Shown here piece by piece: positions 1-64,000 of a stretch of DNA of 64,000 nt. Origin of the DNA: Bacteroidota bacterium (GTDB taxonomy: Bacteria > Bacteroidota > Bacteroidia > B-17B0 > Aurantibacillaceae). How positions within the stretch are numbered: position 1 is the stretch's first letter; the number at the start of each line of letters is the position of its first letter. The position numbers and the translations under genes are program-made. The notes beneath the pieces were generated by a model. It did not search any database, had not been told where the DNA came from, and saw only the letters and a program-made list of their open reading frames with translations. The stretch spans positions 1-64,000 of the forward strand of contig JANYGK010000110.1 of the NCBI GenBank assembly GCA_025362395.1, written 5' to 3'.

Positions 1-238
1 GTCCTGGCTTCATTCCCTTATAAGCTTTAGAGGTTTGCTGAGTCCACATAAAAAAGCTGTTTGTAGCAGTGCCTGCAAAATCCTTTAAAATGCCATTGCG
101 AAGGCCATTTCCGGAGCCAAGCATAATTACCAACATAAAAATACCCCAAAACACTCCTAACATCGTAAGGAAAGTCCGTAATTTATTTTTACGAATGGTT
201 GCAAAAATTTCCTGCCAACTATCTCTTTCAAATATCAA
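1..238 (-). CDS. MacB-type ABC transporter permease, N-terminal part (cut by window edge)
   Basis: Reading the minus strand from 238 gives an open frame of 79 codons running off the window. Its N-terminus (IFERDSWQEIFATIRKNK, then a hydrophobic helix beginning LRTFLTMLGVFWGIF) closely resembles the permease encoded at 8345-9574. The family forms the inner-membrane part of MacB/LolCDE-like exporters: one N-terminal helix, a large periplasmic domain and three C-terminal helices. Only the first helix and the start of the periplasmic domain are visible. There is no in-frame ATG between the upstream stop (254-256) and the conserved start region, so TTG at 236-238 is the best start. It is probably the second permease of the exporter whose ATPase is at 9606-10265, although a giant secreted-protein gene now lies between them. 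Confidence 0.85.
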   Translation of the reverse strand, partial: MIFERDSWQEIFATIRKNKLRTFLTMLGVFWGIFMLVIMLGSGNGLRNGILKDFAGTATNSFFMWTQQTSKAYKGMKPG

Positions 239-302
239 CCCGATTGTTTGATTTTATAAATGAATAATGTATTAGCCGGATTAGCAATAGCATAAAGGAA
301 TA

Positions 303-330
303 AAAGATCGCACCTGCTGATGCAATCTTT
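303..330 (-). terminator. Rho-independent terminator after the giant secreted-protein gene
   Basis: Two 10-base arms (303-312 and 321-330) pair fully when read on the minus strand, allowing one G-U pair, with an 8-base loop. A U-rich stretch follows on that strand. On the plus strand there is no U-tract, so it acts on minus-strand transcripts. It lies about 180 bases past the stop at 513 and before the permease start at 238, so it would separate the two transcripts. Confidence 0.55.
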
Positions 331-512
331 AAAAAAAATATTGGAAAAAAACAGGATGCTTTGTTTATTGAACGCGGGCCTGTTGAACAGAAGTTCCAAC
401 CAATAACTTGTAAAACCTCCTTTAAGCTTCATGCTCTAAAGATAGTAATTCTTCACTTGTATCTTTCTCGAACAGATGTGTTAAATACCGCTTATCCTAT
501 TTTCATAACAGT

Positions 513-3500
513 CTATCTTACCAGGGTAACATGTCCTGTTTTATATTTTACGACACCGCTCATCGCTTTTACCTCCACCTTATAAACATATACGCCTAAC
601 GGACAAGTCTGGCCTTTGTATTTACCATCCCAGCCCAGGGCAGTGTTTGCTTCATTAAAAATAATGGTGCCCCAGCGGTCGTAAACAGATAAATTTATTT
701 CAGCGACGCCATAGCTTTTAGGCAAAAAGTAATCATTATTCAAATCTCCGTTTGGCGTAAATGAATTTGGAATAAACACATCGTAGTCCTTGGTGACGGT
801 GATACATACTTCGTCTCTGTTTCGGCATCCGGAACTGCTGTACCCTTCCAGTACATAGCAGGTGTTTTCCTTTGGATATACGGTTATTTCAGGACAGTAG
901 TTACAGATTAGCGCGTCGGCGCCGGGAGATAAGAATCCTACCGACACATTTCCTGTTCCTACCAACACAATTTCTTGGTCGATATTAATAGTGGAATCTT
1001 TTCCTGCATCTACTATTGGCAAAGGATTTACCGTTACCTGTAATGTTGCCGTTACCGGGCACAAGCTGTAATTAGATACGGTAACGGTATATACCGTATT
1101 CGCCAATGGCTTTATATCTGTTACAGCGCTGTTCGGTTTTGAAACACTTGCGGCCGGACTCCAGTTATAGGTATTCCCTCCAAGCGCGTATATCGTAGTA
1201 GACTTCCCGAAACAAATTACCTCATCCGGGCTCACGGTAGGCGTTATTTTGGCCCGCACTGTTATCTCAATGGTTTGTTGAGAAATACAAAGGTTTGGTG
1301 ATGTGCCGTTAGAGCCTGTAATCGTATACACCGTTATGCCCAAAGGCGAAGCGGTTGTAACCGGTGTATTGACATTGCTTACAGTAGCCGGTGACCAGGT
1401 GTAGGAAGTTGAACCCGAAGCATTCAGAATACTTACACTACCTGAACATATAGTGAGTGAATTGGCCGTAATGGCCATGGTCGGTGTCGGAATCACTGTG
1501 ACGAAGGCAGCAGCTGTACTAATACACCCTAACGAAGAAGCACCGGTAACGATATAACCCATGGATGCGGGAGGATTAGCAGTAACTACAGGCCCTCCGG
1601 CTGTATTTAAATATGATGAAGGGCTCCAGGTATAGGTCGCCCCACCCATAGCCATTAATGTAGATGGTACTGAAGAACACATGGTGGCAGATGATACCGA
1701 AATGGTAGGATTAACGGTTACCGTTACAACAACCTGCACAGAATGTGTACACGTACTGTTAGCGCCCGTAACACTATAGGTAGTTGTATTGAAGGGTGAT
1801 GCGACAACCTGTGTCCCCGAGCCGGCGCTTAAGGTCGCTGCCGGGCTCCAGGTGTACGTGGTGGCACCATTTACCGTAAGACTGGCTGTGCCGGCAGGAC
1901 AGATAATTGCTGACGAGGTATTAGCCGTAAGCGTAGGCGTTATAACAACGGCGATGGTAACGATGGCGGTATTTGTGCAGGTAGTAGCGGCTGTACCAAT
2001 AACCGTATAGCTTTGTGTGGCATTAGGCGTAGCAATTACCGTACTGCCATTACCATTGTTTAATGTTCCCGCGGGGCTCCACGTATAAGAGCTTGCGCCC
2101 ACGGTGGTAAGGGTTCCGCTTGCTGTAGAGCAAATACTGAAGTTAGGGGAAATAGTGATAATCGGAAGCGGGATTACCGTAGCGGCCGTTACGGCAATGT
2201 TCACGCAACCATTCAGATCCCTGCCGGTAACGGTGTAGCCTGTAGTGATCGTTGGGCTTACCGTGACGTCGGATCCCGTAGCGCTGCTAAGGGTCACCGC
2301 AGGGCTCCAGGTGTAAGTACCGGCACCCCCTGCCGTTAATGAAGCCGTGGCTCCGATACATAAAGTGTTGCCGCTAACCGTTACGTTTGGCAGTGGATTT
2401 ACAAGGACGCTTGCAGTTCCGGTTTGTATGCAGCCGTTCATATCAGTTCCGGTAACAGTGTAAGTGGTTGTTACCGTTGGATTAGCCACAACGGTTGATC
2501 CTGTAGCGCTGTTAAGTGTTCCTGCAGGATTCCACATATAGGTAGTGGCACCGCCGGCCACTAAAGGAGCAGTTAGGCCGATACACAATGTATTACCGGT
2601 AGCTGCCACATTTGGTAAAGGGTTTACTAAGACGCTTCCGGTGGCCGTTTTCACACAAGTATTTGCATCTGTTCCGGTAACGCTGTAGATGGTGGTAATG
2701 GTAGGATTGGCGGATACACTCGCTCCGTTTGCACTGCTTAATGTTGCCGCAGGGCTCCAGGTATAGGTGTTTGCACCGCCCGCTATTAATGGCGCTGTTA
2801 AGCCTATGCATATCATGTTGCTCGTAGCCGTAACATTGGGCAAAGGATTTACAAGCACACTCGTTGTCATGGTTTTCATGCAACCGTTTCCATCCGTTCC
2901 GGTTACGCTGTAAGAGGTTGTAATAGTTGGGCCGGCCAACACACCCGAACCGTTAGCACTGCTTAAAGTTGCTGCCGGAGTCCAGGTATAAGTGTTTGCT
3001 CCACCTGCTGTTAAAGGTGCCGTTAAGCCTATGCATAACGTATTGCTTGTAGCCGTAACATTGGGCAAAGGATTTACAAGCACACTCGTCGTCATGGTTT
3101 TCATGCAACCATTTCCATCTGTTCCGGTTACGCTGTAAGAGGTCGTAATATTTGGAGCGGCCGACACACTCGAACTGTTAGCGCTGCTTAAAGTTGCTGC
3201 CGGAGCCCAGGTATAAGTGTTTGCTCCACCTGCCGTTAATGGGGCAGATAAACCAACGCACAAGGTATTGCCCGTAACAGTAAGCACCGGTAATGGATTC
3301 ACTTTCACAACAGATGTGTCTGTGGCAATACAGGTATTCCTGTTTACGGTTACAATATACGTTGTAGTAATCGGTGCCGTAGTGTTATTGACTCCCGTAA
3401 CTGTTGGATTTGAATTTATAGAAGAGCTTAAATTTGTAGCAGGAGCCCAGTTGTAAGCATAGCCTGTAATAGCATTCTTTCCAAGCGCGGCCTGTTGGCC

Positions 3501-6500
3501 GGCACACAGTGTCGTATCGCGCGATATGTTTCTTAATGGCAACGTGATTGGCAGCTGCGAGGATGTGCAGGAGCAACGGTTCAAAGCCGTATCCAGCACC
3601 GCAATGATATGACAGGCTGCGCCTGACGGAATATTCAGTGTATATGTATAAGCATAGCTGCCGTTATTTGGTATGGCTACGTTAATGGTATTTTGTGTAA
3701 TTAAAACATCCCCTGCATTGTACATGCCGTTTGCATTCACATCATTGTAATAGCTGATGACTGTATTATTAGAAGGGCTTAACGCTTCACCTGTATTATT
3801 AATAGTCAAGGTAATGTAGGCCGTTTCCCCCGAGGGCGGATTGGGAATGGAATACCCGCCGGCATTGGCAAGCGCAAGGTAACTTTTATAAGTAAATATA
3901 GGCAGGGTATCTCCGCCGGTAATCACGTTAACCCCGCACAAGCTACCTGTTAAGGTACATAACAAAGCGGAGCTGCTGGTAGTTTTAGCTTCAAAATTTG
4001 AGATGTTGCAATTCAAGATACTAGGATTGCCTGTATAGTTGATGTTAAACACAGTACTATCCCCTACTGCAACTCCCAACGGGAGTTTCCAGGTTAAGTG
4101 TTGCCGGCTGTTATAAAAGGACAATGTTGGAACCGGATTAGTAGGCGCATTGTTGAGTCCACTGAAAGAGGCGGGAACGTAAGAAACGCCGACAGGTAAA
4201 GTTACTTGGACAGAATCCGTATTTCCGAAAGCTAAACCGCCTAAGTTTTTAGAAGCCACATGCAAAATGGAACTGGTACTGCAAGGCGAGATGTAAGTGC
4301 TTTTAAGGACGGTATTTGTGAGATAAGGCGGTGATGCACCGGCAATGCCCAATTGTGAGGACAATGAAACCAACTGGCCGGTGGAAGAGCCGCAACCGCT
4401 GACGCCAAAAAAGCTAAAACTTGCGAGGCTGCCGGACGTATACCCGCAGGACGTTAGTACTTTGAATTTAATTTTAACAGCGTTATTACCTCCGCTCAAA
4501 ATACCCGGCATACCGTTTAAGCCAATGCTTGGTGATAGCACTGAAATATGGTATTGATAAATAGTGCCCCCCATATAAATAGGATCGCTTACAGTCACAT
4601 ACGGACCGGCGGCAGGATAAGCCAACTGTGAACTTCCTGAAACGATATTAACACCCGGGGGAACATTTACGCTTACCGTTAAATTGTAAACGCTTCCGAG
4701 TTGCACATTTGTTCCTATTACTTCATAGGATGCAGTATCACAAAGATTTACTGTTGTGGGAGGTGTTATTACTGTAGTGATCAGCAAAGGCGTTTGCGGT
4801 GTTGCTTTTAATGTTATTTTTTTAGGAACACAAGGATAAGCGCTCAGAGTGGCGGGATAACCCTGGCAATTCCAACCGGCATGAATGACGATGCTATCCT
4901 GTACGCAGGAAGTATAACTGCCGTAAAGACGGTAATTTTTGACAGAAGCTCCGGGAAGCGTCCCTAACTGATAAATACCTCCTATAGGGGTAATGGTGGC
5001 ATTAGTGGCAAGGTCTACTACGGTGTTGATGGTTATGCCCGATATGCCGGGAGCCGAGATCCAGGTGTTTAACGCAGAAGGCGTGGCAATATCCGACAGG
5101 GAAATATCCCACACAACAACGTTTGTGTTAGCATTGATGTTTGGAAGCGCCGACTGCAAAAAGATCGAAGGCCCGCTGTAGGTTATCTGATCCTGGTTGG
5201 AAACATTGGATATATTGGCGGCATAGGATTGGTCTAAATAAGCGCTTGGCTTAAACGTCCAGTTATAGCCTATATTTTCAGCTACGTTTTGTACCGCCGA
5301 ACAGGTAGGCTCTAGTGTTGCCGTAAACACCCCGTAAAACCCGTCATCGCTCGGTGTGATAGATGGCGTAGTAGCGCTTGTATAAAAAGCTGCTACCGGA
5401 AATTCCAGTGTACCGGCCAGGGGATTGACCGGTGAAATAGAATACGTAGGAGAACCTGCTCCGGCAAAGGTACCTGCCGTGCGCACTTCGGCAAAGCTGG
5501 CAGCAATATACTTATAACCAATAGGCGGAATGAGCTTCAATGTGTCTGCACGCGCCCAGTTTCTATATTCATAAGGAAATAAATTACCACCGGCATAGTT
5601 GCTGCAGCATGGCCCGATCGACAAGTAATAATTTTGGGTCACGGCTATTTGGTTGCAATTACTCAGGCTGTAACTATCCGGCCCATAGTTGGTATAATAA
5701 TAGCCGATAATGGAGAAATTTCCTTCAAAGGTGTTACAGGAAAAAATATTGACCGGGTTTACCGGGTTAGAAATATCGGAAACCACGAAAGTATTGGTAA
5801 CGGCAGCGGCTACAATAGCACCTCCAATATTAGTGGTGACCCTGTATTGCGGCTCAAACACCAGGGAATCGTTATTAAGAAACACAAAGCCCGGTGTCAC
5901 GCCGCCGGAGGCGATCAAAGCGGACGAACTTAAATCGTATTTAAACGTCGCCGTCGGCAAAACTGCAGGAACCCCTGCAATATTACAAGTGGCAAACAAA
6001 GGAAGACCCGGACCCCTGTATATTTTTAATTTACCGCCCACGGAAGTTAAATAATTTCCATTGGTAATGGTTGAACTTACATAACAATATTGCCAGACAG
6101 GATGCGTAATGCTTGTTTTCACTTTTGCATAAAAGCTCGAGGTCAGCGTATCGCCATACATGGCACGTGATCTTTTAATAGTTGAAAAATTTAGCATGCC
6201 TATGGCATCAGGTAATCCGTCCTCATTATTATCCGGCCTGCCGTAACTGGTTCTTTTTATGGCATAATCCAGAAAATTCAATCCTTCACAGGTAACAGGG
6301 CACACTAGGTTTAAGTTGAAGGTGCTGGTGATCAGCTGCATTTCACAGGTACAGGAAGCAGACGGCGAGTAAGAAATGCCTACGCCAATACTACCCGGCC
6401 CACTAACGCAGGAAGTACAATTACCCGTTAAGTCGATGACGAGCTGTGCCTGTTCCAGGGTGCTGTATAGCGTAGAATTAAAAGGGGCTGATCCTGAAAA

Positions 6501-8084
6501 AACGGCCGTAATCACATTTCCGACCTGGTTTACCGAGGATGGAATGAACGTAGCGGTTCCTATGCTATTGAAGATCTTAAGAGTATTCGGATTGTACACA
6601 TAACAAGGTGAAATTGTAAAGGTCACTTTTAAATAAGCGTCTGACAGGGCTTGAGAGCTGTTGTACACGCCATTTAATAAATAATTGAATGTGCCGGTTT
6701 GCCCTGATGATATGGTAGAAGCGGAACCGTTATTTACAATATTAAAAATATAATTTTGGCTGTACACCCGTCCCCAAGCTGCCGGAACAACGTAATTATT
6801 TAAACAGATGCTTTGATACGTTGCTGAAAAGGCCCAGCCGTTGTAATAGCCGTATCCTGTTTGGCAGCAGCTCTGTGTTCGCCAGCTGATGCGCACCGTA
6901 TCACCCGGGTTAATGGAAGGTATAGTTAAATCTACTGCTCCTTTGGGACTGGCTGATAAGCACGGTGAGGAATTGCTAGCAGATGTAGTGGTAGCAGCAA
7001 GAGGCGAAGGCGCCCCGGCATTTATTTTTATAGTGATGCTCGATACATCTATTTCCGTTTGCTGTGAAGGATCATAATAAGTAGGTCCGGAGGTTTGGTA
7101 AATCTTCAGTAAAGTATTGATGGCCTGCCCTGCGCCATTATTTACGATCACAAGTGTTTGCTGACTATAGTTACCTACACCCAGACATGGGTTTGCGGAC
7201 GACTGCGGTGTAATAACAAGGTTTGGCACAAAATTAGGAAACACGACGTTGGCAGTTGAAATAGATGTTTGGCAGGCCTGGCTTCCGCAACCCCAGGAGG
7301 CCGTATAGGATGAGAACACCGAAGAACAGTTAAGGATATTAACCGTTTCGCAAATAGTAATGCTTTCCCCTGTTTCAAAAAGGTTATTTCCATTACCGAC
7401 AGAGGTGAAATCAGCACCGGTAAGTACATACGTCTCTGTTCCGGCAGCGCCTGTCCATGTTCCCGGCGACGCTGCTGTGATCGCTAATCCGTTCCCGTGA
7501 GTATCCGTCAGGTTAAAAGTGCTTAACTCACCTGTTCCTCCATTTGTAACGGTGATACACCTTACGAATGTCCCGCCGATAGAGCCTGTGTACGATTGGT
7601 TGGTAACGGTGGTAATGGACACATTTGGCTGTTTCACAAGATATACTTGTGTGGTATGGTTATCAAAGCAAGCTGTGCTATTGGCAGTGTAATTGACTTT
7701 GATCTGGTTTTCGGTAGGTTGCCCTAAGCTTAGGTAAGACAAAATATCGCAATTGGCAGCAGCAGAAAACGTCACCACAACAGAGGTATTGGCAGGAATA
7801 TTTGCCAAGGTGAATGTAGGTGTGTTAAGAGGGGACACAACCGTAGCGGTAGCATTGGTAACAGATCCTATCTGGTAATTTAAGCCTAAAGGCATGGTTA
7901 AGTTTACCGTAACGCCTGTTAAATTAAACGCTGAAGGATTGTTAATCGTAAAGGTGTATATTTTTATTTGTCCGCAAACTGTGACACTGCCCGGCACAGT
8001 AGAAGAAATGGTAATGTATCCGCCTGTAGAGAATAAATTAAAATTTATAAAAACCAGGCAAATCAGGTATAGTAATTTTTTCAT
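513..8084 (-). CDS. Giant secreted Ig-like repeat protein with T9SS type B sorting domain
   Basis: This 2523-residue protein starts with a signal peptide (MKKLLYLICLVFINF). Residues about 25-1500 are rich in Thr/Ser/Asn and carry DUF11-like segments typical of bacterial surface proteins. Residues about 1518-2430 hold about twelve Cys-containing Ig/PKD-like repeats of about 75 residues with a recurrent TYTWSPAATLSS core and a TYxVTGTD strand. The last 90 residues (from about 2433, DVFIPNSFTPNGD, then YDRWG, ending VTLVR) match the gliding-motility-associated C-terminal domain, which is the type B signal for type IX secretion. It is therefore inferred to be exported through the T9SS and to remain at the surface or be shed. 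A role as adhesin or filament is a guess; no catalytic domain was recognised. It sits between two related permease genes. Confidence 0.9.
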   Translation of the reverse strand: MKKLLYLICLVFINFNLFSTGGYITISSTVPGSVTVCGQIKIYTFTINNPSAFNLTGVTVNLTMPLGLNYQIGSVTNATATVVSPLNTPTFTLANIPANTSVVVTFSAAANCDILSYLSLGQPTENQIKVNYTANSTACFDNHTTQVYLVKQPNVSITTVTNQSYTGSIGGTFVRCITVTNGGTGELSTFNLTDTHGNGLAITAASPGTWTGAAGTETYVLTGADFTSVGNGNNLFETGESITICETVNILNCSSVFSSYTASWGCGSQACQTSISTANVVFPNFVPNLVITPQSSANPCLGVGNYSQQTLVIVNNGAGQAINTLLKIYQTSGPTYYDPSQQTEIDVSSITIKINAGAPSPLAATTTSASNSSPCLSASPKGAVDLTIPSINPGDTVRISWRTQSCCQTGYGYYNGWAFSATYQSICLNNYVVPAAWGRVYSQNYIFNIVNNGSASTISSGQTGTFNYLLNGVYNSSQALSDAYLKVTFTISPCYVYNPNTLKIFNSIGTATFIPSSVNQVGNVITAVFSGSAPFNSTLYSTLEQAQLVIDLTGNCTSCVSGPGSIGVGISYSPSASCTCEMQLITSTFNLNLVCPVTCEGLNFLDYAIKRTSYGRPDNNEDGLPDAIGMLNFSTIKRSRAMYGDTLTSSFYAKVKTSITHPVWQYCYVSSTITNGNYLTSVGGKLKIYRGPGLPLFATCNIAGVPAVLPTATFKYDLSSSALIASGGVTPGFVFLNNDSLVFEPQYRVTTNIGGAIVAAAVTNTFVVSDISNPVNPVNIFSCNTFEGNFSIIGYYYTNYGPDSYSLSNCNQIAVTQNYYLSIGPCCSNYAGGNLFPYEYRNWARADTLKLIPPIGYKYIAASFAEVRTAGTFAGAGSPTYSISPVNPLAGTLEFPVAAFYTSATTPSITPSDDGFYGVFTATLEPTCSAVQNVAENIGYNWTFKPSAYLDQSYAANISNVSNQDQITYSGPSIFLQSALPNINANTNVVVWDISLSDIATPSALNTWISAPGISGITINTVVDLATNATITPIGGIYQLGTLPGASVKNYRLYGSYTSCVQDSIVIHAGWNCQGYPATLSAYPCVPKKITLKATPQTPLLITTVITPPTTVNLCDTASYEVIGTNVQLGSVYNLTVSVNVPPGVNIVSGSSQLAYPAAGPYVTVSDPIYMGGTIYQYHISVLSPSIGLNGMPGILSGGNNAVKIKFKVLTSCGYTSGSLASFSFFGVSGCGSSTGQLVSLSSQLGIAGASPPYLTNTVLKSTYISPCSTSSILHVASKNLGGLAFGNTDSVQVTLPVGVSYVPASFSGLNNAPTNPVPTLSFYNSRQHLTWKLPLGVAVGDSTVFNINYTGNPSILNCNISNFEAKTTSSSALLCTLTGSLCGVNVITGGDTLPIFTYKSYLALANAGGYSIPNPPSGETAYITLTINNTGEALSPSNNTVISYYNDVNANGMYNAGDVLITQNTINVAIPNNGSYAYTYTLNIPSGAACHIIAVLDTALNRCSCTSSQLPITLPLRNISRDTTLCAGQQAALGKNAITGYAYNWAPATNLSSSINSNPTVTGVNNTTAPITTTYIVTVNRNTCIATDTSVVKVNPLPVLTVTGNTLCVGLSAPLTAGGANTYTWAPAATLSSANSSSVSAAPNITTSYSVTGTDGNGCMKTMTTSVLVNPLPNVTATSNTLCIGLTAPLTAGGANTYTWTPAATLSSANGSGVLAGPTITTSYSVTGTDGNGCMKTMTTSVLVNPLPNVTATSNMICIGLTAPLIAGGANTYTWSPAATLSSANGASVSANPTITTIYSVTGTDANTCVKTATGSVLVNPLPNVAATGNTLCIGLTAPLVAGGATTYMWNPAGTLNSATGSTVVANPTVTTTYTVTGTDMNGCIQTGTASVLVNPLPNVTVSGNTLCIGATASLTAGGAGTYTWSPAVTLSSATGSDVTVSPTITTGYTVTGRDLNGCVNIAVTAATVIPLPIITISPNFSICSTASGTLTTVGASSYTWSPAGTLNNGNGSTVIATPNATQSYTVIGTAATTCTNTAIVTIAVVITPTLTANTSSAIICPAGTASLTVNGATTYTWSPAATLSAGSGTQVVASPFNTTTYSVTGANSTCTHSVQVVVTVTVNPTISVSSATMCSSVPSTLMAMGGATYTWSPSSYLNTAGGPVVTANPPASMGYIVTGASSLGCISTAAAFVTVIPTPTMAITANSLTICSGSVSILNASGSTSYTWSPATVSNVNTPVTTASPLGITVYTITGSNGTSPNLCISQQTIEITVRAKITPTVSPDEVICFGKSTTIYALGGNTYNWSPAASVSKPNSAVTDIKPLANTVYTVTVSNYSLCPVTATLQVTVNPLPIVDAGKDSTINIDQEIVLVGTGNVSVGFLSPGADALICNYCPEITVYPKENTCYVLEGYSSSGCRNRDEVCITVTKDYDVFIPNSFTPNGDLNNDYFLPKSYGVAEINLSVYDRWGTIIFNEANTALGWDGKYKGQTCPLGVYVYKVEVKAMSGVVKYKTGHVTLVR
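800..3535 (-). repeat. Tandem Ig-like repeat array inside the giant gene, about 12 units
   Basis: Units begin with a proline-rich linker (NPLPNVT), then a Cys-containing strand (NTLCIG), TYTWxPAATL and TYxVTGTDxNGC. Two neighbouring units are nearly identical in DNA: the stretch starting at 2836 recurs at 3061, a period of 225 bases or 75 codons, with only scattered substitutions. Outer units at both ends are more diverged, the usual pattern of unequal crossing-over in the middle of an array. Confidence 0.85.
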
Positions 8085-8201
8085 ATTCTTGAATCTGATT
8101 AAAGGTATAACATTTTAAACGAAATCGTTCGTCACAATTTAGCTTAATATAACGCTATTAAAATTCATATTACCCGGTTTAAAGGCTCTGTAACCGGTTA
8201 A

Positions 8202-8236
8202 TTAACGTTTTATTGAAACATCCTTAACGTTTTATT
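8202..8236. repeat. 13-bp direct repeat pair upstream of the giant gene
   Basis: The 13-mer TTAACGTTTTATT occurs at 8202-8214 and again at 8224-8236, spaced 22 bp start to start (about two helical turns). It lies 118-152 bp upstream of the giant gene's start in the 260-bp gap after the permease stop. The spacing would suit two same-face contacts of a DNA-binding protein, but the sequence is AT-rich and no regulator is identified. Confidence 0.3.
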
Positions 8237-8344
8237 TTATTCCGGTATAAACCATAAAATCAGATAGGCGCCGGTTTTAGAATAAATACCTAAACAGTAC
8301 CTAATGAGAAGCATTGTTTGTGTAAGCTGCTTAATAAGCAGTGA

Positions 8345-9574
8345 TCAGTTTTCTCTTAAAGCGGTTATCGGTTCTACTTTTGCTGCTTTAATAGCCGGGA
8401 ACAACCCCGCTAATGCTCCGGCAGCAACAATTAATAAAACAGCCGATATGGCAATATTTACATCCACATCCGGATTTTTAAAAAAATCACCTTCCAGTTT
8501 AAAATATTTTATGATCTCTACCACAATTATTCCGAGCATTAACCCGGCATAACCCGCTACTGAAGTAATAAAAACAGACTCCTGTATAATTAAGGACACG
8601 ATAGAAAAAGGGGAAGCGCCCAATGCTTTTCGTACACCAATTTCTTTAGTACGTTCTTTCACAACAATCATCATAATATTGCTTATCCCTACCACTCCTG
8701 CTAATAAAGTTAAAATACCAATCACATAAATAAAAAGTTTAATGCCGTCCAACATACCCATAATGCGCTTGTATTCCGCATTATTATTTCTTACCCCAAC
8801 AGCATTCATATCACTGGGATTAAAATGATATTTTTTTGCCAGGTTATTACGGATTTCATTTACCATTTGTTCGCTTCTTTCCAAACTTGCCGCACCTGTG
8901 GTAGCCCATATTACACCAACATTATCTTTGCCGTTATAAATACGTTGCGCCGTCAGTAAAGGGATATAAATGCGCTCGTTATCCCCTTTACCGGGATCAT
9001 TAAACACGCCAACTACTTTATACTTAGTGCCTGATACATCAATAAATTTCCCGATAGGATCTTCCCCTTTAAATAATAATTTCTCTACAGGCTCGCCTAA
9101 TACACACACTTTCCTGAATTCATTAAAATCGAGTTCATTAATAAAACGCCCTTTAATTAATTTAGCTTTTTCCAATAAATTATGATCGGGTGCGCAGGAA
9201 CGCACTAAAAAACCGGAGTGCTCATTTTTATACGAAAGCATTTTATTCTCTCTCCAGCCATAGGTTGCAGAGGCATGATCTACATCTTTTGTTTTATTTT
9301 TAATGTCATAAAAATCTTCATTTTTCAACTGTATATTTCTACCGGGCTTATACCCTTCATAAGCCATACTCGTTTGCCCGCCGTCAATCCATATACTGTT
9401 AGCTGCATCGTTCCCGAATTGTGATTGCGCCCCGTTCCTTAAACCTTGGCCTGCCGCCAATAAAATGATCAGGATAAAAATTCCCCATGCTACGCTAAAC
9501 GCCGTAAGTATAGTACGAAGCTTGTTCTTTTTAATAGTTCCTAATATTTCCTGCCACTTATCGAGGTCGAACAT
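8345..9574 (-). CDS. MacB-type ABC transporter permease
   Basis: The protein is 409 residues, the normal length for this family. Its N-terminal cytoplasmic piece (MFDLDKWQEILGTIKKNK) is followed by helix 1 (residues about 20-42), then a MacB-like periplasmic domain (about 45-280). The FtsX-type membrane domain has three helices (about 283-305, 335-360, 375-400). The conserved loop KERTKEIGVRKALGASP is present. MacB/LolC/E relatives work as dimers with a cytoplasmic ATPase and move lipoproteins, peptides or toxic molecules out of the inner membrane. The ATPase gene lies immediately upstream in the same orientation, 31 bases away from its GTG start region. Substrate unknown. Confidence 0.92.
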   Translation of the reverse strand: MFDLDKWQEILGTIKKNKLRTILTAFSVAWGIFILIILLAAGQGLRNGAQSQFGNDAANSIWIDGGQTSMAYEGYKPGRNIQLKNEDFYDIKNKTKDVDHASATYGWRENKMLSYKNEHSGFLVRSCAPDHNLLEKAKLIKGRFINELDFNEFRKVCVLGEPVEKLLFKGEDPIGKFIDVSGTKYKVVGVFNDPGKGDNERIYIPLLTAQRIYNGKDNVGVIWATTGAASLERSEQMVNEIRNNLAKKYHFNPSDMNAVGVRNNNAEYKRIMGMLDGIKLFIYVIGILTLLAGVVGISNIMMIVVKERTKEIGVRKALGASPFSIVSLIIQESVFITSVAGYAGLMLGIIVVEIIKYFKLEGDFFKNPDVDVNIAISAVLLIVAAGALAGLFPAIKAAKVEPITALREN

Positions 9575-9605
9575 TTTTTGAATTACACTTTTAATTATAA
9601 ATTAA

Positions 9606-10265
9606 CTAAATAATAAGTCCGTCTTTTAACCGAATCGTCCTGTCTGTTAACGCGGCAATATCATTTTCGTGCGTTACTATTACAATGGTTTTTCCTTGCT
9701 TATTAATATCTTTAAAAATATCCATTACTTCAATAGAGGTTTGCGAATCGAGCGCCCCTGTTGGTTCATCGGCAAAAATAACTTTTGGATTACCGATCAA
9801 CGCGCGCGCAATGGCTACACGCTGTTTTTGCCCTCCGCTCATTTCGCTCGGTAAATGGTGAGCCCATTCTTTTAAGCCAACTTTTTCTAAATATTCCATA
9901 GCCTTTATATTACGTTCTTTCCGCGATACTTTTTGGTAGTATAAGGGCAATGCCACATTTTCCATCGCATTTTTAAACGATAACAAATTAAATGACTGAA
10001 ATACAAATCCCAAAAACCGGTTACGTAGTTGGGCGGCTTTGGTCTGCGAAAGATCTTTGATCAAGGTATCATTAAGCGTATAGGTGCCCGAATCGTAATT
10101 ATCTAAAATTCCTAAAATGTTTAAGAGAGTTGACTTACCCGAACCCGATGATCCCATAATTGATACAAACTCGCCTTCACGAATATGCATATCAATGCCT
10201 TTTAATACATCAAAAGATGTGTCGTTCAGATAATAGGATTTACGAATCTGTTCAAGTTTTATCAC
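9606..10265 (-). CDS. ABC transporter ATP-binding protein, MacB/LolD family
   Basis: The protein has Walker A (GSSGSGKS), Q-loop (FVFQSFNLL), the signature motif SGGQKQR, Walker B ([12 protein letters not shown]) and the switch His (VTHE). The order and the about 220-residue length are those of LolD/MacB-type stand-alone ATPases. It would power the permease at 8345-9574 and probably the one at 1-238. The GTG at 10263-10265 ([15 protein letters not shown]) aligns with the normal start of the family. An in-frame ATG 12 codons upstream (10301) would add a hydrophobic extension not found in relatives, so GTG is preferred. Confidence 0.92.
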
Positions 10266-10391
10266 GGTTAAAAGTAGGTATATAATGTTAAATAAAGACA
10301 CCGCTTATATCTGAAAACATGCGCTTATGGAGTATTAGAAGTAAAACCACAAAATAAAAATTGGGGAACCCTTGCAAATACAAGAGAACCG

Positions 10392-11177
10392 TTAACCTCT
10401 GTCCTTTTGTTTGGCGAAAAAATTACTGTTGATGCTCATTAAAATATAAAGCAAAATAATTAAAGGAATTCCTACAAACTGAAACGCGCACAATAACACT
10501 GCACTTAATGCTAAAAACACATACCGCGTGCGGTTTCCGGACCACGAAAATGTTCTGAATTTAAGCGCAAATAAGGGGATTTCAGTGATCAGTAAAATAC
10601 TTAATACAATTGAAATTAAAACTAGAAAAAAAGGATTATAAATAACGTCTTGAATAAGAGAAGAATTTGTATGAGCCAAAATTAAAGGGAACGAGCAGAT
10701 TAAAATAGCGTTTGCCGGTGTCGGCAATCCTATAAATGAAGTTGTTTGGCGTGTATCGTTATTAAACTTTGCCAACCGAATAGCAGAAAAAACAACGATT
10801 ATAAAAGGCAAATAATTGATAAAGCCGTCGTGCTCAAAGTTTGCGCTATCAGGTATGGCCGGAAAATGTGAGGACAGATCTATAAAAGAATTAAGAGCGT
10901 GCTTTATAAGGCTTACATGCAATAATTTGTAAATCATTACGCCCGGCACCACACCAAAAGTTACCATGTCTGCCAGACTGTCAAGATCCTTACCAATAGG
11001 GGAAGTTACACGTAACAACCTTGCGGCAAAACCGTCAAAAAAATCAAATACAGCTGCTAAGCCAACCAAATAAGCAGCGTATATTAAATTACCTTCAAAA
11101 GCTTGCACAATAGCCAAACAGCCGCACAGTAAATTACAGCAGGTAATAGCATTGGGTATATGTTTTTTTAGATTCAT
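10392..11177 (-). CDS. pssA: CDP-diacylglycerol--serine O-phosphatidyltransferase
   Basis: This 261-residue integral membrane enzyme carries the complete CDP-alcohol phosphotransferase signature. It reads DGxxAR, eight residues, G, three, D, three, D (DGFAARLLRVTSPIGKDLD, continuing SLAD) near residues 47-70. The enzyme makes phosphatidylserine from CDP-diacylglycerol and serine, the first step towards phosphatidylethanolamine, at the inner membrane. Several hydrophobic helices follow to the C-terminus. It begins 48 bases from the divergent MBOAT gene and lies 126 bases upstream of the ABC ATPase start, in the same orientation. Confidence 0.93.
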   Translation of the reverse strand: MNLKKHIPNAITCCNLLCGCLAIVQAFEGNLIYAAYLVGLAAVFDFFDGFAARLLRVTSPIGKDLDSLADMVTFGVVPGVMIYKLLHVSLIKHALNSFIDLSSHFPAIPDSANFEHDGFINYLPFIIVVFSAIRLAKFNNDTRQTTSFIGLPTPANAILICSFPLILAHTNSSLIQDVIYNPFFLVLISIVLSILLITEIPLFALKFRTFSWSGNRTRYVFLALSAVLLCAFQFVGIPLIILLYILMSINSNFFAKQKDRG

Positions 11178-11184
11178 TTACGGC

Positions 11185-11193
11185 GTAAATATA
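11185..11193 (-). promoter_or_regulatory. -7-like promoter box for pssA
   Basis: On the minus strand the sequence TATATTTAC lies 7 bases before the pssA ATG (11175-11177). It is one change from the Bacteroidota consensus TAnnTTTG, and the same nonamer occurs before the divergent gene. No clear -33 TTTG is seen, so the call rests on position and on recurrence. Confidence 0.35.
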
Positions 11194-11211
11194 TATAATT
11201 TAAATCGTTTG

Positions 11212-11220
11212 TATATTTAC
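11212..11220 (+). promoter_or_regulatory. -7-like promoter box for the MBOAT gene
   Basis: TATATTTAC lies five bases before the ATG at 11226. It is the same variant of the Bacteroidota -7 box found on the opposite strand for pssA. The transcript would have a very short or absent leader. No convincing -33 element. Confidence 0.35.
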
Positions 11221-11225
11221 AAAAG

Positions 11226-12632
11226 ATGTTATTTAATTCCCTGATATTTTTAATTTTTCTCCCCTGCGTTTTTGTAATCTATTGGTTATTAAAACCAACT
11301 TGGAGAAATTTATTTTTATTGATAGCCTCTTACTATTTCTACTTTTCCTATAATCCTTTGTTTTTATTACTATTAATAGGCACTTCAGCACTGGACTATT
11401 ATATTGCAAAACTCATATCACAATCGCAAAACCAAAAAACAAGAAAAACATTTCTATTATGCAGCTTAATAGCTAACATTGGCGTACTGTTTATATTCAA
11501 ATACTTTATCTTTTTTTATAACACAGGGCTTTCCCTTTTCTCGGGCAATCCCCATTTCCTTTCTAATATTATTATACCCGCCGGCCTGTCATTTTATACG
11601 TTTCAATCGATAAGCTATACCATGGATGTTTACAGGAATAAATATAAAGCGGACGATACATTAACCGATTTCCTTCTTTACGTATCTTTCTTTCCACACA
11701 TGGTTGCAGGCCCTATTGTAAGGTACAATTCCTTAATGCCACAGTTAAAAATTGTGCAATACTTTAAAGCCATCGATTGGGGTGCTTTTGTGAAACTAAC
11801 GGTTTGGGGGTATTTTAAAAAAATGGTCATTGCCGATAATTTATCTTCCATTGTAACGCCCGTATTTAATGACGTTGATCATTACTCGGGTTCTACTCTT
11901 TTAGTTGCGGGCTTTTTATTTGTAGTTCAGGTATATGCCGATTTTAGCGGTTATTCGGACATAGCAACCGGGGTCGCTAAATTATTCGGTATCAACTTAA
12001 GCTTAAACTGGCGAAGGCCTTTATTTTCAAAATCATTGCATGAATTCTGGACACGCAACCATATCAGCATTACTACCTGGTTTAGAGATTATCTATACAT
12101 TGGTTTAGGAGGTAATCGCGTAAGTTACCAACGTTGGTTGTTGAATATTTTTTTAGTGTTTTTGATAAGCGGCCTGTGGCATGGGGCTAATTTTACTTTT
12201 TTAGTATGGGGATCTATGCATGGTTTATTTTTTATTATAGAAACACTTATATTTAGGAAGTTTCCGAACTTAAAAGCGCCTAAATTTATAGGTTGGCTGT
12301 ATTTAATGAGCTTTCATACACTCTCCTTAATAGCATTCAGGGCTTTATCCATGCATGACCTAGGACATATTTATCTGAAAATTTTCACAGAATTCAATCC
12401 CGAAAACTTACTTACCGAACTAACCCAAATAACAAGCCTGTTTTTTATAACGGTCTGTGGCTTACTTACCGTTTTACTCTTTTTAAAAGAAGCGAATGAA
12501 GAATACACAATTCTTAACCGCATAAAAGGATTTGAGAACATTTACAAACCCGCTTTTTTCATTTTGATCCTAGTGAGTATTTTTTTACTGGGAAATTTTA
12601 ATGCCAACCGGTTTATCTATTTTCAATTTTGA
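11226..12632 (+). CDS. MBOAT family O-acyltransferase (AlgI/DltB-like)
   Basis: The 468-residue polytopic protein has the MBOAT hallmarks: an N-terminal membrane region with FYSYNPLF, the segment PAGLSFYTFQSISYTMDVYR, and LHEFWTRNHIS/TTWFRDYLYIGLGG. The invariant histidine is in SGLWHGANFTF (His319). AlgI/DltB-like MBOATs carry acyl groups across the inner membrane and modify exported polysaccharide or other envelope glycans, working with a periplasmic partner. The next gene overlaps by 4 bases and looks like that partner. Substrate unknown; an alginate gene cluster is not present. Confidence 0.9.
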   Translation: MLFNSLIFLIFLPCVFVIYWLLKPTWRNLFLLIASYYFYFSYNPLFLLLLIGTSALDYYIAKLISQSQNQKTRKTFLLCSLIANIGVLFIFKYFIFFYNTGLSLFSGNPHFLSNIIIPAGLSFYTFQSISYTMDVYRNKYKADDTLTDFLLYVSFFPHMVAGPIVRYNSLMPQLKIVQYFKAIDWGAFVKLTVWGYFKKMVIADNLSSIVTPVFNDVDHYSGSTLLVAGFLFVVQVYADFSGYSDIATGVAKLFGINLSLNWRRPLFSKSLHEFWTRNHISITTWFRDYLYIGLGGNRVSYQRWLLNIFLVFLISGLWHGANFTFLVWGSMHGLFFIIETLIFRKFPNLKAPKFIGWLYLMSFHTLSLIAFRALSMHDLGHIYLKIFTEFNPENLLTELTQITSLFFITVCGLLTVLLFLKEANEEYTILNRIKGFENIYKPAFFILILVSIFLLGNFNANRFIYFQF

Positions 12633-13561
12633 TTAAGAAGATTCTATTATATGCATTAGTGGCCGTTACGCTTGGGTACGGCTTACAATGGCTCATAGCT
12701 GAGGGTTTACGCAAAAACAAAAAAGGAGTTTATGAAAAATACAATCGGTTATTTTTAGAAAAAAATACATACAATGCTTTAATACTGGGATCATCAAGGG
12801 CAGAAATGCATGTAGATGTTTCCTTACTCGATTCGTTAACCTGCCTTAATACATTTAATGCAGGCGTTTCGGGCGCTACAACCCGTATGGCATACACGGT
12901 ATTAAAATCGTATTTAGTAAACAGTGAAATGCCAAAGGTTATTTTCTTTGAATGCGATTTTCATATCAGTCATTTAAAAACGGATACCATTTTTAATTTT
13001 TCCCGCTACTTCCCGTATTTATCAAACCCTGTTTTATATGACGGCTTTAAAGAAATAGATCCGCGTTTTTGCCAATTTAAATACAACCCTTTTTACAGCT
13101 TACCTTATTCCGGCATTCATGCTATAAGCCCTGCTTTGTACGGGTGGCTTGGAAAATCGGGCAATTACGATGATTTTTATAAAAACGGATTTTTCAAAAA
13201 CACAGTCATCGATACTTACGACCATTTTAATACAAAAACGTATTACGGCTACATTAATAAAGAAACACGACAGTATTTAGATTCCATCATACTTTTTTGC
13301 AAAACCAACGCATGTAAACTGATATTTACCATGTCGCCCGCTTACAAAAATGCTCAAAAAGAAGTGTTGAATAAAGACCGCATCATTGAACACTATAAAA
13401 ATATTGCCTTTATAAATCATGTTCCGATCCTTGATTACAGTAGTGACACAGCCATTATAGGTCATAAAGAATATTTTGAAGATAATTATCACATGCTTTA
13501 CCGGGGAGCCAGGATCTACACAAAAAAAATAGCCTCCGATTTTAACAATATTGCCCGCTAA
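12629..13561 (+). CDS. SGNH-like envelope protein, partner of the MBOAT
   Basis: The 310-residue protein has an N-terminal membrane anchor (residues about 3-24). It then has LILGSSRAEMH with a candidate nucleophile serine at about residue 54-55, and DNYH (Asp285, His288), which fits the DxxH end of an SGNH hydrolase fold. Proteins of this type (DltD, AlgJ/AlgX relatives) are encoded next to MBOATs and complete periplasmic acyl transfer. The start is TTG at 12629, sharing TTGA with the previous stop codon; no ATG is in frame nearby, and this start gives the anchor. Translational coupling is likely. Family assignment rests on motifs and context. Confidence 0.7.
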   Translation: MIKKILLYALVAVTLGYGLQWLIAEGLRKNKKGVYEKYNRLFLEKNTYNALILGSSRAEMHVDVSLLDSLTCLNTFNAGVSGATTRMAYTVLKSYLVNSEMPKVIFFECDFHISHLKTDTIFNFSRYFPYLSNPVLYDGFKEIDPRFCQFKYNPFYSLPYSGIHAISPALYGWLGKSGNYDDFYKNGFFKNTVIDTYDHFNTKTYYGYINKETRQYLDSIILFCKTNACKLIFTMSPAYKNAQKEVLNKDRIIEHYKNIAFINHVPILDYSSDTAIIGHKEYFEDNYHMLYRGARIYTKKIASDFNNIAR

Positions 13562-13625
13562 ATTGCGTTGTTAATCTAATTAATATAGGAAATTTTTCCG
13601 TAATTTTAACTGATTATCACTTAAT

Positions 13626-14705
13626 ATGAAGCGTTTATTACCTGTATTGCTATTTCTTATTTCATGCCCGGGTTTTGCACAAATAGCAAAATACAGCAAT
13701 GAGTTTTTAAGTGTTGGCGTAGGCGCGCGCGCGTTAGCTATGGCAAATGCAAATGTGGCTTCCGTAAACGATGTTACCGCAGGCTACTGGAATCCGTCGG
13801 GCTTATTATTACAAAAAAGTAATGTACAGGTTGGTTTAATGCATGCCGAATATTTCGCCGGTATTGCAAAGTATGATTTTATAGGAGTTTCCAAGCGCAT
13901 TGACAGTAACAGCGTAGCAGGCATAACTTTTCTTCGTTTCGGGGTTGATAATATCCCTAATACAACCGAATTGATTGATGCGAACGGTAATATTGATTAC
14001 TCCCGCATAAAATCATTTAACGCGGTAGATGCTGCCGTGTTATTATCGTATGCGAGAAATATCCCCAAGTTGAAAGGCGTGAAAATAGGAGCTAATGCTA
14101 AAATTATCCGGCGCACACTCGGTGAGTTTGGCAGCGCATGGGGCTTTGGTATTGATGTAGGCGCTATGTATGATTATAAAAAATGGCGCTTTGCCGCTAT
14201 GGCACGCGATATTACAGGTACGTTTACTGCTTGGAGCTACACACTATCCGATAATGTAAAAAACACTTTTGCTTTAACAGGTAACGAAATTCCTACAAAT
14301 TCATTAGAAGTAACCGTTCCTAAATTAATATTGGGAGTAGCCCGTACGTGGTTTGTATGGGGCAATAAAATTTCTTTAGGAGGTGAATTAAACTTCATCA
14401 ATACATTCGACGGAAAGCGGAATACGGTTATTAAAACAAATGCGTGGAGTATGGAACCCGCGTTTGGCGTAGAAGTCGGCTACAAAGGTATTATTTATTT
14501 ACGCGGCGGAATTGGCAATGTGCAACAAATGAAAAATGTATTGGGAAATGATGTGACAACTGTTCAGCCGAATATTGGTGTGGGCATTAAGTATAAAGTA
14601 TTTGCATTGGATTACGCGATGACGAATATCGGAAATGTATCAACCACACTTTACTCTCACATCTTTACCGTAAAAATTGATATTAATAAAAAATTGATTA
14701 AATGA
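13626..14705 (+). CDS. PorV/PorQ-family outer membrane protein (type IX secretion)
   Basis: The 359-residue protein has a signal peptide ending at CPGFAQ. It then shows the PorV/PorQ pattern: GVGARALAMANANVASVNDVT, AGYWNPSGLL, and alternating beta-strands of a FadL/UPF0164-like barrel. In T9SS organisms PorV shuttles cargo from the translocon to the PorU sortase at the outer membrane. Here the stop overlaps the start of a PorU2-like C25 protease by 4 bases, which supports this role. I cannot separate PorV from PorQ or a paralogue by eye, so no symbol is given. Confidence 0.82.
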   Translation: MKRLLPVLLFLISCPGFAQIAKYSNEFLSVGVGARALAMANANVASVNDVTAGYWNPSGLLLQKSNVQVGLMHAEYFAGIAKYDFIGVSKRIDSNSVAGITFLRFGVDNIPNTTELIDANGNIDYSRIKSFNAVDAAVLLSYARNIPKLKGVKIGANAKIIRRTLGEFGSAWGFGIDVGAMYDYKKWRFAAMARDITGTFTAWSYTLSDNVKNTFALTGNEIPTNSLEVTVPKLILGVARTWFVWGNKISLGGELNFINTFDGKRNTVIKTNAWSMEPAFGVEVGYKGIIYLRGGIGNVQQMKNVLGNDVTTVQPNIGVGIKYKVFALDYAMTNIGNVSTTLYSHIFTVKIDINKKLIK

Positions 14706-17700
14706 TAAAACGTTTATTCATTTTATGCTTTCTTGCAGTAACTGTTTTAAACTTACAGGCACAGAAATATGGAAATGAATGGATAAATTATAATCAGAAA
14801 CATTACCGTATTAACATTCCTAAAACGGGCTTATACCGCATTGACTCCACAACACTTGCCAATTCAGGCATCCCGGTAAGTTTTATCAATCCTAAAAATT
14901 TTCAGCTTTTTATAAAAGGTGCCGAACAGTATATAACCATTGCGGGTGAAAGCGATAATGTGTTTAACGCGGGTGATTATATTGAATTTTACGCGGAAAA
15001 AAATGACGGACGTTTTGATTCTCTTGCCTATACAGGCCTTACAAGGTTACCAAATCCGTACATTTCCCTATTTAATGATACTAATTATGCTTTTCTAACA
15101 TGGAATGCTTCTTTAACCAACAGGCGTACCATACCTGAAACTGATATAAGCTTTAGCGGTTATACACCTGCTGATTATTATTACAGTGAAATAATACATA
15201 CCTCCACAAATGCTTATGCCTTGGCCAAGGTATTTATTGATGTGGTGTCTGACCCCCGGTATTTAGCCGCTGAGGGATATGGATTTGGAATTGCACAGGG
15301 GCAGGCAAGTCAAACTCCTACAACATATGCAGGCATCTATCCATCTTCGTCATTACCCGTTTATATAAAAGCGGCCTATTCTGGCAATTCGGAAAATTAC
15401 CTGGCCGCAGGATACGACCACGAACTAAAACTTGAATATTACGATAATACAGGAAATCTTGTAATGCTGCATGATACCACTTTCTTTGGCTTTCAGCAAG
15501 TTAATATTGAAAAGCAGGTTTCATCCACTCAATTCCAAAACAGTTCTTTTGTAAAAGCGACAAGCGTAAATAATCCATTGTTCAGCGGCATTAATAACTC
15601 TACGGTATTACATTATTTGTATTTAAAATACCCGCAAACTCCTAATTTTGGCGCTACAGCGGAACATAGCATGTACATTGACAATAGTGTTTCTGCTTCC
15701 AAAACATTTCTTGATCTTCAAAATGTAGCCGTAACGGGACCGGCCGTTTTTTATGATCTTACGAACCATAAATATATCTCTACAGTTGTAACCGGCAGCA
15801 ATGTTAAAGCATTGATCCCAAACTCCGCTACGCAAAAAAAATGTTTTTTAACCACAACAGGAAATATCAACAGTGTTACATCGCTTGCTGCAGTAAATCA
15901 ATCCGGTTATTTTGTTAACTACAGAAGCAGTAACCCTGATTCGGCTTATTTAATTGTTTCACATAAAGGGTTACAGCAATCTGCCAATGATTATAAGGCT
16001 TACAGACAAACTATCGACGGCGGGTCTCATAACGTAGTTCTTGCATATATTGACGAATTATATGATCAGTTCGCCTATGGTAATAAAAAAAATCCATTAG
16101 CCATTAAAAACTTTTGCAGCTATTTGAGTGATAGTTTGCCGACTCCGCCTAAATATTTATTGTTACTCGGCAAATCCTTAAAAAATGAAGAGGTGAGGTT
16201 TAACGCTACTTATTGGAATGCCTCTGATCTGCCGACTATGGGAATTCCGGCTTCAGATAACCTGATAACATCCGGCATACACGGCTCCGCTTCATCCGCA
16301 CCTTTTATTCCGGTTGGGCGTATTTCAGGTAAAACAAATCAACAGGTAATTAATTACCTTAATAAGGTAAAAACGCATGAAGCAGACCTGAAAAAAACTG
16401 AACCGGATGATTGGCATAAGCATGTGATTCACTTTGCGGGAGGAACGGATCTTAATCAACAACAATTATTTCAAAATTATTTACAAAGTTATTCTGTAAC
16501 TATTTGCGATACACTTTACGGGGGAAAAGTATTTAATTTTAAAAAAACTACTACGGCCCCTATTCAAATTACAATCAGTGATTCCGTAAAAAGATTGATA
16601 GATTACGGTGCATCCATTATTACATTCTTCGGGCATGGCTCGGTAAGCGGTTTCGATCAGGCAATTGACGACCCTAATGCATATAACAATAGCGGTAAAT
16701 ATCCGTTGTTCATTGCCAACTCCTGTTATTCGGGAGATATACATACTATGGGCAGCAATAGTACTAGCGAAAATTTTACGATGATACAGGATAAAGGGAG
16801 CATTGGCTTTATCGCTTCATCCTCAACCGGTATTGTATATCCTTTAAACATATATTCATCACAGCTATACAGGTCGCTGGCGTACGAAAGATACTACAGT
16901 GGTATTGGTGATGCCGTAAAAAATACCTGTACTAAAAATGCGATGATCGGCGATCGGCTTACCGAAATTACTTCACTGGAAATGACACTTGAGGGCGATC
17001 CCTCGGTTAAACTGAACGCCTTTACAAAGCCCGATTATCAAATCAATAATTCAAGCGTTTATTTTGATACACAAAGCTACGTGGATTCTATAGGCATTAA
17101 CGTGGTTATTAAAAACCTCGGAAAAGCGATCAAAGATACATTTGTGGTGAGGGTAGAAAGGTATTTTGCAACAGGTGATTCAAGTACTTATTTTCGCAAA
17201 ATTAAAGCGCCGTACAATCTTGATACTTTACACTTTAATATTATAAAAGATTTTGATAACGGTATCGGGTTAAACAGCTTTAGGGTATACATTGATTCCT
17301 ACAACGAAATTTCTGAACTGTCTGAAAACAATAACTCTACTACAGGCACTGTAGATCTTTTTATTCCGGGAGGTGATGTTGTGCCTGTTTATCCATATAA
17401 ATATGCTGTTATTCCTAAAGTGTCGCAACTTACATTAAAAGCTTCCACGGCCGATCCTTTTGCTCCGGCAACAAATTACCGCATTCAACTTGATACGAAC
17501 GACCGGTTTATAAATCCTATCAATTCAACATTGGTAAACACTGCGGGCGATGTGGTTGAATGGACCGTAAATTTACCTTTGGCAGACAGTACCGTTTATT
17601 TTTGGCGGATCTCAAAAGACTCTACACTTCTCACCGATTCTTATAAATGGAGAGAAAGCTCATTCCAGGTAATACAAAATACATCGGGGTGGGGACAGTC

Positions 17701-19720
17701 GCATTTTCACCAGTTTAAAAATGACACGTATCAATTTGTAAAATACAAAAAGCCTCAGCGTAAATTTGATTTTGAAAACGACGTATCTTCCATCATGTGC
17801 AGAACCGGTTTTTTATCGGCAATAGGCTGGGACCAGATCATCTATTCTATAAACAGCTCGCAAATGGCTGTGTGGAGCTGCGCGCAAGACGGCTGGACAA
17901 TCGTTATTTTTGATTCAACAAGTGCCCAACCACGGCAAAGTGTTTCCGCAAATGCCCCCAACCCGGGCCCGGGGCCTTACGGTAATTGCCATTGCGACGG
18001 TACAAGACCCCTGTTTGCTTTTGATTTCGGCACCACAAATTATTGTGGTTTCGCCAATACATGGCAAACTGATTTGCTGACCTTACTTAACAACTTACCG
18101 GTTAATACAAAAGTACTGGCCTATTCCACTCAGGATCATCAGGCATCAACCTATTCTAACGCTTTGTACACTGCCTTCGAAAGTATTGGAAGTGCAAATA
18201 TACGAACGGTTGCCGACAGCCTTAGCATTGCCATTTTCGGAAAAAAAGGAAACAGTATCGGGCAGGCTCATGAGGTAGTGGCAACGCGTCACAATGATAT
18301 TGTTATTTTAAACGATTCTATAAAAACCAATTGGAGCAGCGGTTATATTGCTTCAGAAATTATAGGCCCCTCGGCAAAATGGAACAGCCTGCATTGGAAA
18401 CAAGTACCTTTAGAGCTGCCGAACAGGGATACTGTAATTTTAAAAGTAGTTGGTATTAAAGTAAACGGAACCAGGGATACGATTGCTTCTTTCACATCCA
18501 ATATAACGGATGTATATAATTTTGATACGTACGCCGACGCAGTGGTATATCCATATATACAATTAGTGGCCTTAATGAGAGATGATATATATAAAACACC
18601 GGCTCAGTTAAAAAGGTGGCAGGTACTATATGACGAAGCTCCCGAATGTGCCATTAACCCCAAAAAAGGCTTTGCAATAACCAATGATTCGTTACAACAG
18701 GGCGAAAAATTAATAGTAAATATACCGATAGAAAATATTAGCGTAAAGCCTTTTACCGACAGTTTAATTATAACATATTGGGTAGAAGATAAAGACCGTA
18801 TCAAACATTTTTTACCTCAAAAATTGAAACCAAAACCTTTTGTGCCCGGGCAGGTAATAATAGATACTATTGGTTTTGACAGTTACCAATACCCGGGACA
18901 GAATTATTTATGGATCGATGTAAATCCTCCCGCGCATATCAGATACCAAAAAGAACAATACCATTTTAATAATATTGCCCGCATTCCTTTTAAGGTAAAC
19001 AGCGATCATATAAATCCTTTACTGGATGTAACGTTTGACGGTACACATATTTTGAATGATGACATTGTTTCTTCCAAACCCCATATCCTGGTAACACTAA
19101 AAGACGAAAACCGCTACCTGGCTTTAAATGATACTTCTGACTTTGCCGTGTTTATAAAATATCCTGACCAAGCTTCCGAAAAAAGAATTTTCTTCGGTAA
19201 CGCGTTACAATTTACACCGGCTCAACTTCCCAACAATTCTTGTAAAATTGAATGGAAACCTGAGTTTGCCATAGACGGAAAGTATAAGCTCATTGTGCAG
19301 GCAAAAGACCGAACCAGCAATGTATCGGGTGACAATGATTACACGATAAATTTTGAAATCATAACCAAGCAAACCATTACGCAAGTTTTAAATTACCCAA
19401 ACCCGTTCAGCACTTCCACACGTTTTGTGTTTACACTGACCGGCAGTGAAACGCCTGATATTTTTATAATACAGGTAATAACCATTACAGGTAAAGTAGT
19501 AAGGGAAATTACAAAAAATGAGCTCGGCAATATTCACATAGGGCGCAACATTACAGATTACGCCTGGGATGGGCGAGACCAGTATGGGGATAAGCTTGCT
19601 AACGGGGTATACCTTTACCGCGTAATTACACGCTCTAATGGCAGCCTAATTGAAAAAAGAGAAACAGAGGCAGATTCTTACTTTAAAAAAGGAATAGGAA
19701 AACTCGTGATTATGAGGTGA
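14702..19720 (+). CDS. porU2: PorU2-like C25 (gingipain-type) cysteine peptidase / T9SS sortase
   Basis: The 1672-residue protein begins with a signal peptide (cleavage after NLQAQ). A propeptide-like beta region follows, then a C25 peptidase domain (about 400-800). Its His645 lies in TFFGHGSVSGF and its Cys675 in ANSCYSGDI, 30 residues apart as in gingipains and PorU. After the protease come a CARDB-like region (about 775-900) and long beta-rich modules. The tail (about 1560-1672) has YPNPFSTSTRF and AWDGRDQYGDKLANGVYLYR, a FlgD-like or T9SS C-terminal fold. The family removes the C-terminal signal of cargo and attaches cargo to lipid. PorU proper is about 1100-1300 residues, so this longer protein fits the PorU2 group. 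It is coupled to the PorV/PorQ gene and ends 4 bases from the convergent next gene. Confidence 0.8.
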   Translation: MIKRLFILCFLAVTVLNLQAQKYGNEWINYNQKHYRINIPKTGLYRIDSTTLANSGIPVSFINPKNFQLFIKGAEQYITIAGESDNVFNAGDYIEFYAEKNDGRFDSLAYTGLTRLPNPYISLFNDTNYAFLTWNASLTNRRTIPETDISFSGYTPADYYYSEIIHTSTNAYALAKVFIDVVSDPRYLAAEGYGFGIAQGQASQTPTTYAGIYPSSSLPVYIKAAYSGNSENYLAAGYDHELKLEYYDNTGNLVMLHDTTFFGFQQVNIEKQVSSTQFQNSSFVKATSVNNPLFSGINNSTVLHYLYLKYPQTPNFGATAEHSMYIDNSVSASKTFLDLQNVAVTGPAVFYDLTNHKYISTVVTGSNVKALIPNSATQKKCFLTTTGNINSVTSLAAVNQSGYFVNYRSSNPDSAYLIVSHKGLQQSANDYKAYRQTIDGGSHNVVLAYIDELYDQFAYGNKKNPLAIKNFCSYLSDSLPTPPKYLLLLGKSLKNEEVRFNATYWNASDLPTMGIPASDNLITSGIHGSASSAPFIPVGRISGKTNQQVINYLNKVKTHEADLKKTEPDDWHKHVIHFAGGTDLNQQQLFQNYLQSYSVTICDTLYGGKVFNFKKTTTAPIQITISDSVKRLIDYGASIITFFGHGSVSGFDQAIDDPNAYNNSGKYPLFIANSCYSGDIHTMGSNSTSENFTMIQDKGSIGFIASSSTGIVYPLNIYSSQLYRSLAYERYYSGIGDAVKNTCTKNAMIGDRLTEITSLEMTLEGDPSVKLNAFTKPDYQINNSSVYFDTQSYVDSIGINVVIKNLGKAIKDTFVVRVERYFATGDSSTYFRKIKAPYNLDTLHFNIIKDFDNGIGLNSFRVYIDSYNEISELSENNNSTTGTVDLFIPGGDVVPVYPYKYAVIPKVSQLTLKASTADPFAPATNYRIQLDTNDRFINPINSTLVNTAGDVVEWTVNLPLADSTVYFWRISKDSTLLTDSYKWRESSFQVIQNTSGWGQSHFHQFKNDTYQFVKYKKPQRKFDFENDVSSIMCRTGFLSAIGWDQIIYSINSSQMAVWSCAQDGWTIVIFDSTSAQPRQSVSANAPNPGPGPYGNCHCDGTRPLFAFDFGTTNYCGFANTWQTDLLTLLNNLPVNTKVLAYSTQDHQASTYSNALYTAFESIGSANIRTVADSLSIAIFGKKGNSIGQAHEVVATRHNDIVILNDSIKTNWSSGYIASEIIGPSAKWNSLHWKQVPLELPNRDTVILKVVGIKVNGTRDTIASFTSNITDVYNFDTYADAVVYPYIQLVALMRDDIYKTPAQLKRWQVLYDEAPECAINPKKGFAITNDSLQQGEKLIVNIPIENISVKPFTDSLIITYWVEDKDRIKHFLPQKLKPKPFVPGQVIIDTIGFDSYQYPGQNYLWIDVNPPAHIRYQKEQYHFNNIARIPFKVNSDHINPLLDVTFDGTHILNDDIVSSKPHILVTLKDENRYLALNDTSDFAVFIKYPDQASEKRIFFGNALQFTPAQLPNNSCKIEWKPEFAIDGKYKLIVQAKDRTSNVSGDNDYTINFEIITKQTITQVLNYPNPFSTSTRFVFTLTGSETPDIFIIQVITITGKVVREITKNELGNIHIGRNITDYAWDGRDQYGDKLANGVYLYRVITRSNGSLIEKRETEADSYFKKGIGKLVIMR

Positions 19721-19724
19721 TTAT

Positions 19725-20699
19725 TTATTTTACAATTAAATGGTCAAGCATTTTATCCTTTACCACAAAGGTTCTCATCATTTCAGAAGCCTCTTTTAAA
19801 ACATCCTGTTCTACCGTATTTTTTAATCCCATTATTGCCATTGCTTTTTCTTCCGCTTTAAGCTTTGTCACATTTTCTGTTACAAAAATAGCATCGCTTA
19901 ATTGTTTCATTTTCAATACAGAATCTTTTAACTTGCGGAGTTCATTAATTACAAAGCCTAAAGCAAAAAACGAATCCTTGTCAAACTCAATAACGACAGC
20001 ATTTTTTAATTTAGTCTCTACCTTATTAAATCGGGAATTAAGAACTTCTTTCGTAAAATAATTCAGCACATATTTTTTTCTCTTCCCTGATTTTTTAAGT
20101 TGAATTAATCCACGGAAAGCTTGCGCATACATGCTTAGCCACCTTAACTTACGGCGTATCTCATGCACCTGATCCTCAACTTTAGTAAAAGTATAATCCA
20201 CTTTTAAACTAAAATACAGGATCGCATCAATTTCTCCAACGAGGGCAAACTTTAACTCGTCACTATATTCCTTGTTATACTTTACTTCAAATTCTCCTAA
20301 TTTAGTATCAAAAGATTGCATTTTATTTTTAAACCAATCTTTAGCTAACAAGCGCTGATTTAATTTTTCGATATAATTATTAGTATTAACCGTAAAATAT
20401 TTTACAATTTCTTTAGAAACCTTTTTAGTGTTTTTGAACTCACTTTCTAAAATAGAATAGTCATCGATTTGACCTAAAACGTCTTCCAGTTTTTTAAATC
20501 GCTTATTCCATTTACCAAATAATTTTTCATCAAAAGCTTTGTCGTGTATACGTGTCAGAGCCTCTAACATAAAGAGTATTGTTCTGGCGTCGTTTTTATA
20601 CAACCATAACGCTGGATTTCTTTGTTTAGAAGCCTTGGCTAATAAAGTTTGGAGTTGGGTACTGTAAAATAAAAATGGGTTAAAGTCAGTCTTAGTCAT
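19725..20699 (-). CDS. Uncharacterised helical protein, possibly CHAD-like
   Basis: This is a 324-residue, lysine-rich, mostly helical cytoplasmic protein without signal peptide or membrane segment. Two halves have similar layout: a conserved-looking basic helix (NDARTILFMLEALTRIHDK near residue 36; VHEIRRKLRWLSMYAQAF near residue 178) followed by further helices. A basic helix repeated in two helical bundles recalls CHAD domains, which bind polyphosphate, but the match is weak by eye and the canonical histidine pattern is incomplete. Its start is 3 bases after the stop of the TPR-SpoIIE phosphatase gene, so the two are surely cotranscribed. It may act in the same signalling path. Function unknown. 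Confidence 0.75.
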   Translation of the reverse strand: MTKTDFNPFLFYSTQLQTLLAKASKQRNPALWLYKNDARTILFMLEALTRIHDKAFDEKLFGKWNKRFKKLEDVLGQIDDYSILESEFKNTKKVSKEIVKYFTVNTNNYIEKLNQRLLAKDWFKNKMQSFDTKLGEFEVKYNKEYSDELKFALVGEIDAILYFSLKVDYTFTKVEDQVHEIRRKLRWLSMYAQAFRGLIQLKKSGKRKKYVLNYFTKEVLNSRFNKVETKLKNAVVIEFDKDSFFALGFVINELRKLKDSVLKMKQLSDAIFVTENVTKLKAEEKAMAIMGLKNTVEQDVLKEASEMMRTFVVKDKMLDHLIVK

Positions 20700-20702
20700 A
20701 AT

Positions 20703-22694
20703 TTAAATTTTAATTCCTATAATACAAATATCATCTACCTGTTCTAAGTCGCCCTTCCATAATTCAATGGAATTATAAAGTTTCTGCTTAATTTGTTCGA
20801 GCGGTAAATGAGTGTTAGACAAAAGCAGTTCTTCTATTTGTTTATACTTAAATTTTTTGCCTTTAGGGCCGCCGAACTGGTCGGCATACCCGTCGGTTAG
20901 TGTAATAACAACATCGCCTTTCTCAAGCTCAAACGTATGTTCCTCAAACAGCTGAGTAGTATTATGTCCTACTCCTACAGGCATTTTATTGGTTTTTGAA
21001 ATTATTAATTCATTATTCCTGATAATATAAAAATTATTATTAGCGTTAGAATAGGTTAGGATTTTGTTATTAAGATCAAAACTGCATAAGCAGCAGTCCA
21101 TCCCATCCTTTGTTTCTAAAATACTATCTTCCGGGTTCAGTGCTTTAATAATTTCTTTTCGAAGTTGGTTTAAAACTGCTGCCGGACTTGATATTTTTTT
21201 TTCATTAACGATCTCATTTAAAAAATTAATTCCCATCATACTCATCATAGCTCCCGGAACTCCATGCCCGGTGCAATCTGCGGTCATTATCATAAATCGC
21301 TCTTCATGATTTAAGGCCCAATAAAAGTCGCCGCTTACAATGTCTTTCGGTTTAAATAAAATAAAGTAATCTGTAGTATGTCGTTTAAAATAATTATCGC
21401 TCGTTAAAATGCTTTGTTGTATGCGCTTGGCATAATTAATACTATCCGTTATTTCTTTGTTTTTTTCTTCAACCAACTCTTTCTGATGATTCACTTCTTT
21501 ATTAAACGCTTCCAAGTTTTGATTTGTTTTTTGTTTTAAGCGGTTATTCCTGTACAAAATAACCAATACAAAGCCAAGCGAAATAAGGCCTATTGAAGAG
21601 GCTGCCAGGTATATTTTTTTCTTTTGGTTTTCCGCATCATTCAATTTTTGTTTTTCTCCAAGTAGTTCAATCTCTTTTTGCTTCTTTTCATTTTCATATT
21701 TTGCTTCGGCATTTTTAACCTGTTGTATACTTTCATTATTTAAGGTGCTGTCGCGATAAATTTTATATTCTTTAAAATACTTAAGGCTGTTTTTATAATC
21801 ACCCGTTTTTTCGTAAATATTACTCAGGTATTCCGTTGCAAGCTCTAACGCCGGTATATCGCCTGTTTTTTTTGTATATTCAATGGCTTTACCAATCACT
21901 TTAAAAGCTTCTTCATACATTCCGTTAAAATCTAAAGCATTGCCAAGCTGAATGCACGCGTGTGATAACGTATAATCATCGTTCATCTTGTTTGCAAAAT
22001 ATACCGCATTCCTCGCCGCATCAAGGCATTTCTCTTTATTATTTGCGGCAAAGTAAATTTCAGAAAGAGAAATATAATTATTGGCTAAGCCACTTATATT
22101 ATCATGTTTTAAATTATAATCAAGGCATAAATTCACATAATACATAGCACTGTCGGGCTTATTTAAGCTTGTATAAATACCTGCTACATTACTGTAAGCT
22201 GCTATTGGTAACTTATTGGGATATGTTTTTTGTAAATACTCCGCCCCTAACAGGTAATATGACAATGCTTTTTTAAGTTCACCGGTTGTGCCATAAAGAT
22301 TTCCTAAGGAATTATAAATGGCCGCGTACATACCAAGCTGATTATATTTTTTAGCATACTTCAATCCTTCATGATAAAGGTCGAGGGCTTTGGGAACCCG
22401 GGCCATATCAGCATAAATTGCTCCCATCGTATTGCATATACGCGAGTATTTCTCCTCATAATGCAGCTTTTTTGCCAGCTCATAACTTTGTATCGAATAA
22501 TCAATTCCTTTTTTAAGATTTGTATACGCGATATTCCAAGCTATCTTGTCTAACAAAATTACTTTATTTGTATCTTGTTTAGCTGTTTTTAAAACCAGCA
22601 GACACGAATCCATATTGATGTTTTGTGAAAACGAGAGTTTCCAAAAAAACATGCAGTAAAGCAAAAGCCAATACTTTAAAATATTAAAGATCAT
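20703..22694 (-). CDS. TPR-domain sensor with SpoIIE/PP2C-type phosphatase output
   Basis: The 663-residue protein has a signal peptide or first helix (residues 1-23), about six TPR repeats in the periplasm (about 35-310) and a coiled coil. A transmembrane helix (about 358-380) leads to a second coiled coil and a C-terminal SpoIIE-type serine phosphatase (about 448-663). The phosphatase has the metal-binding motifs VSGDFYWAL, TADCTGHGVPGAMMSMMG and ITLTDGYADQ. Such proteins signal across the inner membrane and dephosphorylate an anti-sigma-antagonist-like partner. No STAS protein is encoded next to it; the following gene (19725-20699) is cotranscribed. A SiaB-like kinase is encoded 13 kb away (35729-36304). 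Confidence 0.9.
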   Translation of the reverse strand: MIFNILKYWLLLYCMFFWKLSFSQNINMDSCLLVLKTAKQDTNKVILLDKIAWNIAYTNLKKGIDYSIQSYELAKKLHYEEKYSRICNTMGAIYADMARVPKALDLYHEGLKYAKKYNQLGMYAAIYNSLGNLYGTTGELKKALSYYLLGAEYLQKTYPNKLPIAAYSNVAGIYTSLNKPDSAMYYVNLCLDYNLKHDNISGLANNYISLSEIYFAANNKEKCLDAARNAVYFANKMNDDYTLSHACIQLGNALDFNGMYEEAFKVIGKAIEYTKKTGDIPALELATEYLSNIYEKTGDYKNSLKYFKEYKIYRDSTLNNESIQQVKNAEAKYENEKKQKEIELLGEKQKLNDAENQKKKIYLAASSIGLISLGFVLVILYRNNRLKQKTNQNLEAFNKEVNHQKELVEEKNKEITDSINYAKRIQQSILTSDNYFKRHTTDYFILFKPKDIVSGDFYWALNHEERFMIMTADCTGHGVPGAMMSMMGINFLNEIVNEKKISSPAAVLNQLRKEIIKALNPEDSILETKDGMDCCLCSFDLNNKILTYSNANNNFYIIRNNELIISKTNKMPVGVGHNTTQLFEEHTFELEKGDVVITLTDGYADQFGGPKGKKFKYKQIEELLLSNTHLPLEQIKQKLYNSIELWKGDLEQVDDICIIGIKI

Positions 22695-22755
22695 TATTTA
22701 AAACTAACGGTTTTTTTGAAATAAACATAAACTTATTAAACTTAAATTTTATAAT

Positions 22756-22763
22756 TATCTTTG
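22756..22763 (+). promoter_or_regulatory. -7 promoter box for gltX
   Basis: TATCTTTG matches the Bacteroidota consensus TAnnTTTG exactly and ends 6 bases before the gltX ATG at 22770. This also argues against the TTG start three codons upstream, which overlaps the box. No clear -33 box at normal spacing. Confidence 0.45.
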
Positions 22764-22769
22764 CTTGCT

Positions 22770-24287
22770 ATGGAAAAAAAAGTCCGATTACGTTTTGCTC
22801 CCAGTCCAACGGGAGGCTTGCACATGGGGGGTGTACGCACCGCTTTATTCAGTTATTTATTTGCTAAAAAACACGGTGGCGATTTTGTGCTGCGCATAGA
22901 GGATACCGATCAAACGCGCTACGTGGAAGGTGCCGAAGATTACATTATCAGGTCACTGAAATGGTGCGGTATTGAACCTAATGAAGGCGTAGGTTTTGGC
23001 GACGGGCCGTATGCTCCGTATCGCCAAAGTGAAAGAAAAGAACAGGGCATTTATAAAAAATATGCCGATCAATTAATTGCTTCCGGTAACGCGTACCATG
23101 CATTCGATACTTCCGAAGAATTGGATGAAATGCGTAAACGCTTGGAGGCCGCTAAGGTAATAGCTCCACAGTATAACGCAGTGACGCGGCAGAACATGAA
23201 AAATTCATTAACGCTGCCTGAAGATGAACTAACAAAATTAATTGCCGGAGGAGCACCTTACGTTATTCGCTTAAAAGTGCCGCGTAATGAAGAAATCCGT
23301 TTTCATGATATTATCCGGGGCTGGGTTACCGTTAATTCTTCGCAGGTGGATGATAAAGTATTATTAAAAAGTGACGGCATGCCAACCTATCATTTGGCGC
23401 ACATTGTGGATGACATTGAAATGAAAATTACACACGCCGTGCGTGGTGAAGAATGGCTGCCAAGCGCACCGTCACATATTTTAATATACCGTTATTTAGG
23501 ACTGGAAGATCAAATGCCGCAATTGGCGCATCTTCCGTTGATATTAAAACCGGACGGGAACGGAAAATTATCTAAACGCGATAAATCAGGATTGCCGATG
23601 TTCCCTCTAAACTGGCATGATCCGCGTGATAAAACGGATTATATAGGTTATAAAGAATCAGGCTTTATGCCGGACGCATTTATTAATATGCTGGCACTTT
23701 TAGGTTGGAACCCGGGCGAAAACAGGGAAATTATGAGCAAGCAGGAACTGATAGAAAATTTTTCTTTTGAACGTGTTAATAAATCGGGCGCTAAATTTGA
23801 TCCCGAAAAAACCAAATGGTTCAACCAACAATATTTGCGTATGCAAACCGATGAACAATTAGCGGAGGCTGTAGCTCCTTTACTGGAATCAAAAGGCATA
23901 AAAAAAGACCGGGCATTTATCATTGAATTTTGCAGGCTTATAAAAGAGAAGGCACATTTTGTGAATGAATTTTATGAGTTAGGATCTTATTTTTTTGTGG
24001 CTCCCGCGATGTTTGATGAAAAAGTAATGGCGAAAAAGTGGAACGACACTTCTAAAGACATGTTTACAAAATTGATCGCTAAGCTTGAGTCACTTCCGGT
24101 ATGGGATGCACACACCTTACATGACGCTTTTCAGGCAGCACAAACAGATATAGGGAAATTAGATATGCAATTGTTACGGGTACTTACAACAGGTGTTGCA
24201 GGCGGCGCGCAACTGTTCGATCTTTTAGCATTACTGGGAAAAGAAGAGTCGTTAAACAGGTTAAAAAATTCTTTGGAAAAATTATGA
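22770..24287 (+). CDS. gltX: Glutamate--tRNA ligase
   Basis: This class I aminoacyl-tRNA synthetase of 505 residues joins glutamate to tRNA-Glu in the cytoplasm. The HIGH-type motif is PSPTGGLHMGG near the N-terminus. The KMSKS-type motif is KLSKR near residue 266, and the Glu/Gln-specific RIEDTDQTRY follows the first motif as expected. Length is normal for bacterial GluRS. ATG at 22770 is chosen over an upstream TTG (22761) because family members start MEKKVRLRFAPSP and because the TTG lies in the promoter box. The stop overlaps the tadA start (ATGA), so the two are translationally coupled. Confidence 0.97.
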   Translation: MEKKVRLRFAPSPTGGLHMGGVRTALFSYLFAKKHGGDFVLRIEDTDQTRYVEGAEDYIIRSLKWCGIEPNEGVGFGDGPYAPYRQSERKEQGIYKKYADQLIASGNAYHAFDTSEELDEMRKRLEAAKVIAPQYNAVTRQNMKNSLTLPEDELTKLIAGGAPYVIRLKVPRNEEIRFHDIIRGWVTVNSSQVDDKVLLKSDGMPTYHLAHIVDDIEMKITHAVRGEEWLPSAPSHILIYRYLGLEDQMPQLAHLPLILKPDGNGKLSKRDKSGLPMFPLNWHDPRDKTDYIGYKESGFMPDAFINMLALLGWNPGENREIMSKQELIENFSFERVNKSGAKFDPEKTKWFNQQYLRMQTDEQLAEAVAPLLESKGIKKDRAFIIEFCRLIKEKAHFVNEFYELGSYFFVAPAMFDEKVMAKKWNDTSKDMFTKLIAKLESLPVWDAHTLHDAFQAAQTDIGKLDMQLLRVLTTGVAGGAQLFDLLALLGKEESLNRLKNSLEKL

Positions 24288-24733
24288 TGGAATTATACTC
24301 CGACGATTATTTTATGAACGAAGCTTTGAAGGAAGCCCGGAAAGCCTTTCAGGCTCATGAAGTTCCTGTTGGTGCAGTTGTAGTAGCTAATAATAAAATA
24401 ATTGCGAGGGCGCATAATTATACCGAACGCTTAAATGATGTAACAGCACATGCGGAAATGCAGGCTATTACTTCTGCAGCAAATTACATTGGCGGAAAAT
24501 ATTTAAATGATTGTACTTTATATGTAACCCTTGAGCCTTGCATTATGTGCGCCGGTGCTTTACACTGGACACACATCACAAAAATAGTATATGGCGCAAG
24601 TGATGAAAAAAGAGGTTACACGCAGATTGGCCGAAATGTATTACATCCTAAAACCCTTGTTAGTAAAGGTATTTTAGGACATGAGTGTTCCGTCCTATTA
24701 AAAGATTTTTTTCAAACAAAACGAAAAATCTAA
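24284..24733 (+). CDS. tadA: tRNA adenosine(34) deaminase
   Basis: The 149-residue enzyme has the zinc-deaminase motifs HAE (His56, Glu58) and PCIMC (Cys86, Cys89), followed by GALHWTHITKIVYGA, typical of TadA. TadA converts A34 to inosine in tRNA-Arg(ACG), allowing wobble decoding of CGN codons. It starts inside the gltX stop codon, an unusual but logical pairing of two tRNA functions. The ATG at 24287 is equally possible as the start. Confidence 0.93.
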   Translation: MMELYSDDYFMNEALKEARKAFQAHEVPVGAVVVANNKIIARAHNYTERLNDVTAHAEMQAITSAANYIGGKYLNDCTLYVTLEPCIMCAGALHWTHITKIVYGASDEKRGYTQIGRNVLHPKTLVSKGILGHECSVLLKDFFQTKRKI

Positions 24734-24847
24734 CCGCAAAAAATTCAGAATTAAAGCAAAAAAAATTGTATAGTAATTTACATATAATAAACCTCTGCGG
24801 ACTTTGCAATACTACTTTGCAAGCTTGCGATTAAACCATATAACTTA

Positions 24848-25636
24848 ATGAATTTAGATCTTAAAAATAAACAAGCCATTGTTTGCGGAAGCACACAGGG
24901 CATAGGAAAAGCAATTGCCATGGAACTGGCAAATATGGGGGCTGCCGTAACATTGGTAGCACGTAATGAAGAAGCGTTAAAAGCTACAAAGCAGGAACTA
25001 AGTTGCGATGCAGGACAATTACATGCGTATTTATGCGTTGATTTTTCGAAGCCTGAAGAATTAAAACAAATTGTAGAGGCTTATTTACAACGCCAACCCG
25101 GTGTACATATTTTAGTAAATAACACCGGTGGCCCTCCTTCCGGGCCTATTGCCTCCGCCAAAACGGAAGAGTTTTTATCTGCCTTTAATAACCATTTAAT
25201 TTGTAATCATATATTAGCACAAGCCTGTATTGAACACATGAAAAACGCTAAATACGGCCGTATTATCAATATCATTTCAACCTCCGTAAAAGCACCGTTA
25301 CCAAACCTTGGCGTATCAAATACCATAAGGGCAGCTGTAGCTAATTGGAGCAAGACCTTAGCCAATGAGTTGGGTAAATTTAATATAACGGTTAACAACG
25401 TACTGCCGGGCGCAACAGCAACAGGCAGGTTAAAAACAATTATCGAAAATAAAGCAACAAAAACCGGTCATGCGCAAGAAGAAGTAACTAACGAAATGCT
25501 CGCAGAAATTCCGATGGGTCGTTTTGCGGAAGCCTCTGAAATAGCTAATGCCGTAGCGTTTCTGGCATCCCCGGCAGCGTCGTACATTAACGGCATTAAT
25601 TTACCGGTTGACGGCGGAAGAACTTCAAATCTGTAG
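24848..25636 (+). CDS. Short-chain dehydrogenase/reductase-like protein lacking the Tyr-Lys pair
   Basis: The 262-residue protein has the SDR fold with the nucleotide-binding GSTQGIGKA and NNTGG motifs and the C-terminal PVDGG motif. Where the catalytic YxxxK should be, it reads SNTIR (Ser157-Arg161, context LGVSNTIRAAVANWSK). The upstream serine region is ISTSVK. To my knowledge a ketoacyl-ACP-reductase-like SDR subgroup is known that lacks the usual tetrad, and this fits it. It may be a non-catalytic or altered reductase; substrate unknown. It stands alone 114 bases after tadA and its stop is 5 bases from the convergent next gene. Confidence 0.85.
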   Translation: MNLDLKNKQAIVCGSTQGIGKAIAMELANMGAAVTLVARNEEALKATKQELSCDAGQLHAYLCVDFSKPEELKQIVEAYLQRQPGVHILVNNTGGPPSGPIASAKTEEFLSAFNNHLICNHILAQACIEHMKNAKYGRIINIISTSVKAPLPNLGVSNTIRAAVANWSKTLANELGKFNITVNNVLPGATATGRLKTIIENKATKTGHAQEEVTNEMLAEIPMGRFAEASEIANAVAFLASPAASYINGINLPVDGGRTSNL

Positions 25637-25641
25637 CTCTA

Positions 25642-26715
25642 TCACTTTAATTCATAAGCATAAGCAATTGATTTTATTTGTTTATTTTTACTATTAAAAG
25701 TTTTACCTGCAATTAAAAGTCCATCGCTGTTATATTCATTTTTGAAAGTGGACGCTACTTTGTTTTTATAATACATAATTGTTTCAATAATATTATTTTT
25801 AGCGTCGAACTTACTTTCTGAACGATACGTTTCTTTCCCCTTATTAAAAAATATATATTTTAAGGGTACGCCTGTTTCGGTGTTATAAAAAACATAATAT
25901 GTAGGCTGATCCTTTTTAAGATCAAAATATTTATAAGCAATGAGCTTGTTGTTTTTATTAAAATACTGAACCACTTTTGTTGACCGGTTCTTTATGTTTT
26001 CAATAATTATTTTTAATCTATTTCCTAAACTGTCCGTATCATACTTCACACATGTGTACACGCTGTCTTTACTTATTTTCCTGTTAACACCTATAGGGTT
26101 ACAATCAAATACTGTTTTTCTGTAAACTTTATTTTTATTGTTATAATAAGTGATTTTCTTTAACTGTTTATCCGGTTCATATTCGTAAACCTCTTTTGTT
26201 TTTAAATTAGGAACCGTATGCTTATAGCTTAAGCCTTCGTGAAGTAAAATCAGTGAACTGTCATACACATAAATATCCTTATACTTTAAGATCATATCCT
26301 TATCAAATAAGATATAAGAAGTAATTTTATCGCAGGCATTGTAATCAAAACCTGAAGTTTTAAATACACTATTATTTTTAAAGTAACTCACTTTCTTTTT
26401 GAGTTTCTTTCCCGGAGTCATATACTCTATGAGAAATCCCTTACTTTTAGTACTATTCTTCTTTTTCTCCTCAAGATAAGTGACCAATCTTCCCTCGGTA
26501 TCATAATTATATATATATCTTTTAGACCTTCCGTGTTCAGCAACAACAAGTTCTTTATAGTTGAAATTATATTGAAATATATTTTGAGCGTTTGCTTCAT
26601 CATAATACACAATCCAATTCGGATTAATTTGCCCACTAAAAAATTGGGCGCTATTATTTTTAAATAAAAAAAGCTGTAAAGCAAGCAATACTAATTTGGT
26701 GTAATATTTTATCAT
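25642..26715 (-). CDS. Secreted protein of unknown function with YD/MORN-like text repeats
   Basis: The protein of about 357 residues has a signal peptide if started at the ATG of MIKYYTKLVLLALQLFL (26713-26715). An upstream start at 26745 would put ten residues before it. The mature part is a chain of short beta-hairpin units of the form Y-x-x-DG/N-x-x-L (YDTEGRLVTY, YNKNNKLIAYKYF, YNSDGLLIAGKTF). These resemble the antitoxin-like YwqK/MORN or RHS-type repeats common in Bacteroidota exported proteins. No enzyme motif is visible. It is convergent with the SDR gene. Function unknown. Confidence 0.75.
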   Translation of the reverse strand: MIKYYTKLVLLALQLFLFKNNSAQFFSGQINPNWIVYYDEANAQNIFQYNFNYKELVVAEHGRSKRYIYNYDTEGRLVTYLEEKKKNSTKSKGFLIEYMTPGKKLKKKVSYFKNNSVFKTSGFDYNACDKITSYILFDKDMILKYKDIYVYDSSLILLHEGLSYKHTVPNLKTKEVYEYEPDKQLKKITYYNNKNKVYRKTVFDCNPIGVNRKISKDSVYTCVKYDTDSLGNRLKIIIENIKNRSTKVVQYFNKNNKLIAYKYFDLKKDQPTYYVFYNTETGVPLKYIFFNKGKETYRSESKFDAKNNIIETIMYYKNKVASTFKNEYNSDGLLIAGKTFNSKNKQIKSIAYAYELK

Positions 26716-26806
26716 AAAAAATTGTTTTGATACTATAATACGCAAATGTTAAAAAGTAACAAATAAGGTAAAATGTGAGCAATAGCGTATTTACAAGCCC
26801 CATAAA

Positions 26807-26841
26807 TTTGGTATAATCTCCGCTTTTTAATATTATATTTG
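26807..26841 (+). promoter_or_regulatory. Promoter of the nucleotidyltransferase-EnvC operon
   Basis: TTTG at 26807-26810 and TATATTTG at 26834-26841 match the Bacteroidota -33 and -7 elements with a 23-base spacer, at the long end of the accepted range. The -7 box ends 32 bases before the ATG at 26874. Confidence 0.5.
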
Positions 26842-26873
26842 TTTCTATTTTATTATAGAATACAACGCAATTT

Positions 26874-27884
26874 ATGAAGATAATTATACCAATGGCGGGC
26901 AAAGGAAAGCGCATGAGGCCTCATACCTTAACTGTTCCTAAACCTTTAATTAACATTGCAGGAAAACCAATAGTACAAAGGCTTGTAGAAGATATTACAA
27001 AAGTATGCGGCGAAAAAGTGGAAGAAATAGCTTTTATTATAGGTCCTGATTTTGGGAAGGAAGTAGAAGAAAACCTGATTAAAATAGCTAATGAACAGGG
27101 CGCTAAGGGCATTATTTTTTACCAGGAAAAAGCGCTTGGAACTGCTCATGCTATTATGTGCGCTAAAGATTCTATCAGCGGCAAAACTGTGGTGGCTTTC
27201 GCGGATACTTTATTTAAGGCCGATTTTATAATGGACACCAATCAGGAAGGTGTAATATGGGTTCAGGGAATTGAAGACCCGAGCCAGTTTGGCGTAGTAA
27301 AATTAAATGATGCCGGTGTGATTACTGATTTTGTAGAGAAACCTGCAACCTTTGTAAGCAACCTTGCCATAATAGGGATTTACTATTTTAAAGACGGTGA
27401 TAATCTAAAAAAAGAATTACAGTATTTATTGGATAATAACATTACAGAAAAAGGAGAATTTCAATTGACCAATGCTTTAGAAAATATGAGGCAAAAGGGC
27501 ATTGCTTTTACTCCCGGTAAAGTAACCGAGTGGTTGGACTGTGGAAATAAAGACGCAACCGTTTATACAAACCAACGGGTATTGGAATTTGACAAAGGAA
27601 AAGCAAGCCTGAAAGGAAAAAATATTGTAACAGAAAACAGCCTTATCATTGAGCCCTGTTTTATCGGCGATAACGTGGTTATTAAAAATTCGATTGTTGG
27701 CCCTCATGCTTCTATTGGCGCAGGGTGTAACATTAAAGATGTGATTTTAAAAAACAGTGTGATACAAGCTAACACAAAATTGAACTGCATAAATATTTCC
27801 AATAGTATGATTGGTGAAGGAGCGGATGTTAAAGGAAAAGCATTGGATATTAGCATGAGTGACTATACAGCCATCTCTATTTAA
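26874..27884 (+). CDS. Sugar-phosphate nucleotidyltransferase
   Basis: The 336-residue protein opens with the nucleotidyltransferase motif PMAGKGKRMRPHTLTVPKP (GxGxRMRP type). It has LGTAHAI and FADTLF motifs and an EKP region (FVEKPATF), and ends in a left-handed beta-helix-like tail with hexapeptide repeats (about 255-320). Such enzymes join a sugar-1-phosphate to NTP to make NDP-sugar for envelope glycans; sugar and nucleotide cannot be told here. In many Bacteroidota this gene leads the same series seen here: TPR lipoprotein, DUF4292, EnvC-like peptidase. That series often follows dut, which is not in this window. Confidence 0.87.
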   Translation: MKIIIPMAGKGKRMRPHTLTVPKPLINIAGKPIVQRLVEDITKVCGEKVEEIAFIIGPDFGKEVEENLIKIANEQGAKGIIFYQEKALGTAHAIMCAKDSISGKTVVAFADTLFKADFIMDTNQEGVIWVQGIEDPSQFGVVKLNDAGVITDFVEKPATFVSNLAIIGIYYFKDGDNLKKELQYLLDNNITEKGEFQLTNALENMRQKGIAFTPGKVTEWLDCGNKDATVYTNQRVLEFDKGKASLKGKNIVTENSLIIEPCFIGDNVVIKNSIVGPHASIGAGCNIKDVILKNSVIQANTKLNCINISNSMIGEGADVKGKALDISMSDYTAISI

Positions 27885-27913
27885 TTTTTTGGACGGCTTG
27901 TAAAACAACAAAA

Positions 27914-29665
27914 TTGAAACAAAATAAGTATATAATTTTTAATTTATTCCTGTGCTTAACGGTACTTGGCTTTTCCTGCAAATCATCGAAACAGGGCAGT
28001 AAAACGGCTTCAACCGATCCCAAAAAAGATAAAGGATTATCCACGGAAGCCCAAACAAAATTTGCTTACGACTTTATAAATGGTTGTAAAGAGCGTATGA
28101 AGGGAAATGTTGAGATCGCTGAAAATTTATTTAAAGAATGCCTAAAGATAAATCCTTCTTCCGCACCAACCAAATACGAACTGGGAAATATTTACCGTTT
28201 TAGCGCGCAGTATGATCTTGCTCTTAAATACGGTAAGGAATGCGCTGCTGCCGATCAAAAAAATGAATGGTACCAGCTTTTATATTTGGAATGCCTGCAC
28301 AGCAAACGTCTTTATGCACAGGCGGCCGATGTGTACAGCCGCTTAATTAAAAATTTTCCGGAAAGACCTGATTTTTATGAAGGCCTTGCAGCCGAATATA
28401 TGTATGGCGGCTTGTATGAAAAATCGTATAAAGCCTATGATGAGCTGGAAAAAAAATTCGGGCCGAGTGAAACATTCAGTTTAAATAAAATTAAATTACT
28501 CAAACAAATAAAAAAAACAAAAGAAGCAGAGGACGAATTAAAAAAACTGATCTCCTTTAATCCTTCTGAACCCCGTTATTATACCTACCTGGCAGAGTTT
28601 TACCAGGAAAACCGTCAAAACGATAAAGCCCTTGAAACTTATAAAAAAGCTTTAAAAGTTGATTCATTAAACCCGATGGTTCATTTGGCATTGGCAGATT
28701 ATTATAAATCATTAAACGACAAAGAAAATTTTTTCAGGGAAATGAAAATTGCTTTCGAAAATCCGGATTTGGAAGTAGATACTAAATATAAAATTTTGGG
28801 TTCTTACTATGAACTGTCAGAAAAAAACGAAGAATTTAAAAACCGGGCTTACGAACTTACCGCCATCATGCTAAAAGTTCATCCTATGTCTGCCGAATCA
28901 CATAGCATTTACGCCGAGTTTTTATACAGGGATAAAAAACAAAAAGAGGCGCGTGATGAATATGCAGTAGCGGTGAAATATGATAAGAGCCGGTTCGAAT
29001 CATGGAACCGGTTAATGTATCTTGATTCAGAAATTGGAGATTACAAATCTTTGGAAACCCACAGTAGCGAGGCCATTGAACTATTTCCAAACCAGGTATC
29101 GTCTTATTTTTTTAACGGCTATTCAAACATACAGATCAAAAATTACGAAAAAGCAGTTGAATCGTTAAGAGACGGCGTTGAGTTTGTATATTCCAATAAT
29201 CCTTTATTAATCGATTTTTATTCCAATTTAGGAACTGCTTATAATTATTTAAAAGAATATGATAAATCAGACAAAGCATTTGATGATGCTTTAAAAGTGG
29301 ACCCGGATAATACCGGTATCTTAAATAATTACGCTTATTTTTTATCTCTTCGGAAAAAAAACCTTGATAAAGCTGAAAAATATTCACGACGAAGTAATGA
29401 ATTATCGCCTAACAATCCTGTATTTATGGACACCTATGGTTGGATACTTTACCGACAGGAAAAATACATACAGGCCGAAGAATGGCTTGCCGGCGCTGTA
29501 AAATCTGCCGGAAAAAGAACGGCTATTTTAGAACATTACGGAGATGTTTTATATAAGCTTGGCAGAAAAGAAGAAGCTTTAAATTATTGGAAACAAACGA
29601 AAGAAGCAGGACAGGGCTCAGAATTTTTAGATAGAAAGATCAGCGACAAAAAATTATATGAATAG
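27914..29665 (+). CDS. TPR-repeat lipoprotein
   Basis: The 583-residue protein has a lipoprotein signal (LGFSC lipobox, Cys near residue 22) and about ten to twelve TPR or TPR-like repeats spanning about 45-560. Examples are ALETYKKALKVDSLNPMVHL and SDKAFDDALKVDPDN. TTG at 27914 is taken as start because it supplies the complete signal peptide (MKQNKYIIFNLFLCLTVLG) and no ATG does so. It likely sits at the periplasmic face of the outer membrane as a scaffold. It is second in the envelope operon, 29 bases after the nucleotidyltransferase. Confidence 0.88.
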   Translation: MKQNKYIIFNLFLCLTVLGFSCKSSKQGSKTASTDPKKDKGLSTEAQTKFAYDFINGCKERMKGNVEIAENLFKECLKINPSSAPTKYELGNIYRFSAQYDLALKYGKECAAADQKNEWYQLLYLECLHSKRLYAQAADVYSRLIKNFPERPDFYEGLAAEYMYGGLYEKSYKAYDELEKKFGPSETFSLNKIKLLKQIKKTKEAEDELKKLISFNPSEPRYYTYLAEFYQENRQNDKALETYKKALKVDSLNPMVHLALADYYKSLNDKENFFREMKIAFENPDLEVDTKYKILGSYYELSEKNEEFKNRAYELTAIMLKVHPMSAESHSIYAEFLYRDKKQKEARDEYAVAVKYDKSRFESWNRLMYLDSEIGDYKSLETHSSEAIELFPNQVSSYFFNGYSNIQIKNYEKAVESLRDGVEFVYSNNPLLIDFYSNLGTAYNYLKEYDKSDKAFDDALKVDPDNTGILNNYAYFLSLRKKNLDKAEKYSRRSNELSPNNPVFMDTYGWILYRQEKYIQAEEWLAGAVKSAGKRTAILEHYGDVLYKLGRKEEALNYWKQTKEAGQGSEFLDRKISDKKLYE

Positions 29666-29691
29666 TTTGTTGAAGCAACCAACCATTACTA

Positions 29692-30582
29692 ATGAACATA
29701 AAAAAACAATACATCCTTATTTCTCTCAGTATTTTTTTATTAGCACTAATTGTTATTTCGTGTAAAACAAAAAAACATACACAGCAAAATGCAACACCAA
29801 CTCAAACCGAAGACACCATACAAGGGAAGTGCAGGTTAATGTTTAAAACTTCTAAAACATTAACAAAAAACTTAAAACAAAAAGAATTGGTATATAAATG
29901 GATCAATGCTAAAGCCGATGTGCAAACGCTTATTGACGGCGAGGATCAGAATTTGGACATTCGTGTAAGAGGAAGAAAAGACAGTGCGATTTGGATACAG
30001 ATACAAGCTATAGGGTTAATAGATGTTGCCAAATTGCTGATTACGCGTGATACTGTAAAAATGGTGGTGTATATTAAAAAACAATATTTTGTCGGTGACT
30101 TTAATTATATAAATCAACTGCTTAACGCGGATCTGGATTTTGACCTTTTACAGGCGGCATTATTCGGAAACAGTGCCGATTTTGATGATGATGACTCTAA
30201 ATTAAAACCAACCGCCGACAGAGCTAATTGCCGTTATTTACTGAGTACTGAGCGCAAACGCAAGCTTAAGCGTATTACTTCCGGCCAGGATTCGTTAAAG
30301 CGCTCTTTACAAACAATGACACTTGACCCGGAAACATACAAAATCATTAATAATGATTTTACGGATGTTACCACCAACCGGAAATTCAGCGCTACATATT
30401 CAAAATTTACAGCCATTGATTCTGTTTTTGCACCGCACCATGTTGATATTGATATTAGCGCGGAGAAGAAAATTAACCTTAAAATTAACTATGTTCGCAT
30501 AGAAATTAATCAGCCGCAAAAAATGCCGTTGAACATACCGAAAAATTATGACCGACTTCCAATTAAAAAAGAAAAAAAATAA
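29692..30582 (+). CDS. DUF4292-family lipoprotein
   Basis: The 296-residue protein has a lipobox (VISC near residue 24). It shows the pattern of DUF4292: a beta-rich domain with IRVRGRKDSAIWIQIQA, then GLIDVAKLLITRDTVKM and a C-terminal VRIEINQPQKM strand. The layout recalls LolA/LolB-like folds that bind lipid acyl chains, which is an inference. It sits between the TPR lipoprotein and the EnvC-like gene, a neighbourhood kept in many Bacteroidota. Its last 35 bases overlap the next gene. Confidence 0.85.
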   Translation: MNIKKQYILISLSIFLLALIVISCKTKKHTQQNATPTQTEDTIQGKCRLMFKTSKTLTKNLKQKELVYKWINAKADVQTLIDGEDQNLDIRVRGRKDSAIWIQIQAIGLIDVAKLLITRDTVKMVVYIKKQYFVGDFNYINQLLNADLDFDLLQAALFGNSADFDDDDSKLKPTADRANCRYLLSTERKRKLKRITSGQDSLKRSLQTMTLDPETYKIINNDFTDVTTNRKFSATYSKFTAIDSVFAPHHVDIDISAEKKINLKINYVRIEINQPQKMPLNIPKNYDRLPIKKEKK

Positions 30583-31897
30583 TCTTATTTATTTAGGGCT
30601 ATGTTTCTTTTTTATGGGTTTAAACGCTTCAACGTTTACGGCACAAACTAAAACTGTATCACAAAAAGATCTTCAAGGCAAAAAAAACAAACTGAATGAT
30701 GACATCAAACAGCTTAATAATCAACTAAGCCAGACCAAGGCAAATAAAAAATCTCAGATCAATACAATCGTTGTGATCAATACTAAAATAAAGGTCCGAG
30801 AAGAGCTTATCAGCACTATAAACAGCGAGCTTGCAAGGATCAATACAAGTATTAAAAAAAATACCGGTGAGGTAAATTCACTTAAGCAAAATTTAGAAAA
30901 GCTGAAAGGCGAATACGCCAAGATGATCTACTTTGCGCAGCGGAACCGGGATTCTTATACTAAACTTATGTTTTTATTTGCTTCCGGCGATTTTAACCAA
31001 GCATACATCCGGCTTAAATATTTTCAGCAGTATACAGCGTTTCGTAAAAAACAAGCCAAAGAAATTGTGTCTACACAGCTCGTATTGGTTGATAAGTTAA
31101 AAGAGTTGGAAGGGCAGCGTCATGAAAAAAATGTATTGTTAGGAAATGAAAAAGACGAGAAAACACAATTAGACGGTGAAAAGCAACAACAGGAAATAGT
31201 ATTAAGTGAATTACAACAACAGGAAAAAGAATTAAAAGAAGAGCTTGAAAAGAAAAAAAGTGATGCCGAAAATTTACAGATCGCCATTAAAAAATTAATT
31301 GAAGCGGAGATAAAACGGAAGGTAGAGGAATCGGCCAAAATAGCTGCTGAAAAGGCCGCCAAAGCGGAAAAAGCAGAGAAAAATAAACTTAACAAAACAA
31401 AAACCAATAAAACAAAAACTGATACCAAAGTGTCCGATACAAAACCTACCGCGCCTGAGCTTACAGAAGAAGCGGAGGCCGTTGGAGCAGATTTCGCAAG
31501 CAGTCGGGGCAAGCTTCCGTGGCCTGTTACAAAGGGTGTAATATGTCAGCCTTATGGCGAATATGAGCATCCCGCCATTAAAGGTTTTATGATGAATAAC
31601 CAAGGCATTGATATTTGCGCCAATAAAGGCATGCAGGCCAGATCTATATTTGCGGGTGAAATAACCAGTATTGCTTTTTCGCCGACAGGCGGTAAACTAA
31701 TTATCATACGCCATGGCGAATACCTGACGGTTTATGGTAACCTTGGTGAAGTATTCGTAAAACAAGGTGATAAAGTGGGCATTAAGCAAAATATTGGTAT
31801 TATACTGGACGATGAAGGAAAAACAAGTATGAATTTCCAGATCTGGAAAGGCATGAAAACAATGGATCCCGGGGGATGGTTGTTTAACGCAAGGTAA
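30548..31897 (+). CDS. EnvC-like murein hydrolase activator with degenerate LytM (M23) domain
   Basis: The 449-residue protein has a signal peptide (residues about 8-34) and a long coiled coil (about 35-265) of the EnvC type. A Lys/Ala/Thr-rich linker leads to a LytM domain (about 318-449). The zinc ligands of active M23 peptidases are changed: the HxGxD motif reads NQGID and the HxH motif reads MNFQIW, while EYLTVYGNL keeps the fold. This matches EnvC, which has no peptidase activity and instead switches on amidases for daughter-cell separation. The ATG lies 35 bases inside the DUF4292 gene; it is kept because it gives the signal peptide. Confidence 0.87.
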   Translation: MTDFQLKKKKNNLIYLGLCFFFMGLNASTFTAQTKTVSQKDLQGKKNKLNDDIKQLNNQLSQTKANKKSQINTIVVINTKIKVREELISTINSELARINTSIKKNTGEVNSLKQNLEKLKGEYAKMIYFAQRNRDSYTKLMFLFASGDFNQAYIRLKYFQQYTAFRKKQAKEIVSTQLVLVDKLKELEGQRHEKNVLLGNEKDEKTQLDGEKQQQEIVLSELQQQEKELKEELEKKKSDAENLQIAIKKLIEAEIKRKVEESAKIAAEKAAKAEKAEKNKLNKTKTNKTKTDTKVSDTKPTAPELTEEAEAVGADFASSRGKLPWPVTKGVICQPYGEYEHPAIKGFMMNNQGIDICANKGMQARSIFAGEITSIAFSPTGGKLIIIRHGEYLTVYGNLGEVFVKQGDKVGIKQNIGIILDDEGKTSMNFQIWKGMKTMDPGGWLFNAR

Positions 31898-31903
31898 TTT
31901 TAA

Positions 31904-32395
31904 TTAATTCACCAATCCGGTTTCCTGATCGTTTCGAAAAGCACGCTTATCAATTTCTTTACCGGCCTCATCATAATAAATCCAAATACTGTCACGCATA
32001 TCCTGCTTAAACCAACCCTTGTAATGCGCTTTTCCGTTAGGATAATATACAATTGATTCGCCATTACGTTTTCCTTTATCGTAATAACAATCGCTCCACT
32101 TAATGCCGTTATCATAAAACGCCATCCATTGTCCGTGGCGTTTACCAAACCTGAAAAATCCGGTAAATTTAATAATCCCATTAGGGTATTTATCCACATA
32201 GTCGCCTGTATAATCCGCGTCAGGCGGTGTAATGGCGTATTGCGTATTTGGATTAACAGTTTCCGGTTTAGCTGTTGCCGCATTTACCGAATCTTCTTTT
32301 AAACGCTGCTCATTCTCTGTTTGGTTACTCTTACAGTCAGTCATTAATAAACTGATAACTACTAAAGAAATACCGGTGTAAATTATTTTGATCAT
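31904..32395 (-). CDS. MORN-repeat (YwqK-like) lipoprotein
   Basis: The 163-residue protein has an N-terminal hydrophobic signal with a likely lipidated Cys in MTDCKS. Four to five MORN-like units follow (GIIKFTGFFRFGKRHGQW, YDKGKRNGESIVYYPNGK, KGWFKQDMRDSIWIYYDEAG). YwqK-type MORN proteins are often annotated as antitoxins, but in Bacteroidota they are usually plain surface or periplasmic proteins. No toxin gene is adjacent. It begins 6 bases after the polyprenyl synthase stop, so the two form an operon. Confidence 0.82.
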   Translation of the reverse strand: MIKIIYTGISLVVISLLMTDCKSNQTENEQRLKEDSVNAATAKPETVNPNTQYAITPPDADYTGDYVDKYPNGIIKFTGFFRFGKRHGQWMAFYDNGIKWSDCYYDKGKRNGESIVYYPNGKAHYKGWFKQDMRDSIWIYYDEAGKEIDKRAFRNDQETGLVN

Positions 32396-32401
32396 AATAC
32401 T

Positions 32402-33376
32402 TTATTTTTTTCTTTCAATAGAATAATTTACAAGCTGTATTAAGCTTTGTTTGGAAGGACTTTCGGCAACACCGCTAAGTATTGATAAGGCTTTTTCTTT
32501 ATATTGATGCATCACGCCTTCCGCGTATTTAATACCGCCCTTTTCATATACAAAGCTTATTACTTCTGCCACTTTTTTAGGATCGTTATTATGATTTTTA
32601 ACGATGTTAATGATCTTACGTTTTTCTAACCACGTACAATTATTCAACGCGTAAATCAACGGTAAGGTCATCTTTTTTTCTTTAATATCAATGCCTGTAG
32701 GCTTGCCGATACTTGTATCATCGCCAAAATCAAACAGATCATCTTTTATTTGGAATGCGATGCCTGTATTGATCCCAAAGTCTTTAAACTGACTAATAAG
32801 AGCATCGTCTTTGCTAACCGATGCTACACCTGCCGCGCAACATGCCGCAATTAAAGTAGCCGTTTTTTTAGTAATAATCTCAAAATATACTGCTTCAGAA
32901 ATATCGAGCTTACGTGCTCTTTCTATTTGTAATAATTCACCTTCGCTCATTTCGCGAACCGCATTATTCGCAATTTTCAATAAATGAAAATCGTCATTAT
33001 CCAAGGCAAGTGAAAGACCATTGGTTAATAAAAAATCTCCTACTAAAACAGAAATTTTATTTTTCCATAAAGCATTTACACTAAAAAAACCACGTCGCTC
33101 ATTACTGTCATCCACGACATCATCATGTACCAAAGAAGCTGTATGTAATAATTCAATTAATGAAGCAGCCCTGTAAGTGCTTTCGTTAAACTCGCCGGCA
33201 CATTTAGCGCTTAAAAAAACAAACATGGGGCGAATTTGCTTGCCTTTACGCTTTACAATGTAAGTGGTAATCTTATCTAATAACGGCACATTACTTTTCA
33301 TAGATTGTTTGAATTTAATTTCAAACTCATCCATGTGCTTGCTAATAGGCGCCTTTATTTGATCAACAATATCCAC
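32402..33376 (-). CDS. Polyprenyl synthetase (trans-isoprenyl diphosphate synthase)
   Basis: The 324-residue protein carries both Asp-rich motifs of the family: the first (HDDVVDDSNERRG, about residue 84) and the second (IKDDLFDFGDD, about residue 211). It adds isopentenyl diphosphate units in trans to make the long side chain of menaquinone in the cytoplasm. Chain length cannot be fixed by eye. The start is GTG at 33374-33376, since the next in-frame ATG would remove the conserved N-terminal helix. It is the first gene of a pair with the MORN lipoprotein. Confidence 0.92.
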   Translation of the reverse strand: MDIVDQIKAPISKHMDEFEIKFKQSMKSNVPLLDKITTYIVKRKGKQIRPMFVFLSAKCAGEFNESTYRAASLIELLHTASLVHDDVVDDSNERRGFFSVNALWKNKISVLVGDFLLTNGLSLALDNDDFHLLKIANNAVREMSEGELLQIERARKLDISEAVYFEIITKKTATLIAACCAAGVASVSKDDALISQFKDFGINTGIAFQIKDDLFDFGDDTSIGKPTGIDIKEKKMTLPLIYALNNCTWLEKRKIINIVKNHNNDPKKVAEVISFVYEKGGIKYAEGVMHQYKEKALSILSGVAESPSKQSLIQLVNYSIERKK

Positions 33377-33388
33377 TAAAAAAGTATC

Positions 33389-33397
33389 GTAAATATA
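33389..33397 (-). promoter_or_regulatory. -7-like promoter box for the polyprenyl synthase gene
   Basis: On the minus strand TATATTTAC lies 12 bases before the GTG start. It is the same variant found at both sides of the pssA/MBOAT gap. No clear -33 element. Confidence 0.3.
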
Positions 33398-33440
33398 GGA
33401 TTAAATGAAGAAGTAAAAAAGCTTTAATTGTGCGGGTTTG

Positions 33441-34502
33441 TTACTTAAAAACAGGCTGAGCGGTTTTATTTTTATTAACGAGTTGGCCGCAAGCCGCGTC
33501 TATATCTTTACCCCTGCTCTTGCGTACATTTACAATAATACCTTTACTTTCCAGGTGCTTTACAAATGCTTCTAAACGCTCAGGCGTAGTTTGTTTAAAT
33601 TCGCCGTCATCAATAGGATTGTATTCTATAATATTTACTTTGGCAGTGGTTTTTTTGCAAAAATCAGCCAGCTCTCTTGCATCTTGTATCCCATCGTTAA
33701 AGTCTTTAAACACAATGTACTCAAAGGTGACACGCGATCCCGTTTTTTCGTAAAAATAATTCAGTGCTTCTTCTAAATTATGTAATGTATTAGTTTCATT
33801 AATGGGCATGATGTGATTTCTTTTTTCATCATTAGCCGCATGCAATGATAAGGCTAAATTAAATTTTACTTTATCATCGCCCAATTTCATGATCATTTTA
33901 GCAATGCCCGCTGTACTAACCGTAATGCGGCTCGGACTCATATTTAAGCCGTCAGGTGCTATGATCCTGTCAACAGAGCGAAGTGTTTCAGCATAATTCA
34001 ACAAGGGCTCGCCCATGCCCATATAAACAATATTGGTAAGCGCCTGGTTATATTTTGTTTCCGCTAAATTTTTTACCAAGGCCACCTGGTCATATATTTC
34101 ATCGGCATTTAAATTACGTAAGCGCTTTAATTTACCGGTAGCACAAAACTTACAGGTTAAGCTGCAGCCCACCTGCGATGAGATGCAGGCCGTCATGCGC
34201 GTTTTAGTGGGGATCAATACGCTTTCCACAACGTTACCGTCTGATAGTTTCATGGCGCATTTAATGGTTCGGTCGCTGCTTATTTGTATGTCACTAACGG
34301 CAACAGCGTTGATCACAAAGGTTTCTTTTAACCAGTCCCTTAAAGGTTTTGAAAGGTTTGACATATCATCAAAATTATGCGCGGTTTTTTTCCAAAGCCA
34401 TTCATAAATTTGTTTCGCACGAAACTTTGCTTCACCTTTCTCTTTTAGGATATCTGTGAGTTCCGCTTCGCTTAAGGCGCGGATGTCTTTTTTAAGGTGC
34501 AT
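33441..34502 (-). CDS. rlmN: Dual-specificity 23S rRNA/tRNA adenine C2-methyltransferase
   Basis: The 353-residue radical-SAM enzyme has the cluster motif CSLTCKFC (CxxxCxxC) after SSQVGC. It also has VYMGMGEPLLN, LSLHAANDEKRN and a C-terminal Cys in DAACGQLVN. The C-terminal Cys and the one near residue 118 form the methyl-transfer pair of RlmN. It methylates A2503 of 23S rRNA and A37 of some tRNAs, aiding translational accuracy. It stands alone; a -7 box abuts the start codon. Confidence 0.96.
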   Translation of the reverse strand: MHLKKDIRALSEAELTDILKEKGEAKFRAKQIYEWLWKKTAHNFDDMSNLSKPLRDWLKETFVINAVAVSDIQISSDRTIKCAMKLSDGNVVESVLIPTKTRMTACISSQVGCSLTCKFCATGKLKRLRNLNADEIYDQVALVKNLAETKYNQALTNIVYMGMGEPLLNYAETLRSVDRIIAPDGLNMSPSRITVSTAGIAKMIMKLGDDKVKFNLALSLHAANDEKRNHIMPINETNTLHNLEEALNYFYEKTGSRVTFEYIVFKDFNDGIQDARELADFCKKTTAKVNIIEYNPIDDGEFKQTTPERLEAFVKHLESKGIIVNVRKSRGKDIDAACGQLVNKNKTAQPVFK

Positions 34503-34507
34503 GTCCG

Positions 34508-34515
34508 CAAAGTTA
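34508..34515 (-). promoter_or_regulatory. -7 promoter box for rlmN
   Basis: On the minus strand TAACTTTG, an exact TAnnTTTG match, ends 5 bases before the rlmN ATG. The predicted transcript would begin at or a few bases before the start codon. No -33 TTG at normal distance. Confidence 0.42.
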
Positions 34516-34573
34516 TCTATAAATACGCAGTTTGATTTCCGGTTTATCTAAATAATAGTTATTAAATTTGAAA

Positions 34574-35755
34574 ATGCGTTTTATACAAGCCACACGTATC
34601 TTTTCAGGTAAAGAATTTTTTAAAGACAATAGTGTCCTTATCATCAATGATAACGGTACTGTTAAAGACCTTGTATCTGCCGATGCCGTTGAAAAAAGCA
34701 ACATTGAACACATAGAAGGAATTATTACGCCCGGTTTTATAAATACACACTGCCATTTAGAATTAAGCCATTTAAAAGACAAAATAAAACGCCATACAGG
34801 CATTGTTGATTTCGGCTTATCCGTTATAAAATACCGTAATGACATTCCCGCTGAAATGCAGCAGGAATACATGCTGCAAGCTGATAAAGAAATGCTGCAA
34901 CAAGGAATAGTAGCTGTAGGCGATATTAGTAATACAATACTATCATTGCCTGTAAAAAAACAATCAACATTATATTATCACACATTTGTAGAGCTTATAG
35001 GCTTAAACCCGGAAAGGGCCGAGCTTGTTTTTGATGCAGGCAAAGAAATAATAAACGCGTTCGAAGAAAATGATTTATCTGCTTCTTTAGCACCACACGC
35101 CTCTTACAGCAGCTCATTAGAACTTATTAAAAAAATTACGGATAGCTGTTATTTAAAAAACAAACCTACAAGCATCCATAACCAAGAAAGTAAAGCAGAG
35201 AACGATTTTTTTAAAACCAAGACCGGTAATTATTTAAGTCTTTACGAAGCATTAGGCTTACCGATCAGTTATTTTAAACCCACCGGCAAAAGCAGTCTGC
35301 AAAGCGTTTTACCGGCCTTTAATAAAGAAGTTCGCGTGTTGTTAGTGCATAATACATTTACCGATGCGGATGATATTAAAACAGCTCAAAACGAAATGAA
35401 GCATGTGTATTGGTGCCTGTGCCCTAAGGCTAATTTATATATAGAAAACACCTTACCTGATGTTACCCTTTTAAGTAAAAGCAAGTGTGTATTAACGCTT
35501 GGTACCGACAGCCTGGCGAGCAATTCTAACGTATCGGTAATGGATGAAATAAATTGCTTACAATTACACCGACCCGATCTTTCACTTGAACTTTTATTGC
35601 AAGCCGCTACCTATAACGGAGCTGAATTTTTAGGAATTGAAAACAAATTCGGCTTATTAAAAAAAGGAAATACCCCCGGAATAAATGTAATAGATATTAC
35701 TAAAAAAGGAAATTATTCCGTTAAAAAATTAGCCCAGGCTAACCGTAGAGGTTAA
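34574..35755 (+). CDS. Amidohydrolase-family metal-dependent deaminase
   Basis: The protein of 393 residues has the amidohydrolase signature ITPGFINTHCHLELSHL (metal ligands His59 and His61). Further ligands are APHASYSSS, SIHNQES and the catalytic Asp in LGTDSLASN. The S-deaminase/chlorohydrolase branch includes adenosine, guanine and aminodeoxyfutalosine deaminases; the last belongs to the futalosine route to menaquinone. The nearby polyprenyl synthase makes that tempting, but substrate is not proven. ATG at 34574 is preferred to a TTG two codons earlier. The 3' end overlaps the convergent SiaB-like gene by 27 bases. Confidence 0.85.
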   Translation: MRFIQATRIFSGKEFFKDNSVLIINDNGTVKDLVSADAVEKSNIEHIEGIITPGFINTHCHLELSHLKDKIKRHTGIVDFGLSVIKYRNDIPAEMQQEYMLQADKEMLQQGIVAVGDISNTILSLPVKKQSTLYYHTFVELIGLNPERAELVFDAGKEIINAFEENDLSASLAPHASYSSSLELIKKITDSCYLKNKPTSIHNQESKAENDFFKTKTGNYLSLYEALGLPISYFKPTGKSSLQSVLPAFNKEVRVLLVHNTFTDADDIKTAQNEMKHVYWCLCPKANLYIENTLPDVTLLSKSKCVLTLGTDSLASNSNVSVMDEINCLQLHRPDLSLELLLQAATYNGAEFLGIENKFGLLKKGNTPGINVIDITKKGNYSVKKLAQANRRG

Positions 35756-36304
35756 GGTAAATAAAGAAAACCGGTCATTGATTTTTTTAAAATCTACTTT
35801 TAATTTATTACCGCTTTTCATTCCTATAGTAATAAAGCCAAGGCCTGCGCCACCCTTATCACTCATGGTATTGTTTTCTAAATGCTCTAAATAATAGGCC
35901 TTTAAAGCTTTTTCATCGTCGAAGGAATTAATAATATCAATTTGTTTTTCTAAAGCGGAAATAGAAGTATTAGCCACTAAATTGGCCGAAACCACGTTCA
36001 TCTTAACGCCGTTTTTAGTAAGGATAAAGAAGTTATGCTGATGGCCCTGATTGTTTTTTTGGCCGTGGATAAGCATATTTTGAAGGGTTTCTACACTTAT
36101 AAAAAATATTTTTTTAAGCGGGCCTTTCGGAATTTCAAGCTCGGTTACTTTTGCTTCAACCGTTTCTTCTAAATTTGATATAACGCTTTGAGACAGTTCG
36201 CCATGATGAGACAGAAGAACAGTTTGTTCGCGGCTGTAAGCATTAAGCAAATGCTCGAATTGTTCTTTTACAAACTCTTTTTCGTTATTTAAATCTGCGC
36301 TCAA
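35729..36304 (-). CDS. SiaB-like (DUF6272) histidine-kinase-fold protein kinase
   Basis: The 191-residue protein has a GHKL ATP-binding fold: an N-box-like helix ETLQNMLIHGQKN (about residue 72) and a glycine motif DKGGAGLGFITIG (about residue 150). It fits the SiaB family, which phosphorylates the STAS protein SiaC and is opposed by a PP2C phosphatase (SiaA) in a partner-switching module. No SiaC-like gene is beside it, but a SpoIIE-type phosphatase is encoded at 20703-22694. It lies 4 bases after the deoxynucleoside kinase gene, likely in one transcript, and overlaps the convergent amidohydrolase gene. Confidence 0.78.
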   Translation of the reverse strand: MSADLNNEKEFVKEQFEHLLNAYSREQTVLLSHHGELSQSVISNLEETVEAKVTELEIPKGPLKKIFFISVETLQNMLIHGQKNNQGHQHNFFILTKNGVKMNVVSANLVANTSISALEKQIDIINSFDDEKALKAYYLEHLENNTMSDKGGAGLGFITIGMKSGNKLKVDFKKINDRFSLFTLTSTVSLG

Positions 36305-36308
36305 TATA

Positions 36309-36926
36309 TTATTTAAATAAACCGTTTACCTCTGCGTCAATCATTCTTAATACTTTACCTAAATCCTCTTTACTTTCCGAAAAATTAATTTCGTCAATAT
36401 CCACTATCAGTAATTTTCCGCCTTCATAAGTTGTAATCCATGCTTCATAGCGTTCGTTCAACCTCTTTAAATAATCCAAACGGATAGAGTTTTCATAATC
36501 TCTTCCGCGTTTTTGGATTTGTTTTACTAAAGTAGGCACCGAAGCTCTTAAATAAATTATAAGATCAGGCGCTTTTACCAAACTATCCATTAATTTAAAT
36601 AAATTGAAATAGTTTTCATAATCACGCGTGGTCATTAAACCCATTGCATGCAAATTTGGTGCAAATATATATGCATCCTCATAAATTGTTCTATCCTGAA
36701 CCACTTTTTGCTTTCCTTTTCTTATCTCCTGAACTTGTCCGAAGCGAGAATTTAAGAAATATACCTGTAAATTGAATGACCAACGCTGCATATCATCATA
36801 AAAATCATTCAAATAAGGGTTATCATCGGCATCCTCATAATGAGGGGTCCATTTATAATGTTTAGCTAATAATGATGTTAATGTTGTTTTTCCTGAACCG
36901 ATATTTCCGGCAATTGCTATGTGCAT
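36309..36926 (-). CDS. Deoxynucleoside kinase
   Basis: The 205-residue protein has a Walker A (GNIGSGKTTL), the ERS/DRT motif (QDRTIYEDAYIFA) and a lid region with arginines (QIQKRGRDYENSIRLDYLKRL). This is typical of the dNK/dGK-dCK family that phosphorylates deoxynucleosides for nucleotide salvage. Preferred base is not clear. It precedes the SiaB-like gene by 4 bases. The 100 bases upstream hold T-rich runs but no box matching the promoter consensus fully. Confidence 0.9.
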   Translation of the reverse strand: MHIAIAGNIGSGKTTLTSLLAKHYKWTPHYEDADDNPYLNDFYDDMQRWSFNLQVYFLNSRFGQVQEIRKGKQKVVQDRTIYEDAYIFAPNLHAMGLMTTRDYENYFNLFKLMDSLVKAPDLIIYLRASVPTLVKQIQKRGRDYENSIRLDYLKRLNERYEAWITTYEGGKLLIVDIDEINFSESKEDLGKVLRMIDAEVNGLFK

Positions 36927-37030
36927 AAATCTCTTTCTAAAAAATTATCAGTTTATAATATACTAAGATACAGCTTTCCGGTGTTATACAAAATTTTTTT
37001 ACTTTTTTTTTTGAAATGTTAAAATTTCAA

Positions 37031-38269
37031 CTATTTTACAGTATTCAATAAAATGTATGGATTGTATTTTGTAAGTATCAATTTAGTGTCGTTAAACGCC
37101 TCTTCCATTTTTTGTTTATGTGAAGCATTCAAAAAAATCGGCAGTTTTGTTGAGTCTGCAGCCCATTGTGAAGGTAAAACAATATGCGTTTTTTTAATGC
37201 CGTCGCCCCTGTAAACCCATGTAGGAATGTAGTTAGCTGTTTTATAAGATGTTTTATGGTTGGTAAAGTTTTTTTGTATGGTTACTTTCAATATAACCCC
37301 CGCATCTGTATACCTCCAGTATTGATTGGATAAAAAATTACCCAATGAGTAGGCAATAAATACGGTATCTTTTGTGATGTCGGAATACATTGTTTTTGTA
37401 GGTCCTATCATATGGGGATGCGCGCCAATAACAAGGCTTGCCCCGGCATTAATGGCAAACTTAACAGCATCTTTTTGAGATTGTGTAGGTTCCGTTACGT
37501 TTTCTATACCCATGTGGTAAAATACTAATACAATATCCGCTCCCTTTTGTTTGGCTGATCTAACAGCATCGGTAATACCCGCAGAGTCTATCACATTAAG
37601 CATATATTTATGATCGGGTGCAGGGTAAGCACCGTTAGTGCCATAAGTGTAATTAAGAATCGCTAAACGAATGCCTTTAATAGTAAGTATTCGTATGGAA
37701 TCGTGATCTCTTTGATCGAGATATGTGCCGGCATAACCCAACTTATTTTTTTTAATGATGTCAATGGTCCTTAACAAACCTACCTCTCGCGTATCCATAC
37801 TATGGTTATTAGCAGTAACTAAAAAATCAAAGCCCGCTTCTTTAATGGCTTTACAATAGGCATCGGGCGAGTTAAAAGCCGGGTAACCCGCGTATGGCTG
37901 ACTTGTGCCTGCAAAGGTTGTCTCTAAATTCCCTATTGTAATGTCCGCATCCTGTAAATAGGGCTTTACATATTCAAAGCTTGGCGTAAAATCATATTCA
38001 CCCGAGCTTAATTTCGCATTATTGGTTTGAGGCAAATGGCACATCAGGTCGCCTGTTAAGTTAACGGTAATCTCCGCTGTAGAATCTTTAGGTTGTGGAA
38101 TATAGGTAATTGGTAATTTTGAATGCATCGGCCGGGCTACTGTAACTGCAGTATCTACAGAAAAAAGAGGGGTTATTTTTGTGGCTCCTGTTTTTTGAGG
38201 CGATTTACAGGTAGTGATAGATACGATTACCGGGCAGAAAAAAGAAAGTATTTGTAAAAATTTAAGCAT
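37031..38269 (-). CDS. CapA-family protein (metallophosphatase-like, lipoprotein)
   Basis: The protein of 412 residues starts at the ATG 38267-38269 (MLKFLQILSFFCPVIVSITTC), which gives a lipoprotein-type signal. It shows the PGA_cap motifs NLTGDLMCH, IGNLETTFAG, ANNHSMD, VFYHMGIE and GAHPHMIGP. CapA/PgsA proteins take part in poly-gamma-glutamate capsule synthesis in Bacillus; in Bacteroidota the substrate is unknown and no capB/capC genes are nearby. The start overlaps the epimerase stop by 8 bases, which implies coupled translation. Confidence 0.87.
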   Translation of the reverse strand: MLKFLQILSFFCPVIVSITTCKSPQKTGATKITPLFSVDTAVTVARPMHSKLPITYIPQPKDSTAEITVNLTGDLMCHLPQTNNAKLSSGEYDFTPSFEYVKPYLQDADITIGNLETTFAGTSQPYAGYPAFNSPDAYCKAIKEAGFDFLVTANNHSMDTREVGLLRTIDIIKKNKLGYAGTYLDQRDHDSIRILTIKGIRLAILNYTYGTNGAYPAPDHKYMLNVIDSAGITDAVRSAKQKGADIVLVFYHMGIENVTEPTQSQKDAVKFAINAGASLVIGAHPHMIGPTKTMYSDITKDTVFIAYSLGNFLSNQYWRYTDAGVILKVTIQKNFTNHKTSYKTANYIPTWVYRGDGIKKTHIVLPSQWAADSTKLPIFLNASHKQKMEEAFNDTKLILTKYNPYILLNTVK

Positions 38270-39284
38270 GGTTATGTTTAAGGTCATTTAAATAAGCATC
38301 ACACACAAAGCGAATGGTTTCCGATAAAGGCTCAAATTCAACATGTAACGTTTCTTTAATGCGTTTGTTGCTGAAGGTGTTTTTTTCTAAGCCCGCGTTT
38401 ACAGTGGCACGGGTTATTACCTGCTGCTTCCCTGTTATTTTATACCTCAGTCTATCGAGCCACATCGCTACTGTTAACAGTACTTTCCCGGCTTCTATAT
38501 AAGGCTCTTTTTTGCCGAATGCTCTTTGGATGGACGATAGCAGTTCTTTAAACGTATAGTTGTTTGCAATAAGCACAAAGCGCTTATTAAATTGTTTTGT
38601 TTCCGTTAATTGTATCATACAATCTGCCACATCGAGAGCACAAACAGCAGCGCTTGAACCGTTAGTATAAAAAGGAGACCCATTATAACAGGTGCTGATC
38701 AATTTCCCGGAGCTTTGATTCCAGAACCCGGGTCCGATAACCAATCCGGGGTTAACGATCACAGCATCTAAACCTTCTTCAATTCCCCTCCACACCTCTC
38801 TTTCGCCATTATATTTACTAATAGCGTAATCGCTGACCCGGGGAGATGATTTCCAGTAAACCGTTTCATTAATGTTTTTTGTAATGTCCGGGTTTTGTAA
38901 AGTAGCGATGGAACTTACATGACAAAGCGCTTTAATGTTTTTCTCTAAGCAGGCGTTAACCACATTAGCTGTGCCAATGGCATTAACCGCATGCATTTGC
39001 TGTTTATCTTTTTCATTAAATGACACATAACCGGCACAATGGTAAACAGTATCAATTCCTTCCAATGCTTCCAGTAAGGAATAAATGTCAGTTACATCGG
39101 CATTGACCCATTTTATTTTATGAAATAATTCTTCGGCATTAGCTACATAGTAAGAGAATAGTTTTTTTGTTTTTAAAACATCGCTGTCGGCTCTTTTAAT
39201 AGCTGTTACAGGCTTATTTAACTGTAGTAGCTTTAAGGCTACATGCGCGCCAATTATTCCTGTAGCCCCCGTTATTAAGTTCAT
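38262..39284 (-). CDS. NAD-dependent epimerase/dehydratase, dihydroflavonol-reductase-like
   Basis: The protein of 340 residues begins with the Rossmann motif NLITGATGIIGAHV (GxxGxxG). It has the catalytic YAISKYNGE (YxxxK) and HVSSIATLQ, typical of extended SDRs acting on sugar nucleotides or on hydroxy-ketone substrates. The ATG at 39282-39284 is preferred over 39305, which adds a basic extension and lies inside the upstream gene. It is the middle gene of a PAP2-like/epimerase/CapA run. Confidence 0.85.
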   Translation of the reverse strand: MNLITGATGIIGAHVALKLLQLNKPVTAIKRADSDVLKTKKLFSYYVANAEELFHKIKWVNADVTDIYSLLEALEGIDTVYHCAGYVSFNEKDKQQMHAVNAIGTANVVNACLEKNIKALCHVSSIATLQNPDITKNINETVYWKSSPRVSDYAISKYNGEREVWRGIEEGLDAVIVNPGLVIGPGFWNQSSGKLISTCYNGSPFYTNGSSAAVCALDVADCMIQLTETKQFNKRFVLIANNYTFKELLSSIQRAFGKKEPYIEAGKVLLTVAMWLDRLRYKITGKQQVITRATVNAGLEKNTFSNKRIKETLHVEFEPLSETIRFVCDAYLNDLKHNHA

Positions 39285-39297
39285 AAACGCTTTTTTA

Positions 39298-39930
39298 CTA
39301 AACAAATGTAATGCTTTGTGCTAAAAAAAATAACGAAAACTGCATGAAACAACCTAAAATAAAACCGGCATACACTTGCCGCGACGTATGTGAGTTTAAA
39401 AACAGACGCGAAAACCCAATAATACCGGCCAATATGATGCATAATGAAAGTGCTGCAAATAAAGGCAGTTGCAAGAAATAACTTAATGCCAGCAACACTC
39501 CTATCATGCCGCCTATACCTACCATGTGCGCGCTTATTTGCCACCATAAATGAATAATAGCCGTCAATAAAATACAGATGCCTGCGCCTAATATAAATAG
39601 TTTTACTGCCGGCCAAACGCCAAGGTCATATACCATATAAAACAAGCCGAAATAGCATAGAGCCGTCATAAATAAGGGAAAGATCCGTTCTTTTCTGTTC
39701 TCTAATTTTAAAGAGGTTATATAGTTTAATTTATATAGAATAAGCATGTTTAATACCGGTAATAAAAAGGTAAATGCAAAAACAGTGAGCGTAATAATAC
39801 ACTTTAATTTTAAAGGCGTAAAAGCATAATAAATACTGTTGGTTAATCCGAAAAATATCAGTAAACACCCGTAAGTAGCTATTAATAAAGGATGAAACAA
39901 ATAAGAAATAAAATTAGCAAAGGACTTCAT
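39298..39930 (-). CDS. PAP2-like polytopic membrane protein
   Basis: The 210-residue protein has about six membrane helices. It has three motifs in the order of type 2 phosphatidic-acid phosphatases: KLENRKERIFP, then QISAHMVGIGG in the place of PSGH, then SRLFLNSHTSRQVYAG in the place of SRxxxxxHxxxD. The last Asp is replaced by Gln. It may hydrolyse lipid phosphates such as undecaprenyl diphosphate, or have lost activity. It ends 13 bases before the epimerase start. Confidence 0.72.
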   Translation of the reverse strand: MKSFANFISYLFHPLLIATYGCLLIFFGLTNSIYYAFTPLKLKCIITLTVFAFTFLLPVLNMLILYKLNYITSLKLENRKERIFPLFMTALCYFGLFYMVYDLGVWPAVKLFILGAGICILLTAIIHLWWQISAHMVGIGGMIGVLLALSYFLQLPLFAALSLCIILAGIIGFSRLFLNSHTSRQVYAGFILGCFMQFSLFFLAQSITFV

Positions 39931-39933
39931 ATA

Positions 39934-40113
39934 TTAATCTTTTTTTAGACGTGTGGATTCTTGTTCGTTACTGTGTTTTTCATTGACGCGTATGCTCATT
40001 TTTCCGAATTTATAATTCAAAGTTAACCTAAATCTTCGTGTATCATCTCTCGAGTTAAAAGTATAATTTTGATTATCGAATTTATAAGTTGTCCGGCTGA
40101 TATCAGATATCCT
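39934..40113 (-). pseudogene. C-terminal remnant of a TonB-dependent-receptor-type outer membrane barrel
   Basis: The minus strand keeps 59 open codons with no start, ending DDTRRFRLTLNYKFGKMSIR and then a charged tail of about 18 residues. Dense Arg-rich strand followed by LTLxYxFGK is the usual last strand of outer-membrane beta-barrel receptors in Bacteroidota. A TAG (40114-40116) closes the frame upstream. In the next frame upstream (to about 40205) another short aromatic stretch (GGFYVLSPSFSKQYRGY) may be the continuation after a frameshift. The rest of the gene is gone. The 370-base gap between 39930 and 40301 is mostly this relic. Confidence 0.55.
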
Positions 40114-40284
40114 CTATACTGTTTTGAGAAAGAAGGTGATAAGACATAAAAACCACCATAAGCGCCGGGTACTGTTTGTTCCAAGGGGAAGGGCTTTACA
40201 CACAAACAAAAAGGAAATATGTAAAATTAATCTAATTTTTGGGTTCCCCTGATAATATAGATAGTATATTTTAAAATCTATTCC

Positions 40285-40292
40285 TATTTTTG
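40285..40292 (+). promoter_or_regulatory. -7 promoter box for gldF-gldG
   Basis: TATTTTTG matches TAnnTTTG and lies 8 bases before the gldF ATG at 40301. No TTTG or TTG at the expected -33 position. Confidence 0.38.
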
Positions 40293-40300
40293 AAACCTAT

Positions 40301-41041
40301 ATGTTTACTCTACTGGTAAAAGAAATACGCAGTTTTTTAAGTTCTCTCATAGGCTACATTGCCATTGGTGTTTTTATAACCGGCATTGGTACTTTTATGT
40401 GGTTGGTTCCTACAGAAAGCGCGGGGTCTAATGTGTTGGACAATGGCTTTGCAAACATCGATTCTTTATTTATACTGGCACCGTGGGTGTATCTTTTTTT
40501 AATACCCGCTATTACTATGCGTAGCTTTTCGGAAGAAAAGAAAACAGGAACCATTGAATTACTACTGACACGCCCTTTAACCGAAATGCAAATTGTTATG
40601 GCCAAATACTTGGCAGGCGTTATTTTAGTGATCGTTTCTTTGTTACCTACACTTATTTATTTTTATTCGATTTATCAATTAGGTTACCCGAAAGGAAATA
40701 TTGATACAGGCGGCATGTGGGGATCTTATATTGGCTTACTGTTTTTAGGAGCCGGTTTTGTAGCTGTAGGAACATTTGCATCGGCAGTTTCAGAGAATCA
40801 GGTCATTGCCTTTATTATGGCGCTGCTATTATGTTTTATAACTTACATTGGTTTCGAATTTGTTTCTTCATCCGGTATTTTCGGTAAGTATGATGCGCTG
40901 GTAAAAGGCTTAGGTATGAATGAGCATTACCTTAGTATGAGCCGCGGGGTAATTGATACAAGGGATGTGGTTTATTTTTTTAGTATGATCGCTTTATTTA
41001 ATTTATTATCAAAATTAGTTTTACAAAGCAGAAAATGGTAA
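40301..41041 (+). CDS. gldF: Gliding motility ABC-2 permease GldF
   Basis: The 246-residue protein has six membrane helices of the ABC-2 type and the family segment PAITMRSFSEEKKTGTIELLLTRPL. GldF and GldG form, with the ATPase GldA, an ABC complex needed for gliding in flavobacteria; its substrate is unknown. GldA is not in the window. The stop overlaps the gldG start by 7 bases. Paired order and length are as in other Bacteroidota. Many non-gliding relatives keep the pair, so motility is not proven. Confidence 0.92.
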   Translation: MFTLLVKEIRSFLSSLIGYIAIGVFITGIGTFMWLVPTESAGSNVLDNGFANIDSLFILAPWVYLFLIPAITMRSFSEEKKTGTIELLLTRPLTEMQIVMAKYLAGVILVIVSLLPTLIYFYSIYQLGYPKGNIDTGGMWGSYIGLLFLGAGFVAVGTFASAVSENQVIAFIMALLLCFITYIGFEFVSSSGIFGKYDALVKGLGMNEHYLSMSRGVIDTRDVVYFFSMIALFNLLSKLVLQSRKW

Positions 41042-42744
41042 AGAATAAAACTAACTCTACACAAAAAAGAAAAGACGTGGCCATGCTCATCGTAGTAGCT
41101 GCCATTTTAATATTAATTAATTTTGTAGGTTATTTTTTATTTAAACGTTTCGACCTTACTTCAGAAAAACGCTACACCCTTTCGGAATCGACCAAAAAAC
41201 TGTTGAAAGAAATTGATGACGTCGTTTATGTAAAAGTGTATTTACAGGGAAATTTTAATCCGAGCTTTACACGTTTACGCAATGAAACAAAGGAATTACT
41301 GGATGAATACAGGGCTTATTCGGGCGATAAAATTGAATACGAATTTATAAACCCTTTAGAAAATCCGAATAAAGAAGAGGTTGACAATATAGAAAAACAG
41401 TTATTTCAAAAAGGAATCATCCCCGAACAGATCATTGACAGGAGTTCACAAAAAGTATCAGAAACCTACATCTGGCCCGGCGCCATTGTATCTTACAGAG
41501 GTAAGGAAAGTGTTTGGCAGATTTATAAAAGACAGGTTGCCCTGCAAAATCAACAGGAGCAAAATATAAATAATTCGATACAGGAATTAGAATACGGCTT
41601 ATCAAACAGCATACGGAAAACAAAAACAATCAGAAAAGCCGAAGTTGTTTTTTTAGAAGGCCATGGCGAGTTGGACACTATATATTGTGCGGATTTCATG
41701 ACTGCTTTATCTGAATATTATAAAGTAAGCCGTGTGGCGATGAACGATAAATTGTATGCTTTAAAAGGTGCAGATGCTATTGTGATTGCACAGCCTGATT
41801 CTGTTTTTACGGATAAAGAAAAATTTCTGATTGATCAATTCATTATGCATGGCGGTAAAGCGCTATGGTTGATAGACCCTGTATACGTGAACCGTGATAC
41901 GTTAAATACGCAAGGGTACACACTTGGTTTTAAAAATGAATTGAACTTAGACGATATTTTATTTAAATACGGCGTAAGGTTAAATCCCGTACTAGTGCAA
42001 GACCTGCAATGTGCACGGGTTCCTATTAACATGGGGTTCAAAAAGGGACAACCCGATTTTCAGCCTTTTCCATGGGTATATTATCCTTTAATTTTACCGG
42101 TTTCAAGTCATCCCATCGTAAAAAATCTGGACCTGATTCGCACTGAATTTATTGGCACGCTTGATACTGTTTTTGCAAGAGGAATTAAGAAAACAATATT
42201 GCTGCAAACCTCTAAATATACCAAAACACAGGCAACCCCTACACGCGTAAATGTCGGTATGATCCGTTATCAACCCAATGAAAAACAATACATTAATTCA
42301 TTCCAAAACTTTGCCTGTTTGCTGGAAGGCAGCTTTGAATCTGTTTTTAAAAACAGGATCCCAACCGCATTTATGGAAGATAAAGCATTTGATGTAATGG
42401 GCAACAGTAAACCTACACGTATGATTGTAGTGGCCGACGGCGATATTGCTAAAAACGAATATCAAAGAAGTACCGGTAAGGTTTACCCGGTTGGTTTTGA
42501 TTCATACATGAACGAACAATTTGCCAACCGCACTTTTTTACTAAATTGTATGAATTATTTACTGGATGACGAGGGTTTGCTGCAACTGCGCTCACGTGAA
42601 GTGAAATTAAGGTTGTTGGATAAAAAGAAAATAGCCTTACAACCTACAAAATGGAAATTAATAAACGTTGGCTTGCCTTTATTAATTATTTTACTTTTTG
42701 GGTTAATTCAGTTTTACATTCGCAAGAAAAAATACACCAACTAA
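41035..42744 (+). CDS. gldG: Gliding motility-associated ABC transporter substrate-binding protein GldG
   Basis: The 569-residue protein has an N-terminal helix (about 15-38) and a C-terminal helix (about 543-563) around a large periplasmic ABC-auxiliary domain. Recognisable are KRYTLSESTKKLL, YRAYSGDKIEYEFINP and VFLEGHGELDT. It is translationally coupled to GldF and acts with it at the inner membrane. Length is normal. Confidence 0.92.
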   Translation: MVKNKTNSTQKRKDVAMLIVVAAILILINFVGYFLFKRFDLTSEKRYTLSESTKKLLKEIDDVVYVKVYLQGNFNPSFTRLRNETKELLDEYRAYSGDKIEYEFINPLENPNKEEVDNIEKQLFQKGIIPEQIIDRSSQKVSETYIWPGAIVSYRGKESVWQIYKRQVALQNQQEQNINNSIQELEYGLSNSIRKTKTIRKAEVVFLEGHGELDTIYCADFMTALSEYYKVSRVAMNDKLYALKGADAIVIAQPDSVFTDKEKFLIDQFIMHGGKALWLIDPVYVNRDTLNTQGYTLGFKNELNLDDILFKYGVRLNPVLVQDLQCARVPINMGFKKGQPDFQPFPWVYYPLILPVSSHPIVKNLDLIRTEFIGTLDTVFARGIKKTILLQTSKYTKTQATPTRVNVGMIRYQPNEKQYINSFQNFACLLEGSFESVFKNRIPTAFMEDKAFDVMGNSKPTRMIVVADGDIAKNEYQRSTGKVYPVGFDSYMNEQFANRTFLLNCMNYLLDDEGLLQLRSREVKLRLLDKKKIALQPTKWKLINVGLPLLIILLFGLIQFYIRKKKYTN

Positions 42745-42809
42745 TTGCAAAATAGATTTTGTATTTTGTAAATACATTCAATTTCCTTCAATTAAGAATA
42801 TAACAGCAC

Positions 42810-43832
42810 ATGAAAAAAAGTTCCGTCATTACCATTTTAATTTTATTGGTTTTAGTTATCGCAGCTATTTTTGTTTATAAAAGCAAAGGTAAAAATTCTA
42901 CTATGGATAAAGAAGCCGGCAATTTTGGCTTAAAAGATACCGCTTCGGTAGATAAAATATTTCTGGCTGATAAAGACGGCAGATCAATTTTACTGGAGAA
43001 AAAACCGACAGGCTGGCTATTGAACGGAAAATATACGGTAAGGCCCGACGCTATTGAATTATTGCTTTACACTGTAAGAATGGTAGAGGTTAAATCGCCT
43101 GTATCTAAAAGCAGCAGAGATAATGTCATTAAAATAATGGCCGGTAAATCCACTAAAATTGAGATGTACAGTAAAGGCACAAAAATTAAACAATATTATG
43201 TGGGGCATTCTACACAGGATCATACCGGTACTTTTATGTTACTGACAAACCCCGAAACTGATGAAAATTATAAAGAACCTTTTATTACCCATATCCCCGG
43301 GTTTGAAGGCTTTTTAACTACGCGTTATTTTACGGATGAAATAGACTGGCGAGACCGTTTAATGATAAACTACAGGCCGCCGCAAATAAAACAAATTAAA
43401 TTAGAGCTTCATGAAATACCTGATTCATCGTTTGTAATTGACCTGTTCAGCATGCAACGCTTTGGTTTAAAAACAATGAAAGGCCAACAGCTTTCTTTTG
43501 ATGAAGAGAAAATAAAACAATACATTGCTTATTTTCAAAATGTAAACTGTGAAGTAGTGCTTGATAAAAAATCCAAGTTGGCAGATTCTCTCAACACTGC
43601 CATCCCTTTTGCAACTCTTACCATTACTGATAGAAACAACAACTTAAATGTTTCCCGATTTTATCATAAACTTTCAATTCCCTCCCAAAATAAAAATTAC
43701 GGGATTGATTATAAATATGATCCTGACAGGTTATATGCGAAATACAATAACGGTGCGGATTATGGAGTAGCGCAGTACTTTGTATTCGGGAAAATGCTAC
43801 AAACTTACCTGTATTTCCTTCCCCGAAAATAA
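42810..43832 (+). CDS. DUF4340 domain protein
   Basis: The 340-residue protein has one N-terminal membrane helix (residues about 5-23) and a long periplasmic part. The repeated beta pattern is that of DUF4340 (VDKIFLADKDGRSILLEKKPTGWLL). DUF4340 proteins are often encoded next to GldG-like ABC auxiliary genes, as here, and are thought to help the transporter. It is 65 bases after gldG and in the same direction. Confidence 0.8.
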   Translation: MKKSSVITILILLVLVIAAIFVYKSKGKNSTMDKEAGNFGLKDTASVDKIFLADKDGRSILLEKKPTGWLLNGKYTVRPDAIELLLYTVRMVEVKSPVSKSSRDNVIKIMAGKSTKIEMYSKGTKIKQYYVGHSTQDHTGTFMLLTNPETDENYKEPFITHIPGFEGFLTTRYFTDEIDWRDRLMINYRPPQIKQIKLELHEIPDSSFVIDLFSMQRFGLKTMKGQQLSFDEEKIKQYIAYFQNVNCEVVLDKKSKLADSLNTAIPFATLTITDRNNNLNVSRFYHKLSIPSQNKNYGIDYKYDPDRLYAKYNNGADYGVAQYFVFGKMLQTYLYFLPRK

Positions 43833-43833
43833 T

Positions 43834-43868
43834 GTTAAAAAGTAGTTTATAAATACACACTTTTTAAC
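43834..43868 (+). terminator. Inverted repeat after the DUF4340 gene, possible weak terminator
   Basis: Perfect 10-base arms GTTAAAAAGT (43834-43843) and ACTTTTTAAC (43859-43868) around a 15-base loop begin 2 bases past the stop. The stem is AT-rich and no U-run follows, so termination would be weak; it could instead be a regulatory site. Confidence 0.3.
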
Positions 43869-43891
43869 CGTTATTCACGAAAGCATATCGT

Positions 43892-43899
43892 TAAATTTG
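43892..43899 (+). promoter_or_regulatory. -7 promoter box for dnaN
   Basis: TAAATTTG matches TAnnTTTG exactly, 80 bases before the dnaN ATG, just after the inverted repeat. It would give dnaN its own transcript with a leader of about 75 bases. No -33 match seen. Confidence 0.38.
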
Positions 43900-43979
43900 G
43901 TAGTTAGTAAATTTTGCGCATGCAATACGCTCTATATTTATTAGCATTTTAATTAATTATAACTCTAAGTAAAAATTAT

Positions 43980-45101
43980 ATGAATTTTGTAGTATCCTCT
44001 TCCACACTTTTAAAACATTTAAAATCTATCAGCGGTGTATTAAATTCAAGCAACACCATTCCTATTTTGGATTGTTTTTTATTTGAATTAAATAATGGAG
44101 AATTAACTTTATATGCCAGTGATATGGAAACTACCATTACGACCAGCATTAAAGTAGATTCTACAGAAAATGGAAATCTTGCCATTCCCGCGAAAACATT
44201 ATTGGAAGCGCTGAGTAATTTACCGGAGCAACCAATCTCTTTTATTATTGATTCAAAAAAATACAGCGCTAAATTAAAAACAGAAACCGGTGACTATACC
44301 TTAACAGGGCATAATGGCGATGAATACCCTAAATTACCTAAAGTAGAAGCTCCTACCTCCGTTATTATTAAAAGTGATGTATTGGGTAATGCTATTAACA
44401 AAACCATTTTTGCCACAGGCAATGATGATTTAAGGCCTGTTATGAGCGGGGTATTTTGCCAGTTCAATGATGAGAATTCTATTTTTGTTGCTACGGATGC
44501 CCATAAGCTTGTGCGTTATACGCGTAACGATGCTAAGGCAGGCGCTTCCGCTGCTTTTATTATGCCTAAAAAACCACTGAACGTACTTAAAAGTTTACTG
44601 GCCGGTATTGATGATGCCGTTAAAGTTGAGTTTAATAAAACAAACGCTTACTTTAGCTTTGGTAATATTAATTTAGTGTGTCGTTTAATAGACGGAAAAT
44701 ATCCTAATTACGAAGCGGTAATCCCAAAACAAAATCCTAATAAATTAACGGTTGACAGAACCTCTTTTTTAGGTGCTATACGCCGTGTAAGTGTATTTGC
44801 AAATAAGGCAACGCATCAAATTCGTTTAAAAATTGTTGGAAGCCGGCTAACTATTTCCGCCGAGGATTTAGATTTTGCTAATGAGGGTCATGAAACATTA
44901 ATGTGTACGTATGTTGGTGAAGATATGGAAATAGGATTTAACTCTAAATTTGTACTGGAAATGCTTACTAATTTAGAAAGCGACGAAGTAACGATTGAAA
45001 TGAGCGCTCCTAACCGTGCAGGAATTATTGTTCCTACACAAAAAGCAAATCCTGCTGAAGATGTATTAATGTTGGTAATGCCTGTAATGCTCAATAATTA
45101 A
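43980..45101 (+). CDS. dnaN: DNA polymerase III sliding clamp (beta subunit)
   Basis: The 373-residue protein has three consecutive clamp domains of about 120 residues. Recognisable segments are MNFVVSSSTLLKHLKSISGV, VFCQFNDENSIFVATDAHKL, ANKATHQIRLKI and the C-terminal hydrophobic pocket end LMLVMPVMLNN. The ring-shaped dimer tethers polymerase III to DNA. It is not next to dnaA here but follows gldF-gldG-DUF4340, an arrangement seen in other Bacteroidota. A strong terminator hairpin follows. Confidence 0.96.
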   Translation: MNFVVSSSTLLKHLKSISGVLNSSNTIPILDCFLFELNNGELTLYASDMETTITTSIKVDSTENGNLAIPAKTLLEALSNLPEQPISFIIDSKKYSAKLKTETGDYTLTGHNGDEYPKLPKVEAPTSVIIKSDVLGNAINKTIFATGNDDLRPVMSGVFCQFNDENSIFVATDAHKLVRYTRNDAKAGASAAFIMPKKPLNVLKSLLAGIDDAVKVEFNKTNAYFSFGNINLVCRLIDGKYPNYEAVIPKQNPNKLTVDRTSFLGAIRRVSVFANKATHQIRLKIVGSRLTISAEDLDFANEGHETLMCTYVGEDMEIGFNSKFVLEMLTNLESDEVTIEMSAPNRAGIIVPTQKANPAEDVLMLVMPVMLNN

Positions 45102-45116
45102 TCAAATTACATATTA

Positions 45117-45154
45117 AAAATAAGGCTTCGCTGAACTTAGCGAAGCCTTATTTT
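45117..45154. terminator. Strong bidirectional terminator between dnaN and the small convergent gene
   Basis: A 16-base perfect stem (45117-45132 with 45139-45154) with a 6-base loop has an A-run at the left and a T-run at the right. It therefore has a GC-rich core (AAGGCTTCGCT) and a U-tract on both strands. It ends dnaN on the plus strand and the small gene at 45153-45347 on the minus strand, whose stop codon lies in its arm. Confidence 0.85.
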
Positions 45155-45347
45155 ATGGCTGATACTTAGAATGGTCGGTTTTACAGGAATCATTTTCCCT
45201 GTTATCATCTTCATCATTATACGTTATATTATAACCATAAATAGCTTTTAATGCGGCTCTTGCCTGACCAACTTCTTTTCCATTTTTTATACATTGGTTT
45301 GCAATGGATTCTAATGCTTCAACGTCTTCCCAATTTATCTTGTCCAT
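45153..45347 (-). CDS. Small acidic protein of unknown function
   Basis: This is a 64-residue protein with a helical first half (NWEDVEALESIANQCIKNGK) and an Asp/Glu/Asn-rich second half. It has no signal peptide or recognised domain. Support for a real gene is the -7 box 25 bases upstream on its strand and the terminator placed exactly at its stop. It does not overlap other genes. Function unknown. Confidence 0.6.
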   Translation of the reverse strand: MDKINWEDVEALESIANQCIKNGKEVGQARAALKAIYGYNITYNDEDDNRENDSCKTDHSKYQP

Positions 45348-45371
45348 GATTTCAAAAATTATTTACCTATA

Positions 45372-45379
45372 CAAAGGTA
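45372..45379 (-). promoter_or_regulatory. -7 promoter box for the small acidic protein gene
   Basis: On the minus strand TACCTTTG matches TAnnTTTG exactly, about 24 bases before the ATG at 45345-45347. No TTG at -33 is visible in the A-rich stretch upstream. Confidence 0.4.
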
Positions 45380-45468
45380 CATCATATAGAAAAAAATAAA
45401 TAAGCATTATTCGTTTTTTAAAACTTCTTAACGTAGCAATTATATTTTATTAAGAAATGCTGTGAAAT

Positions 45469-45504
45469 AAAAAAGGACACTTAATTCCTTAAGCGCCCTT
45501 TTTA
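45469..45504 (-). terminator. Terminator after the PorE-like gene
   Basis: Arms 45469-45482 and 45491-45503 pair without mismatch only when read on the minus strand, using two G-U pairs in an 8-pair GC-containing core plus flanking A-U pairs. A U-run follows. The hairpin begins 16 bases after the stop at 45520. The strand dependence of pairing shows which gene it serves. Confidence 0.7.
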
Positions 45505-45519
45505 ATAAACGGTTACCAA

Positions 45520-47658
45520 TTAATTTACCGCCTTACCCATAAAATTTACTAAAATCAATTCTTCAAGCGTATAGCGTTTTCCGTTAATGAGCGCTGTAAC
45601 CCATGCATCGTTTTGTCCTTTGGCTATAATTTTTTGCCTTGCGGCTTCCGCTTCATTAAGCGTAGTAAATTTAAACTGGGTGAAACGTGTAATACCATCC
45701 GGGTAATTAATTATTTCCGGTTCTCCGAATTCTTTTAAACGGTCGTATTTATAATTTTCAGGGTGTTTATACGCAGCTATCTGCACCTTAAATACAAGGC
45801 CTTCTGCACAGGTTGTGCCGCCCAGCTCCAATAGTTTTTTATAATTTTCGGCAATGTTAAGCGACTTGCCTTTTAATAAGGTAAAATCAGGAGCAATGCC
45901 ACCATTGCAAGGCGTTAAGTTCATTTTTACAGTATCGGGCTTAGCTGTATTCGCATCAAGAATATTATTTAATGTAGCATCATTTTTAAAATCCTCTACA
46001 TTAGTTGATGAACCTAATAAACTGTCTAAAATTGACTTAACCGATTTTTGGGTTTTCTTATTCGCATAACCCGGTGAATACACATAAAAATCTTTTTTTA
46101 TCTCTACAAACTTTTGTAATTTCTCAACATCAATTTCCTCTTCAATAGCCTCATAACCCGGCACGCTTACTATGATACGTATTTTATATCCATTGCCGGG
46201 AGATAATGCCATAAGGTATTTTCCTGTTTTTGCATTAGCATAATAAGGTCCTATCGACTCATTAGTTACTTTTTTATTGACCTCAATTTTTGCCTCTGTC
46301 GGTTTATCATCCGCAAAAACATTTCCTTTTAAAAGTGCCAAAATAGGCTTCTCGCCTAAAATGCCTGGTTCAACGGTGTAAATATCCTGCTTCCCTTTAC
46401 CGCCTGCCCCTCCCCTGTTAGAAGAAAAATAACCCCTGTCGCCCTTTGCATTAATTACATAAAAACGATCGTCTTCTGTAGTATTTAAAGGTATACCCAT
46501 ACTCAAAGGCTCAATCCAATCATTTTCTTCTTTTATAGAATACATAATATCGTAGCCGCCAATACTTTTATGCCCTTCGGAACTAAAAAACAAAGTAATA
46601 CCGTCGGGATGGATAAAAGGCGCGTCTTCATTGTATTGCGTATTAATTTTTGGGCCTAAATTTTTTGCAGGTCCCCAATCGCCATTTACTTTTTCAGATA
46701 TATACAGGTCTCTGCCTCCTAAGCCGCCCGGCCTTTCAGAAGCAAAAAAGAGAAATCTGCCGTCTGATGAAATAGAGCAACTGCCTTCCCATTCGATTGT
46801 ATTTATATTTTTATTTAACTTCACAGGTTTACTCCATTCCGTGCCGTTTAAAGAACTTGTATACAAATCGCCCGCATCATTGTTACTAATAAAGGAAAAT
46901 AATGTTTGCCCGTCCGGAGACAACGCAACCGCCGCATCATTGGCTTTAGTATTTAAGGATGCTATTCCTGTAGGTTCTGACCATATAGAATCATTTACCC
47001 TTGTGCTTATAAAAATATCTTCATGGTAAGAACCTGATTCAGCATCAGGCTTCATTGCATCACTTAATAAGCCGCCGGTACTTTTTTTACCTGAATATGT
47101 AAAAATCATAATGGATTCATCAGCCGAAATAACAGGCACACCTTCCACTTCGGGTGTATTAATGGGTAAACCTATGTTTTTAATATCGGCAATTACCTTG
47201 CGGTTGATCAAATCTTTCCCGTTGTTGCAATTAGCTATCCCAAGCTTTGCATCTTCCATCATTGTTTTATCTTCCTCTTTAATTTTAGTCGATTGCTTCG
47301 CGTTTAAATATTCGTTATAAGAAGCCAGTGCATCATCAAACCGGTAATTAATATGATACGCTTTTCCTAAGTAGTAATTAATTTCAGAAGACTTATCTAT
47401 TTTTTTCAGGTCTTCAAAAATTTCAACGGATCTTGCTTTCTTTTCAGGATAGTTGATGGCTGATACGCCTAATCTGAATTTGTAATCCAAGTTCTTCGGG
47501 TTCTGCGCATACAGCTTGTCGTATGCGTCGTAAGCATCTTTAAAATCTTTATTGTCATAGTAAAATGCAGCATCTTCTTTCAACTCCCTGACTTGCGAAT
47601 ATGTATAGCCCGAAACAAGAAATACGATAAAAAATAATAAAAATTTTAATTTTTGCAT
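45520..47658 (-). CDS. PorE-like protein: TPR, PD40 beta-propeller, carboxypeptidase-like domain, SPOR-like tail
   Basis: The protein of about 712 residues has a signal peptide (MQKLKFLLFFIVFLVSGYTYSQ). TPR repeats (about 25-150) are followed by PD40/WD40-like units (about 170-430: SADESIMIF, SPDGQTLFS, SSDGRFLFFASERPGGLGGRDLY, GYFSSNRGG) and a carboxypeptidase-regulatory-like domain (about 440-530). The first three match PorE of the T9SS, which ends in an OmpA peptidoglycan-binding domain. Here the tail (about 620-712: VFKVQIAAYKH, then GITRFTQFKFTTLNEAEAARQK and DAWV) looks like a SPOR domain, which also binds peptidoglycan. ATG at 47656-47658 is preferred to a TTG three codons earlier. Likely anchors an envelope complex to the wall. 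Confidence 0.8.
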   Translation of the reverse strand: MQKLKFLLFFIVFLVSGYTYSQVRELKEDAAFYYDNKDFKDAYDAYDKLYAQNPKNLDYKFRLGVSAINYPEKKARSVEIFEDLKKIDKSSEINYYLGKAYHINYRFDDALASYNEYLNAKQSTKIKEEDKTMMEDAKLGIANCNNGKDLINRKVIADIKNIGLPINTPEVEGVPVISADESIMIFTYSGKKSTGGLLSDAMKPDAESGSYHEDIFISTRVNDSIWSEPTGIASLNTKANDAAVALSPDGQTLFSFISNNDAGDLYTSSLNGTEWSKPVKLNKNINTIEWEGSCSISSDGRFLFFASERPGGLGGRDLYISEKVNGDWGPAKNLGPKINTQYNEDAPFIHPDGITLFFSSEGHKSIGGYDIMYSIKEENDWIEPLSMGIPLNTTEDDRFYVINAKGDRGYFSSNRGGAGGKGKQDIYTVEPGILGEKPILALLKGNVFADDKPTEAKIEVNKKVTNESIGPYYANAKTGKYLMALSPGNGYKIRIIVSVPGYEAIEEEIDVEKLQKFVEIKKDFYVYSPGYANKKTQKSVKSILDSLLGSSTNVEDFKNDATLNNILDANTAKPDTVKMNLTPCNGGIAPDFTLLKGKSLNIAENYKKLLELGGTTCAEGLVFKVQIAAYKHPENYKYDRLKEFGEPEIINYPDGITRFTQFKFTTLNEAEAARQKIIAKGQNDAWVTALINGKRYTLEELILVNFMGKAVN

Positions 47659-47774
47659 ATTGATCAATTTATCAATTCAAAAAATGAATTGGGTGTATTA
47701 ATCAAATTTGATACTTTTATACGCATTTTTACAAGAAAACGTAAATGATTATGAACACACAAGGGTTAAAAGCA

Positions 47775-47808
47775 AAAAAGATCCGGATTATCTTATCCGG
47801 ATCTTTTT
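47775..47808 (-). terminator. Terminator after the OmpH gene pair
   Basis: A perfect 14-base stem (47775-47788 with 47795-47808), core GATCCGGAT, with a 6-base loop and T/A runs at both outer ends, lies 21 bases after the stop of the OmpH-family gene at 47829. It can also stop plus-strand transcripts, but no plus-strand gene is near. Confidence 0.8.
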
Positions 47809-47828
47809 AATTTAATGATAGCAGGTGA

Positions 47829-48434
47829 TTATTTTATACCCGCGGGTTTAGTGCCCGGTGCTTTTGGTGTTGTACTTCCGGGTGTTTTAGTAGTACCTCC
47901 GGTTGAACCGGGTATAACGGCTGCAGGCATTGTTTCCAGTTTTTTCTTTACCAGGATTAAAATATCATCTCCCGGTTCAGTATATAAAATGTTTCCTGAA
48001 CTTGTATCCAATACATATTTATAGCTGTTTTCTTTTGCAACTGCTTCAATCGCTTTTTTAGCTTTATCATAAATAGGTTTAGATAATTCTCCGTATTTAC
48101 GTTGGTAGTCGGTTTGTGCCTGAGCTTTAAAATCTTCAATGCGTTTATTCAGGTCTTGTAATTCTCCTTCTTTAGCATTTTTTACAATTGGAGAATATTT
48201 ATCCTGATTATCCATATAATCTTTATACTTAGCCTGTAATTCAGTTTCCATTGTGGCCACTTGAGTTTCCAATTCTTTCAAATATTTTTGTGCAACATCC
48301 TGTGCGGTTTTGCTTTCAGGCATCGTTGTTATTAAAGAATCTAAACTGATGTGCGCAATTTTTTGAGCCTGTACAAAGGTTACAGATCCTAATGTTAAAG
48401 CAACTATTGCAATTGATTTTACTAAGTTTTTCAT
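47829..48434 (-). CDS. OmpH/Skp-family periplasmic chaperone (second copy)
   Basis: The 201-residue protein has a signal peptide (cleavage after VQAQ), the Skp start motif KIAHISLDSLI, a long helical hairpin (about 40-130) and the closing motif YKYVLDTSSGNILYTEPGDDI. A Gly/Thr/Pro-rich tail (about 172-201) is unusual for the family. Skp holds unfolded outer-membrane proteins in the periplasm on the way to BamA. It follows another OmpH gene by 49 bases. Confidence 0.9.
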   Translation of the reverse strand: MKNLVKSIAIVALTLGSVTFVQAQKIAHISLDSLITTMPESKTAQDVAQKYLKELETQVATMETELQAKYKDYMDNQDKYSPIVKNAKEGELQDLNKRIEDFKAQAQTDYQRKYGELSKPIYDKAKKAIEAVAKENSYKYVLDTSSGNILYTEPGDDILILVKKKLETMPAAVIPGSTGGTTKTPGSTTPKAPGTKPAGIK

Positions 48435-48483
48435 TTTTTTGTTGTTTGTATTTATATGTTATTGGTTATTGAAGTTATATTAA

Positions 48484-49002
48484 CTATTTTTTATTATATC
48501 CCATAAAGGTAAGTACATCTTCGCTTTTATCATACTTACTGTTTGAATAAAGTAAAGAAACCTGACCTGCTTTATCAAAAATAAATGCTAAACCTCCTCT
48601 TTCCGCTACTTGTTTAACGGCACTGTATACTTTATCCTGTATAGGTTTTACAAGCTCCATGCGTTTTTTAAATAATTCTCCGTCCACGCCAAAACGTGAT
48701 TTTTGAAGTTCTTTTACTTCTTTCTCTTTATTGATAATTTCATTCTCCCGTTTCTTCTTCATATCGTCTGTTAATAGTACAGACTCTGCCTGGTAAATTT
48801 TATAAAGCTTATCGATCTCTCCGTATTTAACTTCAATTTCTTTTTGCCAGTCAACCGATGTTTTATCAATTTCAGCCTGTGCCGCTTTATATTCAGGAAT
48901 GTGTGATAAAATGTAATCACTGTCTACAAAGCCTATTTTTTGCGCTAAAGAAAAGGTAACTGTCGTTAAGATTACGATGATGGTTAAAACTGCTTTTTTC
49001 AT
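48484..49002 (-). CDS. OmpH/Skp-family periplasmic chaperone (first copy)
   Basis: The 172-residue protein has a signal peptide (cleavage after SLAQ) and the motif KIGFVDSDYILSHIPEYK. Charged coiled helices (about 40-115) form the Skp 'tentacles', and the end is LAFIFDKAGQVSLLYS. It lies downstream of bamA and upstream of the paralogue at 47829-48434, the normal Bacteroidota order. Confidence 0.92.
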   Translation of the reverse strand: MKKAVLTIIVILTTVTFSLAQKIGFVDSDYILSHIPEYKAAQAEIDKTSVDWQKEIEVKYGEIDKLYKIYQAESVLLTDDMKKKRENEIINKEKEVKELQKSRFGVDGELFKKRMELVKPIQDKVYSAVKQVAERGGLAFIFDKAGQVSLLYSNSKYDKSEDVLTFMGYNKK

Positions 49003-49085
49003 GTGTATGATATTATTTAGTGTTTTTATATTTAATCATAACGTGTGCCAATTTACACATATTTTATTTATTTACGATTTTTAGT

Positions 49086-51662
49086 TTAAAGCTCTCCTAA
49101 CTGCGCACCCAGTGTAAAGTGGAACTGGCCTTTACCATTTCCTGAACTCGGATTACCCGGTATATTATCAAAGCCCCACCCATAATCCAAGCCCAATAAA
49201 CCAAACATAGGCAGAAATACGCGTAACCCAAATCCGGCACTTCGTTTAACCTGGAACGGATTAAAATCTTTATATTTTGCCCATGTATTACCTGCTTCGG
49301 CAAACCCCAAAATAAATATGGTTGCCTGCGGGTTCAATGATATGGGATAACGCAATTCCATAGTATACCTTGCACATACAGGATCTCCGTTGATACTTGA
49401 TACAGAGTTATCTGTGTAACCTCTTAAACCGATGATTTCACGGGCCACAAAATTTTGATACCCGCTTAATCCGCTTCCTCCCATGTAATACCTTTCAAAC
49501 GGGGAAATACCTACTTTGCGATTGTATTGCCCTAAAATACCGTAGCCTATTTTTGTACGCAACACCAAATTACGCGCTTCTTTTCCTTCGCCTTTAGGCC
49601 TGTAATTGGTTAACTGGGTAAACCATTCCGCAGTAAATTTATATTTCTGATATTCAATAAATTTAAACCGTTGTGCATCGGTTGCTGTGGCGTAATTTTT
49701 ACCGTTAAATAAGGAGTATGGAGGTGTAAATTGTGCCAAGAAAGAAAAGTTAGATCCATTTTTAGGAAAAGTAGGCGCATCTATACTATTACGGGTTATA
49801 TTAATTCTTCCGTTAAAATCATTTGAATAGCCTTGGCCAAAAGTAAATACACCGTAATATTTATTTAATTCATAATAATTATAGCTCAGTTCGGTAAACA
49901 GTGAAAAGAAATCATCCGGTTTCTTTAGCCGCTTACCAAAGCCTACAGAGGCTCCCGTAATAGATAATGTACTGCGGTTAGGATTTAAGATTCTATTGCC
50001 TTCCGAATCTTTTGTATATTTTTTTTCACCTGTTTGGTTAAAAACAGAGTGAAAAACAGAAGTTGTTAATGAGTTAGGTTTTTTACCGCCTAACCATGGT
50101 TCTGTAAATGAAAGGTTGTATGATTGATAATACACACCGTTAGTTTGTGCCCTTATGCTGAATTTTTGTCCGTCGCCTGTCGGCAAAGGGCTCCAAGAGG
50201 AAGGCTTGAAAATATTTCGCATTGAGAAGTTGTTGAATGTAAGACCCAACGTACCTACTACACGGCCACCGCCCCAACCGCCCGAAAGCTCCACTTGGTC
50301 AGATGGTTTTTCTTCTACCCTGTATTCAATATCTACTGTACCGTCTGCGGGATTAGGTGTTGGGGTAACGCCCAACTTTTCAGGATCGAAATAGCCTAAC
50401 TGGCTAAGCTCTCGCTGCGTCCTTATAATATCAGACCGGCGGAATAATTGGCCGGGCCTTGTTCTGATTTCCCTGTAAATAACATGATCGTTTGTTTTGG
50501 CATTACCTAATACCGTTACTTTATTAATGGTTGCCTGTTTGCCTTCGTACATGTGTATTTCAAGGTCAATGGTATCGCTGTGTACATTTACTTCCTGCGG
50601 TGTTACATTAAAAAATAAATAGCCGTCGTCCATATAAAGCGAAGAAATATCATACCCGTTAGGGTTCATAAATAATTTCTGTTCTAATAAACTCTGATCG
50701 AAAATATCGCCTTTTTTAATATTTAAAATAGTGTCTAACTGCCCGCTCCTGTACTTAGAGTTCCCTAACCATTTTATATCGCCGAAATAGTACCTGTTTC
50801 CTTCTTCAATATATACATCAATATTTACACGGTTTTTCTTCACAAAATAAGCTGTGTCTTTTCTTATACGCGCATCCCGATACCCTTTACTGTTGTATTT
50901 TGCTAATACGCTCGGGAGATCTTTTTCTAAATTTTCCTCTAGATATTTGCCTGAGTTAAACGGGTTGTATAAACGAAAAGGTTTACTATCCTTCATTTTA
51001 CGTCTTAACTGCCAACTTTTAACAATAGTATTTCCATGAAAAGTAAGATTTTGGATCCTTACTTTTTTTCCTTTTTTTACATTGATATAAACCGTTACGT
51101 GAGGTGTTTTTGAAGTTTTGTCGGGCTCTGTCGTAATTGTAACTACCGTATTGTAAAACCCTTTATTTACATAAAAATCTTTTACAATATTTTTTATGTA
51201 ACCCAATGTATAATCTGTTACTACTTTTTCTCTTACCAACCTGATTTTTGCCCTGATATCATCGGCATCATTTTTTTTAACGCTGCCGGTAAATGAGAAC
51301 TTGGATAAACGTGGTTTTTCAACCACCACTACTTTTAAAAACGCGTCTTTGCCGATTGTTTTTACTAAATAAATTTTAATGTTTTCAAAAAGACTTTGCT
51401 TCCATAAGCTTTTAATGGCTTCCGAAATTTTATCGCCCGGTATTTGAATTTTATCACCGGCGGTTAAACCCGTTAATAAACGTACAATATTTTTATCGGT
51501 ATATTGTGAACACTCCACTTCAATAGGTGCCAATATATATTCTTTCGGCTTTGCCCAATCAAGAGAGTCTGCCTTACTGCTTGATTCCAGCAATATCTGT
51601 GAAAAACTGACATGACTCAGAACCAACAAAAAACATAAAATGGGGAGCTTAATAAATTTCAT
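49086..51662 (-). CDS. bamA: Outer membrane protein assembly factor BamA (Omp85)
   Basis: The 858-residue protein has a signal peptide (cleavage near SFSQ), five POTRA domains (about 40-450; for example YFGDIKWLGNSKYRSGQLD and INKVTVLGNAKTNDHVIYREIRTRPG) and a C-terminal 16-strand barrel (about 455-858). The conserved FRIGGxxxxRGY-like loop is seen as YMGGSGLSGYQNF with GLRGY. It inserts beta-barrel proteins in the outer membrane. The start is directly behind the uppS stop (no gap), so they share a transcript. Confidence 0.95.
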   Translation of the reverse strand: MKFIKLPILCFLLVLSHVSFSQILLESSSKADSLDWAKPKEYILAPIEVECSQYTDKNIVRLLTGLTAGDKIQIPGDKISEAIKSLWKQSLFENIKIYLVKTIGKDAFLKVVVVEKPRLSKFSFTGSVKKNDADDIRAKIRLVREKVVTDYTLGYIKNIVKDFYVNKGFYNTVVTITTEPDKTSKTPHVTVYINVKKGKKVRIQNLTFHGNTIVKSWQLRRKMKDSKPFRLYNPFNSGKYLEENLEKDLPSVLAKYNSKGYRDARIRKDTAYFVKKNRVNIDVYIEEGNRYYFGDIKWLGNSKYRSGQLDTILNIKKGDIFDQSLLEQKLFMNPNGYDISSLYMDDGYLFFNVTPQEVNVHSDTIDLEIHMYEGKQATINKVTVLGNAKTNDHVIYREIRTRPGQLFRRSDIIRTQRELSQLGYFDPEKLGVTPTPNPADGTVDIEYRVEEKPSDQVELSGGWGGGRVVGTLGLTFNNFSMRNIFKPSSWSPLPTGDGQKFSIRAQTNGVYYQSYNLSFTEPWLGGKKPNSLTTSVFHSVFNQTGEKKYTKDSEGNRILNPNRSTLSITGASVGFGKRLKKPDDFFSLFTELSYNYYELNKYYGVFTFGQGYSNDFNGRINITRNSIDAPTFPKNGSNFSFLAQFTPPYSLFNGKNYATATDAQRFKFIEYQKYKFTAEWFTQLTNYRPKGEGKEARNLVLRTKIGYGILGQYNRKVGISPFERYYMGGSGLSGYQNFVAREIIGLRGYTDNSVSSINGDPVCARYTMELRYPISLNPQATIFILGFAEAGNTWAKYKDFNPFQVKRSAGFGLRVFLPMFGLLGLDYGWGFDNIPGNPSSGNGKGQFHFTLGAQLGEL

Positions 51663-52412
51663 TTATTTTGGTTGAGTTAATTGCTCGCTTGTTTTGCCGA
51701 AGCGCCTTTCACGATTTTGGTAGTTTAATATAGCCGTAAACAAGTCATCTTTTCTAAACTCGGGCCATAGTTTTTCAGTGAAATAAAACTCTGCATAGGC
51801 CAATTGCCATAACAAAAAATTACTGATGCGATGCTCTCCGCTGGTGCGAATCATCAATTCAGGATCAGGAATACCTTTAGTACATAATTCGTTTTCAATT
51901 AATTTTTCTGAAATATCTTTCACTGCAAGTGTTCCGTTCTTTACATTTTCCGCAATATGTTTTACGGCTTCCGTTAATTCCCACTTTGCAGAATAGCTTA
52001 ATGCCAATATTAATTTTAATCCTGTATTTTTAGAGGTCATTTCAATAGACTCGTTCAGCTCCTGTAAACACGCGGGAGGGAGGCTGTTTAAATTTCCGAT
52101 GGCCTGCAATGATACATTTTTTTTATTAAGCTGAGGCGTTTCCATACTTATTGTAGAAACCAGTAATTCCATTAAGGCATCTACTTCTTCCTTAGGCCTG
52201 TTCCAATTTTCGGTACTAAAAGCATACAATGTAATATACTTTACTCCGGCTTCGCCGGCGCCTTCTACTACATCTCTTACCGAATTAACCCCTTCATAAT
52301 GGCCAAATATGCGGTTTTCACCCTGCTGCTTTGCCCAACGCCCGTTTCCGTCCATTATAATGGCAATATGCTGCGGCACATTTTGCTTATCTATCAGTTG
52401 TAGTTGGCTCAT
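51663..52412 (-). CDS. uppS: Isoprenyl transferase (undecaprenyl diphosphate synthase)
   Basis: The 249-residue cis-prenyltransferase has HIAIIMDGNGRWAKQ (catalytic Asp21), YAFSTENWNRP, and the C-terminal PELMIRTSGEHRISNFLLWQLAYAEF. It makes the C55 lipid carrier for peptidoglycan and O-antigen. First of the uppS-bamA-ompH-ompH run, with which it is found in many Bacteroidota. Confidence 0.96.
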   Translation of the reverse strand: MSQLQLIDKQNVPQHIAIIMDGNGRWAKQQGENRIFGHYEGVNSVRDVVEGAGEAGVKYITLYAFSTENWNRPKEEVDALMELLVSTISMETPQLNKKNVSLQAIGNLNSLPPACLQELNESIEMTSKNTGLKLILALSYSAKWELTEAVKHIAENVKNGTLAVKDISEKLIENELCTKGIPDPELMIRTSGEHRISNFLLWQLAYAEFYFTEKLWPEFRKDDLFTAILNYQNRERRFGKTSEQLTQPK

Positions 52413-52557
52413 TTTATAAAGAACGACGAATTTACACTTTTAGCCGAAATACTACAAATTATAGGGTCATTTCCTCTTAAATAGTGTTAATAGAATGGCG
52501 TCTTCGGTTAAATTAACAAAATGGTGTAACGTGGAATTTTTGATTTTAGTATGCAGT

Positions 52558-53046
52558 CTATTTTTTATAGATCAAAGCTACTGCATACGCATTTACACCT
52601 TCCCCTTTGCCAACATAGCCAAGGCCTTCGTTAGTAGTTGCTTTTATAGAAATATCGTTTGTCCCGATCTTCATTATTGGTGCCAATATGTTTTGCATGG
52701 CTTCAATATGAGGATTAACTTTTGGCGCTTCAAGGCTTAAAGTAGCATCAACATTACCAATTCCGTAACCATTTTTATCTAACAACTCAACCACTTCTTT
52801 TAAAAGCAATTTACTGTCGGCTCCTTTATATTTAGGGTTTGTATTGGGAAAGTGATACCCGATGTCTCTGAGGTTCGAAGCCCCAAGCAGCGCATCACAT
52901 ATAGCATGCAGCAAAACATCGGCATCACTGTGACCAACACACCCTTTATCAAATTCTAATTTAATTCCGCCCAACCATAGCTCTCTGCCTTCACCTAAGG
53001 GATGCACATCGTAACCAAACCCGACTCTTATATTTATGTTGCTCAT
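52558..53046 (-). CDS. ispF: 2-C-methyl-D-erythritol 2,4-cyclodiphosphate synthase
   Basis: The 162-residue enzyme has the N-terminal GFGYDVHPL (metal ligands Asp and His), GHSDADVLLHAICDALLGA and the C-terminal ATTNEGLGYVGKGEGVNAYA. It closes the cyclic diphosphate in the MEP isoprenoid route in the cytoplasm. Isoprenoid precursors feed uppS (next downstream) and the polyprenyl synthase at 32402-33376. It lies 12 bases after the unknown gene at 53059. Confidence 0.96.
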   Translation of the reverse strand: MSNINIRVGFGYDVHPLGEGRELWLGGIKLEFDKGCVGHSDADVLLHAICDALLGASNLRDIGYHFPNTNPKYKGADSKLLLKEVVELLDKNGYGIGNVDATLSLEAPKVNPHIEAMQNILAPIMKIGTNDISIKATTNEGLGYVGKGEGVNAYAVALIYKK

Positions 53047-53058
53047 TACATTTTATAA

Positions 53059-53655
53059 TTAATCTGTTTCATTAAACTGAAAATAAAGAATTCCTGTCCA
53101 TGCATCCAATCCCAATTGTTCTTTCCAATTATCTTTTAAATCAATGATCCAGCCATACAGTTTCAGAAATCTTTCGTCAGTTGTTTTAAATAATTGATCT
53201 GCCGTTATTTTAAAGTTTTTTAAATTTTCTATATCTTCTCCCAGCCATTGATAGTCTTCACGTGCATACGCATTAGTACGTTCAAGGCCTCCGGTATCTA
53301 AATAATTTCCTTCTTTATCTGTGTGGAGCGCATAAACTTCTCCGTTTTCAAGCAGAATTTCTTCGGCATCAATCGCATCTAAAAATTCTTTTGTTTTTAG
53401 TACTTCCAATCTAAACTCCTCACGACCTTTTATTTGATCGGATAATATTAAAAAATCTAACAAATCATACAACCCTTTTTTTCCTTTATTGAAATTTGCT
53501 TTAATACCAACTGCTTTATCATACAGGTCAGAGTCTGTTACCCTGTTTTCGTAAGCCGCCAAAACCCTGAATGCATAAGGGATTTTGTAGGGGTACTCTC
53601 CCATACTTATGTGCTTATTGTTTTTAAGTCCGTAAATATAACTTCTGTTTGCCAT
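53059..53655 (-). CDS. Uncharacterised cytoplasmic protein (DUF7822-like)
   Basis: The 198-residue protein has no signal or membrane segment. It starts MANRSYIYGLKNNKHISMGEYPYKIPYAF (here cited by its first residues only up to YIYGL) and is rich in Asp/Glu/Tyr, with a C-terminal Trp-containing helix (LYGWIIDLKDNWKEQLGLDA). Layout recalls small immunity-type or DUF7822 proteins, a weak resemblance. It is cotranscribed with ispF but its function is unknown. Confidence 0.72.
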   Translation of the reverse strand: MANRSYIYGLKNNKHISMGEYPYKIPYAFRVLAAYENRVTDSDLYDKAVGIKANFNKGKKGLYDLLDFLILSDQIKGREEFRLEVLKTKEFLDAIDAEEILLENGEVYALHTDKEGNYLDTGGLERTNAYAREDYQWLGEDIENLKNFKITADQLFKTTDERFLKLYGWIIDLKDNWKEQLGLDAWTGILYFQFNETD

Positions 53656-53704
53656 GCATTAAGTTTGGATTTATTATAGAGCCGGGTTAACACCGGCCGA
53701 CTTT

Positions 53705-54559
53705 TTATTTGTTTTTCATGTATTCTTCAAAGGAAATTTGTTTCATAAACTCCGGTGAATAAATATAGGTGTAGATCATGTTCGACCATTCCTTATGAGT
53801 TTTACCGTTATGTAAAATTGCTGAATCAAACGGTTTACTGAAATGAATTTTAATCGTGTCCTTTCTTGCCCTGAACATTTCATCAGGCAAAAACAACATT
53901 TCAATATTTACTTTAATACCGATCCATTTACGGAAATTAGCGAACTTGTAAAAGAATTTTGAATTTTCGCCTTCAATAAAAACAGGCTGTATCATTCGGT
54001 TATGATCAATTGCCTGAGTAACAAAACTTTTTTTCCATTCTAAGTCTCTTACCAATCCGGCTTGTTTTCTTGATACTAAGCCCGCAGGGAAAAACAACAC
54101 AGCGGTTTCAGACATAAATACGTCTTCCATACTCCTTAAGGAGCGCGTAGAGGAGTTTCCTACTTTATTTACGGCAACAAATATTTCGCCGTAGTTTTTA
54201 ATATTGCCTAAAATATCATTCACAAAGAAACGAACATCCGATCTTATTTCTCCAACCGATTTAATGAGCGCCATTCCGTCGAGCCCTCCCAATGGATGGT
54301 TTGCAGCAATAATAACAGTTCCTGTTTTTGGAATAAGGTCGGCATGTTTTGACTCAACATGGGCACCTAATAATTTAAGGCCTTTAGAATTAAACTCTAA
54401 TCCGCGCTCATTTTTTAAAGCCTCCATAGCCGCGTTAATATCATCCTCATGAAGCTTTTTTTTGAGCCAGTTAACAGCAAAGCGGGGAAGCCATTTATAT
54501 AGTTTATAGGCTTTTTCCTTTAAAACCTTCTCTATATCAATAAATTTTGCTTGTTCCAT
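53705..54559 (-). CDS. 1-acyl-glycerol-3-phosphate acyltransferase-like protein
   Basis: The protein of 284 residues shows the PlsC-type acyltransferase block: AANHPLGGLDGMALIKSVG in place of the NHxxxxD motif (His-x5-Asp). VLFFPAGLVSRKQ and the strand MIQPVFIEGENSKFFYK follow. Enzymes of this type acylate lysophosphatidic acid or related lipids at the membrane. The His-to-Asp spacing is one residue longer than in PlsC, seen also in other Bacteroidota relatives. The ATG at 54557-54559 is chosen over 54574, because that one lies inside the promoter -7 box. Confidence 0.82.
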   Translation of the reverse strand: MEQAKFIDIEKVLKEKAYKLYKWLPRFAVNWLKKKLHEDDINAAMEALKNERGLEFNSKGLKLLGAHVESKHADLIPKTGTVIIAANHPLGGLDGMALIKSVGEIRSDVRFFVNDILGNIKNYGEIFVAVNKVGNSSTRSLRSMEDVFMSETAVLFFPAGLVSRKQAGLVRDLEWKKSFVTQAIDHNRMIQPVFIEGENSKFFYKFANFRKWIGIKVNIEMLFLPDEMFRARKDTIKIHFSKPFDSAILHNGKTHKEWSNMIYTYIYSPEFMKQISFEEYMKNK

Positions 54560-54571
54560 AATTAAGGTCGT

Positions 54572-54600
54572 CAAAGATACTATAATTGTTAATATCTCAA
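54572..54600 (-). promoter_or_regulatory. Promoter of the acyltransferase gene
   Basis: On the minus strand TATCTTTG (54572-54579) is an exact -7 match and TTG (54598-54600) is a -33 match with an 18-base spacer. The box ends 12 bases before the ATG at 54559, which decides the start codon. The rest of the 353-base gap up to 54877 shows no open frame or further site I can support. Confidence 0.55.
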
Positions 54601-54876
54601 GTCACTAAAAACCGGAAAAAAAAACAACATCTAAATTTTAATTTTATCACTTTCGCCTATTTAGGGGACTTGTGGGAGTAGTTGAAATTATATGAGTAAC
54701 AATTAAGTAACAAATTCACTTTAAAAGGACCTAAACACAACCTACGGATTGATTAGAGTTATTCTGTATTTATCTAATGTTTTATCAGCCTTTTATACTC
54801 AAAAATATTTCAAAGGATTGCATGACAAGTATAGATGAAATAAACTAAAATAAAATTCAGTTTCTTTTAGTGAAAT

Positions 54877-54912
54877 AAAAAAACCCGCTTTGTAAAAACA
54901 AAGCGGGTTTTT
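54877..54912 (-). terminator. Terminator after the RCC1/LamG giant gene
   Basis: A stem of about 16 pairs with core ACCCGCTTTGT (left arm to 54893, right arm from 54898) and a 4-base loop is flanked by A and T runs. It lies 16 bases past the stop at 54928 on the minus strand. Confidence 0.8.
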
Positions 54913-54927
54913 AATAATTCGTTTTGC

Positions 54928-57900
54928 CTATCTGTTTAAAATAATTCGTTTTGTGGTTTGCGAATTATCTGAAATTATTTTCACAAAATAAATACCATTG
55001 TTTATGCTATCCGTTTTTAAAGCTAAGTTTTTAGTAGTAGCAATTTCTCTTAATACTAATTGACCTAAAGCATCAGTTAATTCAACTTGATATGTTTCGT
55101 TGTTGAAACTTAAAAATTCAATATTAATAACTGAAGATGCAGGATTTGGATATACAATAAATGTACCTTCAAGAGGCTGTGTCAGCATTGAAATACCGGT
55201 ACATAAACTAACATCTTGCATAATGGTAGTTGAGTTAGTGCATCCGTTTGCATCTATTCCGCTTACCGTATAAGTAGTTTGAGTTGTTGGTGTAACTGCA
55301 ATAACAGGAGTTGTTTCTGTTGTACTCCAAGTATAGGTGGTTGCTCCGGTTACTGATAAAGTAGCAGTTTGTCCTATGCAAATTAGGGTGTTACTTGTGC
55401 CGGCTGTTACAACAGGCAATGCTTTTACGGTTACCGAACTTACTGCTGTATTGTTACAACCATTAGCATCTATGCCCGTAACGGTGTAGCTCGCATTTGC
55501 TGTTGGCATTACTACACCTGCTCCGCTTGAATAAGTGTATGTACTTGCACCGCTTGGTATCATTGTAAATGATTGCCCTGCGCAAATAACGCCTGAGTTT
55601 ACAGAAATTACAGGTAATGTATTTACAGTTACAGAACTTGTTGCTGTATTAGCACTCACACAACCAGCAGCACTTGTACCCTTAACGGTATACGTTGAAT
55701 TGGATAGAGGACTAACCGTTGTTGCACCACCTTGCACGGTGTATGTACTTGCTCCGGTTGGTATCATTATGAATGATTGCCCTGTACAAATAGCCCCGGA
55801 GTTTACACTAACGGTTGGATTCGCATTTACCGTTACAGTAGATGTGCTTGTTGCTCCTGCACTACAACCTGTTAAATTACCATTAACACTATAAGTTGTG
55901 TTAACAGTTGGTGTTACTATAATAGTAGGCGTATTAGCACCTGTGTTCCACGTATAAGTAGTAACACCGCTTGCTGTTAATGTAGCAGAGTTTCCCGCAC
56001 ACACGCTTACCGAATTTAAAGCGATGCTTGGTGCCGTGCCCACAGTAATTGTTGCAATTGTTGGTGTACCTACACAACCCGCACTACTTGTACCATTTAC
56101 AGTATAGCTAGTGTTTGATGCCGGGCTTGCGCTTAATACCGGTGTGTTTACACCCGTATTCCAAGTATAAGTTGCTGCCCCACTTGCCGTTAAGCTGCCT
56201 GTAGATCCTGCACAAATGGTTGTTGAAGCAACTGCTATAGTTGGTAAAGCATTTACGGTAACAGAACCGGTTGCAAAATTATCACAACCATTTACATCGG
56301 TACCATATACATTATAAGTTGTTGAACCGGTTGGTGTAACAATAGCTGAACCACTACTATAGGTGTATGTACTTGCACCGCTTGGCGACATAGTAAACGA
56401 TTGACCGTTACAAATTGCGCCGGAGTTAACTACTACATTTGGTAAAGCATTTACGGTAATTGTTTTTACAGATGTATTGGTACAGCCCGTTAATGCTGCC
56501 GTTCCTGTAACCGTATATGCTGTTGTAGTTGTTGGAAAAAATGCTGTTGCATTTGTAACACCACTTGTCCAGGTATAAGTACTAGCACCTGTACCGGTTA
56601 GGGTAGTTGAGTTCCCATTACAAATAACAGAATTAGTAACCGTTGCATTTACTGCCGGAGGAATTAAAGCAGTTGTATATCCATTAACAACGCTACCAGG
56701 TGCTATCCAATTTGAAGTTGTTCCTGCTAAAGCAAAATTTGTAAGGGTTGCTGTATTTGAATTACCGGATGCATCTGACACATTTATTTCTGTTGAATTA
56801 TTTGCTGCATCAAAACCTTGATTAAAATGATAGTTAGCAACTAAAAGAGCTGATATGACCGGAATTTCACAATCTTTATAGGTATTAATTTCACATTGCG
56901 TTCTGGCTACATTCCAAACTCTAACTTCATCAATAGTACCATTAAAATATTCTCCATAATTAGTAGAACCTATCCTCACGTTTGTTGCCGGTACAATATG
57001 TGCGGAGCCGGGTGTATCCGAACCTTTTAAAATACCATCAATAAAAATAAATCGGGTTGTTCCATCAAAGGTTGCTGCAATATGATGCCAATTTCCATCT
57101 ATCAAATTTATTGGTGATGAAGAAACTACAAGATCCGGTCCCCACCAATAGTTTACAATGTTCCCGCTTGCATCTAATCTTAACGCATTTACAGCTCCAC
57201 CGGTACCATAATTACCCCAGCCAACAATACCTAAATTACCCAATGTATTAGGTTTAATTTTAGCTTCAATAGTATAAGCAGAATTTCCAACAGGAATAGC
57301 TGATGGAGTTATAATATCCGCATAATCATCAACACCATCAAAATTAATAGCGGCTGCTACTGTGCACGTATTTACCGTAACACTTGAAACTACATTTATG
57401 GAAGACACACAACCATTAGCATCTGTTCCACTAACACTATATGTGGCATTTGATGTTGGCATTACTACATTCGTTCCGCTTGAATACGTATACGTTGATG
57501 CCCCGCTCGGAACCATGGTAAATGATTGTCCCGAACAAATTGCTCCTGAGTTTACTGAAATTATTGGCAATGCATTAACCGTTACACTGCTAACCGCCGT
57601 ATTAGCACTCACACAACCTAGCGTACTTGTACCCTTAACTGTATAAGTAGTATTAGATAAAGGACTAACTGTTGTAGCGCCGCCCTGCACAGTGTATATA
57701 CTAGCGCCTGTTGGAATAATAGTGAACGAATTACCACTACAAATTGTACCCGAGTTTACTGAAACTGTTGGCGTTGTATTTACTGTTACAGAACTTGTTG
57801 CTGTATTAGCACTCACACAACCTAACGTACTAGTACCTTTTACGGTATAGCTTGTTGTTGATAAGGGACTAACTGTTGTTGCACCACCTTGCACGGTGTA

Positions 57901-60177
57901 TGTACCGGCGCCGGTTGGAATAATAGTGAATGAATTACCACTACAAATTGTACCCGAGTTTACGGCAACTGTTGGTGTTGTATTTACTGTTACAGAACTT
58001 GTTGCTGTATTAGCACTCACGCAACCCGCAGCACTTGTACCTTTAACGGTATATGTTGAATTGGATAAAGGACTAACCGTTGTTGCACCGCCTTGCACAG
58101 TGTATGTACTAGCACCACTTGGAATAATAGTGAACGAATTACCACTACAAATTGTACCCGAGTTTACGGCAACTGTTGGTAAAGCATTTACTGTAATTGT
58201 TTTTACAGCAGTATTGGTGCAACCAAAAGCAGCTGTACCTGTTACTGTGTATGCTACAGTTGTAGTAGGAAAAAATGTTATGGCGTTTGTAACACCACCT
58301 GTCCATGTATACGTAGTAGCACCTGTGCCGGTTAGCGTAGTTGAGCCGCCATTACAAATCACTGAATTTGTAACCGTTGCGTTTACTGCCGGTGCTGCTA
58401 AAGGAGTTGTAAATCCGCTTACAACAGCGCCCGGTGCAAGCCAATTAGAAGCATTACCTGTTAAAGCAAAATTAGTAAGCGCACCGTTATTAGCATTACC
58501 GGAAACATCGGTTAATGATGTGATACTTGTGTTGACAGAAGAAGCAACACCTTGATTAAAATGGTAATTAGCTAATAAGTTTGTTGCGGTAGTTGGTATT
58601 TCACAATTCATAAATGTATTGATTTCGCAGGTTGTGCGAGCTACATCCCATATACGAACTTCATCCATAGAACCTTGAAAAAAATTTGAACTACTTGGTC
58701 CGTATTGGCCTATAGCGATGGCATCATTCGTATATCCCGAATTTGAGATTCCTGAGTTTACAAGTACCCCGTTTTTATATAAACCGGATACCGAAGTAGC
58801 AGAGTTAAAGGTAACGGCTACATGCACCCATTGATTGAGAGGGAAAACCAAAGGATCTTGGATTACCGATCCTCCATTATTAAATGTACTTAATTGCCCG
58901 CCTGAAAGCCAAAAGGCAGCTGAACCTGAACTAATAATATTACCGGAACTTGATGCATTGGCATATATCCACGCCTCTTTGGTGTATGATGAGTTTGGAG
59001 AAATAACAGTTCCAATAGATACATAATCATCTACCCCATCTAAATTAAGTGCTGCACCAACGGCACAGGTTGTAATAACTTGCACAGGCGTTGATTTAGC
59101 AACCAGTGTGCCATCACCCAATTGTCCGCCACCATTACTACCCCAAGCCCAAATAGTACCATCGGTTTTTATGGCAACACCATTAAACGATCCCGCAGAA
59201 GGATAAATCCAATTTGTAGATACACCAATTTGTGTTGGCACATTTCTATTTACCGTTGTACCATCTCCTAATTGGCTCAAATTATTATATCCAAATCCCC
59301 AGAGTGTGCCGTCTGTTTTTGTAGCCAAACTATGTCTGTAAAAGGCAGCAACGGCTTTCCAATTTGTAGCCACACCAATTTGTGTTGGTGCAGCGTTTTG
59401 AGCTACTGCTCCCGAACCTAAAGCTCCTTCGATATTATATCCCCACGACCATAGAGTACCACCTGTTTTTACAGCAACAGAATGAGCCTGACCACAAGCT
59501 ACAACCGACCAGTTAGTAGCTGTACCAATTTGTATTGGAGTTGCTCTCATTAACGTTGTTCCATCTCCTAACTGTCTAATACTATTAGCACCAAAGCCCC
59601 ATAAAGTGCCGTTACTTTGTATAGCCATTGTAAAATCCGAACCTCCAGAGGCCGATTGCCAATTGGTGGCAACGCCTATTTGTGTAAACACGTTTTTATC
59701 GACAGCAGTACCATCGCCTAATTGTGAGTTACTATTTAAGCCGCAAGCCCAAAGGGTACCGTCTGTTTTAATAGCAATGCTGTGATTTTCGCCTGCATTT
59801 ACAAACAACCAGTTATTTGCTACACCTATTTGTGTAGGAACCGATTTATTAACCGTTGTTCCATCGCCTAATTGCCCATTAGTATTTTGACCCCAAGTCC
59901 AAAGTGTGCCATCTGTTTTAATAGCCAAAGAATGGCCACTTCCACAGGCAATACTTTTCCAATTTGTAGCCGTACTTGTTTGTACTGCGGTTGATCTATT
60001 AGTCGTAGTTCCATCGCCCAATTGCCCAATACTATTAAACCCCCAACCCCATAGGGTGCCATTTGTTTTAATTCCGAAAGAGTAACCACCACCCGTGGCT
60101 AGTGTTTGCCAGCATTGGGCAGTTGTTGTAATAGCCGTTGCTATTATAAAATAAGAGAGTAATAGTAGTTTTTTCAT
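54928..60177 (-). CDS. Giant secreted RCC1-propeller/LamG/Ig-repeat protein with T9SS type A sorting domain
   Basis: The 1749-residue protein has a signal peptide (cleavage near ITTTAQ). Residues about 20-370 are seven RCC1-type units (NGTLWGWGFNSIGQLGDGTT and relatives), enough for a closed seven-bladed propeller. Then come LamG-like domain 1 (about 373-590, NLDGVDDYVSIG), five Ig-like units (about 592-936), LamG-like domain 2 (about 940-1175, NFDGVDDYADI), seven Ig-like units (about 1176-1665) and a type A T9SS sorting domain (about 1670-1749: FIVYPNPASSVINIEF, ending KRIILNR). It is thus inferred to be exported and attached at the surface. LamG domains suggest glycan or matrix binding. It is divergent from a two-component system. 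Confidence 0.92.
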   Translation of the reverse strand: MKKLLLLSYFIIATAITTTAQCWQTLATGGGYSFGIKTNGTLWGWGFNSIGQLGDGTTTNRSTAVQTSTATNWKSIACGSGHSLAIKTDGTLWTWGQNTNGQLGDGTTVNKSVPTQIGVANNWLFVNAGENHSIAIKTDGTLWACGLNSNSQLGDGTAVDKNVFTQIGVATNWQSASGGSDFTMAIQSNGTLWGFGANSIRQLGDGTTLMRATPIQIGTATNWSVVACGQAHSVAVKTGGTLWSWGYNIEGALGSGAVAQNAAPTQIGVATNWKAVAAFYRHSLATKTDGTLWGFGYNNLSQLGDGTTVNRNVPTQIGVSTNWIYPSAGSFNGVAIKTDGTIWAWGSNGGGQLGDGTLVAKSTPVQVITTCAVGAALNLDGVDDYVSIGTVISPNSSYTKEAWIYANASSSGNIISSGSAAFWLSGGQLSTFNNGGSVIQDPLVFPLNQWVHVAVTFNSATSVSGLYKNGVLVNSGISNSGYTNDAIAIGQYGPSSSNFFQGSMDEVRIWDVARTTCEINTFMNCEIPTTATNLLANYHFNQGVASSVNTSITSLTDVSGNANNGALTNFALTGNASNWLAPGAVVSGFTTPLAAPAVNATVTNSVICNGGSTTLTGTGATTYTWTGGVTNAITFFPTTTVAYTVTGTAAFGCTNTAVKTITVNALPTVAVNSGTICSGNSFTIIPSGASTYTVQGGATTVSPLSNSTYTVKGTSAAGCVSANTATSSVTVNTTPTVAVNSGTICSGNSFTIIPTGAGTYTVQGGATTVSPLSTTSYTVKGTSTLGCVSANTATSSVTVNTTPTVSVNSGTICSGNSFTIIPTGASIYTVQGGATTVSPLSNTTYTVKGTSTLGCVSANTAVSSVTVNALPIISVNSGAICSGQSFTMVPSGASTYTYSSGTNVVMPTSNATYSVSGTDANGCVSSINVVSSVTVNTCTVAAAINFDGVDDYADIITPSAIPVGNSAYTIEAKIKPNTLGNLGIVGWGNYGTGGAVNALRLDASGNIVNYWWGPDLVVSSSPINLIDGNWHHIAATFDGTTRFIFIDGILKGSDTPGSAHIVPATNVRIGSTNYGEYFNGTIDEVRVWNVARTQCEINTYKDCEIPVISALLVANYHFNQGFDAANNSTEINVSDASGNSNTATLTNFALAGTTSNWIAPGSVVNGYTTALIPPAVNATVTNSVICNGNSTTLTGTGASTYTWTSGVTNATAFFPTTTTAYTVTGTAALTGCTNTSVKTITVNALPNVVVNSGAICNGQSFTMSPSGASTYTYSSGSAIVTPTGSTTYNVYGTDVNGCDNFATGSVTVNALPTIAVASTTICAGSTGSLTASGAATYTWNTGVNTPVLSASPASNTSYTVNGTSSAGCVGTPTIATITVGTAPSIALNSVSVCAGNSATLTASGVTTYTWNTGANTPTIIVTPTVNTTYSVNGNLTGCSAGATSTSTVTVNANPTVSVNSGAICTGQSFIMIPTGASTYTVQGGATTVSPLSNSTYTVKGTSAAGCVSANTATSSVTVNTLPVISVNSGVICAGQSFTMIPSGASTYTYSSGAGVVMPTANASYTVTGIDANGCNNTAVSSVTVKALPVVTAGTSNTLICIGQTATLSVTGATTYTWSTTETTPVIAVTPTTQTTYTVSGIDANGCTNSTTIMQDVSLCTGISMLTQPLEGTFIVYPNPASSVINIEFLSFNNETYQVELTDALGQLVLREIATTKNLALKTDSINNGIYFVKIISDNSQTTKRIILNR
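55200..58400 (-). repeat. Ig-like repeat arrays (5 + 7 units) in the RCC1/LamG gene
   Basis: Units of about 68-75 residues carry the marks VNSGTICSGNSF, STYTVQGGATTVSPLS and TYTVKGTSxxGC. Neighbouring units in 57580-58180 are almost identical in DNA with a 204-base period (the stretch starting at 57781 recurs at 57985). The second LamG-like domain (57370-56650) splits the series into 5 units (57370-58400) and 7 units (55200-56650). Both LamG-like domains are each followed by a unit starting NATVTNSVICNG, suggesting the LamG-plus-array module was duplicated as a block. Confidence 0.8.
59060..60120 (-). repeat. Seven RCC1-type propeller units
   Basis: Seven units of about 50 residues, each with TLWxWGxNxxGQLGDGTT, a PTQIGVATNW strand and a HSLAIKTDG strand, lie in tandem. 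Seven is the blade number of RCC1-fold propellers. Confidence 0.85.
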
Positions 60178-60361
60178 ACGTAAATATTAAAAGTTTAAAT
60201 AGTTTATTATGCCAAAAGTGAATCAATTAAACTCCTTAAAAAAAAATATGGTACGAACAACAGAAATATGTATGCGAACTACCATCCATTTTTAAATACA
60301 TAATTACTCTTTATAAAGTTAAACTTCACTTATTGTTAAGTATATTAGGTGTGTTATAAAT

Positions 60362-60488
60362 AGTGCTTGCAAGAAAACGTCATCTGCGTCGTTCCTTTTT
60401 TGTCTTGAAACCGGTGATTTAGATGAAGTAAACCCCTATTTTCAAGACTTTGAAAACGCCCTGCATCTTACATTTTTTTGCAAGCACT
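60362..60488. repeat. 127-bp imperfect palindrome between the RCC1 gene and the LytTR regulator
   Basis: The outer arms AGTGCTTGCAA (60362-60372) and TTGCAAGCACT (60478-60488) pair perfectly over 11 bases. The inner arms GTCTTGAAA (60402-60410) and TTTCAAGAC (60440-60448) pair over 9. The two pairs are exactly symmetric (offset 40 on each side). Across the 49 bases of each arm about 33 positions match without any gap. The right end is 7 bases before the regulator ATG at 60496. It could be an old hairpin-type insertion or a regulatory stem-loop. The rest of the gap (60178-60361) shows no gene. Confidence 0.7.
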
Positions 60489-60495
60489 CAAAATA

Positions 60496-61233
60496 ATGAG
60501 TTTTATTGCAAACGCTAAGTACTGTATGTTTAAAAATTGTATTGTTTTAATTGTAGAAGATGAGTTGCTTATAGCAGAGCATATTTTACGAACCCTTAAA
60601 CTGGCGGGTTATGCAAATGTAAATACAGCACACACCGTAGATGAAGCTTTAGTAAACATTGAGCTGCTAAAACCACATATTGTACTAACCGATATTATGT
60701 TAGGTACAACTAAAACAGGTGTTGATTTAGGCCAACTGTTATATAACATCTATAAAATACCATTTATATACATTACCTCGCACTCAAGCTCCGAAATGCT
60801 TACTAAAGCAAAGCATACGCACCCAAACGCTTATTTAGTAAAACCATTTAAAAAAGAAGATTTATTAATAGCCATTGAGTTGGCTTTATTTAGTGCTGAA
60901 ATACAAACTAAAACAACAAGCGAAAAAAGTTTAGTAATTAAAGATGGGCACGCCATGGCACAAATACCCATTGATGATATAACCTATTTAGAAGCCGAAG
61001 GGAATTACACCTTATTATACACAAGTAATGGTAAAAAAAAATTGGTTAGAACAGTAATTACTGAGCTTTACCAACAGTTAGCGACCGATGGATTTTTAAA
61101 AATTCACCGTTCGTATGTGGTAAATAAAAAAGCGGTAACAACCTATAAGGCTGCGCAAATTTATATTAATGATATTATACTTCCTGTTGGTCGCACTTTT
61201 AAAGAAAAAATAGATGAAGAGTTTAAAAACTAG
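60496..61233 (+). CDS. LytTR-family response regulator
   Basis: The protein of 245 residues has a receiver domain (VLIVEDELL acidic pair; phosphorylated Asp in IVLTDIMLG; the Lys of YLVKPF) and a C-terminal LytTR DNA-binding domain (about 145-245; IDDITYLEAEGNYTLLY, FLKIHRSYVVNKKAV). LytTR proteins bind pairs of direct repeats and often control surface or extracellular factors. A second in-frame ATG at 60526 (MFKNCIVLIVEDE) fits the family start as well; a TTG at 60478 lies inside the palindrome. It is followed by the TPR histidine kinase and diverges from the RCC1/LamG gene. Confidence 0.9.
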   Translation: MSFIANAKYCMFKNCIVLIVEDELLIAEHILRTLKLAGYANVNTAHTVDEALVNIELLKPHIVLTDIMLGTTKTGVDLGQLLYNIYKIPFIYITSHSSSEMLTKAKHTHPNAYLVKPFKKEDLLIAIELALFSAEIQTKTTSEKSLVIKDGHAMAQIPIDDITYLEAEGNYTLLYTSNGKKKLVRTVITELYQQLATDGFLKIHRSYVVNKKAVTTYKAAQIYINDIILPVGRTFKEKIDEEFKN

Positions 61234-61366
61234 TTTTGCCTAAATTATGCAGTTGGCATACATATTTAAGTAGTTGACACCATTTTATTGTTGATGCACC
61301 AAACATTAGGTTGCTTGCACTTAATTTAAAACCCCGGTAAAGTAAAGCAAACTTAATTGCTCATTA

Positions 61367-63331
61367 ATGAAAGTATTAAAAATTTATATTCTATTAGTAA
61401 TTGGCATTGCATTCGCAGGTGAATCACTCCTTGCACAACGCCGACAAATAGATTCGTTATGCGCTCTTATTAAAACAGGCAAAGAAGATACAGTACAAGT
61501 AAAACATTACCTCAAATTGTATTTTCAGTATTTTCCAATGAATAAATACGATACCTGTCTTATCTATTTAAATAAGGGACTGTTTCTGGCAAAAAAAATT
61601 ACTGTAGGAAAAGAGCATGGATGGAAAAAAGGGATAGCTCATTGTTATAATAACATAGGAGTTATTAATTGGCGAAAAGGAAACTATCAACTTGCTTTAA
61701 CCAACTACTTGGCGGCAAAGAAAGAGTATGCATACATTCACTACAATCCGGGATTAGTATTAACTAATAATAATATCGGGCTTATTTGTGATGAACAGGG
61801 AAAATATGCAGATGCCTTAATCTATTATTTTTTAGCGTTAAAAGTGGCAGAGCAAATAAACAATAAGTATAATATGACGATGTGTAATAATAATTTAGGT
61901 AATGCGTATCATTGGTTAAAAAATGATTCGTTAGCACTAATCCATCTAAATACATCTTTAAAACTGGCTAAAGAACTTGATTCGAAAGTAGACATTAGCT
62001 TAGCATATAATAACATTGGCTTAGTGTATGATGGGCAACTTAATTTCACAAAAGCCTTAAAAAACTATTTTGCAGCTTTAAAAATAAACACTGAAGAAAG
62101 CAATGAATCGGGCATGGCAATGAATTATAACAACATTGGCATCGTTTACTATCGCCAACACAATAATAAAGAAGCATTAAAAATGTATTTAATGTCATTA
62201 AACATAGAAGAGAAACTTAATGACAAAAAGGGATTGGTAGGTTCATACAGAAACCTTGGTGATTTATATAGAGAGGCAATTAATTTGAAACAAGCTGATT
62301 TTTATGTAAATAAAAGTATTTTTTCGGCAAAAGAAATTGGCAGAAAATACGATATAGTAAAGGGTTATGAAAGCTTAATAAAAATAGATAGCACAAAAGG
62401 AGATTACAAAGCCGCTTATCGTCATCATTTGTTATTTGATGCGTATAACGACAGTATATTTAACGAAGAAGCTCAAAAAAAAGGCATACAAGCTACGATG
62501 CAATATGCGTTTGATAAAAAAGAAACTGCTTTAAAATTTGAAGCAGATAAATCGTTATTGGAATTTGAAATTCAAAATAAACTTAATACACAAAAGCAAT
62601 TTTTTTTAATAATTGGTTTTATTGGCTTTGCACTTTTAACGGGCGTACTTTTATTTTTTGGAAAAAGAGCTTATCACGCCAATAAAAAATACTCGGAAGT
62701 ATTAGCCAAAGAAAACGAAACTAAAGAGTTACTTATGCAAGAAGTACATCACCGTATTAATAACAGTTTGCAAATGATATCCTCATTATTATCTATACAA
62801 GCAGATACAGCCATTAATAGAGAAACACAATCCTATTTAATAAAAACAGAAACGCGTATACATACTATGTCGGCTATGCACCAACTATTGCAGGAAGCCA
62901 ACACCGGTTTAGAGGTAGATATTAATTTATATTTACATAAAGTGATTAATTTTTATAAACAGGTTTTAGAAAATTACCCAGACATAACACTTGATGTGCA
63001 AATACCTTCCAATATATTAAACTCTAAAACTGCATTGCCATTGGCTTTAATAGTAAACGAATTATTAACTAATGCTATTAAATATGCTTTCCCTAATAAA
63101 GTCGGGGTGATTAAAATTTTGCTTACGAAAACAGAAAGAACTTTGTATCAATGGCAATTAAGTATAAGCGATAATGGCACAGGCCTGCCAACAGATAAAA
63201 CTCCTTTAAATGAAAGTAGCCTAGGCTTAGAGCTTGTAACCATTATGACTAAACAACTTGGCGGGAAACTAAACACGTTTAATAATAACGGTGCTAATTT
63301 TGTAATAACATTCAATGGTTTAACCTTATAA
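61367..63331 (+). CDS. TPR-domain sensor histidine kinase (HisKA_2 type)
   Basis: The 654-residue protein has a signal peptide (about 1-23), about six to seven TPR repeats in the periplasm (about 40-340), a helix-rich linker and a transmembrane helix (about 411-431). The dimerisation/phosphoacceptor domain contains MQEVHHRINNSLQM (His near 461) of the HisKA_2/HWE-like class. The ATPase domain has NELLTNAIKYAF (N-box, about 565), DNGTGLP and GLELVTIM. The architecture mirrors the TPR-SpoIIE sensor at 20703-22694 with another output. It should phosphorylate the LytTR regulator encoded 133 bases upstream. Confidence 0.9.
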   Translation: MKVLKIYILLVIGIAFAGESLLAQRRQIDSLCALIKTGKEDTVQVKHYLKLYFQYFPMNKYDTCLIYLNKGLFLAKKITVGKEHGWKKGIAHCYNNIGVINWRKGNYQLALTNYLAAKKEYAYIHYNPGLVLTNNNIGLICDEQGKYADALIYYFLALKVAEQINNKYNMTMCNNNLGNAYHWLKNDSLALIHLNTSLKLAKELDSKVDISLAYNNIGLVYDGQLNFTKALKNYFAALKINTEESNESGMAMNYNNIGIVYYRQHNNKEALKMYLMSLNIEEKLNDKKGLVGSYRNLGDLYREAINLKQADFYVNKSIFSAKEIGRKYDIVKGYESLIKIDSTKGDYKAAYRHHLLFDAYNDSIFNEEAQKKGIQATMQYAFDKKETALKFEADKSLLEFEIQNKLNTQKQFFLIIGFIGFALLTGVLLFFGKRAYHANKKYSEVLAKENETKELLMQEVHHRINNSLQMISSLLSIQADTAINRETQSYLIKTETRIHTMSAMHQLLQEANTGLEVDINLYLHKVINFYKQVLENYPDITLDVQIPSNILNSKTALPLALIVNELLTNAIKYAFPNKVGVIKILLTKTERTLYQWQLSISDNGTGLPTDKTPLNESSLGLELVTIMTKQLGGKLNTFNNNGANFVITFNGLTL

Positions 63332-63668
63332 GTTGAATTTCCAAAAAAAGTCCTCGCCTTATTTAAGTATGAAGTTTTTTAGACACACAGACTATTAACA
63401 ACATAGGCGACTAGGTTCATTAAAAAAAATCGAACTAAAATAGTACTACGCTATTAGATTATAGGCATAATGAGGTTGAAATAGTATTATATTATCAACA
63501 CCGGCAATCCTCTCAATTATTATTCACGTGATTGAGTAAACAACATCTAAATTTTTAAATCCCGGTTAAATGCTTGATAAATATGGCAGTTGCACGCATT
63601 TGTTTTTTAAAACGGAGGGTAAATACAGGCTTAATAATTATTAACAGTATTTTGATTTTTCAACAAAA
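63332..63668. other. Gap between the histidine kinase and the mraZ operator
   Basis: This AT-rich stretch of about 340 bases shows no open frame worth calling. It holds a 14-base perfect palindrome TTAATAATTATTAA (63631-63644), which may be chance given the composition. It also holds an 18-base stretch (AAACAACATCTAAATTTT, near 63538) that recurs near 54623. Confidence 0.4.
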
Positions 63669-63708
63669 GTGGTAAAAAAGGGTTAAAAGTGGTAAAAAGT
63701 GGTGAAAT
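63669..63708 (+). promoter_or_regulatory. MraZ-box operator: four 10-bp direct repeats
   Basis: GTGGT, AGGGT, GTGGT and GTGGT start at 63669, 63679, 63689 and 63699, each followed by an A-rich 5-base spacer. The exact 10-bp period and TGG core match the known MraZ binding pattern of repeated TGGGN units with 5-base spacers. They stand about 40 bases upstream of the mraZ start, so MraZ likely represses its own operon here. Confidence 0.8.
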
Positions 63709-63713
63709 TTTGA

Positions 63714-63721
63714 TATTTTTG
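63714..63721 (+). promoter_or_regulatory. -7 promoter box of the mraZ operon
   Basis: TATTTTTG fits TAnnTTTG and lies 25 bases before the mraZ ATG and 5 bases after the MraZ-box repeats. The -33 region would fall inside the repeats, so bound MraZ should block RNA polymerase. Confidence 0.5.
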
Positions 63722-63745
63722 ACGCTATTCAAACCAAACCCACTA

Positions 63746-64000
63746 ATGACAAGCCTTATAGGAGAATTTGATTGCAAGGTTGATGCTAAAGGGCGTTTCA
63801 TGTTTCCTGTTAACCTAAGGAAACAACTGGAAGAAGTGTTTGAAAAAGGCTTTGTTATAAACCGAAACCTTCATCAAAAATGTTTAGTGCTGTACCCGAT
63901 ACATGAATGGAACAAACTAAACAAAAAATTAAGCAAGCTCAATCGACTCATAAAAGCCAATGATGTTTTTGTAAGAAAGTTTACGGGAGGCGCAACATCA
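63746..64000 (+). CDS. mraZ: Transcriptional regulator MraZ, N-terminal part (cut by window edge)
   Basis: ATG at 63746 opens 85 codons to the window end: MTSLIGEFDCKVDAKGRF then FPVNLRKQLEE, VINRNLHQKCLVLYP. This is the first AbrB-like (SpoVT) domain of MraZ, with the DAKGR motif that contacts DNA, and the start of the second. MraZ leads the division and cell-wall cluster (rsmH, ftsL, penicillin-binding protein, murE and so on), which should follow beyond the window. The operator and promoter directly upstream support the call. Confidence 0.93.
   Translation, partial: MTSLIGEFDCKVDAKGRFMFPVNLRKQLEEVFEKGFVINRNLHQKCLVLYPIHEWNKLNKKLSKLNRLIKANDVFVRKFTGGATS

Follow-up and report, generated by a model that had tools for sequence, protein, structure and literature searches.

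Two genes of a Bacteroidota genome, one for a phosphatase sensor and one for a lysine-rich helical protein, lie end to end within the window, by which we mean the whole 64,000-nucleotide stretch of DNA that was analysed. The question raised by this locus is whether the two products work as a dedicated pair, and what the helical protein binds. Considering all the results given below, the reading we favour, with about even confidence, is one of two loosely coupled modules, in which a polyanion-binding variant of the CHAD fold (P0001) would be co-expressed with a SiaA-like sensor phosphatase (P0002) without being dedicated to it. The first-pass annotation had described a phosphatase sensor gene with that of a 324-residue protein 3 bases behind it, and this was confirmed from the frames, which lie on the minus strand and encode 663 aa and then 324 aa. 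The features of the locus are as follows:

19725..20699, minus strand: P0001, gene of the CHAD-fold protein, 324 aa, ATG start (ORF; Pfam, fold model)
20703..22694, minus strand: P0002, TPR-membrane-SpoIIE phosphatase gene with a SiaA-like phosphatase domain, 663 aa, ATG start (ORF; Pfam, NCBIfam)
20700..20702, minus strand: 3-base gap from the P0002 stop to the P0001 start (coordinates)
20103..20600, minus strand: PF05235 CHAD profile match within P0001, under the cut-off (19.9 bits, genome search)
20142..20165, minus strand: repeat-2 motif H-x-x-R-R-x-x-R of P0001, codons 179-186 (alignment of 39)
20709..21305, minus strand: SpoIIE phosphatase domain, P0002 residues 464-662 (profile search)
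21552..21617, minus strand: hydrophobic segment, P0002 residues 360-381, putative membrane helix (read by eye)
22761..24287, plus strand: gltX, divergent neighbour outside the pair, given as context (locus anchor in the genus and sister genera)
13626..19720, plus strand: PorV2 and PorU2 genes, convergent neighbours given as context, ending 4 bases from the P0001 stop

Neither open reading frame is a chance frame, since that of P0001 is kept in relatives down to 22% identity and that of P0002 is likewise kept in relatives. Scans of the locus for sigma-70-type promoters and terminators, and for a Bacteroidetes-type promoter pattern, stayed at shuffle level, so the operon structure rests on spacing; judging from the 3-base gap, P0002 and P0001 are likely cotranscribed. 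PADLOC gave no match for P0001, and for P0002 nothing beyond a generic TPR model. The convergent PorV2 and PorU2 are putative alternative type IX secretion proteins, with NF052325 and NF052324 above cut-off.

P0002 matched SpoIIE (PF07228) with an E-value of 2e-26, and several TPR families were above the Pfam cut-off. Its acidic motifs, SGDFYW (454-459), ADCTGHG (472-478), LTDGYADQ (599-606) and VDDICI (653-658), carry what we take to be the SpoIIE metal-binding acids, and P0002 is assigned to the SpoIIE phosphatases. Read by eye, the N-terminus looks signal-like, a hydrophobic segment (360-381) lies between the TPRs and the phosphatase, and there is a helical linker. The earlier description of a transmembrane phosphatase sensor is upheld by the TPR and SpoIIE matches above cut-off and by the membrane segment read by eye. 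The best NCBIfam match was SiaA (NF038263), at 165.8 bits and under the curated cut-off of 700. P0002 thus resembles the SiaABCD threonine-phosphorylation pathway of Pseudomonas aeruginosa over the phosphatase domain, and SpoIIE-SiaB-SiaC clusters occur in the same genome; it differs from SiaA in its TPRs, in a score far under the cut-off and in its neighbours, which are the CHAD-fold gene, gltX and PorU2, with no SiaB or SiaC gene adjoining. RsbU/SpoIIE partner switching in Bacillus offers another likeness, in that a sensor and a helical linker precede the SpoIIE domain; the idea of such a linker comes from PMC12143880. In contrast to that system, no STAS or RsbW-type gene adjoins P0002, the first-pass annotation having been right that the stretch examined holds no STAS or anti-sigma gene next to the pair, and the genome has one free STAS per 33 SpoIIE domains.

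P0001 is lysine-rich and helical, as had been noted earlier (48 Lys, pI 9.56, mostly helix in the model), and Pfam finds a single domain with no TTM fusion. The proposed resemblance to CHAD held at the level of the fold (Z 13.9-15.6) but not at the curated Pfam cut-off, the match to PF05235 being sub-threshold at 21.0 bits (E 3.6e-4; cut-off 25.6). At E <= 1, CHAD was matched by 24 of the 39 family members, the best at 1.6e-7. The AlphaFold2 model, built on a 39-sequence alignment from which one CHAD-fold gene split across two contig ends (G058) was omitted, had a mean pLDDT of 93.7 and a pTM of 0.90. In VIA-align, five CHAD entries stood out: CtCHAD of Chlorobium tepidum, alike in whole-length fold over 265-277 residues (6qv7, Z 15.6; 3e0s and 6qva, both 15.4), the phosin PptA of Streptomyces (6rn5, 15.3) and 6qv5 (13.9). 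As unrelated helical bundles can reach a Z of about 13 here, the drop to 7.3 at the next, unrelated entry is the stronger point. Foldseek placed 6qva, the complex of CtCHAD with polyphosphate, first, although marginally (E 5.8e-3, TM 0.55), and had no match at E <= 0.001. Sequence searches of solved structures with P0001 or the family profile as query found no relative, and the hhalign match between the family profile and canonical Bacteroidia CHADs was weak (probability 45, E 2.2e-4; 20 of 30 fetched loci, ten having been removed by hand, mostly for wrong, short or GC-rich doubtful frames). Support for the CHAD assignment therefore comes from Pfam, from the fold and from the many relatives that match. 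The CHAD structures found in this way consist of two bundles, and "long" CHADs of about 300 aa are near P0001 in length, according to PMC6537752; the two-bundle fold of P0001 was found in VIA-align with all five CHAD entries. As confidently modelled, P0001 is a divergent CHAD-superfamily protein, probably cytoplasmic.

P0001 and CtCHAD share 10-12% identity and differ at the positions that are expected to matter for function. CtCHAD binds polyphosphate via His253, Arg256, Arg260, Arg296 and Arg418/Tyr419 (PMC6537752). In a register taken from hhalign and the CtCHAD motifs rather than from a residue-level structural alignment, five of these six validated positions are replaced in P0001, most of the replacements being fixed across the family. 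His253 corresponds to Asn in 27 of 39 members (His in 5, Lys in 3, Thr and Ser in 2 each), Arg260 to Phe43 (Phe, 39/39), Arg296 to Asp79 (Asp in 36, Glu in 3), Arg418 to Ser (38, with one Gly) and Tyr419 to Ile (35, with four Met); only Arg256 is kept, as Arg39 in 39/39. The second bundle retains His179, Arg182, Arg186 and Lys258-Asp259 in every member, so that Arg256 and a second-bundle His/Arg/Lys-or-Arg set are common to both proteins. Lys69, Glu72, Asp73, Glu175, Arg183, Trp187 and Tyr191 are also invariant in the 39 rows, of which Lys69, Glu72, Asp73, Glu175 and Trp187 are new relative to CtCHAD. A conserved His occurs in repeat 2 only (His179), not in both repeats as in CHAD, and P0001 does not carry the set of polyphosphate-binding basic residues. 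This looks like an altered rather than a decayed binding site. CHAD proteins are taken as polyphosphate binders on sight; here the same fold has other residues fixed at the binding positions, which makes transfer of function from CHAD to this branch unsafe, means that polyphosphate binding by P0001 cannot be assumed, and raises the question of a second ligand for the CHAD fold. A literature search, with most subscription papers outside it, returned nothing that joins 'CHAD domain' with 'SpoIIE' or with 'Bacteroidetes'.

It could still be argued that P0001 is an ordinary phosin that lays a basic surface on polyphosphate or its granules, while P0002 tunes polyphosphate-related physiology. The polyphosphate complex 6qva is among the top fold matches, all 39 family members are basic (pI 8.3-9.9), the residues kept from CtCHAD are invariant, and PPK1 is encoded in 20/20 genus genomes, so that polyphosphate is probably made in these bacteria. 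We consider this reading unlikely, given the replaced positions and the neighbourhood: pptA shares a transcript with ppk and a nudix gene (PMC8003754), whereas the neighbour of P0001 is a phosphatase sensor and the PPK1 gene of its genome lies on a different contig, and no polyphosphate enzyme was found beside P0001-family genes among the neighbours examined, mostly clustered rather than profile-scanned. PPK1 is moreover nearly ubiquitous (78/90 relatives), so its co-occurrence with P0001 is uninformative.

Relatives of P0001 were found in 40 of the 87 genomes of the order, all within one bacterial family, and in 13 of 20 genomes of the genus. A class-wide profile search found the P0001 family in 11/395 genomes, four of them outside the bacterial family, while PF05235 itself was matched in 46/395 (41 above cut-off). 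At the 39 loci examined (the window and L039-L076), a SpoIIE gene lies directly upstream of the CHAD-fold gene on the same strand in 10: the window, L040, L042, L044, L046, L047, L048, L051, L053 and L054. The pair, whose occurrence in other Bacteroidota the first-pass annotation had proposed as a check, is conserved in the genus (g1) and a sister genus (g6), but loosely, in 8 of the 20 genus genomes (G000, which is the window's own, G070, G072, G073, G075, G077, G078 and G082). Five others have the CHAD-fold gene but no intact SpoIIE gene next to it (G068, G069, G071, G079 and G080), two have the SpoIIE orthologue without the CHAD-fold gene (G074 and G086), and five have neither. The order at the locus is gltX, SpoIIE, PorU2 in G086 and G074, and gltX, CHAD-fold gene, PorU2 in G069 and G071. 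In G080 the phosphatase gene is seen in the course of decay, with SpoIIE remnants of 68 and 62 aa (L041 10219-10425 and upstream) before an intact CHAD-fold gene. Elsewhere the two genes are parted by one gene (L052), by two SSB-like genes (L057 and L060), or by the same two and two further frames (L066). The gap is at most 4 bases at the window, L040, L044 and L053, and, with some uncertainty in the start codon, at L046, L048 and L051; the same strand and near-zero spacing are retained down to 36% P0001 identity. On a partly unresolved gltX tree of 13 loci, which leaves out L040, L047, L048 and L049 for want of a usable gltX in the stretch, SpoIIE presence changes five times and CHAD presence once.

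This pattern fits our favoured reading, since two genes that so often occur apart in relatives are probably less a dedicated pair for signalling than neighbours. P0002 would hold its TPRs outside the inner membrane and pass through one membrane helix and the helical linker to a cytoplasmic SpoIIE domain with apparently intact acids, and its most likely substrate is a SiaC-type or STAS protein whose gene lies in another part of the genome. P0001 most likely binds a phosphate-rich anion via a half-site of the second bundle (His179, Arg182, Arg186 and Lys258), together with Arg39 of the first bundle. Because Phe43, Asp79 and the newly conserved Lys69-Glu72-Asp73 replace the first-bundle site, something other than long-chain polyphosphate may be the ligand. 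The link between the two proteins would then be co-expression in the genus, through tight spacing.

A weaker link still has to be weighed, namely that the genes are chance neighbours in a SpoIIE-crowded genome, which stay together only through common inheritance of the gltX-PorU2 interval. The P0001 branch does sit in a bacterial family rich in such genes, with 33 SpoIIE domains in the 4.08 Mb of the window's genome and between 19 and 60 P0002-like matches per genome in 8 relatives, and at none of the four loci outside the family is a SpoIIE gene close to the CHAD-fold gene. The spacing described above, which persists at low identity, and the adjacency of a second SpoIIE lineage in g8 make it improbable in our view. 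The CHAD-adjacent SpoIIE genes of g1 and g6 form one clade (support 96.8), and that of g3 could join them (p-AU 0.539, not rejected), whereas in g8 the SpoIIE genes near the CHAD-fold gene are another paralogue (p-AU 0.047 for a joint clade with g1 and g6). This second SpoIIE tree held 89 of 95 rows, six paralogues from the window's genome having been dropped, most of them long-branched or deep. A single clade of all three SpoIIE sets near CHAD was also tried and rejected (p-AU 0.0087). With g8 drawing on another lineage, SpoIIE may have arrived beside the CHAD-fold gene more than once. Recruitment on several occasions would speak for a functional link and so count against two loosely coupled modules; it is suggestive only, given so many SpoIIE genes per genome.

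Further hints against that favoured reading come from the low SiaA score of P0002, with no SiaB or SiaC neighbour, and from the context of the CHAD-fold gene in genus g3. At 17 of the 39 loci (L056-L071 and L074), the gene of a LytTR response regulator lies 81-117 bases downstream of the CHAD-fold gene, and next to it there is mostly a gene for a LytS-type histidine kinase with a propeller (domains confirmed in one example), an arrangement that hints at signalling. A T9SS-sorted protein gene is often also present at these g3 loci, and SSB-like genes (113 and 111 aa, by eye) lie upstream of the CHAD-fold gene at L057, L060, L066 and other g3 loci. It is conceivable, although quite unlikely, that this Bacteroidia branch has turned its polyphosphate cradle into a receptor site, made up of invariant Lys, Glu, Asp, His and Arg residues, for a different and smaller phosphate ligand, and that it acts in signalling, joined successively to SpoIIE phosphatases from two or more lineages and to a LytTR two-component pair.

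A dedicated partner switch, with P0001 as phospho-substrate or docking partner of P0002 relaying its signal, would suit the short gaps and the single SpoIIE clade with which the pair is retained in g1 and g6, but is very unlikely, as either gene survives at the same locus without the other, orphan P0001 homologues in the genus are no more diverged from outgroups (30.7-38.5% identity) than paired ones (31.0-41.4%), no Ser/Thr column conserved in paired homologues only was found, and no kinase gene adjoins the pair at the loci examined.

Likelier candidate targets for the phosphatase are encoded elsewhere in the window's genome. STAS is represented by one free protein (contig C60) and one domain inside a 558-aa frame, and there is one strong RsbW-type ATPase (C96). 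SiaC is encoded three times (C58, C70 and C117) and is present in 20/20 genus genomes. The cluster on C58 (L238 3284-6464) begins with a TPR-SpoIIE gene of 715 aa; next come the gene of a SiaB-family kinase (125.7 bits; the cut-off is 85) and then SiaC. The one on C117 (L239 2255-7435) has a propeller-SpoIIE gene of 1095 aa and, behind it, a gene of 275 aa, a member of the SiaB family (166.9 bits) and finally SiaC. In Pseudomonas, phosphorylation of SiaC at Thr68 is set by SiaA and SiaB (PMC7647112). These Sia-type clusters supply an existing non-sigma output, so there is less need to invoke the CHAD-fold protein. The first-pass suggestion that P0001 is an uncommon output of partner switching is weakened accordingly, both by these clusters and by the separability of the genes, the unchanged orphans and the absence of special Ser/Thr columns. 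Three of the 33 SpoIIE domains also stand in a row on contig C97 (121000-125818).

Follow-up and report, generated by a model that had tools for sequence, protein, structure and literature searches.

In the window analysed here, a 64,000-nucleotide stretch of a Bacteroidota genome (G000), positions 60362 to 60516 are very probably a non-autonomous DNA transposon (MITE), present as one decayed copy. The whole element is 155 bp long on the + strand, with the ends AGTG and CGCT, the latter a decayed CACT in the end-to-end alignment with L016, L034 and the family. In this alignment of family copies, the conserved unit runs beyond the palindrome first described (60362-60488), on to 60516. A covariance model of the family matches the same interval (60362-60516; E = 4.4e-16), the window copy being one of its training members. 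The outer stem is formed by a 5' arm (AGTGCTTGCAAGAAAA, 60362-60377) and a 3' arm (TTTTTTTGCAAGCACT, 60473-60488) that pair at 16 of 16 positions, G-U included, and the inner stem by GTCTTGAAA (60402-60410) and TTTCAAGAC (60440-60448), as given by the palindrome arms and the fold. Two core segments lie in conserved columns of 29 divergent members: the (near-)invariant TCGTT on the 5' side (60389-60393), carrying the U of an invariant U-G wobble, and CGCCCT on the 3' side (60458-60463), which reads CGCCTC in the family. The right extension (60489-60516), conserved in L016, L034 and L019, holds a second inverted match (I2) to the left end, with a second, decayed end, TTTTATTGCAAACGCT, whose family form is TTTTCTTGCAgACACT. 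All these parts are on the + strand. The unstranded flanks AAAT (60358-60361), placed by the family flank consensus and the duplication test given below, and AAGT (60517-60520), identical at 3 of 4 positions, are a probable 4-bp target duplication. By inner motif, the nearest relatives of this copy are L016, L034 and the G068 copies L195, L204 and L205.

The palindrome is imperfect, 127 nt long and centred on 60425. Its outer arms (60362-60372, AGTGCTTGCAA; 60478-60488, TTGCAAGCACT) share this centre with the inner ones, and 33 of the 49 positions of the ungapped arms match. The coordinates and the match count of the original prediction, with paired arms of 11 and 9 bp, were confirmed, and so was its statement that the symmetry lies far above chance. 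In a scan of all centres in the window, the score of 33 occurs once, at 60425, with a runner-up of 29, while shuffling the local 2 kb 200 times gave 31 at most. Folded as RNA, the palindrome reaches -39.4 kcal/mol (z = -5.9), equalled in none of 200 shuffles; folding as DNA gives a z of -3.8.

The element sits in a 348-bp spacer separating two divergent genes. The one at 54928-60177 (- strand) encodes a secreted protein of 1749 aa with RCC1 repeats, two LamG domains, a Por_Secre_tail sorting domain and long internal repeats. The other (60526-61233, + strand) encodes a response regulator with REC and LytTR domains (Pfam PF00072 and PF04397), and a TPR-HisKA_2 kinase lies downstream of it. The element had been thought to end 7 bases before the regulator start, a distance based on ATG 60496, which falls within the element itself. 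The N-termini of homologues point instead to ATG 60526, because their VEDE motif is close to the N-terminus, and the element ends 9 bp ahead of this likely start. No Bacteroidetes-type TAnnTTTG motif was found in 60178-60530.

A blastn search for a second full copy in the window genome found none, and movement within this genome cannot be shown because it has only one copy. In relatives, on the other hand, multiple dispersed copies were found. In G009, from the same genus, a 73%-identical copy comprising the palindrome and about 29 bases rightward lies in an unrelated ars-like locus, and a half copy is found beside mtaB, on its 3' side. Using the G009 copy as lead, we found a copy in G047, which belongs to another genus, and many in G012 and G010, with about 13 and 21 matches, respectively, to a family query and identities of up to 96%. 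A second subfamily, with the left end AGTGTCAGCAAGAAAACT, is present in G010 and G012; TCGTT, TCATTTRC..GYAAACTCC and, in the 3' arm, the CGCC(T) segment are inner features common to both subfamilies. The covariance model, built from 16 copies and searched against 87 genomes of the bacterial family, gave about 75 matches in 16 genomes and 4 of 10 genera, counts slightly inflated by some palindromes read on both strands. Eleven of the 16 matched genomes had supplied no sequence to the model. Matches per genome include 23 in G010, 12 in G012, 8 each in G047 and G068, 7 in G046 and one in G000. Distant members have wholly different yet complementary outer stems, such as TGTGAATCTC/GAGATTCACA and AAGGGGATTCTAAAAA/ATTTTTAGAACCCCTT. 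Outside these genomes, a near-perfect copy had no match in plasmids and phages, and the exact end pattern was absent from viral contigs, where none of 20 loose-pattern matches was accepted by the covariance model. In Rfam, no family scored above its gathering score, and the partial literature covered holds no account of such an element. We provisionally regard the AGTG...CACT elements as a new, undescribed MITE family.

The family element is about 145 to 155 bp long, has no coding capacity, folds for the greater part into a single long imperfect hairpin and ends in AGTG...CACT, its left and right ends being imperfectly complementary over about 16 bp, as terminal inverted repeats. From 44 copies, the flank consensus is TAAWT/AGTG on the left and CACT/AAWTA on the right, with the right boundary placed by the CACT match alone. 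Of the 44 copies, 12 have the same 4-mer on both flanks, where shuffled partners give 3.3 (p < 5e-5), the shuffling serving as control since AWWT flanks are partly alike through base composition. When only copies with an exact CACT right end are considered, 7 of 10 have identical 4-mers (1.5 expected), and a 262-bp member shows the exact duplication ACTT/ACTT. Because right ends vary, many copies show an imperfect duplication. These flanks indicate that the target of the family is T-AWWT-A, with 4 bp of it duplicated.

In 28 of 37 copies, the left end is 4 nt or less from the upstream stop codon, against about 7.6 under a rough uniform null, and right ends show no such enrichment (8 of 28; 8.1 expected). 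The main arrangements at gene ends are TAA-WT/AG and AAA-T/AG, where in the latter the first bases of the element finish a TAG stop. Both arrangements would follow from the target sequence, and therefore no special link to translation would be needed. At the 3' side of prfB, 19 genus members (L156-L174) have differing palindromic repeats right after the stop codon, such as GGAACGCAGATGACGCAGATTG...CAGCGTTCC and TTAACCACATAGATACATAG...CTATGTATCTATGTGGTTAA; in G010 and G012, it is the present element that lies there. Repeats of several families seem to accumulate at gene ends.

Element presence is patchy at smpB and prfB among 20 relatives, and old copies are shared at orthologous sites of G010 and G012 (L055/L060, L063/L058 and L069/L074). 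Left-end remnants after internal deletion were found at ilvN in G010 and at the L064 site in G012, where the counterpart of a G010 site keeps part of its left end and looks internally deleted. At smpB, G012 carries the element, and G010 lacks it but has a TAG stop where other genus members have TAA, possibly a scar of the element. No pristine empty site was found at smpB, prfB or the L064 site, where there were old losses or sequences too diverged to align. Copies at unrelated loci in relatives, the duplication seen across the family and the patchy presence bear out the original prediction of a decayed hairpin-type mobile element; the absence of other copies, which it named as counter-evidence, applies to the window genome and not to its relatives. 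Interior swapping between conserved ends, considered for L116 and L119-L121, was rejected, the orthologous pair L052/L120 being a deletion beside another repeat. In L116 (G010:C179:3011), the family left end is followed by a REP-flanked insert within about 50 bp, which suggests that one repeat family inserted into another. The hairpin apex of L065, L067, L069, L070, L072, L074, L127 and L128 contains, always at the same place, a nested palindromic insert (TACTTCGACTTCGCTCAGTACAAG or closely similar), and other copies of the element have TACCGCTGTAGCGGTA in the 3' arm.

The hairpin is conserved throughout the family. For the 14 members tested, folding gave z values from -4.9 to -13. When the structure of L178 was applied to 29 members in a plain MAFFT alignment, both sides had changed in 175 cells; shuffles gave 81.6 (sd 7.7), and 0 of 500 came up to the observed count. 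Covariation scored 0.285, whereas shuffles gave 0.130 and slid controls no more than 0.175. The shuffle control leaves the relatedness among members in place. RNAalifold predicted no structure on the most diverse alignment, probably because the outer arms are out of register. The core consists of a 3x3 internal loop, a G-C pair, the U-G wobble (present in 29 of 29 members), a bulged U and a TTTAC..GTAAA apex. Template-switch repair can yield complementary palindrome arms in the absence of selection. It would also be expected to erase the conserved unpaired core, and the persistence of this core therefore suggests selection. It is possible, if somewhat doubtful, that the folded core is common to mobile elements with wholly different, still complementary outer stems and ends, forming a class of structured transposons that target stop codons, with the core selected on the folded strand as a single-strand transposase signal or as a 3'-end RNA module.

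The position of the window copy raises the question of whether it evolved to control the regulator. A structured RNA within the LytTR 5' leader, acting like an attenuator or riboswitch, would agree with the strong hairpin, the strong covariation and the short distance to the likely start codon. We consider it quite improbable, since the element is absent from all 13 loci of LytTR homologues examined (one of them a paralogue in the window genome), family members are neighbours of unrelated genes, in most cases at the 3' end, and a target-site duplication is present. The regulatory RNA stem of the original prediction holds in that the hairpin is kept by covariation; this is, however, a property of the element and not of the LytTR gene. 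Even less credible is the two-sided operator also proposed there, with the LytTR protein as predicted binder: it would account for the two-fold symmetry and the position upstream of the gene, but it leaves the 155-bp constrained hairpin and the target duplication without explanation. The same 13 loci count against it, as does a family found mostly away from LytTR genes, with relatives adjoining smpB, prfB, ilvN, ars and mtaB. An inserted copy may have been put to secondary use as a LytTR leader RNA, and any influence of the element on this gene would be incidental.

Another possible interpretation concerns the mover, which would be a RAYT (Y1 HUH) transposase instead of a DDE transposase, making the element REPIN-type. 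The hairpin has conserved unpaired features and strand polarity, and RAYT/Y1 genes were found in 5 of the 6 genomes searched (G000, G010, G012, G014 and G047). GTAG REPs are likewise reported as palindromes 3' of genes whose ends often supply the TAG stop codon (PMC3733652). However, the element is absent from the nine Y1 loci examined, it has no GTAG tag and it duplicates 4 bp of target, while G009 contains copies with no Y1 gene found. In G010 and G012, the three RAYT loci (L080, L081 and L083) are flanked by other palindromes, each gene lying between its own repeated one. We rejected a RAYT/Y1 partner and find a REPIN origin unlikely. The loci and genomes searched yielded no autonomous transposon with AGTG...CACT ends. 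An IS630 partner, suggested by the idea of a TA duplication, was also rejected: PF13358 copies in G000 and G010 have apparently unrelated ends, ATAGTCCAATTTTGG-like by eye, and the end-motif pair of the element was not found at the IS630 loci of these two genomes. The IS630-type copies L134 (G000:C54) and L135 (G010:C103) both have the transposase frame split into two ORFs, and their ends contain TAGTCCAA.

We suggest that the MITE inserts at T-AWWT-A and copies the middle 4 bp, as seen at the family level and for 3 of 4 bp in the window copy. A transposase acting in trans would presumably move it, with either the ends or the folded strand as its recognition signal. The target resembles a TAA stop followed by WTA, as well as AAA-TAA, and the stop is left intact on insertion; surviving copies would therefore gather at gene ends. 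The window copy would have landed, or been retained, in the spacer between the divergent genes. The isolated palindrome now belongs to a defined MITE family that seems undescribed, occurs in several genera of one bacterial family and has its ends, target and duplication mapped; its target choice would explain copies at stop codons with no gene breakage. A hairpin that is strong, symmetric and 5' of a regulator is not necessarily an operator, and the covarying core in elements with different ends could be a testable strand-specific transposition signal or 3'-end RNA module.

MITEs of the IS630/Tc1 type (Correia, Nezha, RUP) are small non-coding elements with short terminal inverted repeats, AT-rich targets and TA duplication. 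The element described here is likewise small and non-coding, with short terminal inverted repeats and an AT-rich target, but its duplication is of 4 bp and not TA. With GTAG/CGTC-tagged REPs and RAYT-linked REPINs it shares a palindrome downstream of genes that supplies the TAG stop; it differs in lacking the GTAG tag, in its far longer stem and in the 4-bp duplication, and the local RAYTs carry other REPs. MITEs are also described in a Bacteroidetes host, Porphyromonas gingivalis (PMC4596501, PMC5771137), a likeness by description. The ERIC / RU-1 elements of Enterobacteriaceae are 127-bp stable stem-loops with TA ends and TA duplication (PMC2759123). They resemble our palindrome in being imperfect and of the same length, intergenic, non-coding, hairpin-forming, dispersed and read as non-autonomous mobile elements (PMC2759123); set apart by description, ours occurs in other bacteria, presumably with a different sequence, and has AGTG...CACT ends, a 4-bp AWWT duplication and a right extension. 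In form, ERIC elements are its closest analogue.
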